A stretch of 38,872 nt of DNA from a virus: positions 1-38,872 of IMG/VR virus record IMGVR_UViG_3300032282_002757; one strand, given 5' to 3'. Positions 1 to 38,872 of the stretch are shown here, piece after piece. Made by a program: the position numbers and the translations under genes. The first letter of the stretch is position 1; every line of letters starts with the position of its first letter. Below the pieces are notes generated by a model, which was not told the DNA's origin, did not search any database, and saw only the letters and a program-made list of their open reading frames with translations.

Positions 1-315
1 GGCTCTAAGATGGCTAAGGATGAGAACGTTGTTGAATACTTCAAGCGTATTTTTCCTCTTACCACTAGCAACGAAGGTAAGAGCAACGACCTTTCTAAGA
101 ATGCAAAGGTGGCTCTTGATATCCTTCACACTCAGCCTGGTGCTGAATTTGCTGAGGGTACTTGGTGGCAACCTTTCAACGCTGTCACTTATATGACTGA
201 TCACCTTGTTGGACGTTCTGCTGATACTCGTCTTAGCTCTGCTTGGTACGGTTATAACAAGACGCTCAAGACCAAGGCTCTTGAAGTTGCTATCGAGATG
301 GCGGAGACGGTGTAA
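1..315 (+). CDS. DUF932-family protein, C-terminal fragment
   Basis: The frame is open from the first base, so this is probably the 3' end of a longer gene; the first ATG is at position 10. The visible 104 residues include GTWWQPFNAVTYMTDHLVGR and then RLSSAWYGYNKTLKTKALE. This is the typical C-terminal pattern of the DUF932 (phage/plasmid-related) family, in which a W-x-x-x-NAVT motif is followed by an arginine-rich strand and an SAW-x-G motif. The molecular function of the family is unknown. Codons are richer in GC (CTT, AAG, CGT) than those of the HNH gene that follows. The family call is from memory of the motif, not a search. Confidence 0.7.
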   Translation, partial: GSKMAKDENVVEYFKRIFPLTTSNEGKSNDLSKNAKVALDILHTQPGAEFAEGTWWQPFNAVTYMTDHLVGRSADTRLSSAWYGYNKTLKTKALEVAIEMAETV

Positions 316-346
316 GCTGTCTTCCCTTCCTATCAGGAGAATCATC

Positions 347-913
347 ATGCGCTACGGTATGTTAGATGATATGTTTTTCGAAGAGTTTGAACAAAATTTA
401 CTCGATAGTTATTTCTATAACTATGAACCAATAAGGAAATGTTTCACTTATACAGACAAAGTAATTGCTTGGTTAGATCAATATTTTCTTCCTGTTAGAT
501 ATAACGGCGAAATTGTAGAAGGTTATTATGTTGATGCAAGAGGTTGTATTTTTTCAATAAAAAAATCTCCTCAAGAACCAAAATTAATGAAATATGATTA
601 TGCACGTAAGGGTTATCCTAAAATTGGTATTAAAGTTAAATATACTAACAAAACAATAACTGTTCATCGTTTAGTATGCGAATCGTTTCATATAAAACCA
701 ATCCCAGAAGGTGTTACAAAAGAAGAATGGGATAATACTCCAAAACCTGTAAAGAAGTGTTTTGATGATTATTGGGAAGTTAATCATAAAGATCATAATA
801 GGCGAAACTATCATCCAGATAATTTAGAATGGGTGTCTCGTAGTCAGAACGTTGAAAAGTATCAAGATTATTCTTATAATAAGCAACTAGGTATGGAGGC
901 TACTAATGTCTAA
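347..913 (+). CDS. HNH homing endonuclease, free-standing
   Basis: The 188-residue product has the layout of NUMOD/HNH phage homing endonucleases: VHRLVCESF at about 106-114, then NHKDHNRRN at 146-154 and NLEWVSRSQN at 159-168. The two histidines and the asparagine of the HNH beta-beta-alpha-metal fold are present. Such enzymes nick or cut DNA and spread their own gene into related phages. The ATG at 347 is chosen because CAGGAGA lies 6 bases upstream; the frame is open further upstream but would start inside the DUF932 gene. The gene is visibly AT-richer (AAA, ATA, TTA codons) than the genes on both sides, which suggests insertion. It overlaps the next start by 8 bases. Confidence 0.88.
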   Translation: MRYGMLDDMFFEEFEQNLLDSYFYNYEPIRKCFTYTDKVIAWLDQYFLPVRYNGEIVEGYYVDARGCIFSIKKSPQEPKLMKYDYARKGYPKIGIKVKYTNKTITVHRLVCESFHIKPIPEGVTKEEWDNTPKPVKKCFDDYWEVNHKDHNRRNYHPDNLEWVSRSQNVEKYQDYSYNKQLGMEATNV

Positions 914-1463
914 GGTGTTTGACAAGCTCATCACTCATAAAACCGATTGGCACCCCCTCACCAGCTCTGTTGGTGGGGTGGGGTTGAGAAAGTTTTCTGA
1001 CCTTCGTGAAGATTACGGCACCACAGGCGTCTATCAGATTGCTCATAAAGATAACTTGCCAGAAGAACTTGTTGACGCCAATATCGGTTACTCTGGTAAG
1101 GCGAGTAATGTTTTCCTTCGACCGAACGGTATCAAAACTAAGAAGGGTAAGCACCAGTGTCGTGTCTACCTTTCTTCAAAGGGCATCGATATTTCTGATG
1201 TTTGTATTCGATTTCTTATCACGGAAAGTGGTAAGGAGTCAGACCTTGAGGCATTGATTCATTCAGAAACAGAAGCTAAGTATAATTACCGTTTTGCTTG
1301 GCGCGAGGCTTCTGGTGGTCAGGATGGAGCGATGCTTCGAATCCTAGATATGATCGATAAGGTCGAAAACCTTGATGATCTTAAATCTATCGCCAAGGCA
1401 GCTCGTGATAGGGCTATCGAAGTTTTCACCAATGATTGGCTTTCAGAAGAAGAGGAAGAATAA
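906..1463 (+). CDS. GIY-YIG-like nuclease-family protein (putative)
   Basis: The 185-residue product begins at an ATG 6 bases after GGAGG, which lies inside the end of the HNH gene. Residues 41-43 (GVY) and 60-64 (IGYSG), spaced by about 18 residues, resemble the paired GIY and YIG strands. An R-x-x-NGI region (72-76) and a glutamate-containing helix (ESDLEALIHSE, 111-121) sit where the catalytic arginine and metal-binding glutamate would be. The C-terminus is acidic (SEEEEE). GIY-YIG proteins cut DNA as homing or repair nucleases. The match is by motif spacing only, and the gene could be a degenerate or non-catalytic member of the family. Confidence 0.5.
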   Translation: MSKVFDKLITHKTDWHPLTSSVGGVGLRKFSDLREDYGTTGVYQIAHKDNLPEELVDANIGYSGKASNVFLRPNGIKTKKGKHQCRVYLSSKGIDISDVCIRFLITESGKESDLEALIHSETEAKYNYRFAWREASGGQDGAMLRILDMIDKVENLDDLKSIAKAARDRAIEVFTNDWLSEEEEE

Positions 1464-1466
1464 AAT

Positions 1467-2582
1467 ATGGCTAGTCGTCCTGCATTAATTGCTAAGAAAC
1501 CGAAGAAACCTATGAGTATTTCTCGTACTGCATCTTCTATTTTCGATATGAAACATGTAGGACCAGAGCCTGTTTTCGATTCGCCGCTTACTTCTTCAGA
1601 TTGCGGACGAGCGTTCAACTGGTATAATTATATGTGCAATGCCAGTGACGCTCGCGAGTATACAGAAATTTGGCTCAAGCAACAAGGTCGGACTGCTGAA
1701 CTGAAGCTGTTTAAATCTGTTCCTGACGTTTGGGTCTCGACGACTTGTGGTTGGATATCTCGTTTGCGTAACAAGGGATATGAGATCCCAAAGGTAACTT
1801 CTAATTTCTTCGAAGGTGCGTTTGCTGAATCTTTAAAAAAGTCCAAAGCAGCAGAGGTTTCGGATGCTCCTAAAGTCTCGATTCAGCAAAAAATGCGCGA
1901 GAAGACGAGTGAGATTATCGGCGAGATAGAAGAGTTGATTGACAGTGGTGAACCTTTCAATATGTATGATTGGTTGAAGACTCGTAATATTCCTGCTACC
2001 TATGCACCAGCCATTGCTTCTTTTTATGCACCTTGGTTGAGTGAATTGATCGAGGCTCATGAAGGTAAATGTCCTCAGCTGAAGGAAGCTTACCGTCGTA
2101 TGTCTAAAAAGCAGCTTACGGAGCGTATCAAATTTTTCAACACAATAATTACTGATGCTGAAAAGTACGCTGGTGTTGCTAAGAAAACTCGAGCTCCAAG
2201 TAAACCGCGAGTAGTTTCGGTAGAAAAGAAGCTGAAGGATCTTAAGTTCCAAAAAGAAGATAGCACATTCAAGATTGCTTCTATCAACCCTGAAAAGATC
2301 ATTGGTGCTCAAGAGCTTTGGACCTTTAATACCAAATATAAGATCCTCACCGTCTTCAGGGCTCTCGATCGTGGAGGACTTGGTGTCAAGGGAACAAGCA
2401 TAGTTGGTTATGACGAAAAAACTTCTTGCTCGAAACGCACTGGACGCAAACCAGAGTACTTTGTTGAACGAGTTTTGAATGGCGGTAAAATCGTTCTTCG
2501 TAAACTTATGGAAGAAACTTCTGGTGATGCTACGTTTGCGCATAGGATTAATGACTCAACTATTCTTTTAAAAGTGGGTTGA
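1467..2582 (+). CDS. Conserved T4-type phage protein of unknown function
   Basis: The gene encodes 371 residues and starts 3 bases after the previous stop, with no strong Shine-Dalgarno motif, so translational coupling is likely. Basic stretches occur near the N-terminus (KKPKKP) and around residues 230-255 (KKTRAPSKPR and KKLKDLK). The segment FNWYNYMCNASDAREY and the C-terminal part ending VLNGGKIVLRKLMEE resemble a hypothetical protein I associate with other T4-type phages. I cannot name a function. No signal peptide or membrane segment is seen. It is the last gene before the tmRNA/tRNA block. Confidence 0.6.
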   Translation: MASRPALIAKKPKKPMSISRTASSIFDMKHVGPEPVFDSPLTSSDCGRAFNWYNYMCNASDAREYTEIWLKQQGRTAELKLFKSVPDVWVSTTCGWISRLRNKGYEIPKVTSNFFEGAFAESLKKSKAAEVSDAPKVSIQQKMREKTSEIIGEIEELIDSGEPFNMYDWLKTRNIPATYAPAIASFYAPWLSELIEAHEGKCPQLKEAYRRMSKKQLTERIKFFNTIITDAEKYAGVAKKTRAPSKPRVVSVEKKLKDLKFQKEDSTFKIASINPEKIIGAQELWTFNTKYKILTVFRALDRGGLGVKGTSIVGYDEKTSCSKRTGRKPEYFVERVLNGGKIVLRKLMEETSGDATFAHRINDSTILLKVG

Positions 2583-2604
2583 CTTTAATTCGTCAATAAG
2601 GTAT

Positions 2605-2612
2605 TATAAATA
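2605..2612 (+). promoter_or_regulatory. T4-type late promoter box TATAAATA
   Basis: This is an exact match to the T4 late -10 consensus, 23 bases after the stop of the preceding gene. T4 late transcription starts a few bases downstream of this box, which places the start near 2617-2619, at the expected 5' end of the tmRNA acceptor segment. In T4 the element is recognised by RNA polymerase carrying gp55, with gp33 and the sliding clamp as co-activators. Confidence 0.75.
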
Positions 2613-2617
2613 TATTA

Positions 2618-2900
2618 CTTGGTTGTTGAGGCGTAAAGAATAAACAATTCGGACGGGAGTGCGAATCTCCCCGCCTCCACCACAAGCACATTGGGGATCC
2701 TTGCTTTTATAGCATCGATTTTTACTCCATATAGTGAGTGTAACAGTGTGCTTTTGTTGGGGGCGAAATAGGTTCGACGGGTTGTAGTAAAGGTACGAAG
2801 AGACTAAGTAAACTCGTAAATGCAAACGATAATAATGCATATGAAATGGCTCTAGCAGCCTAATCGGAGTTCGGGGAGCACTTGGCAACAGAAGCTCCCC
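2618..2900 (+). ncRNA. ssrA: Circularly permuted (two-piece) tmRNA
   Basis: The acceptor piece comes first. It has a T-stem GGGAG/CTCCC (2655-2659, 2667-2671), a 7-base loop TGCGAAT, then CGCCTCC-A-CCA ending at 2682. The coding piece starts at 2759 with GGGGGCG, which pairs with 2672-2678 and includes a G-U third pair, the alanine identity element. It is followed by the hallmark GGTTCGACGGG. GGGTTGT (2779-2785) pairs with ACAATTC (2644-2650) as helix P2. TACGA/TCGTA (2794-2798, 2814-2818) may belong to pseudoknot 1. The tag frame 2822-2863 reads ANDNNAYEMALAA-stop. A 7-bp hairpin (2873-2879 with 2894-2900) closes the coding piece. The spacer 2683-2758 pairs its own ends (AAGCACA 2684-2690 with TGTGCTT 2747-2753). 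tmRNA rescues stalled ribosomes and tags nascent peptides for proteolysis. The exact 5' and 3' ends are inferred. Confidence 0.92.
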
Positions 2901-2931
2901 ACACACATTTAACACACAAAGGAGAACTAAA

Positions 2932-3147
2932 ATGGCAAACCCATACGAAATGCGCTTCAATTACCTTCAATACGCGAAGGATTTTCTTGTAAGCGAATAT
3001 AATTCTCAGATGGATCGAATTATGCTTTCGCATAACGACGATGAGATGAAAATCAAACAAGCAAAAATCAGTCAGATTAAGTATCCTACAAGGGAAGAAA
3101 TTTTCGCTTTTGCAGAAGAAATTAAGAATTTCGCTGATCAGAAGTAA
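2932..3147 (+). CDS. Small conserved phage protein, unknown function
   Basis: The gene encodes 71 residues and starts with MANPYEMRFNYLQYAKDFL. AAAGGAG lies 8 bases upstream of the ATG, a strong ribosome binding site. The protein is predicted to be mostly helical and charged, with no membrane segment. An N-terminal NPYE-x-RF motif reminds me of a short hypothetical protein found in T4-type cyanophages and relatives, but I cannot give a function. It sits between the tmRNA and tRNA-Arg and is probably on the same late transcript. Confidence 0.75.
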   Translation: MANPYEMRFNYLQYAKDFLVSEYNSQMDRIMLSHNDDEMKIKQAKISQIKYPTREEIFAFAEEIKNFADQK

Positions 3148-3155
3148 TTAAAATT

Positions 3156-3232
3156 GGTCACTTAGCTCAGCTGGATAGAGCAACGGATTTCTACTCCGTG
3201 GGTCGAGGGTTCGAATCCTTCAGTGATCGCCA
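3156..3232 (+). tRNA. tRNA-Arg(UCU)
   Basis: A full cloverleaf is visible. The acceptor is GGTCACT/AGTGATC (3156-3162, 3222-3228). The D stem is GCTC/GAGC, with a GG in the loop. The anticodon stem is ACGGA/TCCGT around loop TTTCTAC, giving anticodon TCT at 3190-3192. The T stem is GAGGG/CCTTC with loop TTCGAAT, followed by discriminator G and an encoded CCA. It reads AGA and AGG, and AGA is the dominant arginine codon of the late structural genes in this window. Confidence 0.95.
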
Positions 3233-3236
3233 TTAT

Positions 3237-3327
3237 GGGGGTGGGTGTAAGACACGAGAGAGACTTATAAACTCTTTAGCAGTAGATGACTGTTCTAGAC
3301 CAGGAGCGTTACCTGGCACCCCTACCA
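3237..3327 (+). tRNA. Aberrant class-II tRNA, Leu-like, possibly degenerate
   Basis: Only 4 bases separate it from tRNA-Arg. The acceptor is GGGGGTG/CACCCCT (3237-3243, 3317-3323) with A73 and an encoded CCA. A long variable arm folds as AGCAGT/ACTGTT (3278-3283, 3289-3294). The T stem CCAGG/CCTGG (3300-3304, 3312-3316) is perfect. The stretch TAAGACACGAG resembles the D-loop end of bacterial tRNA-Leu (GTAGACACG). Oddities: the D region has only GTGT/ACAC around a 3-base loop and no GG pair; the T loop is AGCGTTA, not TTCGANT; and the anticodon loop is CTTATAA closed by an A-A mismatch (formal anticodon UAU) or 9 bases long. It is either a decayed tRNA-Leu(UAA) or an unusual functional tRNA. 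Confidence 0.5.
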
Positions 3328-3342
3328 TTTCCAGGAGTTATT

Positions 3343-3555
3343 ATGAAGAAAGAAAAAGATTTACCTCTTGGTATGCTTTTGATAGTCATATCTCAATTTT
3401 TCTTAGCGGGTATAGATTATACTCTTAACACCAATATTAAACTTTGGTATTCTTTGCCTTTGGTGGTTTTTAGTTCTATCGTGTATTGGAGGCTATTTAC
3501 GGTGGGTTGGGCTGTAGCTTTTGAAGGGATTGAAATTGACGATACTGAGAAATAA
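3343..3555 (+). CDS. Small membrane protein with two TM segments
   Basis: The gene encodes 70 residues. The ATG at 3343 follows AGGAG at 3333-3337. Residues about 8-27 (LPLGMLLIVISQFFLAGIDY) and about 35-58 (YSLPLVVFSSIVYWRLFTVG) are hydrophobic and likely span the inner membrane. The tail EGIEIDDTEK is acidic. No family is recognised. Small phage membrane proteins of this kind may act in lysis control or superinfection exclusion, but nothing in the sequence decides this. The end overlaps the start of the next gene. Confidence 0.6.
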   Translation: MKKEKDLPLGMLLIVISQFFLAGIDYTLNTNIKLWYSLPLVVFSSIVYWRLFTVGWAVAFEGIEIDDTEK

Positions 3556-3760
3556 TAATTTTGTAGAAGAAATAGAAAAGCTCTGTAGAACTAAAAATAT
3601 AGAATACATCGATGCAGTCTTATTTTGGTGTGATAAAAATAATTTAGAAGTAGAAACAGCAGCTTATTGGATCAAAAAAGATCCAGCAATGAAAGCTAAA
3701 ATTCAAGCAGAAGCTGAAATTCTTAACGTGTTGAAGCGAGGGGCAAGACTTCCTATCTGA
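3536..3760 (+). CDS. 33: Late transcription co-activator, gp33-like
   Basis: The gene encodes 74 residues from a TTG at 3536, preceded by AAGGGA; other in-frame TTGs lie at 3521 and 3530, and there is no early ATG. The core IEYIDAVLFWCDKNNLEVETAAYWI followed by K-x-KIQAEAEILNVL and a C-terminal LPI fits my recollection of the short gp33 of T4-type cyanophages. Synteny supports it: T4 has 33-59-32 in this order and orientation, and gp59 and gp32 lie downstream here. In T4, gp33 bridges RNA polymerase and the sliding clamp to activate late promoters. No gp55 is seen in this window. The identification rests on synteny plus motif and is not certain. Confidence 0.6.
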   Translation: MTILRNNNFVEEIEKLCRTKNIEYIDAVLFWCDKNNLEVETAAYWIKKDPAMKAKIQAEAEILNVLKRGARLPI

Positions 3761-3766
3761 TAAATA
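3759..3766 (+). promoter_or_regulatory. Late promoter-like box GATAAATA
   Basis: The box fits NATAAATA, the late box of T4-type phages in the wider sense. It overlaps the stop of the gp33-like gene and lies 23 bases before the next GTG start. It sits inside a 14-base inverted repeat, CTGATA-AA-TATCAG (3757-3770), that could also form a small hairpin. Confidence 0.5.
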
Positions 3767-3788
3767 TCAGAAATATGGAGGTTGCGCT

Positions 3789-4247
3789 GTGTATCTAAAA
3801 ACTTCAGGTAAACCAACAAAAGCGAAACTGAATTTCTGTAAAGATGCCACTAAATTTTTCGGTAGAAAACTTCTTGGTGAAATTCTTTATCATAAAGTTA
3901 CAGTCAAAATAATCTTTGAAAGATTTGACAAAAAATTAAAAGAATATGCTTTTTGTGAGTCTGAAAATATTGCGATATACAGATGTAAAGAGTTCGTGAT
4001 AACAATAGATAAAGACCTTAACACGAAACAGATGCTTCTCGCTCTCGCGCACGAGATGGTTCATGTTAAACAATATGCTAAGGGTGAATTGAAAGACTAC
4101 GTGAAAGTCAATAAGTCGAAATGGAAAGGTGAGATAATAGATCCTGATAGGGTTGATTATTGGGATCAACCTTGGGAGATAGAAGCACATGGTAGAGAAG
4201 TAGGTTTGTACGTTAAGTTTTTAGAAAGTTTAAAGAAGAAAAAATGA
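3789..4247 (+). CDS. Zinc metallopeptidase-like protein (HExxH)
   Basis: The gene encodes 152 residues from a GTG at 3789, 7 bases after TGGAGG. The motif LALAHEMVHVKQY places HEMVH at 88-92. A downstream DQPWEIEAHGRE (127-137) supplies a glutamate that would be the third metal ligand, as in gluzincin- or SprT-type peptidases. The N-terminal 80 residues have the strand-helix mix seen before the zinc helix in such small phage peptidases. The substrate is unknown; virion maturation or host protein turnover are possibilities only. The end overlaps the fibre gene start in an ATGA. Confidence 0.72.
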   Translation: MYLKTSGKPTKAKLNFCKDATKFFGRKLLGEILYHKVTVKIIFERFDKKLKEYAFCESENIAIYRCKEFVITIDKDLNTKQMLLALAHEMVHVKQYAKGELKDYVKVNKSKWKGEIIDPDRVDYWDQPWEIEAHGREVGLYVKFLESLKKKK

Positions 4248-5611
4248 CAAGTATTTTAACGACAGAAAACGAAAACAACCGTATACAAATCAATGCTAAT
4301 TTGACGTTCCATGCGGCAAGTAATACGTACAAATTTTCTAACGGTTCGACCTATGCTGATATCAATGGTACTCCTCTAAGACCGCCTGTTGATGAATTAG
4401 AAGATACATTTATTTACGAAGAAAACCCTTTAGTTACTTTCTATTCAGGTCATTACGATTCCGGTAATTCTTCTACTACAGAAAGTATTTTGGTAGAAAG
4501 AAGTAATATTTTAACACAAAACACCTTAACTGTCTGTTATTCTAACACTCAAGTTAACGCTCTTGGTACTTACGTCACAACCAGTAACCTACAACTGACC
4601 CCTAATACTCTTGTGATTAATTCTTCTGCTAACAGCAGTTTGATGATAAAATTAAATTCTATCGGTGCAAATTCTAACACCTCTAATAGCACTTTGAAGT
4701 TTGAATTAGGATTTGTCGTTAATACCTCTCAAATTCAAATATCTAATATATTTTCTAATTCTACTCAAAACGTAACGAGCATTTTCTTAGCTAATAATAT
4801 TTACCTCGGTTTGTCTAATACATTTGCTAATTCTACTGCTAATGTGACACTGGTTCATTATTTAAATTCCTCTAATTTGGTGATATCAAACACCTTTGTT
4901 AATTCGGTATCAAATTCAGTTCAAAGTTTGGTAGTTAATAAAGGATACGTTACTGTATCAAACACATCTAAAAATAGTTCTGTTAATTCTGTTTCTACAT
5001 TTTTAGCTAACACCGGATATCTTGTTGTATCCAATGCTTATGTGAATTCGACACACACAGTCAATACTCAATATTCGGCAAATGATAGTTATTTTGGTCT
5101 ATTATTGAGTGATGCCAACAGTACATATACTACCAATACTACACTGGTTGTTAATGTTAATTCAATAAATCTAAAATCTATAGAACCTCAGTATTTGAGT
5201 ACAGGAGCTGATGCCAACACTAGAACGAGAAATTTATCGATAAACGTTTCTGGCATTTCTGGTAATATCAGTATAGCAAATTCGACAGTTACAGTTAATA
5301 CGAATTTATATTTTCCTTTTTCTACTGCTCCTGTTAATTACACAGATGATTTTACTGTTGCTAGTACGGACAATTGGATAATAATTAATAAAAGCACAAA
5401 TTGTACAATAACACTACCGACCCCCTCTGCTAGTATTGGTAGATCTTTAACTGTAAAAACAATAACTGCTCATGGTGCAAATTCTGCTACGAATAATGTT
5501 TTACCGATAGGTAATAATACGGCTAACAGTTTGATATTAGCTTCTACGATAGGTAAATGGGCTACGCTTGTCAGTGATGGCACTAATTGGGTTATCATGC
5601 AAGCCAATTAA
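4244..5611 (+). CDS. Repeat-rich tail fibre-like protein
   Basis: The gene encodes 455 residues and its ATG overlaps the previous stop. The N-terminal part (about 1-75) holds a distinct segment ending near FYSGHYDSG. The middle (about 167-310) is built from 24-residue repeats of the type SNTFANSTANVTLVHYLNSS. The last 90 residues, from NYTDDFTVASTDNWIIIN to DGTNWVIMQAN, resemble the small beta-sandwich that ends many phage fibres (TLPTP, G-R-x-LTVKT and KWATLVSDGTNW motifs). It is rich in Asn, Ser and Thr with almost no Lys or Arg in the repeats. A fibre between gp33 and gp59 is not the T4 arrangement and suggests insertion of an adhesion module. Confidence 0.72.
   Translation: MTSILTTENENNRIQINANLTFHAASNTYKFSNGSTYADINGTPLRPPVDELEDTFIYEENPLVTFYSGHYDSGNSSTTESILVERSNILTQNTLTVCYSNTQVNALGTYVTTSNLQLTPNTLVINSSANSSLMIKLNSIGANSNTSNSTLKFELGFVVNTSQIQISNIFSNSTQNVTSIFLANNIYLGLSNTFANSTANVTLVHYLNSSNLVISNTFVNSVSNSVQSLVVNKGYVTVSNTSKNSSVNSVSTFLANTGYLVVSNAYVNSTHTVNTQYSANDSYFGLLLSDANSTYTTNTTLVVNVNSINLKSIEPQYLSTGADANTRTRNLSINVSGISGNISIANSTVTVNTNLYFPFSTAPVNYTDDFTVASTDNWIIINKSTNCTITLPTPSASIGRSLTVKTITAHGANSATNNVLPIGNNTANSLILASTIGKWATLVSDGTNWVIMQAN
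4742..5173 (+). repeat. Six 24-residue (72-bp) coding repeats in fibre
   Basis: Five successive units start with SN (SNIFSN, SNTFAN, SNTFVN, SNTSKN, SNAYVN), each 24 residues long, and a sixth, more divergent unit follows. Units differ at the DNA level, so this is an old repeat kept by structure, not a recent duplication. Confidence 0.75.
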
Positions 5612-5619
5612 GGTGATAT

Positions 5620-6201
5620 ATGATGACAGCTATTGATTGTTACAGAGAGTATTTGGCTCTCAAAAACCATTTTACTAAATCTTCATACGACTATTTCAAG
5701 TACAACGGTAAAGTTAATGTCAATGCTTCTTCTTTTGAAGCTCGCAAAGATAAATTGTTTTTTCAAAAATTAGCAAAACATTCTGATGTTAAAAATTTCC
5801 TAATAGCAAACCTCTCAGTAAATGAGAAAGCTTGGATCCGCGAGCTCGCGTATAGCGACGATGCAGAAAAGATTTACAAAGAATGGGTCAAGCGTCAGCA
5901 GTCTTTGACTTATGTTTTCAAACAAGAGCTGGGCAATATTGATACCAGATTTGATGAAAATTTCATTTGTAGGAACAATGAGCATCCTTATTTACTCAAA
6001 TTATATCTTGGCAAACAATTAAGTCTTGATACCTTATGTTTACTTTTAGAATTTACTGGTGCGAAAAAACATTGGGATTCTAAAATGAACTACGATTTAG
6101 TTTGGGATAAGTACCGAACTAAAGTTGAGAAATACACTCCATTCATTCAATGTGATAAAGAAAAATTGAAAAATATTTTGCTTGACTATTTTGAAGAATA
6201 G
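5620..6201 (+). CDS. 59: gp59, loader of the replicative helicase
   Basis: The gene encodes 193 residues against about 217 for T4 gp59. The N-terminal half follows T4 closely: a YREYLALKNHF region, DYFKYNGKVNVN, then RKDKLFFQKLAKH and IANLSVNEKAWI (T4: RRDKYFFQKLSEK and ISNLVANQDAWI). gp59 binds fork DNA and gp32, and loads the gp41 helicase in replication and recombination. AGGTGAT precedes two adjacent ATGs (5620, 5623); either could start. The promoter for gp32 overlaps the 3' end of this gene. Confidence 0.9.
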   Translation: MMTAIDCYREYLALKNHFTKSSYDYFKYNGKVNVNASSFEARKDKLFFQKLAKHSDVKNFLIANLSVNEKAWIRELAYSDDAEKIYKEWVKRQQSLTYVFKQELGNIDTRFDENFICRNNEHPYLLKLYLGKQLSLDTLCLLLEFTGAKKHWDSKMNYDLVWDKYRTKVEKYTPFIQCDKEKLKNILLDYFEE

Positions 6202-6210
6202 AGGTATACT
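6182..6210 (+). promoter_or_regulatory. Sigma-70-type promoter for gene 32
   Basis: TTGACT (6182-6187) and TATACT (6205-6210) are separated by exactly 17 bases, a near-consensus host housekeeping promoter. It lies in the last codons of gp59. The expected start at about 6217 coincides with the foot of a stem-loop, about 60 bases upstream of the gp32 ATG. It would allow early, host-polymerase transcription of gp32. Confidence 0.72.
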
Positions 6211-6216
6211 AAATAA

Positions 6217-6239
6217 TGTTGAGCGTATACAGCTCAATA
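6217..6239 (+). promoter_or_regulatory. 5' leader stem-loop of gene 32 mRNA
   Basis: TGTTGAGC (6217-6224) pairs with GCTCAATA (6232-6239) through 8 pairs, one of them G-U, around a 7-base loop. It would form the very 5' end of the mRNA from the adjacent promoter. In T4 a structured gene 32 leader nucleates gp32 binding for translational autoregulation; a similar role or 5' end protection is possible here but is inferred. Confidence 0.55.
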
Positions 6240-6277
6240 CGATTATACATTGTCATACAAACATACGGAGAATACAT

Positions 6278-7183
6278 ATGGACTTTTCTAAACTCAAGGC
6301 AAACTCTGGTAAGAAGTCTTTGGAGCAACTTACCGCCGAACTCACTAAGGTTTCGGGAACTCAGGAAGCTAAGAAGGGCGATGACCGTTTCTGGCAACCT
6401 ACTGTAGATAAGGCAGGCAATGGCTATGCCGTTATCCGTTTTCTTCCTGCGCCAGCTGGCGAAGATGTACCTTTTGTTCGTGTATTCGATCACGGGTTTC
6501 AAGGTCCTTCGGGTCTTTGGTATATCGAAAATTCATTGACCACTATCGGCAAGAATGATCCTGTTTCAGAATATAATTCTAAGCTTTGGAATTCTGGTGT
6601 CGAGGCCAATAAGGAAATCGCACGTAAGCAGAAGCGTCGCCTTCATTTCTTCTCAAATATCTACATCGTGACGGATTCTGGCAATCCGGAAAACGAAGGT
6701 AAGGTTTTCTTGTATAGTTACGGCAAGAAGATTTTTGATAAGCTCAATGATGCTATGAACCCTCAGTTCCCTGGCGATGAGCCAAACAACCCATTCGATC
6801 TTTGGGCTGGTGCTAATTTCAAGCTTAAGATTCGTCAGGTTGAAGGTTACCGCAATTACGATAAGTCTGAATTTGATAAGATGGGTCCGTTGTTCGACGA
6901 CGATAGCGAACTTGAGGCTATTTGGAAGAAGGAATATTCTCTACAGGAATTCCTCGCTCCCAGTAACTTTAAGAGTTACGATGAACTCAAGGATAGGCTT
7001 TCAAAGGTTCTTGATGAGAATACTCCAGCAACTAAGGTTGCTCGTGCCGAAGAGGAAGATCTTCCTTGGTCTCGTTCAGAGCCTGCCCCTAAGTTCAAGG
7101 CGGCTGATGCACCAAAACATGTAGCAGACGACGATGAAGAAGACGAATCTTTAGAGTTTTTTAAGAAACTCGCAAATAAGTAA
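6278..7183 (+). CDS. 32: gp32 single-stranded DNA-binding protein
   Basis: The gene encodes 301 residues, the same length as T4 gp32. The ATG at 6278 follows ACGGAG. Residues 43-57 (VDKAGNGYAVIRFLP), 72-84 (HGFQGPSGLWYIE) and NPENEGKVFLYSYGKKIFDK match the T4 core OB fold. The C-terminus is acidic (DDDEEDESLEFF), as needed for partner binding. gp32 coats ssDNA in replication, repair and recombination. Oddity: the T4 zinc ligands Cys77, Cys87 and Cys90 have no counterpart (the region reads NSLTTIGKNDPVSEYN), so the zinc site is absent. Arginine codons are CGT or CGC with a single AGG and no AGA, unlike the late genes. It ends at a strong terminator. Confidence 0.96.
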   Translation: MDFSKLKANSGKKSLEQLTAELTKVSGTQEAKKGDDRFWQPTVDKAGNGYAVIRFLPAPAGEDVPFVRVFDHGFQGPSGLWYIENSLTTIGKNDPVSEYNSKLWNSGVEANKEIARKQKRRLHFFSNIYIVTDSGNPENEGKVFLYSYGKKIFDKLNDAMNPQFPGDEPNNPFDLWAGANFKLKIRQVEGYRNYDKSEFDKMGPLFDDDSELEAIWKKEYSLQEFLAPSNFKSYDELKDRLSKVLDENTPATKVARAEEEDLPWSRSEPAPKFKAADAPKHVADDDEEDESLEFFKKLANK

Positions 7184-7185
7184 GG

Positions 7186-7211
7186 AAAGGGAGCTTCGGC
7201 TCCCTTTTTTT
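7186..7211. terminator. Intrinsic terminator with UUCG tetraloop
   Basis: GGGAGC-TTCG-GCTCCC (7189-7204) is followed by seven T. Upstream AAA extends the stem into the T run. It ends gp32 transcription and lies between convergent genes. The minus-strand gene's stop codon is within the T run, so the stem may also slow transcription from the other side, although the T run favours the plus strand. Confidence 0.92.
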
Positions 7212-9459
7212 ATGCTGATAGTTGGAGACCGCTCATAGATTCTTTATACATACCACTTCTCATAAGATCGCCAAAGAAAGAGTTATCAGAAATTCTTAAA
7301 TCGCCAGGACCGTTATACTCATTACCCTTGAATGAATTTTGCCCAGATTGATTGCCAGCTGTCTGTTGGTTTTGCTGCTCATTTCTTTGTTGATTAGCTC
7401 TCATAGAAGATTGACGAGCTCTATCTTTTAAAGTTTCTTCTTCTAGTGCGTTTTCTTCTATCTCACCACCAAAAGATCTTCTTTGAGAAGGTACAGGAGT
7501 TCTTTCTTCGCCACCGCCGAATAATCCACTCAATCCGCTGATCGCAGCTCCAGCCAAATTACCTAAAGCCATGCCAGCACCAAACCCTACCCCATGATGA
7601 CCCATACCACCCATACCGCCGCCCAGCATACCACCAATCATTCCAAGCGGCGAAGCACCCATGCCCATTCCGCCACCCATTGGTCCTCCTAATCCTAGTG
7701 GGCTACCCATGCCCATTCCGCCACCCATTGGTCCTCCTAATCCTAGTGGGCTACCCATGCCCATCATAGGTTCGCCCATCATCCTACCGCCCCTGGAAGC
7801 TACATTACCTTCTTGACCACCTTCATTACCGTGAGATCCTTTTGGTTCTATGTGCCAAGCTTCGTGGGCCATTCTAAAATTTAAACCAAATTTGCTAGCA
7901 TTTTGATGCGCCCATTCTTTTGCCTTATCGGAACTAAAGGATAAGTCAGCAGCCAAACCTTTATTGTGATTTGATCTACCAGGAGGGGCGACCCATTTTC
8001 TAGCAGCTTTTTCGCTGCCGTATTTTCGTACAGCTGCTTCATATAATTCTGCTTGTCTTTCTGGGGTTCTGTAACCAGAATTAATTCTGATAGGATTGCC
8101 TGCTTGTTGAGCAGCTTGTAAAAAAGAGCTCAATTTAGAAGCAAAATCAGGTTTCATACCTTCTATATTAGAAGGACCTTTATTATTGAATTTAGTTAAT
8201 GCAGAAATATCACCACCAGAAACTCTTTGGTTTTGTTGATCTGGTTGTCTAGCTTCTGGTGTAATACCTTGACCCGTAGAAGCTCCAGCGTTCGCACTCG
8301 TGGCGCCTGGTTGTCTAGCTTCTGGTGTAATACCTTGACCCGTAGAAGCTCCAGCGTTCGCACTCGTGGCGCCTGGTTGAGTGGCTCCTGCTTTAACTTG
8401 TGTAAAGTCCGAATTAACACCCCTTTGGTAGACGTGCTCTTTATATACTGGTTTACCAGCACCAGATTCAACTTCAGATTTAGCCATCAATATTTTCATT
8501 CTAACGCTAGGATCTGAGAGATTCAATTTAGTAGTACCAGTGGTGCCTTCTCCCAAATATCTTTGTAGAACAGATGAATATGTCGGATTTGGTTTTCCAT
8601 TTGTCCATTTTGCGACTATAGCGTCAGGTGTATCTATACCTTTTTGACCGTAATTTTCTAAATTTTTACTAGCAGCAGCAACACCGTGAACAGGGGTGGC
8701 ATACTGAGCATAAAACCCACCTTCATTTGCTGGTCTTGGAGTAGCACCAACATACCCTGGCATATTTTCAACAAATGGGTTTTTACCAGGTGCGCTTAAA
8801 CTCATTGCGCCCATGTTGTTCAGTCTTATAGAAGCAGGTAAATGTCTACCTTCATATCTTTTCAAAACATCAGGATCTAAATCTTCATTATTAGTTCTGG
8901 GATCTTGGAATTTGCTAGGGTCTAATGCAGGTCCTCCGCCAGGAGAAGCGCTGCCTGGATCCCTTGTTGATCTAGAAGTTAAATCGCTTTTGTACGCCCC
9001 GTAACCAGCAGCCGCAGTTCCCACTGCACCTAAACCAGCACCTATCCAACGTGCAGCTGGTATTTTCGATATACCGCCCATGATAGCGCTGGATATAGTA
9101 TCAACGATACCACCGCCTTCTTTTTTATCGTCTTTTTTGTCTTTTTCTTCTAAAGATCTTTTGATATCTTTCAAAGAGTTAAGCATACCAGATTGAATAG
9201 TTATAGATTGCTGTAGTAAATTGTTTGTAGCATCTATTTTAGAAGAAGTTTGTTGCATTTGTGAAGATTGTGAATCTATGCTACTAGAAATAGAGCTAAA
9301 ATTCATTCTATTTGATGCGAATATATTACCTATGTCTTTTATGACTTTAGCTATACTACCATTGTGTTGATTAGCTGCTGTTTTAAAAGAGTTTGCAACA
9401 TTGCCTAAATTGGAAACGTGTTTCGCAATTTGTGATAATGATTGATCTTGAGCAGCCAT
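7210..9459 (-). CDS. Probable tape measure / tail hub protein with M15 peptidase domain
   Basis: The gene encodes 749 residues. Residues 1-115 are helical and coiled-coil-like, 118-155 are hydrophobic and Gly/Ala-rich, and 200-305 resemble a muramidase-associated structural module (LNNMGAMSL, then AKWTNG and VLQRYLGEG). Residues 435-540 are a VanY/M15 peptidase: INSGYRTPERQAELY at 459-473, SNHNKGLAADLS (H498, D505) and HEAWHIE (E533, H536). Then follows a Gly/Met-rich low-complexity region. M15 enzymes cut peptidoglycan cross-links. The gene lies directly downstream of a gp26 chaperone ORF with a frameshift extension, the position tape measure genes usually occupy, and tape measures often carry cell-wall hydrolase domains. 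A hub-associated tail lysozyme substitute is the alternative. The peptidase domain is much surer than the tape-measure role. Confidence 0.7.
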   Translation of the reverse strand: MAAQDQSLSQIAKHVSNLGNVANSFKTAANQHNGSIAKVIKDIGNIFASNRMNFSSISSSIDSQSSQMQQTSSKIDATNNLLQQSITIQSGMLNSLKDIKRSLEEKDKKDDKKEGGGIVDTISSAIMGGISKIPAARWIGAGLGAVGTAAAGYGAYKSDLTSRSTRDPGSASPGGGPALDPSKFQDPRTNNEDLDPDVLKRYEGRHLPASIRLNNMGAMSLSAPGKNPFVENMPGYVGATPRPANEGGFYAQYATPVHGVAAASKNLENYGQKGIDTPDAIVAKWTNGKPNPTYSSVLQRYLGEGTTGTTKLNLSDPSVRMKILMAKSEVESGAGKPVYKEHVYQRGVNSDFTQVKAGATQPGATSANAGASTGQGITPEARQPGATSANAGASTGQGITPEARQPDQQNQRVSGGDISALTKFNNKGPSNIEGMKPDFASKLSSFLQAAQQAGNPIRINSGYRTPERQAELYEAAVRKYGSEKAARKWVAPPGRSNHNKGLAADLSFSSDKAKEWAHQNASKFGLNFRMAHEAWHIEPKGSHGNEGGQEGNVASRGGRMMGEPMMGMGSPLGLGGPMGGGMGMGSPLGLGGPMGGGMGMGASPLGMIGGMLGGGMGGMGHHGVGFGAGMALGNLAGAAISGLSGLFGGGEERTPVPSQRRSFGGEIEENALEEETLKDRARQSSMRANQQRNEQQNQQTAGNQSGQNSFKGNEYNGPGDLRISDNSFFGDLMRSGMYKESMSGLQLSA
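7658..7770 (-). repeat. 48-bp tandem repeat (Gly/Met-rich)
   Basis: Two identical-looking 48-bp units (7658-7705, 7706-7753) and the start of a third encode repeats of a 16-residue unit, GMGSPLGLGGPMGGGM. They lie in the low-complexity C-terminal part of the M15-containing protein. The high DNA identity suggests recent slippage or duplication. Confidence 0.85.
8241..8372 (-). repeat. 66-bp perfect tandem duplication
   Basis: Two 66-bp copies (8241-8306, 8307-8372) read the same base for base. They encode the 22-residue linker GATSANAGASTGQGITPEAR plus QP, twice, between the structural module and the peptidase domain. Lack of divergence points to a recent, in-frame duplication that lengthens the linker. 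Confidence 0.9.
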
Positions 9460-9462
9460 GTA

Positions 9463-9597
9463 TTAACCTTTGTCTTTAGACTCTTTTAATTTCTTTAAGT
9501 ATTGTACTAATAATTCGACATAAATGTCTCTTTCAAAGGGCATTAAGTTTTCAATTTCACTGATAGAATATTTATGATGCTGAACCAAAGAAAACAT
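9463..9597 (-). CDS. Tail assembly chaperone extension (likely made by -1 frameshift from gp26)
   Basis: From the ATG at 9597 the frame gives 44 residues (MFSLVQHHKYSISEIENLMP, then FERDIYVELL and a Lys-rich end). More importantly, this frame is open upstream without a stop to the T7 run at 9642-9648, inside the end of gp26, and is in the -1 frame relative to gp26. A -1 shift there would add about 60 residues to gp26. The motif with an aromatic, LVQHH, then ENLMPFERDIYV is the kind seen at the end of frameshifted tail assembly chaperones of long-tailed phages. No good Shine-Dalgarno motif precedes the ATG, which favours expression as a fusion. T4 has a separate gene 51 after gene 26. The stop is 3 bases before the next start. 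Confidence 0.7.
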   Translation of the reverse strand: MFSLVQHHKYSISEIENLMPFERDIYVELLVQYLKKLKESKDKG

Positions 9598-9625
9598 TGT
9601 TGAAAAATAATTTTCTAAGCTTGTA

Positions 9626-9648
9626 TGGCTCAGCGCCAAGTAAAAAAA
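9626..9648 (-). promoter_or_regulatory. Candidate -1 ribosomal frameshift site in gp26
   Basis: Read on the minus strand, the gp26 codons are GAT TTT TTT ACT, giving the slippery heptamer T-TTT-TTT (9642-9648). It lies 9 bases before the gp26 stop. Just downstream TGGC-GCTGA-GCCA (9638-9626) can form a small hairpin with the stop codon in its loop, further supported by CTTG/CAAG outside it. A -1 shift enters the open frame that encodes the chaperone extension. Confidence 0.68.
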
Positions 9649-10337
9649 TCATTTAACGAGCTCAACACTATTGATCTATCATTGCCCAAAGAATTCTTAT
9701 AATTGATAGTATATTCTAATTTTGGTGCACTCATTAAAAAGTTATTGACTGCTTCGAAAGTTTTAATATCTAAATTTTCCAAAAATTCTTCTATTTCTTG
9801 CTTTTTGTATTCGGAAATATTGTATATCTCGTCACCATCGAAAACGTTGTCTATACATCTGATAATCAATTCAAACATATAATCTTTTTCTAGTTCTAGG
9901 AACTCTTTATCATCATATAAAGAAGCCGATGGATATTTCATAGTTATACCCGTCGTCTTACCTATCTTAATCACATTACTGATTTTATCGGGATAGATAA
10001 CTTTGATCTCATTTAAGTCTACTTCGAAATCGTATAATTTTTCGTCTTCTGAATCTTTGTAAGTTATCTTGATTTTGTTGTCTACAGATAAAGATCTGAG
10101 TTTGATAAAAATATACTCTAGATCAAAAATAGACAATTTGTTAATATCAAGTTTATTATCTATTGAGCAATTATTGACAACTTGTTTGATTGCAGATAAA
10201 GTATCAGAAGCATTTTCGCTTTCTTTCGCCATCAATAGAAGTTTTTCTTCTTTAACGAGAAATGGTCGAAAATTATAATTTTTCTTCAATGTAGGAATTT
10301 CTATATTGTATATCGGGTATTCTATCTTAGGTAACAT
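9630..10337 (-). CDS. 26: gp26 baseplate hub / tail assembly chaperone
   Basis: The gene encodes 235 residues against 208 in T4. The N-terminus (MLPKIEYPIYNIEIPTLKKN, then FRPFLVKEEKLLLMAKES) is the signature of gp26 in T4-type phages. The rest is acidic and helical with no membrane segment. gp26 is needed to assemble the central hub and is classed with hub genes. The ATG at 10337 follows GGAG with suitable spacing; a TATAAATT box, one base off the late consensus, overlaps the end of gp54 just upstream. The 3' end carries the T7 slippery run, so two products, gp26 and a longer fusion, are likely. Confidence 0.85.
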   Translation of the reverse strand: MLPKIEYPIYNIEIPTLKKNYNFRPFLVKEEKLLLMAKESENASDTLSAIKQVVNNCSIDNKLDINKLSIFDLEYIFIKLRSLSVDNKIKITYKDSEDEKLYDFEVDLNEIKVIYPDKISNVIKIGKTTGITMKYPSASLYDDKEFLELEKDYMFELIIRCIDNVFDGDEIYNISEYKKQEIEEFLENLDIKTFEAVNNFLMSAPKLEYTINYKNSLGNDRSIVLSSLNDFFTWR

Positions 10338-10352
10338 ATTATAACTCCAAAT

Positions 10353-10922
10353 TTATATAACAGAATAACTCGCAAATGTCACACCAGCAGTTAATTTAAC
10401 TATTTCGCCGTTGCCCCAATTTAATGGGATATCTTGAACAGAAGTTGGAAAAGCTTCAAACATGTTGATTGTTTGAACGATATCGCCTTCTTGATTAAAG
10501 GTTTGTACTTGTATAGTCGTAGAATAATTGTCTTTATATTCTGCATAATAACCAGGTACAGCATTATCAGTGCCATTAAATTGAAATATACTTCTTGCCC
10601 ACTCGTACCAAAAATTCCAAATATTACCTTCTCTATCACAAACTATTGATAAAGAGTTTTCATTAAAATTCGCGCTGTGTGGAAATTTTTGAGTCGGACC
10701 GACACCGTATTTGTTATTGTCAGAAGTTAAAATGGTGATTCCTGGTAATTTGACGGATTCAGTTCGGAACCTCATTATACCATTCACTTGATTAAAACTA
10801 GAGTTTACGAAATTAGAATTACGTATAATACTGGGCGGTCTCAAACTAACCTGAAAATGGCTTAATTTAAGATACCCTTGATCGATATACGTTTGTCTAA
10901 AAGTGTCTATATTAAATGGCAT
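10353..10922 (-). CDS. 54: gp54-like baseplate-tail tube initiator
   Basis: The gene encodes 189 residues. The middle and end (FPHSANFNENSLSIVCDREG, then WNFWYEWARSIF and NMFEAFPTSVQDIPLNWGN) show the tail-tube fold pattern shared by T4 gp19, gp48 and gp54: an N-terminal strand with RTESVKLPG, a helix WYEWARSIF, and FEAFPTSV before the last strands. Together with the gp48 candidate on the other strand it would start tube polymerisation on the hub. gp54 rather than gp48 or gp19 is inferred from size and context. The ATG follows AAGGA and starts 8 bases after the preceding gene's stop. Confidence 0.68.
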   Translation of the reverse strand: MPFNIDTFRQTYIDQGYLKLSHFQVSLRPPSIIRNSNFVNSSFNQVNGIMRFRTESVKLPGITILTSDNNKYGVGPTQKFPHSANFNENSLSIVCDREGNIWNFWYEWARSIFQFNGTDNAVPGYYAEYKDNYSTTIQVQTFNQEGDIVQTINMFEAFPTSVQDIPLNWGNGEIVKLTAGVTFASYSVI

Positions 10923-10930
10923 CTTTTTCC

Positions 10931-11500
10931 TTAGTATGGCGGCGAGCCAGCATATTTTTTATTAGTGTTTATTTGCCACTTCTGAAGAGGTAGAGTGACA
11001 GCCTTTTCCCAATCACTAGGATGTACATAATTAAAAGAACTCTTTACATGACCGAACAAATATCTTTTGACACAATTGTTGTAACCACTAAACTTTTTCG
11101 AAGAGCTTCTTAACAAATCGTAAGAAATATTCAATTTAGTTGTATCGTTGTATTTATTATTATTTGAGATAGTCATAAGAGCATTGAGTAGCATCGCTCT
11201 CCCGCGAGGAGGCAAATAGTGTAAGTTGATACCCAGAAAACCATCAGCATAAAATTCTACAGGAAACACTAGGGGATAAACGTCGAAAAAGGGTAGTGTG
11301 TCTTTATGTTTAGCATCATATGTGAACAGATACATCCTGCCGATTTGAGGTTGTGCATTTTTCGTGAAAACTTTGTTAGGGTCTGTTTTCACGTCTTTGT
11401 TTATATTTTTGATAGAATTCTCGAACCAAGAAGCAGAATCTTTTGATTTGATAGTTAATGTCTGACCAGCACTGTCTAATATTTTGATAAAATCTACCAT
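10931..11500 (-). CDS. Conserved virion-associated protein, unnamed
   Basis: The gene encodes 189 residues from the ATG at 11500, preceded by AGGGA and overlapping the gp4 stop by 7 bases; a longer in-frame start at 11542 is less likely. The segment GRMYLFTYDAKHKDTLPFFD, then YPLVFPVEFYADGFLGINLH and YLPPRGRAMLLNALM recalls a structural protein found beside gp4 in several T4-type phages. I do not know its T4 name. The mixed alpha/beta pattern and the location between gp4 and gp54 suggest a role in tail or head completion. Confidence 0.6.
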   Translation of the reverse strand: MVDFIKILDSAGQTLTIKSKDSASWFENSIKNINKDVKTDPNKVFTKNAQPQIGRMYLFTYDAKHKDTLPFFDVYPLVFPVEFYADGFLGINLHYLPPRGRAMLLNALMTISNNNKYNDTTKLNISYDLLRSSSKKFSGYNNCVKRYLFGHVKSSFNYVHPSDWEKAVTLPLQKWQINTNKKYAGSPPY

Positions 11501-11937
11501 TTGATCCCTAATTCTTTTTCTGTAAAAATATGAAAAGTCCAACCTCTGTCTTTACAAAATTCGGTCGCTGCTTTCCATTTAGCTTCATTGGTGCCCCAAG
11601 TTTTCACTTCTGTTATGTAACGTTTTGTAATTTTTTCTTGTTTCTTAGGAGGTTTTGCTTGTGAACTAGGTTTCACCTCTATCAAAGCAGTTTCTTTCAA
11701 ACCTTCTTTATTTATTTTTGTTACAATAAAATCAGGGAAATATCTATGAATCCTGCCATCTATAGGTGATCTATAAGGTATGATAACTTCTTCAGATCCC
11801 CAACTCAATACATCTTTATGATCATCTAGGTACAACATGAGTTTAAGTTCCCACCCAGAACGATAAATAATATTTGTAGGATCACCTTTGTATTTTTTTG
11901 GATTTTTTGGTTTGAAGAAACCTTTATATGTTGCCAT
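11494..11937 (-). CDS. 4: gp4 head completion protein
   Basis: The gene encodes 147 residues, close to T4 gp4 (gp50/65). The pattern is the gp4 signature: FFKPKNPKKYKGDPTNIIYR, then SGWELKLMLYLDDHKDVLSW, EEVIIPYRSPIDGRIHRYFP and DFIV, and ALIEVKPSSQ. The E, D and E-V-K residues match a restriction-endonuclease-like fold, and T4-type gp4 is thought to act on DNA ends or the portal vertex when a filled head is made ready for the tail. It is the first gene of the minus-strand block and diverges from gp48 across 55 bases. Confidence 0.92.
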   Translation of the reverse strand: MATYKGFFKPKNPKKYKGDPTNIIYRSGWELKLMLYLDDHKDVLSWGSEEVIIPYRSPIDGRIHRYFPDFIVTKINKEGLKETALIEVKPSSQAKPPKKQEKITKRYITEVKTWGTNEAKWKAATEFCKDRGWTFHIFTEKELGIKW

Positions 11938-11949
11938 TTTTTCTCTTAA

Positions 11950-11957
11950 GATAAATA
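11950..11957 (+). promoter_or_regulatory. Late promoter-like box GATAAATA (divergent region)
   Basis: It fits NATAAATA and lies 35 bases before the gp48 ATG. The 55-base intergenic region must also hold the start for the minus-strand gp4 block; on that strand the best match is ACTAAATA (11966-11973, reading minus), two bases off TATAAATA, so the second promoter is only tentative. Confidence 0.55.
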
Positions 11958-11992
11958 GTTAGAGGTATTTAGTTGTTAAATAGGATTTTTTA

Positions 11993-12742
11993 ATGCCATT
12001 TTCGCAAGGTCAAGTCAATTCAAATATACCTTTACCTCCGAGCACAAGATCGCAAAATTTCTCTTTTCCTGGCGACTTAGTTACAGGCGGCAGAAACTTT
12101 TACACTTCTTTATACTTTATGGATTATTTGAGCACGCAGTTGTTAGGTGGGCTTATGTCTTCGTTGCAAGGTTCTTATAGACCTTCTGGTAGCGTGATAT
12201 TGCCTGTCCCTAAAAAATTGAACGATGTACAATCTGTCATTTGGGATCAAATTTCTGTAACTTCTTTAGCTGCTGGTGCTGTTGCAGGTTCTGCTTCAGG
12301 TGGTCTTTCGGCTGTTATGGGCGCTTTATCCAGTGCAGGTTCTGCTATAGGACCACAAGTTGGTGGAGCTGTTAATCCATTACTATATATGACTTTTAAA
12401 TCTCCAACTTTTAAAGAGCATACATTAACTTGGACGCTGACTCCCAGTAATCAAAACGAATCTAACACTTTGAGAGATATAATTAATTATATAAAATTCA
12501 ATATGCTACCTAAAAAAGCACTCATGGGTTTGATGTATCAATACCCTAGTATCGTTTTCGTTTCTTTATCTAATAGTAGTTACACTTTCAAATTCCAACC
12601 TTGTGCTGTAACTTCTGTGCAAGTAGATTATACTGGTGCTGGTGGACCTTCTTTTTTCAGAAATGGCGCTCCAACTAACGTAAATTTGACAATTCAACTT
12701 AAAGAAATTGAGCTTTGGACAAAAGACAATTATCAATACTAA
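11993..12742 (+). CDS. 48: gp48-like baseplate tail-tube cap
   Basis: The gene encodes 249 residues (T4 gp48 is 364). The C-terminal half follows gp48 of T4-type phages: NPLLYMTFKSPTFKEHTLTW, then LTPSNQNESNTLRDIINYIK, then FKFQPCAVTSVQVDYTGAGG, PSFFRNGAPTNVNL and IQLKEIELWTKDNY. An Ala/Gly-rich hydrophobic stretch lies at about 91-122. gp48 caps the hub and, with gp54, starts the tail tube. It is the first gene of the plus-strand structural block, behind the GATAAATA box. Confidence 0.82.
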   Translation: MPFSQGQVNSNIPLPPSTRSQNFSFPGDLVTGGRNFYTSLYFMDYLSTQLLGGLMSSLQGSYRPSGSVILPVPKKLNDVQSVIWDQISVTSLAAGAVAGSASGGLSAVMGALSSAGSAIGPQVGGAVNPLLYMTFKSPTFKEHTLTWTLTPSNQNESNTLRDIINYIKFNMLPKKALMGLMYQYPSIVFVSLSNSSYTFKFQPCAVTSVQVDYTGAGGPSFFRNGAPTNVNLTIQLKEIELWTKDNYQY

Positions 12743-12751
12743 GGTAAGTAA

Positions 12752-13627
12752 ATGAGCGAAAATAGATATTTCGAGAAATTCCCGACAATACAATATTCTA
12801 ACAGTAATGTTGTTGATATCACAAAAAGAGCAACAATGTTAGAATCAGTGTCAGGAAACCCATACATTTTTTACCCATACGAACTTTCTATTTATGAAAG
12901 ACCAGATCAATTTAGTGCTAGATATTTTGAAGATCCGCAAATGAGCTGGATATTATATTTGTCTAATAAGATCGTAGATCCTTATTATGAGTGGTACCTC
13001 ACAGCAGAGCAATTTCATGAATTTTTAGGAAAGAAGTACCAAAAGCATGAATACGCTCTTAGAAAAGTAAAATATTACAGAAATGATTGGTATAATTCTA
13101 AAGATATAACACCCAGTAAATATGACTCTTTAACTCCATTGTTAAAATCTTATTGGAAACCAGTATACACTTCTTATAATAAATTCTCAACTTACACGAG
13201 AAAACAAAATAACTCTCAAATAACAACTAACAAAATTGTCTCTTGCGAGGTTAGTGATAGTAACAATTTCATAAAAGATGAAATTTGTAAGGTATATTTC
13301 GATTCAGAAAATATTGGCAAAGGGCAGATAAGTTACTCTACCGATGGTAAATTATACCTACAACATATTTCTGGATACTTTTTGTCAAATAATGAAATCA
13401 CTGGTAGTAGTTACGTTTATGGAGAAGAGAGCCAAGTCAATACGTCTTTGATTTCTACGACTTTGGTTAAAAGTAATTTGAGACCAGAAGAAGAAATATA
13501 TTGGGCACCTGTAACGTATGCAGAATATGAAAACGAAAAGAACGAATATAATAAGTCTATAAGAGTTCTAGATAGAAGAATATCGAGTACTATGACTAAT
13601 AATTTAAGAGACATAATGAAGGTTTAA
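12752..13627 (+). CDS. 53: gp53 baseplate wedge protein
   Basis: The gene encodes 291 residues (T4 gp53 is 196). The N-terminal part is characteristic: RYFEKFPTIQYSNSNVVDIT, then NPYIFYPYEL, ERPDQFSARYFEDPQMSWIL and DPYYEWYLTAEQF. The T4 homologue has the same early layout with a LysM-like fold and joins wedges around the hub. The extra ~100 C-terminal residues include a beta-rich insert (about 150-240) and a helical end. The ATG follows AAGGTAAGTAA. The spacing of 9 bases after gp48 suggests one operon. Confidence 0.85.
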   Translation: MSENRYFEKFPTIQYSNSNVVDITKRATMLESVSGNPYIFYPYELSIYERPDQFSARYFEDPQMSWILYLSNKIVDPYYEWYLTAEQFHEFLGKKYQKHEYALRKVKYYRNDWYNSKDITPSKYDSLTPLLKSYWKPVYTSYNKFSTYTRKQNNSQITTNKIVSCEVSDSNNFIKDEICKVYFDSENIGKGQISYSTDGKLYLQHISGYFLSNNEITGSSYVYGEESQVNTSLISTTLVKSNLRPEEEIYWAPVTYAEYENEKNEYNKSIRVLDRRISSTMTNNLRDIMKV

Positions 13628-13628
13628 G

Positions 13629-14870
13629 ATGGCTCAAGGCACAGTAGGCGATATAGATATTAAAAAGTTCACTATCGGTGGTATGAACGTAGCTGATCCG
13701 AAACAAGTAACTCTGGTAGGGTTCAATATTTACGAGTCTATTTTAGATCCGTTGGGACCTTATGGGGAAGTTAGAATTTTGGATGCTGCTAATGCGAAAT
13801 CTAAAAGTAAAATAAACGGTAAAGAAGATGTAGAAATACAATTTTCAGCGACTGGCGTTCCTGGCGAAATGGCGGGTTTCAAATTTAAACTATTTCAAAA
13901 TTCTAACGAAACGGATTCCTCTATTCAAAATGAAGGTTCTATGCACAGCAAACAGTATGACTTTAAGTTTGTTTCGCCAGAACGTTTGAATGCTCAAGGC
14001 AATCAAGTCGATAAAAGTTACGACGATCAAACGAGTAATGTCGCCAAAGATATAGTTGAAACTTTTTTAAAATCAAAAGATAGTGTAGATTTGAAAGAGC
14101 AAACTAAAAAAGAAAGAATAGTTTTTGGTACGGAACATCCACTAGATGCTTTGCGTAAACTCAGCAATTTATACGCAGGAACAAAAAGTAAATCTGGTTT
14201 GTTTTTCTTATTCAAAACCAGAGAAGGTTCTAATACGAAATATGTTTTTGATTCTCCTGACAATATGTTCGGTACTTCTCCAGTTATAACTTTGAAGCAA
14301 AATGCCACTCTTTCTACTAGCGGAACGAGTGAAACAGATAAACAGAATAGTATAAGTTGGTTCAGAGTTGGTAATGGGTTTAATGCTGGATCGCGCTCTC
14401 TAGCGAAACCACAGCAAGTTACTGTCAATCATGCCACAGGGACTATCAATAGACCAAAACAAGAAGAATATAAACCAAAAATGGCAGATTCTTTGATATT
14501 CGATAACCCTCCCAGTGATGCTAAGAGTGTACAAGTTAGAACAGTATATCAATCTTTCAATGAAAAGCAAGAAGTTAAAACTTCCGATTTTAGAGCAAAT
14601 AGATTAGTTTATTTGGCGCATTTTTCTCAAAACTATGCTGATTTGGAAGTGCCAGGAAATCCAAAAATTAAAATAGGTTCTATGATCAATATAGAGCTTC
14701 CTAAAAAGGCAGATAGTGGCAATGAATCGGGCGAAAGCGAATTTAATGGTAAAGCTTTAGTCGTGGCTATAAGACATAAAATAAAACCTGCTGGACAACC
14801 TAATAGGTATACTATGATATTGAGAGTAGTTAAGGGGTCGTTCAAAGAAGGGGGTGGTGGTAATGGTTAA
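13629..14870 (+). CDS. 27: gp27-like baseplate hub protein
   Basis: The gene encodes 413 residues (T4 gp27 is 391) and begins 1 base after gp53 ends. Features of the hub fold are an N-terminal strand-rich domain (TLVGFNIYESILDPLGPYGE, then VRILDA), a KQYDFKFVSPERLNAQG region, the helix-rich DPLDALRKL-like segment (HPLDALRKLSNLYAG), and a late strand domain (FSQNYADLEVPGNPKIKIGS, then GKALVVAIRHKI). gp27 trimers form the cup at the end of the tail tube and carry gp5. The Gly-rich end (EGGGGNG) overlaps the next start by 8 bases. Confidence 0.85.
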   Translation: MAQGTVGDIDIKKFTIGGMNVADPKQVTLVGFNIYESILDPLGPYGEVRILDAANAKSKSKINGKEDVEIQFSATGVPGEMAGFKFKLFQNSNETDSSIQNEGSMHSKQYDFKFVSPERLNAQGNQVDKSYDDQTSNVAKDIVETFLKSKDSVDLKEQTKKERIVFGTEHPLDALRKLSNLYAGTKSKSGLFFLFKTREGSNTKYVFDSPDNMFGTSPVITLKQNATLSTSGTSETDKQNSISWFRVGNGFNAGSRSLAKPQQVTVNHATGTINRPKQEEYKPKMADSLIFDNPPSDAKSVQVRTVYQSFNEKQEVKTSDFRANRLVYLAHFSQNYADLEVPGNPKIKIGSMINIELPKKADSGNESGESEFNGKALVVAIRHKIKPAGQPNRYTMILRVVKGSFKEGGGGNG

Positions 14871-16647
14871 GGTTGTAACAGGCGAAGTTAGAGAAATTGG
14901 TGGCGAAGACAAAGCTGGCTTCGTCAGAGTAAGAATACACAAACTACACGATAATGAGAAAGCAGTAAAAGATTCAGATTTGCCTTGGGCTATACCTATC
15001 CAAGGACCTGCATCGGCTTCTTTGGGTCGTGTTGGTAATAGTCCTAATGGATATAGAGTTGGCTCTAGGGTTGTTTTAACTGCTGATGCAGACGATCCGG
15101 AATTTAAACATCCTTTCATAATCGGCGCTTACGCCAGAGCTGCTCCACCTAAAGATGCAAATATCCAAAAAGCGGATACAGCAACTCATAAGGCTGCAGC
15201 CCTACCTAATGTTAAGAACGGAGACAGTCCAGGTTCTGTAGAAAAAATACCTAAAAATCATGCCAATGTTAATTTGGGCCAAAAACCAAACACTGAAAAA
15301 CCGAAATACGGTCAAACACCAGTAAAAACACAAGATGACGGTGTTGACGCCAATCAAGCAGCCAGAGATAAATACGCACCGAAGGCAGATGAAAAAACTA
15401 CTGCTGGTGCCGAAAAGGGTATGAAAGATTTAAACGCAGCAATCAAGGCTACAGGAGCTGTTGCTTCTCAAGTCCTACCTGGTTTAGTTTCTGCCATGTC
15501 TATAGTTTCTATGTTGATGAAAAGTAACTCTTCTTCAGGATCACAAAACGAAACCACTAAAAATGCGCTAAATGATGCTTTGAAATATTTGTCTAATCGA
15601 TTTGGTGTGCAATACGTTTTAGAAGAATTTAATAGAGCTTTATCTGGTGGTAAATTCAAATTACTTAGTGAGAGAAACCAAGGACTAGTTCAAGAATCTA
15701 TTTCTTTATTGATAAAAGATATTTCAGAAGCTGGCGAAGGAAATTTGACACATTTCGAACCAACACCAACTATCATAAAATTAGATCCTAACAGATACAT
15801 ACCAACTCCTGTGGTGCACATAGACAGTGTTCCTAACCTTTACGTTCAGCAATATTTCGAATTAGGTTCTGACCCTTGTCCTGGATATATTCAGTGGAAA
15901 GGTCCAAATGGTGATTATTACTACAGCGAAAAACTGAAAACAGACCCTTCCTACGCGAGCGCGGAAGAGCATATTTATGATGTAGCTTTCAACAGTTTGG
16001 CTAAGATTTTCATACCCTACCTAAATACAAGAACGTTAACAGTTTATGTTATAGATAAAGCATTAAACGATTGTATAGAAAATATAAAAAACACTGGTAT
16101 GAATGCTGCTATGGGTAAAGGTGCAGCTCAAAATCTAATGTCATTATTGCCAGCATTATTGGGTGGTTTGTCCGGAGCTGTCAGTTTTATGCAAGGTGCT
16201 CATCTACCAGAGTCCGTGTTGAATGTTGGTTCTATGAATAAAACTATAGAGAGTTATTCTAGGGCTATGGCAACAGCTAAGTTTATGAGTTCTACGACAG
16301 CAACAGCATTTAACGTTCCTTCTGCTTTATCTGCGTTATCGGGAGGTATTGGTGGGATTAGTGGATTAGCCGGAGGGCTAGCTGGTGGTATCGTTGGGGG
16401 ATTAGGTGGTGGTATAACTGGTGCTATTGCTGGATCTGCTGTTGGTCAAGTTACAGGAGTTTTGGGCGAAGCTGCTGGTATAAGTCAAGATGGTATTACG
16501 GCTATATCTACGATTGCTGGTGGTGTTGCTGGATACACTGTTGCTAAAGCTACTACTTTGGTGAATGCTACTTCTTCTTTAGAAAAAGCAAATGTTAACA
16601 GAGCTAAAATATATGCAGCTCAAAGTCTATTATGGAGTGTACTATAA
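14863..16647 (+). CDS. gp5-like OB-fold hub protein without lysozyme, Gly-rich C-terminus
   Basis: The gene encodes 594 residues from the ATG at 14863, preceded by a G-rich site and overlapping gp27 by 8 bases; GTG starts at 14854 and 14857 are possible. Residues 1-95 form an OB-like domain (VVTGEVREIGGEDKAGFVRV, then LPWAIPIQGPASASLGRVG and GSRVVLTADADDPEF), as at the start of T4 gp5. No T4-lysozyme-like domain follows. Instead come a charged linker, a helical region (about 190-300), a further domain containing GDYYYSEKLKTDPSYASAEE, and a Gly/Ala-rich hydrophobic stretch (about 491-560). By position it joins gp27 to the spike. The fold of the middle is unknown. Confidence 0.7.
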   Translation: MVKVVTGEVREIGGEDKAGFVRVRIHKLHDNEKAVKDSDLPWAIPIQGPASASLGRVGNSPNGYRVGSRVVLTADADDPEFKHPFIIGAYARAAPPKDANIQKADTATHKAAALPNVKNGDSPGSVEKIPKNHANVNLGQKPNTEKPKYGQTPVKTQDDGVDANQAARDKYAPKADEKTTAGAEKGMKDLNAAIKATGAVASQVLPGLVSAMSIVSMLMKSNSSSGSQNETTKNALNDALKYLSNRFGVQYVLEEFNRALSGGKFKLLSERNQGLVQESISLLIKDISEAGEGNLTHFEPTPTIIKLDPNRYIPTPVVHIDSVPNLYVQQYFELGSDPCPGYIQWKGPNGDYYYSEKLKTDPSYASAEEHIYDVAFNSLAKIFIPYLNTRTLTVYVIDKALNDCIENIKNTGMNAAMGKGAAQNLMSLLPALLGGLSGAVSFMQGAHLPESVLNVGSMNKTIESYSRAMATAKFMSSTTATAFNVPSALSALSGGIGGISGLAGGLAGGIVGGLGGGITGAIAGSAVGQVTGVLGEAAGISQDGITAISTIAGGVAGYTVAKATTLVNATSSLEKANVNRAKIYAAQSLLWSVL

Positions 16648-17688
16648 ATGCCGAATGTTGGTGACATTTATCAGATAGGAGATAGATCTATCACTTATCC
16701 TAGTGATAATCCTAGAGATAATTTATTAATTAATACAGCATTTCCCCCACCAGCTGCTGCTGGGAATCCGAAAAAACAAGACCCTAAGAAAAAACTTTCT
16801 AATTTCGATTTTGAGGGTTATGGGTTTAAGCCCGAAGATATACCATTTTTGTCAGCAAGTCATGACGATACAGGTCATTTGGTCATCAAATATTCTAATC
16901 CGAAAGATCCAAAAAAGTCTTTTACTGCGACTATGGATCATACAGGAAGTTATGAGGGTTCTGAAAATTCAGGCGATAAACCATTTAAAGCTAAATTAGA
17001 GACAGGTCATAAAAGATCTTATACTGCTGAAGGCGCAGGTTCTCAAGTTGATGGAAGTAGTGACCATAAAACAGAAGACACAAAAAACGAAAATGTTGGT
17101 GGAGATTTAGGAAGTGCTACAGGCAAAACACGTATAGAAGGTACCAAAGATCAAAAAACTGGCGGTACTGGTGGTGGTACATTTATGAATGATGCTGCTG
17201 GTGATAGTGTCAAATCTGTAACTGGGGATCAGAGTACAAATACTAAAGGTAGCTATAATAGCCATTTCACAGGCCATTATATGGAAACAGTAGATGATAA
17301 TTATGTTTTGAATGTCACAAACGGCGATCATGCTATCAGCGTTCAAAGTGGTAATATGGATCATAAAGTTTCTAAACAAGTTAGAATAAAGGCCACAAAA
17401 GAAATCACTATAGATAGCGATACTAAGATAACATTGAAAGTTGGTAAGAATTCTATCATTATAGATCAGAACGGAATTGGAATTGGTGGTATGTCTGGTG
17501 GTGGTTTCGTCAATGTTTATGCAGAAGATACAATAGTAGTTCAAGCTTTCGGCTCAATGGCAGGAATGTATGCGCCAAACGGAACAACTTATGTTTCGGG
17601 TATCAATAACGTAATTAGATCTAGTAAAGGAACAACTCTTGAAAAAAGTTCTGTACCGCCAGCTGGTAAAGTTATACCTAGTAAATAA
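16648..17688 (+). CDS. Central spike protein, gp5 C-terminal beta-helix-like
   Basis: The gene encodes 346 residues, and its ATG follows the previous stop directly. The second half shows the short strand repeats of gp5C/VgrG-type triple beta-helices: YVLNVTNGDHAISVQSGNMD, then QVRIKATKEITIDSDTKITL and VGKNSIIIDQNGIGIGG. The N-terminal half is polar, Gly/Lys/Asp-rich and probably flexible, with PPPAAAGNPKK at about 32-42. It would form the membrane-puncturing needle under the hub. In T4 spike and lysozyme are made as one gp5 precursor; here the spike is a separate gene. No PAAR tip gene is seen nearby. Confidence 0.8.
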   Translation: MPNVGDIYQIGDRSITYPSDNPRDNLLINTAFPPPAAAGNPKKQDPKKKLSNFDFEGYGFKPEDIPFLSASHDDTGHLVIKYSNPKDPKKSFTATMDHTGSYEGSENSGDKPFKAKLETGHKRSYTAEGAGSQVDGSSDHKTEDTKNENVGGDLGSATGKTRIEGTKDQKTGGTGGGTFMNDAAGDSVKSVTGDQSTNTKGSYNSHFTGHYMETVDDNYVLNVTNGDHAISVQSGNMDHKVSKQVRIKATKEITIDSDTKITLKVGKNSIIIDQNGIGIGGMSGGGFVNVYAEDTIVVQAFGSMAGMYAPNGTTYVSGINNVIRSSKGTTLEKSSVPPAGKVIPSK

Positions 17689-17701
17689 AGAAAGAAAATA
17701 A

Positions 17702-18139
17702 ATGGCAATTTCTAGAGCAGACACTCTTACTACAATCACCAAAAAAACAGAATATTATTCTGATTTTAATACCCTATTTGTAAAAACTCCATTTGGCGAT
17801 GATATTGCCCGTACTACGAATGAAAAGTCTGTAAATCAGTCTTTGAAAAATCTCATCAAAACAAATTATGGGGAGAGATTATTTCAACCCCATTTGGGAT
17901 CTAATGTTTATAATTCTCTATTTGATATTGTAGGCTCTGGCGCGAGCGGACCCGAAGAAGAAATATTAATGTTTAACATAACAAATATGATAAAATATCA
18001 AGAACCTAGAGTGAGTTTAATTGATATCGCTGTTAATTCTAATTTAGATTCTAATATATTAGAAATAACTCTTACCTATGCTTTAATAAATAATCCAGAC
18101 CCTACTACTCTTACCGTCTTATTAAAAAGAGTTCGATAA
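17702..18139 (+). CDS. 25: gp25 baseplate wedge protein
   Basis: The gene encodes 145 residues (T4 gp25 is 132). It has the gp25/GpW core: FGDDIARTTNEKSVNQSLKN, then LIKTNYGERLFQPHLGSNVY, then MIKYQEPRVSLIDIAV. In all contractile systems gp25 sits in the inner wedge, contacts gp6 and gp53 and helps start sheath assembly. It ends exactly where gp6 starts, the usual gp25-gp6 pairing. AAGAAAG precedes the ATG. Confidence 0.95.
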   Translation: MAISRADTLTTITKKTEYYSDFNTLFVKTPFGDDIARTTNEKSVNQSLKNLIKTNYGERLFQPHLGSNVYNSLFDIVGSGASGPEEEILMFNITNMIKYQEPRVSLIDIAVNSNLDSNILEITLTYALINNPDPTTLTVLLKRVR

Positions 18140-19918
18140 ATGGAAAACAGTTCAATTAATTTGGCGGCGCTTGATTTCGACACGCTAAAACAGAATTTCA
18201 AATCATACCTACAAAAGCAATCTACGTTCAAAGATTACAATTTCGAAGGTTCTAACATTAATGTTCTGTTAGATGTTTTGGCATATAACTCTTATTTGAA
18301 CTCTTTCTATTTAAACATGATTGCTTCTGAGATGTTTTTAGATACAGCTCAGAAATTAGACTCTGTCGTTTCTCATGCGAAGGAACTTAATTACCTACCA
18401 AGGTCTAATAGATCTTCAAAAGCTGTTATAAATTTTTCTGTCGACACTACAGGCGTAGTCAATCCGTTCACGATACCAAAAGGTGTTTTGATAAGTGGTA
18501 CTAATTCTAACGGCAATTACACTTTCACAACAAAAGAAAAAAGATCATTCATATCGACCAATACTGTTTATACTATAGAAGAATTAGAAATATATGAAGG
18601 TTTTTATCTTACAGATACTTTCATTGTAGACTACGGATATGAAAATCAAAAATTCGTACTATCAACCCCTACTGTTGACACTACAGATATAGATGTAACA
18701 GTTTCGGAAAATAATGGTGAAACAAACACCACATTCACATTTGCTGAAAATTTGTATGGGGTTGCTTCCAATTCTACAGTTTATTTTATACAGGCTACTG
18801 GCGAAGCGAAATATGAGATAGTTTTTGGTGATAATGTTTTCGGCAGAAGACCGCAAAATGGTGCAGTCGTGTATGTAGAATATAGAGTTTCTGAAGGCTC
18901 TGACTCTAATGGTGTTTCTTCTTTCAATATCGATGAAGATTTAGGTAAAATCAATAATGGTGTTGGTGTTTATTCTGATGTACAAGTTGTTGCTAATTCT
19001 GCATATGGTGCAAATTCGGAAGGTATAGAATCGATAAGATATAATGCACCTAGGCATTATCAAACACAAAGTAGATGTATAACAACTAACGATTTCTCCA
19101 CTACCGTTTTACAGAATTTTCCTGAAATTCAATACGTAAACGTGTATGGCGGAGAAATCACAAACACGGCAGTCGAATACGGGTATGTTTATATCGCACC
19201 TAGTACATATTCTGGTATATTATTAACTACTAATAGAAAAAAAGATATCGAATTGTATATTAATAAGTTGTGTACAGTTGGTATAACTGCTAAAATAGTA
19301 GATCCTGAATATCTGTATGTGAAAATAAATTCAAAAATACATGTCAATTTTAAAAATACGAAATCTTCTTCGGCAGTTTTGATAACAAAAGCGATCGCTG
19401 CAGTTAAGAATTACAATCAAAATTCTTTACAAAATTTCAACACTGCCTTTAGAATGTCGAAATTACAACAGAAAATTAATGATAGTGATATCGGAATTTT
19501 GAGTAATGAAACAACTTCTAGTATTTTTAGATTATATTCGCCTCCGTTGAATGTTCCTTACGCTATCAGTGCTAATTTAGACAATCCAATAGTAAAAGGC
19601 TCTATTACTTCTAGCTCTTTTATCTCTTATGGAAAATCGTATGTTTTCACTGATTATATAAAAGGAGTAGATGAAGGTAACGGTGTGTTATATAAAATTG
19701 AACAAAATGCCGATTTGACAAATACTAATTACACAGCTGTTGGTGTTGTGGATTATATTTCTGGTATTATTAATGTAAATCAAATACAGTATTCTAACAT
19801 CAATGGTGGTCTTTCTATAGAGGCGACCTGTTTGAATCAAGACATCTATTGCTATAAAAACACTATTATCGAAATAGATACTGTGAATGGATTAACATTT
19901 AACGTAGTTGAAAAGTAA
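18140..19918 (+). CDS. 6: gp6 baseplate wedge protein
   Basis: The gene encodes 592 residues (T4 gp6 is 660) and starts immediately after gp25. The N-terminus (FDTLKQNFKSYLQKQSTFKD, then YNFEGSNINVLLDVLAYNSY and LNSFYLNMIASEMFLDTAQ) is the signature of gp6/J-type baseplate proteins. The segment YETQSR-like HYQTQSRCITTNDF at about 313-326 is the conserved central motif. gp6 dimers form the inner ring that holds the wedges together and transmits contraction. The stop overlaps the next ATG (TAATG). Confidence 0.95.
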   Translation: MENSSINLAALDFDTLKQNFKSYLQKQSTFKDYNFEGSNINVLLDVLAYNSYLNSFYLNMIASEMFLDTAQKLDSVVSHAKELNYLPRSNRSSKAVINFSVDTTGVVNPFTIPKGVLISGTNSNGNYTFTTKEKRSFISTNTVYTIEELEIYEGFYLTDTFIVDYGYENQKFVLSTPTVDTTDIDVTVSENNGETNTTFTFAENLYGVASNSTVYFIQATGEAKYEIVFGDNVFGRRPQNGAVVYVEYRVSEGSDSNGVSSFNIDEDLGKINNGVGVYSDVQVVANSAYGANSEGIESIRYNAPRHYQTQSRCITTNDFSTTVLQNFPEIQYVNVYGGEITNTAVEYGYVYIAPSTYSGILLTTNRKKDIELYINKLCTVGITAKIVDPEYLYVKINSKIHVNFKNTKSSSAVLITKAIAAVKNYNQNSLQNFNTAFRMSKLQQKINDSDIGILSNETTSSIFRLYSPPLNVPYAISANLDNPIVKGSITSSSFISYGKSYVFTDYIKGVDEGNGVLYKIEQNADLTNTNYTAVGVVDYISGIINVNQIQYSNINGGLSIEATCLNQDIYCYKNTIIEIDTVNGLTFNVVEK

Positions 19919-22239
19919 TGCATGAAATAGAAAAATATATTTCGCCTTTTATCGAATCTCAATTTCCCCTTTTCTATCAAGAAGAAGGGCCAATCTTTAT
20001 TGATTTCGTAAAAGCTTATTATGAGTGGATGGAATTACAGGGCAACGAAATAAACAATGATATCAAAGAAAAAGGTATAATTTATGAAGCTAGATCGCTT
20101 TTAGAATATAGAGATATCGATAATACTACTGAGCTGTTTATCAAATATTTTAAAGACAAATATATTTCTTCTTTACCAGAAAATGTTATTGCTGATAAAA
20201 AATTGTTAACTAAGCATATACTGGACCTTTATCGTTCTAAGGGAACAGAAAATTCTTATAAACTTTTGTTTAGAATGATATTCAATGAAGATATAGAAGT
20301 ATATTTGCCAGGTAAAGACGTATTTAAAACTTCTGATGGTGAATGGTCAGTTCAAAGGTACATAGAGGTTACTGATAGTCCGTATTTGGCAGATTTGATA
20401 GGCAAACAAATTTACTCTAATTTTACAAAATCTAGAGCAGTAGTTTCTGACTATTACACGAAAACTGTTAATGGCAAATTGTTGAATATTTTAATAATAG
20501 AAGATCTATTAGGAAGATTTAAATACGGCGAAAAGATATTTTGTGATGATATACCAGAAATAACATTTGACAGCGCTCCTTTTGTTTTTGGTTCTTTGTC
20601 TTCTATCAGCATAACTAATGGCGGTATAGATTATAACGTTGGTGATATATTGAACGTCAATAAAAGTGGTGTTGGCGCTTTAGCAAGAGTTAAAGCTGTT
20701 AAAAGCAAAAACGGCGAAGTTACGTTCAAATTACTTTCAGGTGGAACTGGTTTTTCCATGAATGCTGTAATCAACGTTGATGGATCCGCTTTTCCTATAT
20801 TAAATACCACCAATACAAATCCTGTTATTGTAGAGACAAAGGTTGCACATGGTTTAAATTCGGGTCAAAGTGTAAGAATAGATTTTGTTGAAGGAGCTGT
20901 AGATTTAAACACTTCTTTGTACGAATATTATGCAAATACAGTAAATTCTACTGCTTTTGAGATTTACACAGATCCATTTTTATCAGCACCTTTAGATGGT
21001 ACATCATTCAACTCATATGTTAAAAATTCAGGATTTATCTATATCAATACTGGTGGTGCTGGTGCTATGTTTGAAGTCGGTAGTTTGACTAACAAACAAA
21101 TATATAAAATTAACACAGACGTGATAGACGATTATTATTTCACTTTAATCGACAGTAAAGTTTCTGGTATAGATTTAGGTGTGACTGATGTTAATGGTAT
21201 ATTCAGTGTTGGTGATGATATTGTTATGGATAATATAGAAATTAGAGAATTTGATGTTGAAAATATTTCTCCGCATACTCTTCTTGTTGGAGAAACATTA
21301 TCTAATAATTACTATTTTATAACAGATTTACAAACTGCATTTGTTGATGATTCTTTGATTATCTTAAAAGGTTCTGATATCAATAATTCTAATTTGGTTT
21401 ATGGTGTAGAATTAACTGGCAACATTAGTGGTGCAGTGTTAAAGATAAATAATGCATTACCTTCCTATACACTTAACGCCAGTGCTAATGTGAAATTCGT
21501 AGATCCTTCCTATTTGACTGTGAATAATCAAATCGGTTATTTTCTTTTAGGAGAGATGATATATGATACAACTTCTGGCGCCAATGCTATCATAACTAGT
21601 ATAGATAGACTCACTGATTGGAGTTTCCCGAAAGTTTCTATACCAGATATTGATAATTTAGATAAAAATATTGATGAAGTTTTGACGAATGTGAATTTAG
21701 AAGTTGGCACTATCGCTTCTTTGAAAAATATCAACCCAGGTCAAGGTTATGCTTTAGATCCAGTAGTTTCTGTCGTAGAACCCCTAATATATGAATATAA
21801 AATTATAGAAAATGATGGTTCTATTAAAGGGTTTAATTCTCGTATCACAGCAAAGGCTGGCTACTCTAATGGTATTGTTACAGCTGTAGAAATAGTTGAT
21901 AGTGGTTTCGGATACGAAAAAGATACAGACGTAGACTTAGTTTCTAACACAAACCCATATTCTGTTTCTGGAAAAACAGTTATAGATTTGAGTGGTGTAA
22001 GTGCTGGGTACTGGAAAGATAACAAAAGTTTCATAAGCGACAAAAAGTACCTTCAAGATAGTAATTATTTTCAAAATTATTCTTACGAAATCGTAGCTTC
22101 AAGAATGTTAAATACATATGAAAATTATGTTAAAGATCTTGTGCATCCAACTGGTATGAAATTGTTTGGTAGATATAGTATTAGAAATGAATTTTCAGAA
22201 ACAGGTGCTTTGTCAGAAAGTTCTTTTACTTCTTCATAA
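19918..22239 (+). CDS. Baseplate wedge structural protein, gp7-like by position
   Basis: The gene encodes 773 residues and its ATG overlaps the gp6 stop. The N-terminal 130 residues (YISPFIESQFPLFYQEEGPI, then FVKAYYEWMELQ and HILDLYRSKGTENSYKLLFR) are a conserved start of wedge proteins that follow gp6 in many T4-type phages. The rest is strand-rich with Gly-Asn turns (for example ITNGGIDYNVGDILNVNKSG), and ends with a helical region near HPTGMKLFGRYSI. T4 has gp7 (about 1030 residues) here. The N-terminal family match is fair; naming it gp7 is by gene order. Confidence 0.62.
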   Translation: MHEIEKYISPFIESQFPLFYQEEGPIFIDFVKAYYEWMELQGNEINNDIKEKGIIYEARSLLEYRDIDNTTELFIKYFKDKYISSLPENVIADKKLLTKHILDLYRSKGTENSYKLLFRMIFNEDIEVYLPGKDVFKTSDGEWSVQRYIEVTDSPYLADLIGKQIYSNFTKSRAVVSDYYTKTVNGKLLNILIIEDLLGRFKYGEKIFCDDIPEITFDSAPFVFGSLSSISITNGGIDYNVGDILNVNKSGVGALARVKAVKSKNGEVTFKLLSGGTGFSMNAVINVDGSAFPILNTTNTNPVIVETKVAHGLNSGQSVRIDFVEGAVDLNTSLYEYYANTVNSTAFEIYTDPFLSAPLDGTSFNSYVKNSGFIYINTGGAGAMFEVGSLTNKQIYKINTDVIDDYYFTLIDSKVSGIDLGVTDVNGIFSVGDDIVMDNIEIREFDVENISPHTLLVGETLSNNYYFITDLQTAFVDDSLIILKGSDINNSNLVYGVELTGNISGAVLKINNALPSYTLNASANVKFVDPSYLTVNNQIGYFLLGEMIYDTTSGANAIITSIDRLTDWSFPKVSIPDIDNLDKNIDEVLTNVNLEVGTIASLKNINPGQGYALDPVVSVVEPLIYEYKIIENDGSIKGFNSRITAKAGYSNGIVTAVEIVDSGFGYEKDTDVDLVSNTNPYSVSGKTVIDLSGVSAGYWKDNKSFISDKKYLQDSNYFQNYSYEIVASRMLNTYENYVKDLVHPTGMKLFGRYSIRNEFSETGALSESSFTSS

Positions 22240-22242
22240 ATA
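22235..22242 (+). promoter_or_regulatory. Late promoter-like box CATAAATA
   Basis: It overlaps the stop of the gp7-like gene and lies 25 bases before the gp8 ATG, good spacing for a T4-type late start. It fits NATAAATA but differs from the T4 consensus at the first base. Confidence 0.5.
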
Positions 22243-22267
22243 ATAGATTAGGAAATAGAGAAATTAA

Positions 22268-25200
22268 ATGGCAGTCTTAACTACTAAACAAAAAGTTGAT
22301 CTTGTTAATAATTTTATAACTGCTGTCGAAAGTAATAATAATTCTTATTATTGTTTTGTCGGAAAGGCAGAACCATGGCGTGATGCCAGTGGTAATATAG
22401 ATGAAACTAAGATTCAAGATTCTGTAGATTCTGTCATGGCTACGGAACAAAATATCTATTCTAATATGGTCTATGGTAAAAAACTATTAGCAGAAGATAT
22501 CATCCATATGACCAAAAGATATAATTGGAATTATGGTGAAATTTATACACGTTATAATAACGAAGATAAAGACATATATGATAAAAATTTTTATGTGATC
22601 AATCATGTTAATGAGGTGTATAAGTGTATACACAATGGTTATTCACCATCTTTGCCAGATGGTCGACCTTCTACAGTAGAACCTAGTATCCCACAAACTT
22701 CTGGTAATTTTGAAACTCGTGATGGTTATATTTGGAAATATATGTTCACTTGTAATCCTACAGATTATGATAGTTTTCAAACTTCCAACTATATCCCAGT
22801 GACTCCCAATAATGATGTTATTGCCAATTCTATACCAGGCACTATTGATTTTATAACTTTAGATAATCCTGGTCAAGGGTACGAAGTTTTCGAAGAAGGT
22901 TTTTTGAAAGGTATCGTTAATAATTATGTGGTAGAACTCGCTCCTACTTCTTCAGAAATAGATAATTATTACACTAATTGCTCGATTTACATAAAGGCTG
23001 GTGGTGGAGCTGGTCAAATTAGAAGAGTTTCTGGTTATAGTGGTATAGATAAAAGATTGAGTGTAGATCCAAATTTCAACTATTACGAAAAGCTAGACCT
23101 ACAAAACATTAATGGAGAATTTGAACTCGGTGCTTTGGTTTTTCAAAGACTAGTTAATACTACATATTTGTATAAAAGTGGTTATTTCAATACTGGAGAT
23201 GTATTGACTCAGGTAGAAGATGGCGGTGTAGCTAAACTACGTAGAGCAAACACTACAGTTATGGTTTTTGATAATTTGAGCAATACTCATTTTACTTCCA
23301 ATTATCCTATAATCAACACCAGTGAATCACCAATACAAAAAACTGGTTTGGTCAATATAACATCAGGTAATAATATTATCGAAAGTGATTACGATACTGC
23401 TTTCGAAACAGATTATGCCGTCAATCAATACATATTAGTTGGCGAAGATTCAAATACGAACATTAGAAGAATTGTTTCTATCAATGCTATAGCTATTGAA
23501 GTAGACAGCCCATTTTTAAACAATTTAAATAGTGCGAATAACTATTTGGTGAATAATGCTATTTTTCCAGAATCTGTGACCAATCATACAAATGAAGGTT
23601 CTATAGTTTTTGTTAATTTGAATTCTTCACAAATAACTTATGGAAATACTATTCCTGTTGGTGAGAATTTTGTTATAGGTGAAATAGTAGACTTAGTAGA
23701 CAGTTCAAATACTTCTCAAGGTGCAAATGGTATAGTTTCTTTTGCTAACACCACAACTCTTATTTTGACAGATGTACAAAATGGTGGAGGTATACAAAGT
23801 AACCTTTACTTAAGAGGTTTGACTAGCGAGGTGAGGTCGCAAATCATAACAAATGACACTTATCCATTTGTAACTGTAGAAACTATAAAGGGTGGTTTTT
23901 CTACTGGTTTTGAGGTTATTTCTAATTACGCCAATGGCGTGCCTTCTGGTAACGCCATCGCTGTATTCAAAGAAACTAGTCCTAATGAAAAATCAGAATA
24001 TATAATTTCGCCTCAAATAATAGTTTCTGGAGACGGCAATGGTGCGATGGCGTATTCAACTGTAGATTTGTCTGGTCAAAATCCATCAAGAGCTATCACT
24101 TCTATAACCATGATAGATCATGGCAGAAATTATACAAGAGCTAATGTTTCTATAATTTCTCCGCAAGGCAGTAATGCTATTATGACAGCACAAGTTAGTC
24201 CTGTGCACGGTCATGGCTATGACGCTTATACAGAACTAGCAGCAAAGTATTGTGGTATATCTAAAAAATTCGATACAGCTCAAAATGAATCTTATTACCT
24301 ACCTCTTTATGGTTCTTATAGAACTGTGGGTATCATTAAAAACCCTCAATTTAAAGATGTAGTTTTCGAAGTCGGAAACTTTGATAGAGTTAAATTAAAT
24401 ATAGCCAACACTAGTGGAGTTTTTGAAGCTGGGGAGATAGTTGTACAACCTTATTCTAATTCAGCTGGTATAGTGGTTTATTCTAATAGTTCTATGATAG
24501 AATTGAAAAACGTCAAAGGGACTTTCGCAAAAGATTCAGTCAATTTGGCGAATACGTCAACAGTGATTTATGGTTGGGTTTCTGATGCGAACACTCATTG
24601 TACAAATTCAGTACCTAGTGTATTCTCAACTTCTGCTCTAGGTTTCGACTCTATTATAGACTCTTCTACGGGCGCGAGCGCGAAGCTCACAGAAGTTATT
24701 TCTGAAACCTTCATTAGGGCATCTAATGCTGTCGGTTCGTTTTTAGATAATGACTATATTTACGAAAGTTACAGTAACACTTATGCGAATATAGTTGGTA
24801 TATATACTTCTAACGGAACTGTAGATTCCACTACAAATTATGGTTTAAGATTCAATCAAACTGCAAGATTAACCCTATCTTCTAACACTAGAAATTTTGA
24901 CCTTTACGAGTATGTCACTCAAGAAGTTGTTTATGCTACTGGTAGAGTTATAAGTAAAATAGATGAATTAGACATAGTTTACGGTGATAATATAGATTGG
25001 GTTGTTGGCGAGGTATTGATAAATGACACAACTGGTTCTAATGCGATAATAACGTCAGTTAATAGTGTTGCTAATTTCATGAGTTTGGGTGCAGTTAATA
25101 ATGATAGTTTTAACGAAGAAGATAACAAACCGTTTAATGTTGGCGATACTATAAGAAATAACGATAATACTAAAAATACTACTATAAATACAGTATATAA

Positions 25201-25465
25201 TGTTTTAGTTTTAGACGATGTTAATAGTATAACCAGTACAAGCACTACGCCATTTATTGGAGAATTTAAAGTTAGTGATGTTGTAGGAGAATATAACGTT
25301 GTTGGAAACACTTCAGGGTCTGTTGCTACATTAACTTTGCCAAACTCAGTAAAGAAACCAGATTTTGTTAGAGAAAGTGGCGATGTAATTTATTTTGAAA
25401 ATGTAAATAAATTCGATAAAACTCCAGAGTCTACAGAACAACTCAAATTAATTATTAAATTCTAG
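22268..25465 (+). CDS. 8: gp8 baseplate wedge protein, greatly enlarged
   Basis: The gene encodes 1065 residues against 334 in T4. The N-terminal part aligns by eye with T4 gp8: YYCFVGKAEPWRD at 27-39 (T4 FITFGRSEPW), EVYKCIHNG, then DGYIWKYMFTC at 152-162 (T4 DGYVWKYLFEI). The very C-terminus, RESGDVIYFENVNKFDKTPE then STEQLKLIIKF, matches T4 HSGEMIYMENRPPI and TEEINILFTF. About 700 residues of strand-rich, Asn/Ser/Thr-rich sequence separate these two halves, with FHGYDAYTEL-like HGHGYDAYTELAAKYCG in the middle. gp8 dimers bind gp7, gp10 and gp6 in the wedge. The insertions probably form extra domains on the baseplate surface. Confidence 0.82.
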   Translation: MAVLTTKQKVDLVNNFITAVESNNNSYYCFVGKAEPWRDASGNIDETKIQDSVDSVMATEQNIYSNMVYGKKLLAEDIIHMTKRYNWNYGEIYTRYNNEDKDIYDKNFYVINHVNEVYKCIHNGYSPSLPDGRPSTVEPSIPQTSGNFETRDGYIWKYMFTCNPTDYDSFQTSNYIPVTPNNDVIANSIPGTIDFITLDNPGQGYEVFEEGFLKGIVNNYVVELAPTSSEIDNYYTNCSIYIKAGGGAGQIRRVSGYSGIDKRLSVDPNFNYYEKLDLQNINGEFELGALVFQRLVNTTYLYKSGYFNTGDVLTQVEDGGVAKLRRANTTVMVFDNLSNTHFTSNYPIINTSESPIQKTGLVNITSGNNIIESDYDTAFETDYAVNQYILVGEDSNTNIRRIVSINAIAIEVDSPFLNNLNSANNYLVNNAIFPESVTNHTNEGSIVFVNLNSSQITYGNTIPVGENFVIGEIVDLVDSSNTSQGANGIVSFANTTTLILTDVQNGGGIQSNLYLRGLTSEVRSQIITNDTYPFVTVETIKGGFSTGFEVISNYANGVPSGNAIAVFKETSPNEKSEYIISPQIIVSGDGNGAMAYSTVDLSGQNPSRAITSITMIDHGRNYTRANVSIISPQGSNAIMTAQVSPVHGHGYDAYTELAAKYCGISKKFDTAQNESYYLPLYGSYRTVGIIKNPQFKDVVFEVGNFDRVKLNIANTSGVFEAGEIVVQPYSNSAGIVVYSNSSMIELKNVKGTFAKDSVNLANTSTVIYGWVSDANTHCTNSVPSVFSTSALGFDSIIDSSTGASAKLTEVISETFIRASNAVGSFLDNDYIYESYSNTYANIVGIYTSNGTVDSTTNYGLRFNQTARLTLSSNTRNFDLYEYVTQEVVYATGRVISKIDELDIVYGDNIDWVVGEVLINDTTGSNAIITSVNSVANFMSLGAVNNDSFNEEDNKPFNVGDTIRNNDNTKNTTINTVYNVLVLDDVNSITSTSTTPFIGEFKVSDVVGEYNVVGNTSGSVATLTLPNSVKKPDFVRESGDVIYFENVNKFDKTPESTEQLKLIIKF

Positions 25466-25473
25466 AGGAAATA

Positions 25474-28400
25474 ATGCCATCAAATACATCACTACTTGAC
25501 ACAAATTTGAACACTAGTCCGTATTTTGACGATTATGACCCTAGTAAACAGTTTCATAAAGTTCTGTTTAAGCCAAGAACTGCGGTTCAAACTAGAGAAC
25601 TCAATCAACTACAAAGTATTTTACAACAGCAAATTTCTTATTTTGGAAAAAATATATATAAAGAAGGTTCTGTTATAGATGGTTGTGAATTCAATTTCGA
25701 TCGTCAGTATTTTTATGTAAAGTTGAATGACACTTATGCTAATGGTACAGCTCTAACTGTTTCTGACCTTAAAGGATTATCAGTATATAACGGTAATGGT
25801 TTGAAGGCAGAAGTTGTAGAAACTGTTAACGGTCTATTGTCAGCAGATCCTAATTTGAATACTATTTATTTGAAGTACAAAAATTCAGGCACTTATGCTA
25901 ATGGTTCAGTTCAAAAGAATTTTGATAAGAACGAAAGTCTAGTGTTTTGTATAAATTCAGATGCTAATACTTACCAGGGTACTGTCCTTTCTGCTAACGT
26001 AACATATGCCAGCGGTCAAGGCTATTCTATGCACGTTAATGATGGCGTAGTGTTTAAAAAAGGACATTTTTTATACGTAGCAAACCAAAGCGTCATAGTT
26101 GAAAAATATAGTAATGTACCAAATGAAGTTTCTGTCGGTTTTGATGCTATAGAAAGTATAGTTGGTCCAAATAATGATGAAAGTCTTTTTGACAATGCTG
26201 CTGGTTCACCAAATTACGCAGCTCCAGGAGCTGATCGTTTAAAGTTAACACCTAAGCTTATCGTAAGATCTTCTAGCACTGCAAATACACAATCTTTCTT
26301 TTCTCTTGTAGATTTTAAAGAGGGTGCGCCTGTAACTATAAGAAATGACGTACAGTTCAATTCTGTAGCTAAAGAAGTTGCTCGTAGAACTTATGAAACC
26401 AATGGCAATTTCGTAGTATCTCCATTCGTTGTTACTTCTGCACCTATCGCAAATACTTTAAATGAGTATTATGCTAACAATTTCAACGCTGTTGTCGGTA
26501 AAGGGTTAGGTTACGTCGAAGGTTATAGAGTTGAATTTTTAAGCGATGTCGCTACTAGAGTAAGAAAAGGTACAGATTACAGAACTTTATCTGGTCAATC
26601 TGTATCATTGAATTTCGGTTATTACGTATTAGTTAATGAATTTTCTGGTTCTTTTGGTGATTCTAATTCGATCATAGAAGTAGAACTTCATAATGTTGCT
26701 AAAAAATCTATATCGGATGCTAGACAATTTCTTTCAGTTACTGTTTCTTCTGGAACTAAAATCGGTAAAGCTTATGTAAGAGGATGTAGTTTTGATAACG
26801 GCATTCAAGGTGTTTCCTCGGCGCAATATAGATTATATCTTTTCGATATAGAAATGAATCCTGGTTTGAACTTTAACGATGTTAAAAGCGTTGTTTATAA
26901 AGAATTAGATGTTATGGGTGTTGCAGATATTATTACTGTATACAATCCAACTTTGGATAGTAACACGGCATCTATATACAATCCATCTATTAATATGATG
27001 TTATTCCCATTTGGTCAAAAGGCGATAAAAGCTGACGGTTTTGGTAACACTTCGTTCACGTATAGAAAACTTTCAACTGCAAATATGTTAGAAGACGGTA
27101 CTGCCACTGTGACCATTATCGGCACACCTGGTGGTGATGAATATTTCGCATACAACGGCACTTTGTCTATAAATCAAATGAATGACTTTCTAGTTGTTCC
27201 TTCTTCTGATGGATTTTCTGATTATAAAAGTGGCACGGTACAAACATACACCACTAATACTGCAATCAGAGGTACGGGTACATATTTCGTAACCGATTAC
27301 GTTGTTGGTGATAAGATATACACTAATGGTGACACAGTACGAACTATTGTTTCTATAAGCAATAATATTTTCTTGACTGCTGATGCTAATGGTAGTGTTT
27401 CTTCTTCTGGTTTAAGTCACCAAAAGGCTTTCATCATAGGCAATCCTATTCCCTTTTCTGGTAATAGAAATAGAAGCATGACTGTTTCTGATACGGTTTT
27501 GAATATTGATATCGGAGAAACTGCGAATGCAGAATTCGGTTTAGACATCACTCATTCTATAAGAAGAACAAACACTATACCGATTAAAAAAGATATAGTT
27601 AGAGATGTTTATGTTAAGATTGATTGTTCTAATAACGACAATGGTCATATTGGCCCATGGTGTATCGGTCTACCAGACATTTACAAATTAGAAGCAGTGT
27701 ATATCGATTATTCTGGTCAAAAGTCTTATTCTGCTAGTGGTACAGATTACAAAGATAATTTCACCTTAGATAATGGTCAAAGAGATACTTATTACGATTT
27801 GGCTTACTTGTCTGTTAAAAATAATTCAATAACTAATAAATTAACTAGTTCCACTACTATGTTGTTGAAGCTTTCTACTTTCGTTATAGGTACTTCGCAA
27901 GGCAAGGGTTTCTTTACTTGTAACTCTTATCCTATTGACGACGTGAATACTTCTAATAATTTGGCCATCAGTACCTCTAAAATACCGATTTATTATTCTC
28001 AAATTGGTAAACTTTATGATTTGAGAGACTGTGTCGACTTTAGACCATATGTCAGTAACACTGCGGTAGTTAATACTAATATATCATATGCTACTGTCAA
28101 TCCTTCTACTTCTGTAACATTTAACAATGCTCCATTTTTACCTTCGCCAGATACGAGTTTCTTGACTGATGTTGAGTATTATATTGGTAGAGTAGATAGA
28201 CTTTCTATTGATATTAATGGTAATGTTATAGTCACTGAAGGTATACCTGATGCTTCTAGACCACAAGCTCCTCTAGAACTGAATCAAACTATGTCTTTAT
28301 CATTGATGCGTATACCGCCTTATCCTTCTTTGACTACCAAAGAAGCTAAAGAAAATAACAGATATGATATAGCAGTATCTACACAACCTTCTCAGAATAA

Positions 28401-29112
28401 AAGATACACTATGAGGGATATCGCTAAATTCGATAAACGTATAACGAATTTAGAGTATTATACTTCTTTGTCTATGTTAGAATCTTCTGCTGCTACTCTA
28501 CAAGTGAGAAGTTCTTCGACAGGTCAAACTAGATTTCAAAATGGTATTTTTGTTGATAGTTTCAATGGGTTTGATCTATCTAATACAAAACACCCAATGT
28601 TTTATATAGCTATAGATCCTGATAAAACACAATTAAGACCTGCATTCGTGCAAGTTAGATCAGATTTCGTTTTTGATGAAGGTATTAGCACTAACGTAAC
28701 TAAGCATGGCGAACTAGTCATGTTAAACCACACGAGTAATAATGTTTTCATAGTTCAAAATTTTGCCTCTAAATATCATAATGTGGTAGAAGGTAATGTT
28801 TATACTTGGAGAGGTAGAATCACATTAACACCTTCTGGTTCGCAAGCTCCGGATATTACAGCACCTGTTGACGTCGTTAACAATTTAGATCTTGCACAAA
28901 ATTGGATAAACCTACAGCAAGCTTGGGGTACACAATGGAATAACTGGTCTCTCGGACCGACAACTTATGCTGACACTTTGATAAGCGCCACAGCCGACGA
29001 CGGTGGTAAACATGTTACGAATTTCGATACGGATAAAATAGCTAAACCTGTCGATACGAAATTGGGCAATGGTGTAACTGATGAAAAAGGTATACCGTTA
29101 ACAAACTTTTAA
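25474..29112 (+). CDS. DUF4815-type virion structural protein
   Basis: The gene encodes 1212 residues. AGAGGAAATA precedes the ATG. The N-terminus is characteristic of DUF4815: NLNTSPYFDDYDPSKQFHKV, then LFKPRTAVQTRELNQLQSIL and FGKNIYKEGSVIDGCEFNF. It continues with strand-rich repeats and a C-terminal helical piece containing RYTMRDIAKFDKRITNLEYY and TSLSMLESSA. In T4-type phages of cyanobacteria and relatives such proteins lie after gp8 and are baseplate or proximal fibre components; a role near T4 gp10 is possible. The product seems to end early compared with longer homologues, the rest being in the next two genes. Confidence 0.78.
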   Translation: MPSNTSLLDTNLNTSPYFDDYDPSKQFHKVLFKPRTAVQTRELNQLQSILQQQISYFGKNIYKEGSVIDGCEFNFDRQYFYVKLNDTYANGTALTVSDLKGLSVYNGNGLKAEVVETVNGLLSADPNLNTIYLKYKNSGTYANGSVQKNFDKNESLVFCINSDANTYQGTVLSANVTYASGQGYSMHVNDGVVFKKGHFLYVANQSVIVEKYSNVPNEVSVGFDAIESIVGPNNDESLFDNAAGSPNYAAPGADRLKLTPKLIVRSSSTANTQSFFSLVDFKEGAPVTIRNDVQFNSVAKEVARRTYETNGNFVVSPFVVTSAPIANTLNEYYANNFNAVVGKGLGYVEGYRVEFLSDVATRVRKGTDYRTLSGQSVSLNFGYYVLVNEFSGSFGDSNSIIEVELHNVAKKSISDARQFLSVTVSSGTKIGKAYVRGCSFDNGIQGVSSAQYRLYLFDIEMNPGLNFNDVKSVVYKELDVMGVADIITVYNPTLDSNTASIYNPSINMMLFPFGQKAIKADGFGNTSFTYRKLSTANMLEDGTATVTIIGTPGGDEYFAYNGTLSINQMNDFLVVPSSDGFSDYKSGTVQTYTTNTAIRGTGTYFVTDYVVGDKIYTNGDTVRTIVSISNNIFLTADANGSVSSSGLSHQKAFIIGNPIPFSGNRNRSMTVSDTVLNIDIGETANAEFGLDITHSIRRTNTIPIKKDIVRDVYVKIDCSNNDNGHIGPWCIGLPDIYKLEAVYIDYSGQKSYSASGTDYKDNFTLDNGQRDTYYDLAYLSVKNNSITNKLTSSTTMLLKLSTFVIGTSQGKGFFTCNSYPIDDVNTSNNLAISTSKIPIYYSQIGKLYDLRDCVDFRPYVSNTAVVNTNISYATVNPSTSVTFNNAPFLPSPDTSFLTDVEYYIGRVDRLSIDINGNVIVTEGIPDASRPQAPLELNQTMSLSLMRIPPYPSLTTKEAKENNRYDIAVSTQPSQNKRYTMRDIAKFDKRITNLEYYTSLSMLESSAATLQVRSSSTGQTRFQNGIFVDSFNGFDLSNTKHPMFYIAIDPDKTQLRPAFVQVRSDFVFDEGISTNVTKHGELVMLNHTSNNVFIVQNFASKYHNVVEGNVYTWRGRITLTPSGSQAPDITAPVDVVNNLDLAQNWINLQQAWGTQWNNWSLGPTTYADTLISATADDGGKHVTNFDTDKIAKPVDTKLGNGVTDEKGIPLTNF

Positions 29113-29133
29113 TAGAATTGTATAGGATCTAAA

Positions 29134-30306
29134 ATGGCAATACAATCAGGTACATTAACCACAACAACCACTCAAACTCTCCAAACCACTCAACAAACCG
29201 TCAAAATGTTGGGTACTTCGCTCAGTAATAAAACAAGTGACACTCAAATCGATTTGGGTAACTGGGTAAGTAATATAAGTATTTTACCTTATCTTAAATC
29301 AGTGACTATAGAATTTGCAGCAAGAGGTTTAAAACCTAATACTAGGCTTTATGCTTATTTTGGAGATGTTCCAGTTTCTGGGTGGGTTGCTCCGAAATTG
29401 GCTGGTTATGCTGCAGGATCTGTTGAAGGTCATGCTCAAACAGAACCTTTAGGAACTCCTTTATATTCAGATAGCCTTGGAAATTGTGATGGTATTTTCA
29501 CTATACCACCAGAAAGATTTAAGTCTCAAGAAATAACTTTCAGACTTGTTGATATTTCTAGTTTATCAGAAGGCGAAGATGCTATAACTACAGAAGCAGA
29601 CGGTGTTTATTATGGTAGCACTCTTGCCGTGCAAAAAGGTAATAGTTTATTAAACACTAGACAAACTGTAGTTTCTCTCGTAGAACAGAAAGCGCAATAT
29701 AGAGTAAATGGTTTGGCAGTAGATCAAAATGTATCACAAAGCTTTTTGGAAGATCCACCGCCTCCAGGTTCTGGTGGAGGAGGTTCTGGGTGTGGTTGTG
29801 GATCTATTATTTGTACCAAACTTTATGAACTTGGTTTAATGGATAAAGAAACATATGAGGCGGATAATCAGTTTGGTGAATATTTACGCCAGTCAGAAAA
29901 CTCTGATATTTATTGGGGCTATATACGCTGGGCTTCTATCGTTGTTAATTGGATGTCAGGTAATACACCAAATGTTATGTTTTGGATTAGAGATTTAGAA
30001 AAACGTCGCGCTCGAGAGTTAGAGTTAACTTTGAAAATCACTCATCGCATCGCAACTCCATGGGCTGAACATATGCAGTTTTTAATGGGTCGTAGAGAAA
30101 CCGACAATAAAGTTGGTAAATTGATTATGTCTGTTGGTGTGCCTATCAGTAAATTGGTTAATAAATTACCGAAATTTAACAATAAAAATCCAGGCTGGTT
30201 TACTAAATGTTCTATGATTGGGTTATTTGTTATTCTTTATAACATCAGTAAAATGTTTGGTGGGAAATTCGGGTTTCCAGAACCAATAAATATAAAATCA
30301 GTTTAA
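29134..30306 (+). CDS. Virion protein: continuation module of DUF4815 type plus Cys-flanked C-terminal domain
   Basis: The gene encodes 390 residues. Residues about 55-165 (VTIEFAARGLKPNTRLYAYF, then LYSDSLGNCDGIFTIP and ITFRLVD) look like the module that follows the DUF4815 region in long T4-type structural proteins. A linker at 207-223, DPPPPGSGGGGSGCGCG, leads to a compact C-terminal domain (IICTKLYELGLMDKETYEAD, then IYWGYIRWASIVVNWM and TPWAEHMQFLMGRR). C220, C222 and C227 could bind a metal or form disulphides. The N-terminal 20 residues are Thr/Gln-rich. The gene probably makes a baseplate or fibre subunit. The function of the end domain is unknown. Confidence 0.6.
   Translation: MAIQSGTLTTTTTQTLQTTQQTVKMLGTSLSNKTSDTQIDLGNWVSNISILPYLKSVTIEFAARGLKPNTRLYAYFGDVPVSGWVAPKLAGYAAGSVEGHAQTEPLGTPLYSDSLGNCDGIFTIPPERFKSQEITFRLVDISSLSEGEDAITTEADGVYYGSTLAVQKGNSLLNTRQTVVSLVEQKAQYRVNGLAVDQNVSQSFLEDPPPPGSGGGGSGCGCGSIICTKLYELGLMDKETYEADNQFGEYLRQSENSDIYWGYIRWASIVVNWMSGNTPNVMFWIRDLEKRRARELELTLKITHRIATPWAEHMQFLMGRRETDNKVGKLIMSVGVPISKLVNKLPKFNNKNPGWFTKCSMIGLFVILYNISKMFGGKFGFPEPINIKSV
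30285..30292 (+). promoter_or_regulatory. Weak late promoter-like box AATAAATA
   Basis: It fits NATAAATA and is 24 bases before the next ATG, which has GGGGAT upstream. It lies in coding sequence that is AT-rich, so a chance match is quite possible. Confidence 0.3.
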
Positions 30307-30315
30307 GGGGATAAT

Positions 30316-32820
30316 ATGAAGCCGATTGGTCAAACTTTTTTTGTTAATGCGCCTGCAACTGGCGTTCCTGGTGTTTATATAACCAGAGTAGATTTATTTT
30401 TTAAATCTATAAGCACAGTTTTTGGTATAGAATTACAAATTAGAACAACTTCGAACGGTGTTCCCACACCAGAACGTTTGCCTTTTGCTTCTAAAACTAT
30501 ATATCCATACACGGGTCCTACCCCACCGCCTGTTACAACCCCTAATGTACCATTCGCGAGCGACAACGCAAGTATACCTACATCTTTCATTTTTGATACA
30601 CCAATATTCGTTCAAGCTGGAACTAGTTATGCTTTAGTATTGTTGTCTTTGGGCGACAACCCAGATTATAAAATTTGGACAGCTGAAATAGGTCAAACAG
30701 ATACAATTACTGGCACTCCAATTTATGAAAACAATCAAATTGGAGATTTGTTCATTTCTTCGAACGATATCAGTTGGGAACCAAACATAAACGAAGATAT
30801 GAAATTTATAATTTACACTGCTGAATTTACTGCTAGTTCGGGTTCAGCTATTTTTAGGTCTCCTAATGAAGATTATTTAGAATTAGATGATGTTGTTGGA
30901 ACCTATCAGATAGGTGAACCATTATATGTCGCTAATGATAAATTTAATATAGCGGTATTGCAAGTTTCTGGGCTTTCTGGTACTTTTACTGCTGGTGATT
31001 ATGTTTACCAATCTAATGGTTCTGCTAATACTGCTTATGGATATGTGTATGACGCTAACAATACGGTTATAAAGGTACAAAACACTTCAGCAGCTTTCGT
31101 TTCTTCTAATACAGTATTCAATACTTCTAGTGTTTCTAACGCTTACGTGACAGGTGTTTCTCAAAATGCTTCTATCGTAGCAGGATCAAATTCGTTTAGT
31201 GTTCCTGATACATCTATATTCTCGATCAACGATAAGATATATATCGGTAAAAGTAATTTTTCAAATTCTCAAATCGTAAAAGTTACGGCTATAACTAACA
31301 ACACAACATTAGCATTCAGTAACGCTTTTGTTAATGGTGCGAATACTTCCAATTTTACAGACACCAATTGTGTTTATGGTAAACTCAGACATAATGGCAC
31401 ATTAACTGCTGGTTTTGGTTCCACCATAGTTTATCCAGATTTTCAGCGTGCTATTTTAGATAACGTTACAAGCACAGAAGCTAATAATTTTGTTGGCGCT
31501 ATAGGTAAAAGACTGATTGGAAGATATAGTGGAGCTTCTAGTTTAATTCATGATGTTATCGACGTCCCATATAACCAAATTTCACCACAAATGCCATCGA
31601 TGGCTCCAAGTAACACTGGCATCAATTGGTCATTTACTGGTTTTAAAAATGACATAAATTATACTATAGATCCAGGTTACACGAGAGTTAGAGAAGGAGC
31701 ATCTAACGAACAAATAGATTATGAAAGAATTTTCGTTTCTAGAAGTAGAGAACTCACAAGTTTACCTATTGGTAGAATAGGTAACCGTTCTGTAAAAATT
31801 AAAGCAGATATGTATACAGCCAATAATAAAATTTCACCAGTTATTGATACCATATCTCACTATTCGCATTTTACTTTAAATCTTTGCGTCCCAGAATACG
31901 AATTAAGTGGTGCTTATTTAAATATCCAAAATGCCAATGGTAAATTTTCTAATGGTGCTGCTATCTATCAAGGTGGAGTTTCTGGTACTGTAAGATTTGC
32001 TAATTCTTCTTATGTTAGGGTGACTAATATATCTAATGGTATGTTTACTGCTAATAATACGACAATTGTTGGTTCGCCAGCAACGGTTAATGCTTTGATT
32101 TCTACTTCTATAGCATATAGCGAATCAAAAGACAATGGTTATTTCCGCAGTTCTAGATATATTTCTAAAAACGTAGTACTTGCTTCTTCTCAAAATTCAG
32201 AAGATATTTTGGTGTTCTTAGCTGCATACAGACCTACAGGAACAAATTTGAAAGTTTATACTAAGATACAAAACGAGCAAGATCCCGAGCTTTATGATGA
32301 TAAAGAATGGTCGTTGTTGAGCGAAAGAACTTCTCCTAGCTTATTGAGCAGTAGAGTTAACGTAGACGATTTAATAGAGTTATCTTATAGTTTCCCACAA
32401 AGTGTTAATATATCACCTAATAATAATATTTGCGATCTTTCTTCTAATAGTGTGACGATTAACGGACCATATTCTACTGCAGATTTAGATGTTGGTGATT
32501 ATGTGTACCTCACTGATGGTGATAATAAGAAATTTATTGTTAGAAAAATATCAAGTATACCAAATTCTAATACTATAGTATTAGAATCTAAACCATCATT
32601 TTCTTCTTCTAATATAGCTGTTGGTGTTATACCTGGTTTGATTTCTCAATCTGGCGCATTTTTGAACGATAGAAACAATTTTATAGTAAGATATGTAACA
32701 CCTAATGATTTAGTTTTTGATACTTACACTCAGTTTTCTATAAAAATAGTTCCAGTATCAACAACCACAGCTGTAGTGCCCAGAGTTGCTGATATGAGAG
32801 TAATAGCTATACAATCTTAA
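30316..32820 (+). CDS. Virion structural protein, C-terminal part of a DUF4815-type fibre/baseplate protein
   Basis: The gene encodes 834 residues from an ATG after TAAGGGGA. It begins at once with PIGQTFFVNAPATGVPGVYI then TRVDLFFKS and IELQIRTTSNGVPTPE. This reads like the internal DP-x-AQTF...SVDLFF...IRT-x-x-NG-P module of larger T4-type structural proteins, not like a natural N-terminus. The central region holds strand repeats rich in Asn/Ser (ANTAYGYVYDANNTVIKVQ). The C-terminal third (NVVLASSQNSEDILVFLAAY, then RPTGTNLKVYTKIQN) matches the end module of the same class. It probably assembles with the two preceding products. Confidence 0.65.
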   Translation: MKPIGQTFFVNAPATGVPGVYITRVDLFFKSISTVFGIELQIRTTSNGVPTPERLPFASKTIYPYTGPTPPPVTTPNVPFASDNASIPTSFIFDTPIFVQAGTSYALVLLSLGDNPDYKIWTAEIGQTDTITGTPIYENNQIGDLFISSNDISWEPNINEDMKFIIYTAEFTASSGSAIFRSPNEDYLELDDVVGTYQIGEPLYVANDKFNIAVLQVSGLSGTFTAGDYVYQSNGSANTAYGYVYDANNTVIKVQNTSAAFVSSNTVFNTSSVSNAYVTGVSQNASIVAGSNSFSVPDTSIFSINDKIYIGKSNFSNSQIVKVTAITNNTTLAFSNAFVNGANTSNFTDTNCVYGKLRHNGTLTAGFGSTIVYPDFQRAILDNVTSTEANNFVGAIGKRLIGRYSGASSLIHDVIDVPYNQISPQMPSMAPSNTGINWSFTGFKNDINYTIDPGYTRVREGASNEQIDYERIFVSRSRELTSLPIGRIGNRSVKIKADMYTANNKISPVIDTISHYSHFTLNLCVPEYELSGAYLNIQNANGKFSNGAAIYQGGVSGTVRFANSSYVRVTNISNGMFTANNTTIVGSPATVNALISTSIAYSESKDNGYFRSSRYISKNVVLASSQNSEDILVFLAAYRPTGTNLKVYTKIQNEQDPELYDDKEWSLLSERTSPSLLSSRVNVDDLIELSYSFPQSVNISPNNNICDLSSNSVTINGPYSTADLDVGDYVYLTDGDNKKFIVRKISSIPNSNTIVLESKPSFSSSNIAVGVIPGLISQSGAFLNDRNNFIVRYVTPNDLVFDTYTQFSIKIVPVSTTTAVVPRVADMRVIAIQS

Positions 32821-32829
32821 GAGGTTTTT

Positions 32830-33045
32830 ATGAATGATTTTTTGAAAGTTAAAGATCACCCTAATTTGATAAGAGACGTTAAAAGTAATGCTATTTTGAA
32901 TGTAGACAACGACGCTTTAAATAAATATAGGGAAGAACGTGAACAAATTTTAAAATTGAGAACGGTCGTCAAAGAACACGATCAATTGAAAAATGATATT
33001 AATGATATCAAACAAATGCTTTTAAAACTAATGGAACAAAGATAA
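32830..33045 (+). CDS. Small coiled-coil protein, virion-associated
   Basis: The gene encodes 71 residues. The ATG follows AAGAGG. The N-terminal 40 residues (FLKVKDHPNLIRDVKSNAIL, then NVDNDALNKYREER) resemble a conserved start of short T4-type proteins found before fibre genes. Residues 38-70 form heptads (ILKLRTVVKEHDQLKNDIND, then IKQMLLKLMEQ). It may trimerise or dimerise and serve as a fibre adaptor or chaperone. It ends where the next gene starts. Confidence 0.68.
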   Translation: MNDFLKVKDHPNLIRDVKSNAILNVDNDALNKYREEREQILKLRTVVKEHDQLKNDINDIKQMLLKLMEQR

Positions 33046-35298
33046 ATGTCAGTTCAAATTACAACGGTAACGAATAGTCAAAGTTTTGGTACATGGCTTA
33101 CCAGAACCAACCAAATTGCTGCTGTAATTTCTGCTAATGTTGTAACAACTCATACCACGGCGATTGGTGGTTTCACTAGCGGTAACGGCACCGTGAATGG
33201 ATACTTTGGCGCACAAACGGTGTTCGTTATTGATTCTATCCGTGGTGGTAATGTTACAGCTAATGCAGTTTTGAATGTAGGTTCTAATACTAATTTCAGA
33301 TCATACGATAGCGCCAACCTTTTGATAATTACTGGTAATTCTACCTCTTCCAACATACAAAGTAATGTTAGCACTATACAATTAAAAACATCAGGCAATA
33401 CTAGTGTCATTGGTGCTAATTTCGTAGTTAACGCTTCTGCTAATGTTAATTTTAATGCTACTGAATTTCTAGCTAATACCAACCAATCGCTGATCGGTAC
33501 TTTGAGAGTTAAAGACAGCACTAATACTATGTTTTTGGTTAATACATCTAATTACACTGTGACAACTAATGCTACCACAACAACTTTCAATTCTAACACG
33601 ATAGTAAATGGTACAAATTTCACTTCTACCAGTAATGCTACATTAAGTAATAGATTGAATGTCACAAATACTGCTACATTTTCTAACACAGTATTCATCA
33701 GTGGCGCCACAACTTTATATAGCACCATAGATGTCACCAGTGCTGCTACTCTATCCAACACCCTTTCTGTGACTGGTAATTCAGACTTTTCTCAAAGCAT
33801 TAACGTCACTAATACGGCAATGTTTTCAAATACGGTTTCAGTAACTGGTTCTGTATCTTTATCGAACACTTTGAATGTAGATGGCGCTGCTAACTTAGAA
33901 TCTTCTGCTAACGTTGGTGGTACTTTTGGTGTCACTGGTGCTGCTAATCTAGCGAGCACTTTGGGGGTTCAAGGAGATACTTATTTTTTCCAAAGATTAA
34001 CAGTAACCAACTCAGTTTCTTTGTCAAACACTTTATTGGTCACGGGTGCTGCAACCCTATCAAACACATTTAAAGTTACTGGTGCTGCAAATGCATTAAG
34101 TACTTTCGGTGTTGGTGGTGCGGCAAATCTATTAAGCACTTTTGGTGTCACTGGCGCTGCAAACCTTTTAAGCACTTTTGGTGTCGCTGGTGCTGCTAAT
34201 CTAGCGAGCACTTTGGGAGTCGATGGTGCTGCTAATCTATTCAGCACAGTTGGAGTTTCTGGTGCGGCCAATCTATTCAGCACTTTGGGAGTAAATGGTG
34301 CTGTATCTATAGCTAATACATTGAATGTTACAAGGACAGCAACTTTTACCAATACAATGAGCGTGACTGGTGCTGTCACTATGTCTAACACTTTATTGGT
34401 GACAAATACTGTTACATTCTCTAACACTTTTGTTTTGGTTGGTTCTGCTAATATACAAGCTAGTTTGGGAGTTATTGGTGGTGCTAACGTAGGTGGATCG
34501 TTAAGGGTTGCTGGCGACTTAGTTGTTGACGGTTCTTTATCTTACACTGGTGTTGGAACTGGAGACGTCGTTCCTGCTTCTAATCTAACGTACACTATAG
34601 GTAATTCAGAAAATTATTGGATAGAAAGTTTTGTTGGTAGAGGAACATTCAGTAACGGGTTAGTTGTTGGTGCGGGTTCTTCTAATTCTTTCTTTAAAAC
34701 CAATTTGTTGTTTATCGAAACGACTAATGATAGGATTGGTATTTCGACAAGCACACCAGGCTCTAAATTAACTGTTGCTGGTACTATCGAGTCTACCACT
34801 GGGGGGTTCAAATTCCCAGACGGTAAAACGATAACTTCAGTTGTTGCTGGTGCCAATCAACAGATACAATTTAATGATTCTAGCGTTCCTGGTGCTGTTG
34901 CAGATCTCAGATTCAATACTGTTACCAAAACACTCACAGTCGCTAACACTGTTTCATCTAATAACATTTCTTTAAGTTACGGTTTTGTAACTTCTAATAC
35001 TACTTCTACGAGTGGAACTACTAAGCAGTCAATCGACACTTTCGCTTTAGGTACTTATAGATCAGCAGATTATATAGTTTCTGTTAAAGATAATAACAGT
35101 AATTCTTATCAAGTTTCTAAGATATTAGTGGTTCATAACGATGGTTCTTCTTATTCTACAGAATATGGTATTATGCAAACGAATAGTACAATGGGCATCT
35201 TTGAAAGCGACATAAGCGGAACTAACGTTAGATTGCTATTCACACCAGTTTCGACAAGCACCACTATTAAGGTAGTGAGAACAACGGTGAGCGTATAA
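33046..35298 (+). CDS. Tail fibre protein with 12-residue repeats
   Basis: The gene encodes 750 residues and starts directly after the coiled-coil gene's stop. The N-terminus (SVQITTVTNSQSFGTWLTRT, then NQIAAVISANVVTT) is a known start of T4-type cyanophage-like fibres and likely attaches to the baseplate. About residues 206-500 are repeats of V-x-GAANLxSTxG, 12 residues each. Further on lie GDVVPASNLTYTIGNSENYW then IESFVGRG and ISTSTPGSKLTVAGTI, typical fibre shaft segments. The C-terminal 100 residues form a non-repetitive domain. Most likely it is a trimeric beta-structured fibre that binds a receptor or joins fibre parts. Confidence 0.8.
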   Translation: MSVQITTVTNSQSFGTWLTRTNQIAAVISANVVTTHTTAIGGFTSGNGTVNGYFGAQTVFVIDSIRGGNVTANAVLNVGSNTNFRSYDSANLLIITGNSTSSNIQSNVSTIQLKTSGNTSVIGANFVVNASANVNFNATEFLANTNQSLIGTLRVKDSTNTMFLVNTSNYTVTTNATTTTFNSNTIVNGTNFTSTSNATLSNRLNVTNTATFSNTVFISGATTLYSTIDVTSAATLSNTLSVTGNSDFSQSINVTNTAMFSNTVSVTGSVSLSNTLNVDGAANLESSANVGGTFGVTGAANLASTLGVQGDTYFFQRLTVTNSVSLSNTLLVTGAATLSNTFKVTGAANALSTFGVGGAANLLSTFGVTGAANLLSTFGVAGAANLASTLGVDGAANLFSTVGVSGAANLFSTLGVNGAVSIANTLNVTRTATFTNTMSVTGAVTMSNTLLVTNTVTFSNTFVLVGSANIQASLGVIGGANVGGSLRVAGDLVVDGSLSYTGVGTGDVVPASNLTYTIGNSENYWIESFVGRGTFSNGLVVGAGSSNSFFKTNLLFIETTNDRIGISTSTPGSKLTVAGTIESTTGGFKFPDGKTITSVVAGANQQIQFNDSSVPGAVADLRFNTVTKTLTVANTVSSNNISLSYGFVTSNTTSTSGTTKQSIDTFALGTYRSADYIVSVKDNNSNSYQVSKILVVHNDGSSYSTEYGIMQTNSTMGIFESDISGTNVRLLFTPVSTSTTIKVVRTTVSV
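33661..34545 (+). repeat. About 24 tandem 36-bp coding repeats
   Basis: Units encode variants of VTGAANLLSTFG (for example VAGAANLASTLG, VDGAANLFSTVG, VSGAANLFSTLG). Outer units are more diverged (VTNTATFSNTVF, VTGAVTMSNTLL), and central units (about 34080-34300) are nearly identical. The gradient from centre to edges suggests expansion by unequal crossing-over. Confidence 0.88.
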
Positions 35299-35624
35299 TG
35301 GCAACCAAAGCAAATTTAGTTATAGATCAGGGTGCTACTTTTTCTGCAGATTTAAACCTCACTGATGAAAATGGTGATATACTGAATCTATCAGGGTATA
35401 CTGCCAATTCACAATTGAGAAAATGGTACACTTCTACTAATTCAGTAAGTTTCAGCGCTACGATTAATGTAGATTCTGCAGTTATAACATTAGCATTAAC
35501 TGCGAATCAAACATCTCTTTTAAACGCTGGTAGATACGTGTACGATGTAGAAATTAAAGATAATGATACTGTTTCTAGGGTTGTTGAAGGTATTGTAACA
35601 GTAACGCCCAATGTAACGAGATAA
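35298..35624 (+). CDS. Small beta-sandwich virion protein
   Basis: The gene encodes 108 residues. The ATG overlaps the fibre stop in TAATG. The sequence is a single strand-rich domain: ANLVIDQGATFSADLNLTDE, then LSGYTANSQLRKWY, then NAGRYVYDVEIKDND and VVEGIVTVTPNVTR. This resembles the N-terminal, baseplate-binding domain type found in lactococcal BppU-like proteins and in T4-type cyanophage virion proteins. It has no signal peptide or coiled coil. It probably links or decorates a fibre. Confidence 0.65.
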   Translation: MATKANLVIDQGATFSADLNLTDENGDILNLSGYTANSQLRKWYTSTNSVSFSATINVDSAVITLALTANQTSLLNAGRYVYDVEIKDNDTVSRVVEGIVTVTPNVTR

Positions 35625-35626
35625 AT

Positions 35627-35902
35627 ATGACTAATGTAGTAGTAGCTAGAAAAAGATTAGTCAGGGTTTCGACAGAAGCTACAGGTGGTATTATTGATTC
35701 TACCACTCCAGTAATTTTGAAAAACAATACAACACTGAACGGTTCTGGTGGTGTTGATAGATTAGATCACCTTAAAGATGTTATCGCGAGCAATGAAGTA
35801 GAAGGCGCGACACTAGTTTATGACGCAGGGAATGATAAATATATTGTAAAACAACTTGATTTAGCTGATGTTACTGGCGTTCTCGATGGTGGAACCTTTT
35901 AA
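35627..35902 (+). CDS. Small fibre-associated protein ending in VLDGGTF
   Basis: The gene encodes 91 residues and starts 2 bases after the previous stop. The N-terminus has a basic strand (VVVARKRLVRVSTEA) and the rest alternates strands and turns. The last residues, DVTGVLDGGTF, share VLDGGTF with the end of the following 477-residue fibre protein. No Shine-Dalgarno is obvious (AACGAG only), so coupling with the upstream gene is likely. Function unknown; a fibre-tip or adaptor subunit is a guess from position. Confidence 0.65.
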   Translation: MTNVVVARKRLVRVSTEATGGIIDSTTPVILKNNTTLNGSGGVDRLDHLKDVIASNEVEGATLVYDAGNDKYIVKQLDLADVTGVLDGGTF

Positions 35903-35904
35903 AT

Positions 35905-35912
35905 TATAAATA
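35905..35912 (+). promoter_or_regulatory. T4-type late promoter box TATAAATA
   Basis: Exact consensus, directly after the preceding stop and 23 bases before the next ATG. The spacer holds an A-rich stretch and AAAGGATT as ribosome binding site. It gives the fibre genes that follow their own late start. Confidence 0.7.
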
Positions 35913-35934
35913 ATAATAAAAAGGATTAGCCCAA

Positions 35935-37368
35935 ATGGCAGAAAACAAAATTCAAATCAGACGTTCTATAGCGAACGGCAATGTTACCGGATTATCCAAC
36001 GGTGAATTGGCATATACCCTAGTTAGTAATACTCTTTGGATTGGTTCTCCACAAGACGGAACAGCTATACCTATCGCAGGTGTAAGAAATCCAGGAACGC
36101 TTACTGCTAACCAGGCTCTTGTCGCGAACGCCACTTCTGAAATTGATAAGATTAAAGTGGCCAATGCTGTCATCACGAGCATTTGGGCAAATGGTAATTC
36201 TGGATCTAATGGTCAGGTTCTTGTTTCTAACGGCACAGCTATCTATTGGGGCACGGGCACTTCAGGATCTAACACTTACGTACAGTTTAATGATTCTGGT
36301 GTAGCGAACGGTGTTGCTGGTTTTGCTTTCGATAAAGTTTCAAATAAACTACTTGTCAGTAACACTGTTAATGCTGCGATATTTAGCATTGGTACAAGCT
36401 TTACTGCTAATTCTAGTAACTTGGTATTCACTAATGGTGGTATCACCGCTAATGCATTTTTTGGTAATGGTGCCAGTGTTACTTCTGTAAACGCAGCAAC
36501 TGTTGGTGGCAATAGTGCTTCTGATTTAAGAGGCTACGCAAACGATGCGGCAAGCAATGCATATTCAAATGCTATGTCAAACACCCTCTCTCGCGATGGC
36601 GCGTATACGGGAAACAATACATTTTCTAACGTAACTAATTTTTCTGGTAATGTCAATTTCAGTAGTTATATTGCAAGTAATGTACAACCTTATCAGAATA
36701 ATGCTGTAAATTTAGGTAGCACTTCTTTACGTTGGGCTAATGTATATTCTAATAACGTAATTGCTAATAACGGTTCTTTCGATGGTAACGTTACGATCAC
36801 AGGTGACCTTACAGTTTCTGGTAATGTCACAACTGTTGATGTACAGTCTATCAAGGTCGGTGATCCATTAATCTATCTTGCTTCTAATAACAATTCTACT
36901 GATACTTTAGATATCGGTTTTGTCGGTCAATATAATAAATCTTCCGAAATAAGAAATGCTGGTCTTTTTAGAGATCACACAGACGATACATTTAAGCTTT
37001 TCAGTAATCTAGTTTATAGTGATTTAGCATCAAACAATAATATTGACACTGGTGGAACTGGTTATACTGTAGCGACATTAGAAACTTATTTAAGTTCTGG
37101 TGGTCTGACTACTAACGCAGGTTCGATTGCGATCACTGCAAACTCTAGTGTGAACGTCAGTATCTTTGCTAACACATTGACATTGTCATCGCCGCTAGCT
37201 GGTAATTCTGGTGGCACGGGATTGAATAGTTATAGCAATAATGATCTTCTTATCGCCAACAGCACTAATGGGTTTAAAACATTATCGTTCAACTCTAATA
37301 CAGGATACGTATTACAGTCTAATGGTACAGCATTAGTTTATGACGTATTGGACGGTGGCACTTTCTAA
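35935..37368 (+). CDS. Tail fibre-like protein
   Basis: The gene encodes 477 residues. The N-terminus (MAENKIQIRRSIANGNVTGL, then SNGELAYTLVSNTLWIGSPQ) is the IQIRRS...L-x-x-GELAY...LWIG module common at the start of phage fibre proteins. The middle is Asn/Ser-rich with strand repeats, including NAVNLGSTSLRWANVYSNNV and NGSFDGNVTITGDLTVSGNV. The next part, DPLIYLASNNNSTDTLDIGF then VGQYN and AGLFRDHTDDTFKLFSN, is a widespread phage fibre module. It ends in YDVLDGGTF. Probably a distal or side fibre subunit. Confidence 0.78.
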   Translation: MAENKIQIRRSIANGNVTGLSNGELAYTLVSNTLWIGSPQDGTAIPIAGVRNPGTLTANQALVANATSEIDKIKVANAVITSIWANGNSGSNGQVLVSNGTAIYWGTGTSGSNTYVQFNDSGVANGVAGFAFDKVSNKLLVSNTVNAAIFSIGTSFTANSSNLVFTNGGITANAFFGNGASVTSVNAATVGGNSASDLRGYANDAASNAYSNAMSNTLSRDGAYTGNNTFSNVTNFSGNVNFSSYIASNVQPYQNNAVNLGSTSLRWANVYSNNVIANNGSFDGNVTITGDLTVSGNVTTVDVQSIKVGDPLIYLASNNNSTDTLDIGFVGQYNKSSEIRNAGLFRDHTDDTFKLFSNLVYSDLASNNNIDTGGTGYTVATLETYLSSGGLTTNAGSIAITANSSVNVSIFANTLTLSSPLAGNSGGTGLNSYSNNDLLIANSTNGFKTLSFNSNTGYVLQSNGTALVYDVLDGGTF

Positions 37369-37382
37369 GGTGAGAATATACT

Positions 37383-37913
37383 ATGAATGAATTTGAACAA
37401 AATAATTATAACTCATATTACATTAAACGTCAAGAGCAGATTTTATTAGATCAAATAAAAAAGGGCATCGATTACGAAGTTAGAATAACTATGCTTTTCG
37501 ATGCCTTAAAAGAATCTCGTGCTCAATCAGAAGAATTTAAAAATAGTGTAGATGCAAGCAATGAATTATTCCTACAAGCTACTAGGTCTATCGAAGATTT
37601 AACTGTTAAGAATCAGAATTTCGAAAACACTGTTAAGAATTTAGAATCTCAAATTCAAAATTTATCAAAAAATAAACATGATCTAGAAAGTTCTAAAAAC
37701 GAAATTCAAAATCAGTTGAACTCTCAAATTTCCAGAAATGATGGATTAGAGAGAGAAATGAAACGTTTGAACGAAGAAATGAAAATGTTTTTTGAAGAAA
37801 ACAATCAGCTCAAATCGTTGGTTGAAGAACTGAAACCTAAAAAACCTATAAATAAAAAAAGTAAACCAATAGAAAATCCTATTGATGTTTCTTCAGAAGA
37901 AAATATATTTTAA
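37383..37913 (+). CDS. Coiled-coil protein between fibre genes
   Basis: The gene encodes 176 residues. The ATG follows GGTGAGAA. Residues about 15-150 are a long helical coiled coil (SRAQSEEFKNSVDASNELFL, then ENTVKNLESQIQNLSKNKHD and LEREMKRLNEEMKMFFEENN). The end (KPKKPINKKSKPIENPIDVS) is basic and then acidic. It may be a fibre chaperone, trimerisation factor or shaft. No specific family is recognised. Confidence 0.7.
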   Translation: MNEFEQNNYNSYYIKRQEQILLDQIKKGIDYEVRITMLFDALKESRAQSEEFKNSVDASNELFLQATRSIEDLTVKNQNFENTVKNLESQIQNLSKNKHDLESSKNEIQNQLNSQISRNDGLEREMKRLNEEMKMFFEENNQLKSLVEELKPKKPINKKSKPIENPIDVSSEENIF

Positions 37914-37932
37914 TCTCGGTATATACTGAGAT
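37913..37932 (+). promoter_or_regulatory. Stem-loop upstream of last fibre gene
   Basis: ATCTCGGT pairs with ACTGAGAT (8 pairs, one G-U) around the loop ATAT. It starts at the last base of the preceding stop codon and ends 5 bases before GGGGAG, the ribosome binding site of the next gene. It could influence translation or RNA processing. No T run follows, so it is not a standard terminator. Confidence 0.45.
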
Positions 37933-37945
37933 ATAGGGGAGCCAT

Positions 37946-38872
37946 ATGGCTAATACGACGTTTCAGTTACGCCGCTCATCTGTAGCGGGTAAAACACCAA
38001 ATACAGCTACGCTCAGCATTGGTGAGCTTGGTATCAATATCACAGATCAAAAGTTATTTTCCACTGATGGAACTAACATTTTTGAAACCAGCGCCAATCT
38101 TACAACGTTAAAAGTAGCCAATAACACAGTAACTGGTATAACCGTAAACTCTTCCGTTTTGTATGTTAATGTTGCTATAGCAGCCAATGGTTCTGGCAAC
38201 ACAGGCACGCCTGGACATATTTTAACAACCAACGGCTCCGGAGTCTATTGGGCTTCTGCTGCAGCTGCTGGTGTAGATTTAAATGCTCAGTACACTTGGA
38301 CCAACACTCAAACGTTTTCAAATACAATAACATTCAGTAGTGTAATTAATGGTACTGCAAACAACGCTAATAATCTTGGTGGTACAGCTGCATCTAGCTA
38401 TCAATTGAATTCTACTCTTGCTGCAAACGTAGCTATTTTAACTGCAAATAACGCTAATAATTTTGGTGGTCAATCATATTCAACAGTTACAGGGCACATT
38501 ACAAGTAATGCGGCTACTGCCTATACTAATGCTGTTAGCTACACAGACACCAAAATAGCGACAGTTAACACAGCAATCACTGGTAATGCGGCTACTGCTT
38601 ACACTAATGCGGTTTCATATACAGACACCAAAATAGGAACTGCTAACACAGCTATTACGGGTAATGCTGCAACAGCATATACTAATGCGGTTAGTTATAC
38701 TGACGGTAAAATATTGACCGCTAATGGTGCTATAACTGGTAATGCTGCTACTGCTTATAGTAATGCAACAACCTTTGCTTCTAATGCTGATAATATTTCC
38801 TCAGGTACTTTAAACACTGCAAGATTACCAGCAACTGCAAACATTTCAACAGCAGTAAATGTTGGCGCTAAC
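37946..38872 (+). CDS. Tail fibre-like protein, truncated by window end
   Basis: The frame is open for 309 codons from the ATG at 37946 to the last base, so the 3' end lies outside. AGGGGAG is the ribosome binding site. The N-terminus (MANTTFQLRRSSVAGKTPNT, then LSIGELGINITDQKLFSTDG) is the same LRRSS...GELGIN...LF-x-TDG attachment module as in the 477-residue fibre. Then come TGTPGHILTTNGSGVYWAS and repeats with NNANNLGGTAASSYQLN, and finally 26-residue repeats from 38507. Likely another fibre, perhaps a side fibre with a long repetitive shaft. Confidence 0.8.
   Translation, partial: MANTTFQLRRSSVAGKTPNTATLSIGELGINITDQKLFSTDGTNIFETSANLTTLKVANNTVTGITVNSSVLYVNVAIAANGSGNTGTPGHILTTNGSGVYWASAAAAGVDLNAQYTWTNTQTFSNTITFSSVINGTANNANNLGGTAASSYQLNSTLAANVAILTANNANNFGGQSYSTVTGHITSNAATAYTNAVSYTDTKIATVNTAITGNAATAYTNAVSYTDTKIGTANTAITGNAATAYTNAVSYTDGKILTANGAITGNAATAYSNATTFASNADNISSGTLNTARLPATANISTAVNVGAN
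38507..38770 (+). repeat. 78-bp tandem coding repeats
   Basis: Units start at 38507, 38585, 38663 and 38741, each encoding a 26-residue variant starting NAATAYTNAVSYTDTKI and ending NTAITG. The fourth diverges after NAATAYSNA. This pattern (AxxYTDxKI) is a common coiled-coil or shaft repeat in phage fibres. Confidence 0.85.

Follow-up and report, generated by a model that had tools for sequence, protein, structure and literature searches.

A circularly permuted tmRNA of alphaproteobacterial type in a T4-type phage, with a putatively exchangeable segment between its two pieces

Is a ribosome-rescue RNA that a T4-type phage encodes in two pieces a working gene, and what fills the space between the pieces? 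The question is raised by a locus on the plus strand of a 38,872-bp linear virus record, a metagenome fragment, which we analysed over its whole length and call the window. A first-pass annotation had placed a circularly permuted tmRNA at 2618-2900 and had assigned its carrier to the T4-type phages. The assignment holds, as the window encodes a gp33-like late-transcription coactivator (3521-3760, plus strand; phrog_254, E 8e-15), the gp59 helicase loader (5620-6201, plus strand; phrog_269, E 1e-56), the gp32 single-strand DNA-binding protein (6182-7183, plus strand; phrog_224, E 1e-114), and tail tube, DNA end protector, head closure and baseplate wedge genes. Ahead of the tmRNA comes a 371-aa gene, and upstream of this gene we noted an HNH_3 endonuclease gene (206-913) and, after it, a 185-aa ORF (906-1463) that looks GIY-YIG-like by eye and has no Pfam match. 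On the minus strand, 7210-9459 encodes a large structural protein with a VanY-type D,D-carboxypeptidase domain at residues 435-530 and a Gly/Met-rich C-terminal region.

The check that had been proposed, with Infernal, the Rfam models and ARAGORN, gave a clear result. The RF04321 (tmRNA_permuted) model matches the window with 112.5 bits (gathering threshold 47, E 2e-21) over positions 1-213 of 213, and the RF01849 (alpha_tmRNA) model with 107.5 bits (gathering threshold 50) over positions 1-355 of 355, aligned to 2580-2903. ARAGORN calls a permuted tmRNA with the tag ANDNNAYEMALAA. The alpha model is the top scorer within its Rfam clan. The locus is a complete circularly permuted tmRNA of the alphaproteobacterial type in a T4-type phage. 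The gene spans 2618-2903 on the plus strand; the start given earlier stands as an approximate estimate, and the end is moved from 2900 to about 2903.

All the parts expected of the permuted order are present, as had been claimed. Piece 1, the acceptor piece (2618-2682, plus strand; ARAGORN, RF04321 and RF01849, with an estimated 5′ end), holds the 5′ half of helix P2, the T-arm with its stem GGGAG/CTCCC (2655-2659/2667-2671), the acceptor 3′ strand CGCCTCC (2672-2678) with A73 next to it, and an encoded CCA (2680-2682) that forms its end. The intervening segment (IVS) follows at 2683-2758 on the same strand. Piece 2, the coding piece (2759-2903, plus strand, from the RF01849 alignment), begins with the acceptor 5′ strand GGGGGCG (2759-2765) and contains GGTTCGACGGG, a D-like region, the 3′ half of P2, the tag reading frame ANDNNAYEMALAA (2822-2863, plus strand, from GCA to the TAA stop; ARAGORN), which ends in a degradation signal, and a 3′ hairpin (2873-2879/2894-2900).

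The two acceptor strands pair across the IVS at seven of seven positions and include the G3-U70 pair, the identity element for alanyl-tRNA synthetase, so this part of the first-pass annotation is borne out along with the CCA end. Helix P2 also forms across both pieces as had been suggested, with seven consecutive pairs (ACAATTC/GGGTTGT) whose assignment in the window rests on the Rfam alignment. The T-loop, TGCGAAT, has a G at the position where the usual T-loop has a U; the T-loops of relatives are TGCGATT or GGCAGTA, and the G appears to be normal for this group. The spacer had been described as pairing with itself, and its predicted fold agrees (-22.8 kcal/mol, z -3.2), with a closing helix at 2684-2693/2744-2753; folded together with the acceptor arm the value reaches -46.4 (z -5.4). 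The IVS of the window is thus a hairpin of 76 nt, and it is non-coding.

A near-identity search of the window locus in phage records gave no match, and relatives were gathered through gp59 and gp32. Most of the loci are metagenome contigs, and the boundaries that our script assigned are wrong in a few of them. We considered 48 distinct loci in which the sequence extends for 4.5 kb or more upstream of gp59/gp32; a permuted tmRNA is present in 46 of them, 39 of these found by ARAGORN and 7 more by Infernal. Reading the nine ARAGORN-negative relatives as losses was mostly wrong, since Infernal finds the tmRNA in seven of them. In the 39 ARAGORN-positive loci gp33 always lies between the tmRNA and gp59/gp32, and the same 371-aa gene precedes the tmRNA in 37.

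The sequence of the RNA varies in the manner expected of a constrained structure. At least nine acceptor-stem haplotypes occur among 52 unique relatives, and complete seven-pair acceptor pairing with G3-U70 was scored in 51 of the 52; the lone exception, L109, is a boundary misplaced by the script, and its sequence reads CACCTCC-ACCA opposite GGGGGTG. Of 33 tags, 32 end in AA. The innermost P2 pair covaries (100% against 44% in the control), and in a simple ungapped count the outer P2 positions do not rise above the control. These comparisons strongly support the view that the tmRNA is conserved and under selection, and with it the earlier claim that the phages retain a rescue RNA. A search for SmpB in 18 related virus records found none (the control search recovered it in 10 of 14 known genomes), therefore host SmpB is presumably used. 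The alpha type of the RNA points to an alphaproteobacterial donor. The earlier suggestion that it tells us about the host stands to this extent only: as a pointer to the present host it is weak, because trees of such short RNAs carry little weight and because phage Melnitz, which also has an alpha-type tmRNA, infects a methylotroph of another lineage.

When might this RNA be made? Piece 1 has a T4-type late promoter (NATAAATA) at its 5′ end, enriched over background and conserved across relatives; this motif is the published late promoter of cyanomyoviruses (PMC2984593). In the window it reads TATAAATA (2605-2612, plus strand) and ends about 70 nt before the CCA end, which would put the transcription start at the 5′ end of piece 1 or close to it. 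Among the matches listed, ATAAATA occupies the late-promoter position in 98 of 125 unique phage loci, against a background of 1.4% per 60 nt, and is absent from the equivalent position in all 75 bacterial loci that were collected from bacterial genomes with the same tmRNA pattern. A sigma70-like promoter, read in the sequence as TTGACT (2579-2584), a gap of 17 nt and TATTAT (2602-2607), overlaps the late promoter of the window (2579-2607, plus strand). The strict pattern TTGAC-N16..19-TANNWT is found in 17 of the 125 unique phage loci among the matches listed, compared with about 1.2% by chance. In cyanomyoviruses, overlapping early and late promoters are thought to yield middle expression (PMC2984593). 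The authors of the Melnitz paper inferred an early promoter and early expression for the tmRNA of that phage (PMC9004378), whereas the group of the window has a conserved late promoter. The promoter sequences favour late, or early plus late, expression of the tmRNA.

The tmRNA shares its RNA cassette with a tRNA-Arg(TCT) (3156-3232, plus strand; ARAGORN and Rfam), which adjoins the tmRNA in most relatives. This is followed by a tRNA-like element with the anticodon UAU (3237-3327, plus strand), recognised by aligning it with 21 relatives in which ARAGORN reports a tRNA-Ile(tat). Its variable arm is long (type II) and its D-arm very short, and it also occurs in L007, L011, L012, L034, L127 and other relatives. 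The window's own copy is diverged, with unusual D- and T-loops, and receives no ARAGORN call. The element resembles the nematode nev-tRNA-Ile(UAU), for which leucine charging in vitro has been reported (PMC4300185). AUA is the commonest isoleucine codon of the window genes (29 per 1000). We rejected a recoding of AUA to leucine by the long-armed tRNA, as AUA aligns with isoleucine at 65%, compared with 61-63% for AUU and AUC.

We now turn to the IVS, where most of the evidence is drawn from relatives of the window. Among the matches listed, a helix of at least 8 bp joins the ends of the IVS in 103 of 127 unique phage loci, compared with about 14% in a control that mixes the 5′ and 3′ ends of different loci. 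The pairs of this closing helix covary, with 3-6 pair types per position, and a near-invariant UGAU stands after the helix and before G1 in 101 of the 127 loci (again among the matches listed). The idea that the helix is a phage speciality was rejected, since many bacterial IVS also have one.

What this helix encloses seems to be exchangeable. At least 39 pairs of loci share an IVS and differ in the tmRNA body, and at least 31 share the body and differ in the IVS, these pairs not being independent of each other. The window illustrates both situations: its body is 92% identical to those of L024 and L011, whose IVS differ, and its IVS is 93% identical to that of L012, where the bodies are only 80% identical. 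In the pairs L128/L142, L016/L018 and L056/L057 the exchanged block takes in the T-arm and both acceptor strands. The T-arm and acceptor strands are contiguous in the permuted gene, therefore one exchange would keep the stem matched. These patterns indicate that phages exchange the IVS as a cassette, framed by a closing helix that covaries.

The cassette of the window was found in only one other place among viral genomes, the L012 contig. A second cassette occurs in six viral contigs, L390 and L391 among them, and in at least four of the six (L224 and L225, together with L388 and L389, which are the L097 and L040 contigs) it lies in a tmRNA IVS. In the four contigs inspected there is as yet no sign of cassettes outside a tmRNA. 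In 19 loci, Rfam gave no identity for the IVS cassettes; its matches there were to tmRNA, tRNA and a manA motif outside the IVS. In one viral contig (L239, 5624-5830) the manA RNA motif directly follows the permuted tmRNA.

Relatives use this space for genes: small ORFs, which fall into families, fit between CCA and G1. Often the CCA is directly followed by AGGAG and the ORF stops at or near the conserved UGAU. Family A comprises small membrane proteins (MKNPLVKK...MFKAYILWSICADITLLAGIIYLVFF). Its pN/pS is 0.25 in the coding frame, and the other two frames give 1.8 and 1.4. For families B, D, D2 and E the ratio is 0.27-0.45, and the signal of family C is weaker (0.68). These ratios indicate that the IVS genes of relatives are under purifying selection. 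A search with family A found 278 viral loci in related marine phages. Among the best 80 of the 278, our rule places the gene inside a permuted tmRNA IVS in 68, and 8 more have the right-hand tmRNA flank, giving at least 76 of 80. Some family A loci contain a tandem pair of genes (L414, L442). In the other four of the best 80 (L459, L460, L461 and L462) the gene lies immediately upstream of the tmRNA instead of in the IVS, a placement that suggests movement into or out of the slot. The family A and B proteins have no significant match in annotated phage records, Pfam or PHROGs. As tmRNA callers mask the region, such small proteins are hidden in standard annotation.

Two lineages have an HNH endonuclease gene inside an IVS of about 500 nt (L103, 4085-4602, and L048, 3900-4412, plus copies). 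The Pfam HNH scores of these genes are just below the curated cut-off, and similar genes are free-standing in other phage contigs. In L103 a second TATAAATA lies within the IVS, ahead of the HNH gene. The 76-nt IVS of the window has no ORF and no endonuclease gene. The exchange of T-arm and acceptor strands looks like co-conversion, and general recombination would give the same picture.

How else could these observations be read? Permuted alpha-type tmRNA is a normal chromosomal gene of alphaproteobacteria, and the window could in principle be a fragment of a cellular chromosome or a prophage remnant with the host's own tmRNA. This is scarcely credible given the T4-type phage genes on both sides of the tmRNA, the same gene order in dozens of viral contigs and in phage Melnitz, and a phage late promoter that was seen in none of the compared bacterial loci (among the matches listed). 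The gene might also be an inert relic of host origin that is falling into decay. Broken RNA genes from hosts are common in phages, and the neighbouring UAU element of the window looks diverged. Yet the acceptor stem has changed in a compensatory way while G3-U70, the CCA, the tag frame and the promoter have stayed, and a relic would hardly be kept in 46 of 48 related loci; we regard it as very unlikely. A decoy that mainly occupies or inhibits the host tmRNA/SmpB system, with no role in rescue, has been reported for the tag-less form of phage DS6A, a precedent cited in PMC11915505. The lack of SmpB in the 18 related virus records means that the phage RNA would compete with host tmRNA for host SmpB, which suits a decoy. 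Unlike the DS6A form, the window and its relatives keep the tag frame, and nearly all have it open with a degradation-type end (...ALAA) that a decoy does not need, which makes this explanation unlikely.

The swapped cassettes and nested genes call for a different kind of caution. Nearly all of the loci are metagenome contigs, and conserved tmRNA flanks could mislead assemblers into joining different phages at the tmRNA. Against such artefacts, cultured Melnitz (four isolates, identical) has a long IVS whose ORF is related to that of L172, the same combination of IVS and body recurs in several independent contigs (for example L018, L019, L020, L062 and L072), the nested ORFs show purifying selection in one frame only, and a single nested family, A, is found at 278 loci. 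Misassembly as the source of the pattern is very improbable indeed.

The RNA of the window is, then, a real and probably functional split ribosome-rescue RNA. The fuller reading that we prefer is that of a functional, vertically kept permuted phage ssrA, mainly late-transcribed and host-processed, with an exchangeable IVS slot, and on the sequence evidence we hold this to be very likely. Anatomy, conservation, promoter, cassette exchange and coding selection on nested genes are read from the sequences; around these we infer the time of expression, processing, charging, SmpB use and the mode of exchange, by recombination or homing, as follows. Transcription would occur mainly late in infection from the T4-type late promoter, starting at the 5′ end of piece 1, with an overlapping sigma70 promoter contributing in some phages, the window included. 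In the predicted precursor fold the acceptor stem stacks on the IVS-closing helix. Host enzymes would then remove the IVS, RNase P cutting at G1 and 3′ processing ending at the CCA, and the mature pieces would be held together by the acceptor stem and P2. Charged with alanine by virtue of G3-U70, the RNA could act with host SmpB in ribosome rescue and tag nascent chains (...ALAA). Recombination in the conserved tmRNA flanks may move cassettes from phage to phage, perhaps aided in some lineages by an HNH endonuclease.

Since the IVS is thrown away and the two pieces need not be rejoined, the site should tolerate, without splicing, any sequence whose ends are compatible. Such a tolerant, splice-free site may therefore have become an exchangeable slot for structured RNA, small genes and HNH endonuclease genes. 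We consider it likely, if less firmly, that the IVS is a splice-free, intron-like cargo slot that accepts, expresses and exchanges small genes and RNAs, with block exchange and with a non-coding cassette in the window. It would amount to a new kind of niche in genomes, where the discarded portion of a split non-coding RNA houses genes and no splicing is involved. Nearly all members of a large phage group keep a rescue RNA under a late promoter, which also leads us to propose that phages provide a rescue system of their own at the time when late mRNA is plentiful.

Some database records gain an explanation or an annotation from this work. The permuted tmRNAs of the cultured Rhodobacter phage RcXuper (L500), Caulobacter phage RB23 (L501), Ruegeria phage V10 (L502) and Caulobacter phage CcrRogue (L503), likewise cultured, score above the Rfam threshold and are unannotated; in V10 a GOLLD RNA lies just upstream. 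Besides T4-type phage genes (helicase loader; clamp loader and sliding clamp), two records titled Euryarchaeota archaeon (PBDU01000009.1, L296) and Muricauda sp. (NHBR02000136.1, L345) contain a permuted tmRNA with an IVS ORF; both have the appearance of phage contigs that were misbinned. Such contigs may account for some reports of tmRNA in archaeal genomes.

How does the locus compare with known systems? The presence of a permuted tmRNA in a T4-type phage is not new, as 53 of 133 unique phage tmRNA genes were found to be two-piece, with T4-like Melnitz among their carriers (PMC9004378). The ssrA of Melnitz EXVC044M (MZ577097; PMC9004378) is, like that of the window, a permuted alpha-type tmRNA with TATAAATA upstream, located just before the gp33-like coactivator and gp59 in the same synteny (gp33-gp59-gp32). 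Its IVS is 142 nt long and has an ORF, whereas that of the window is 76 nt and non-coding. A glutamine riboswitch has been claimed for the Melnitz tmRNA (PMC9004378); in the window Rfam gave nothing near threshold for it in 2400-3400.

Permuted ssrA genes on alphaproteobacterial chromosomes were reportedly described by Keiler in 2000 and by Sharkady and Williams in 2004. The window shares with this chromosomal form (RF01849) the order of parts, the acceptor pairing, G3-U70, a tag of the form ANDN...LAA and a hairpin IVS. The bacterial IVS are mostly 21-47 nt in the sampled loci and have no NATAAATA promoter, whereas phage IVS are longer, with a median of about 80 nt, exchangeable and sometimes coding. 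A 2025 update of the tmRNA database reports one permuted tmRNA with a tRNA-Ala in the IVS and one with a repeat element (PMC11915505). In the part of the literature that was covered, we found no report of protein genes in the IVS, of their families or of IVS exchange between phages. The nearest parallel is with homing introns, including the group I intron form of tmRNA: in both cases an RNA gene holds an insert that is discarded, can harbour a gene for an endonuclease and can pass from one phage to a related one. Rfam found no self-splicing RNA in 19 loci, and the IVS differs from these introns in that there is no splicing or re-ligation, the permuted tmRNA being used in two pieces. What goes beyond the known kind is the combination of an apparently exchangeable IVS with a late promoter.
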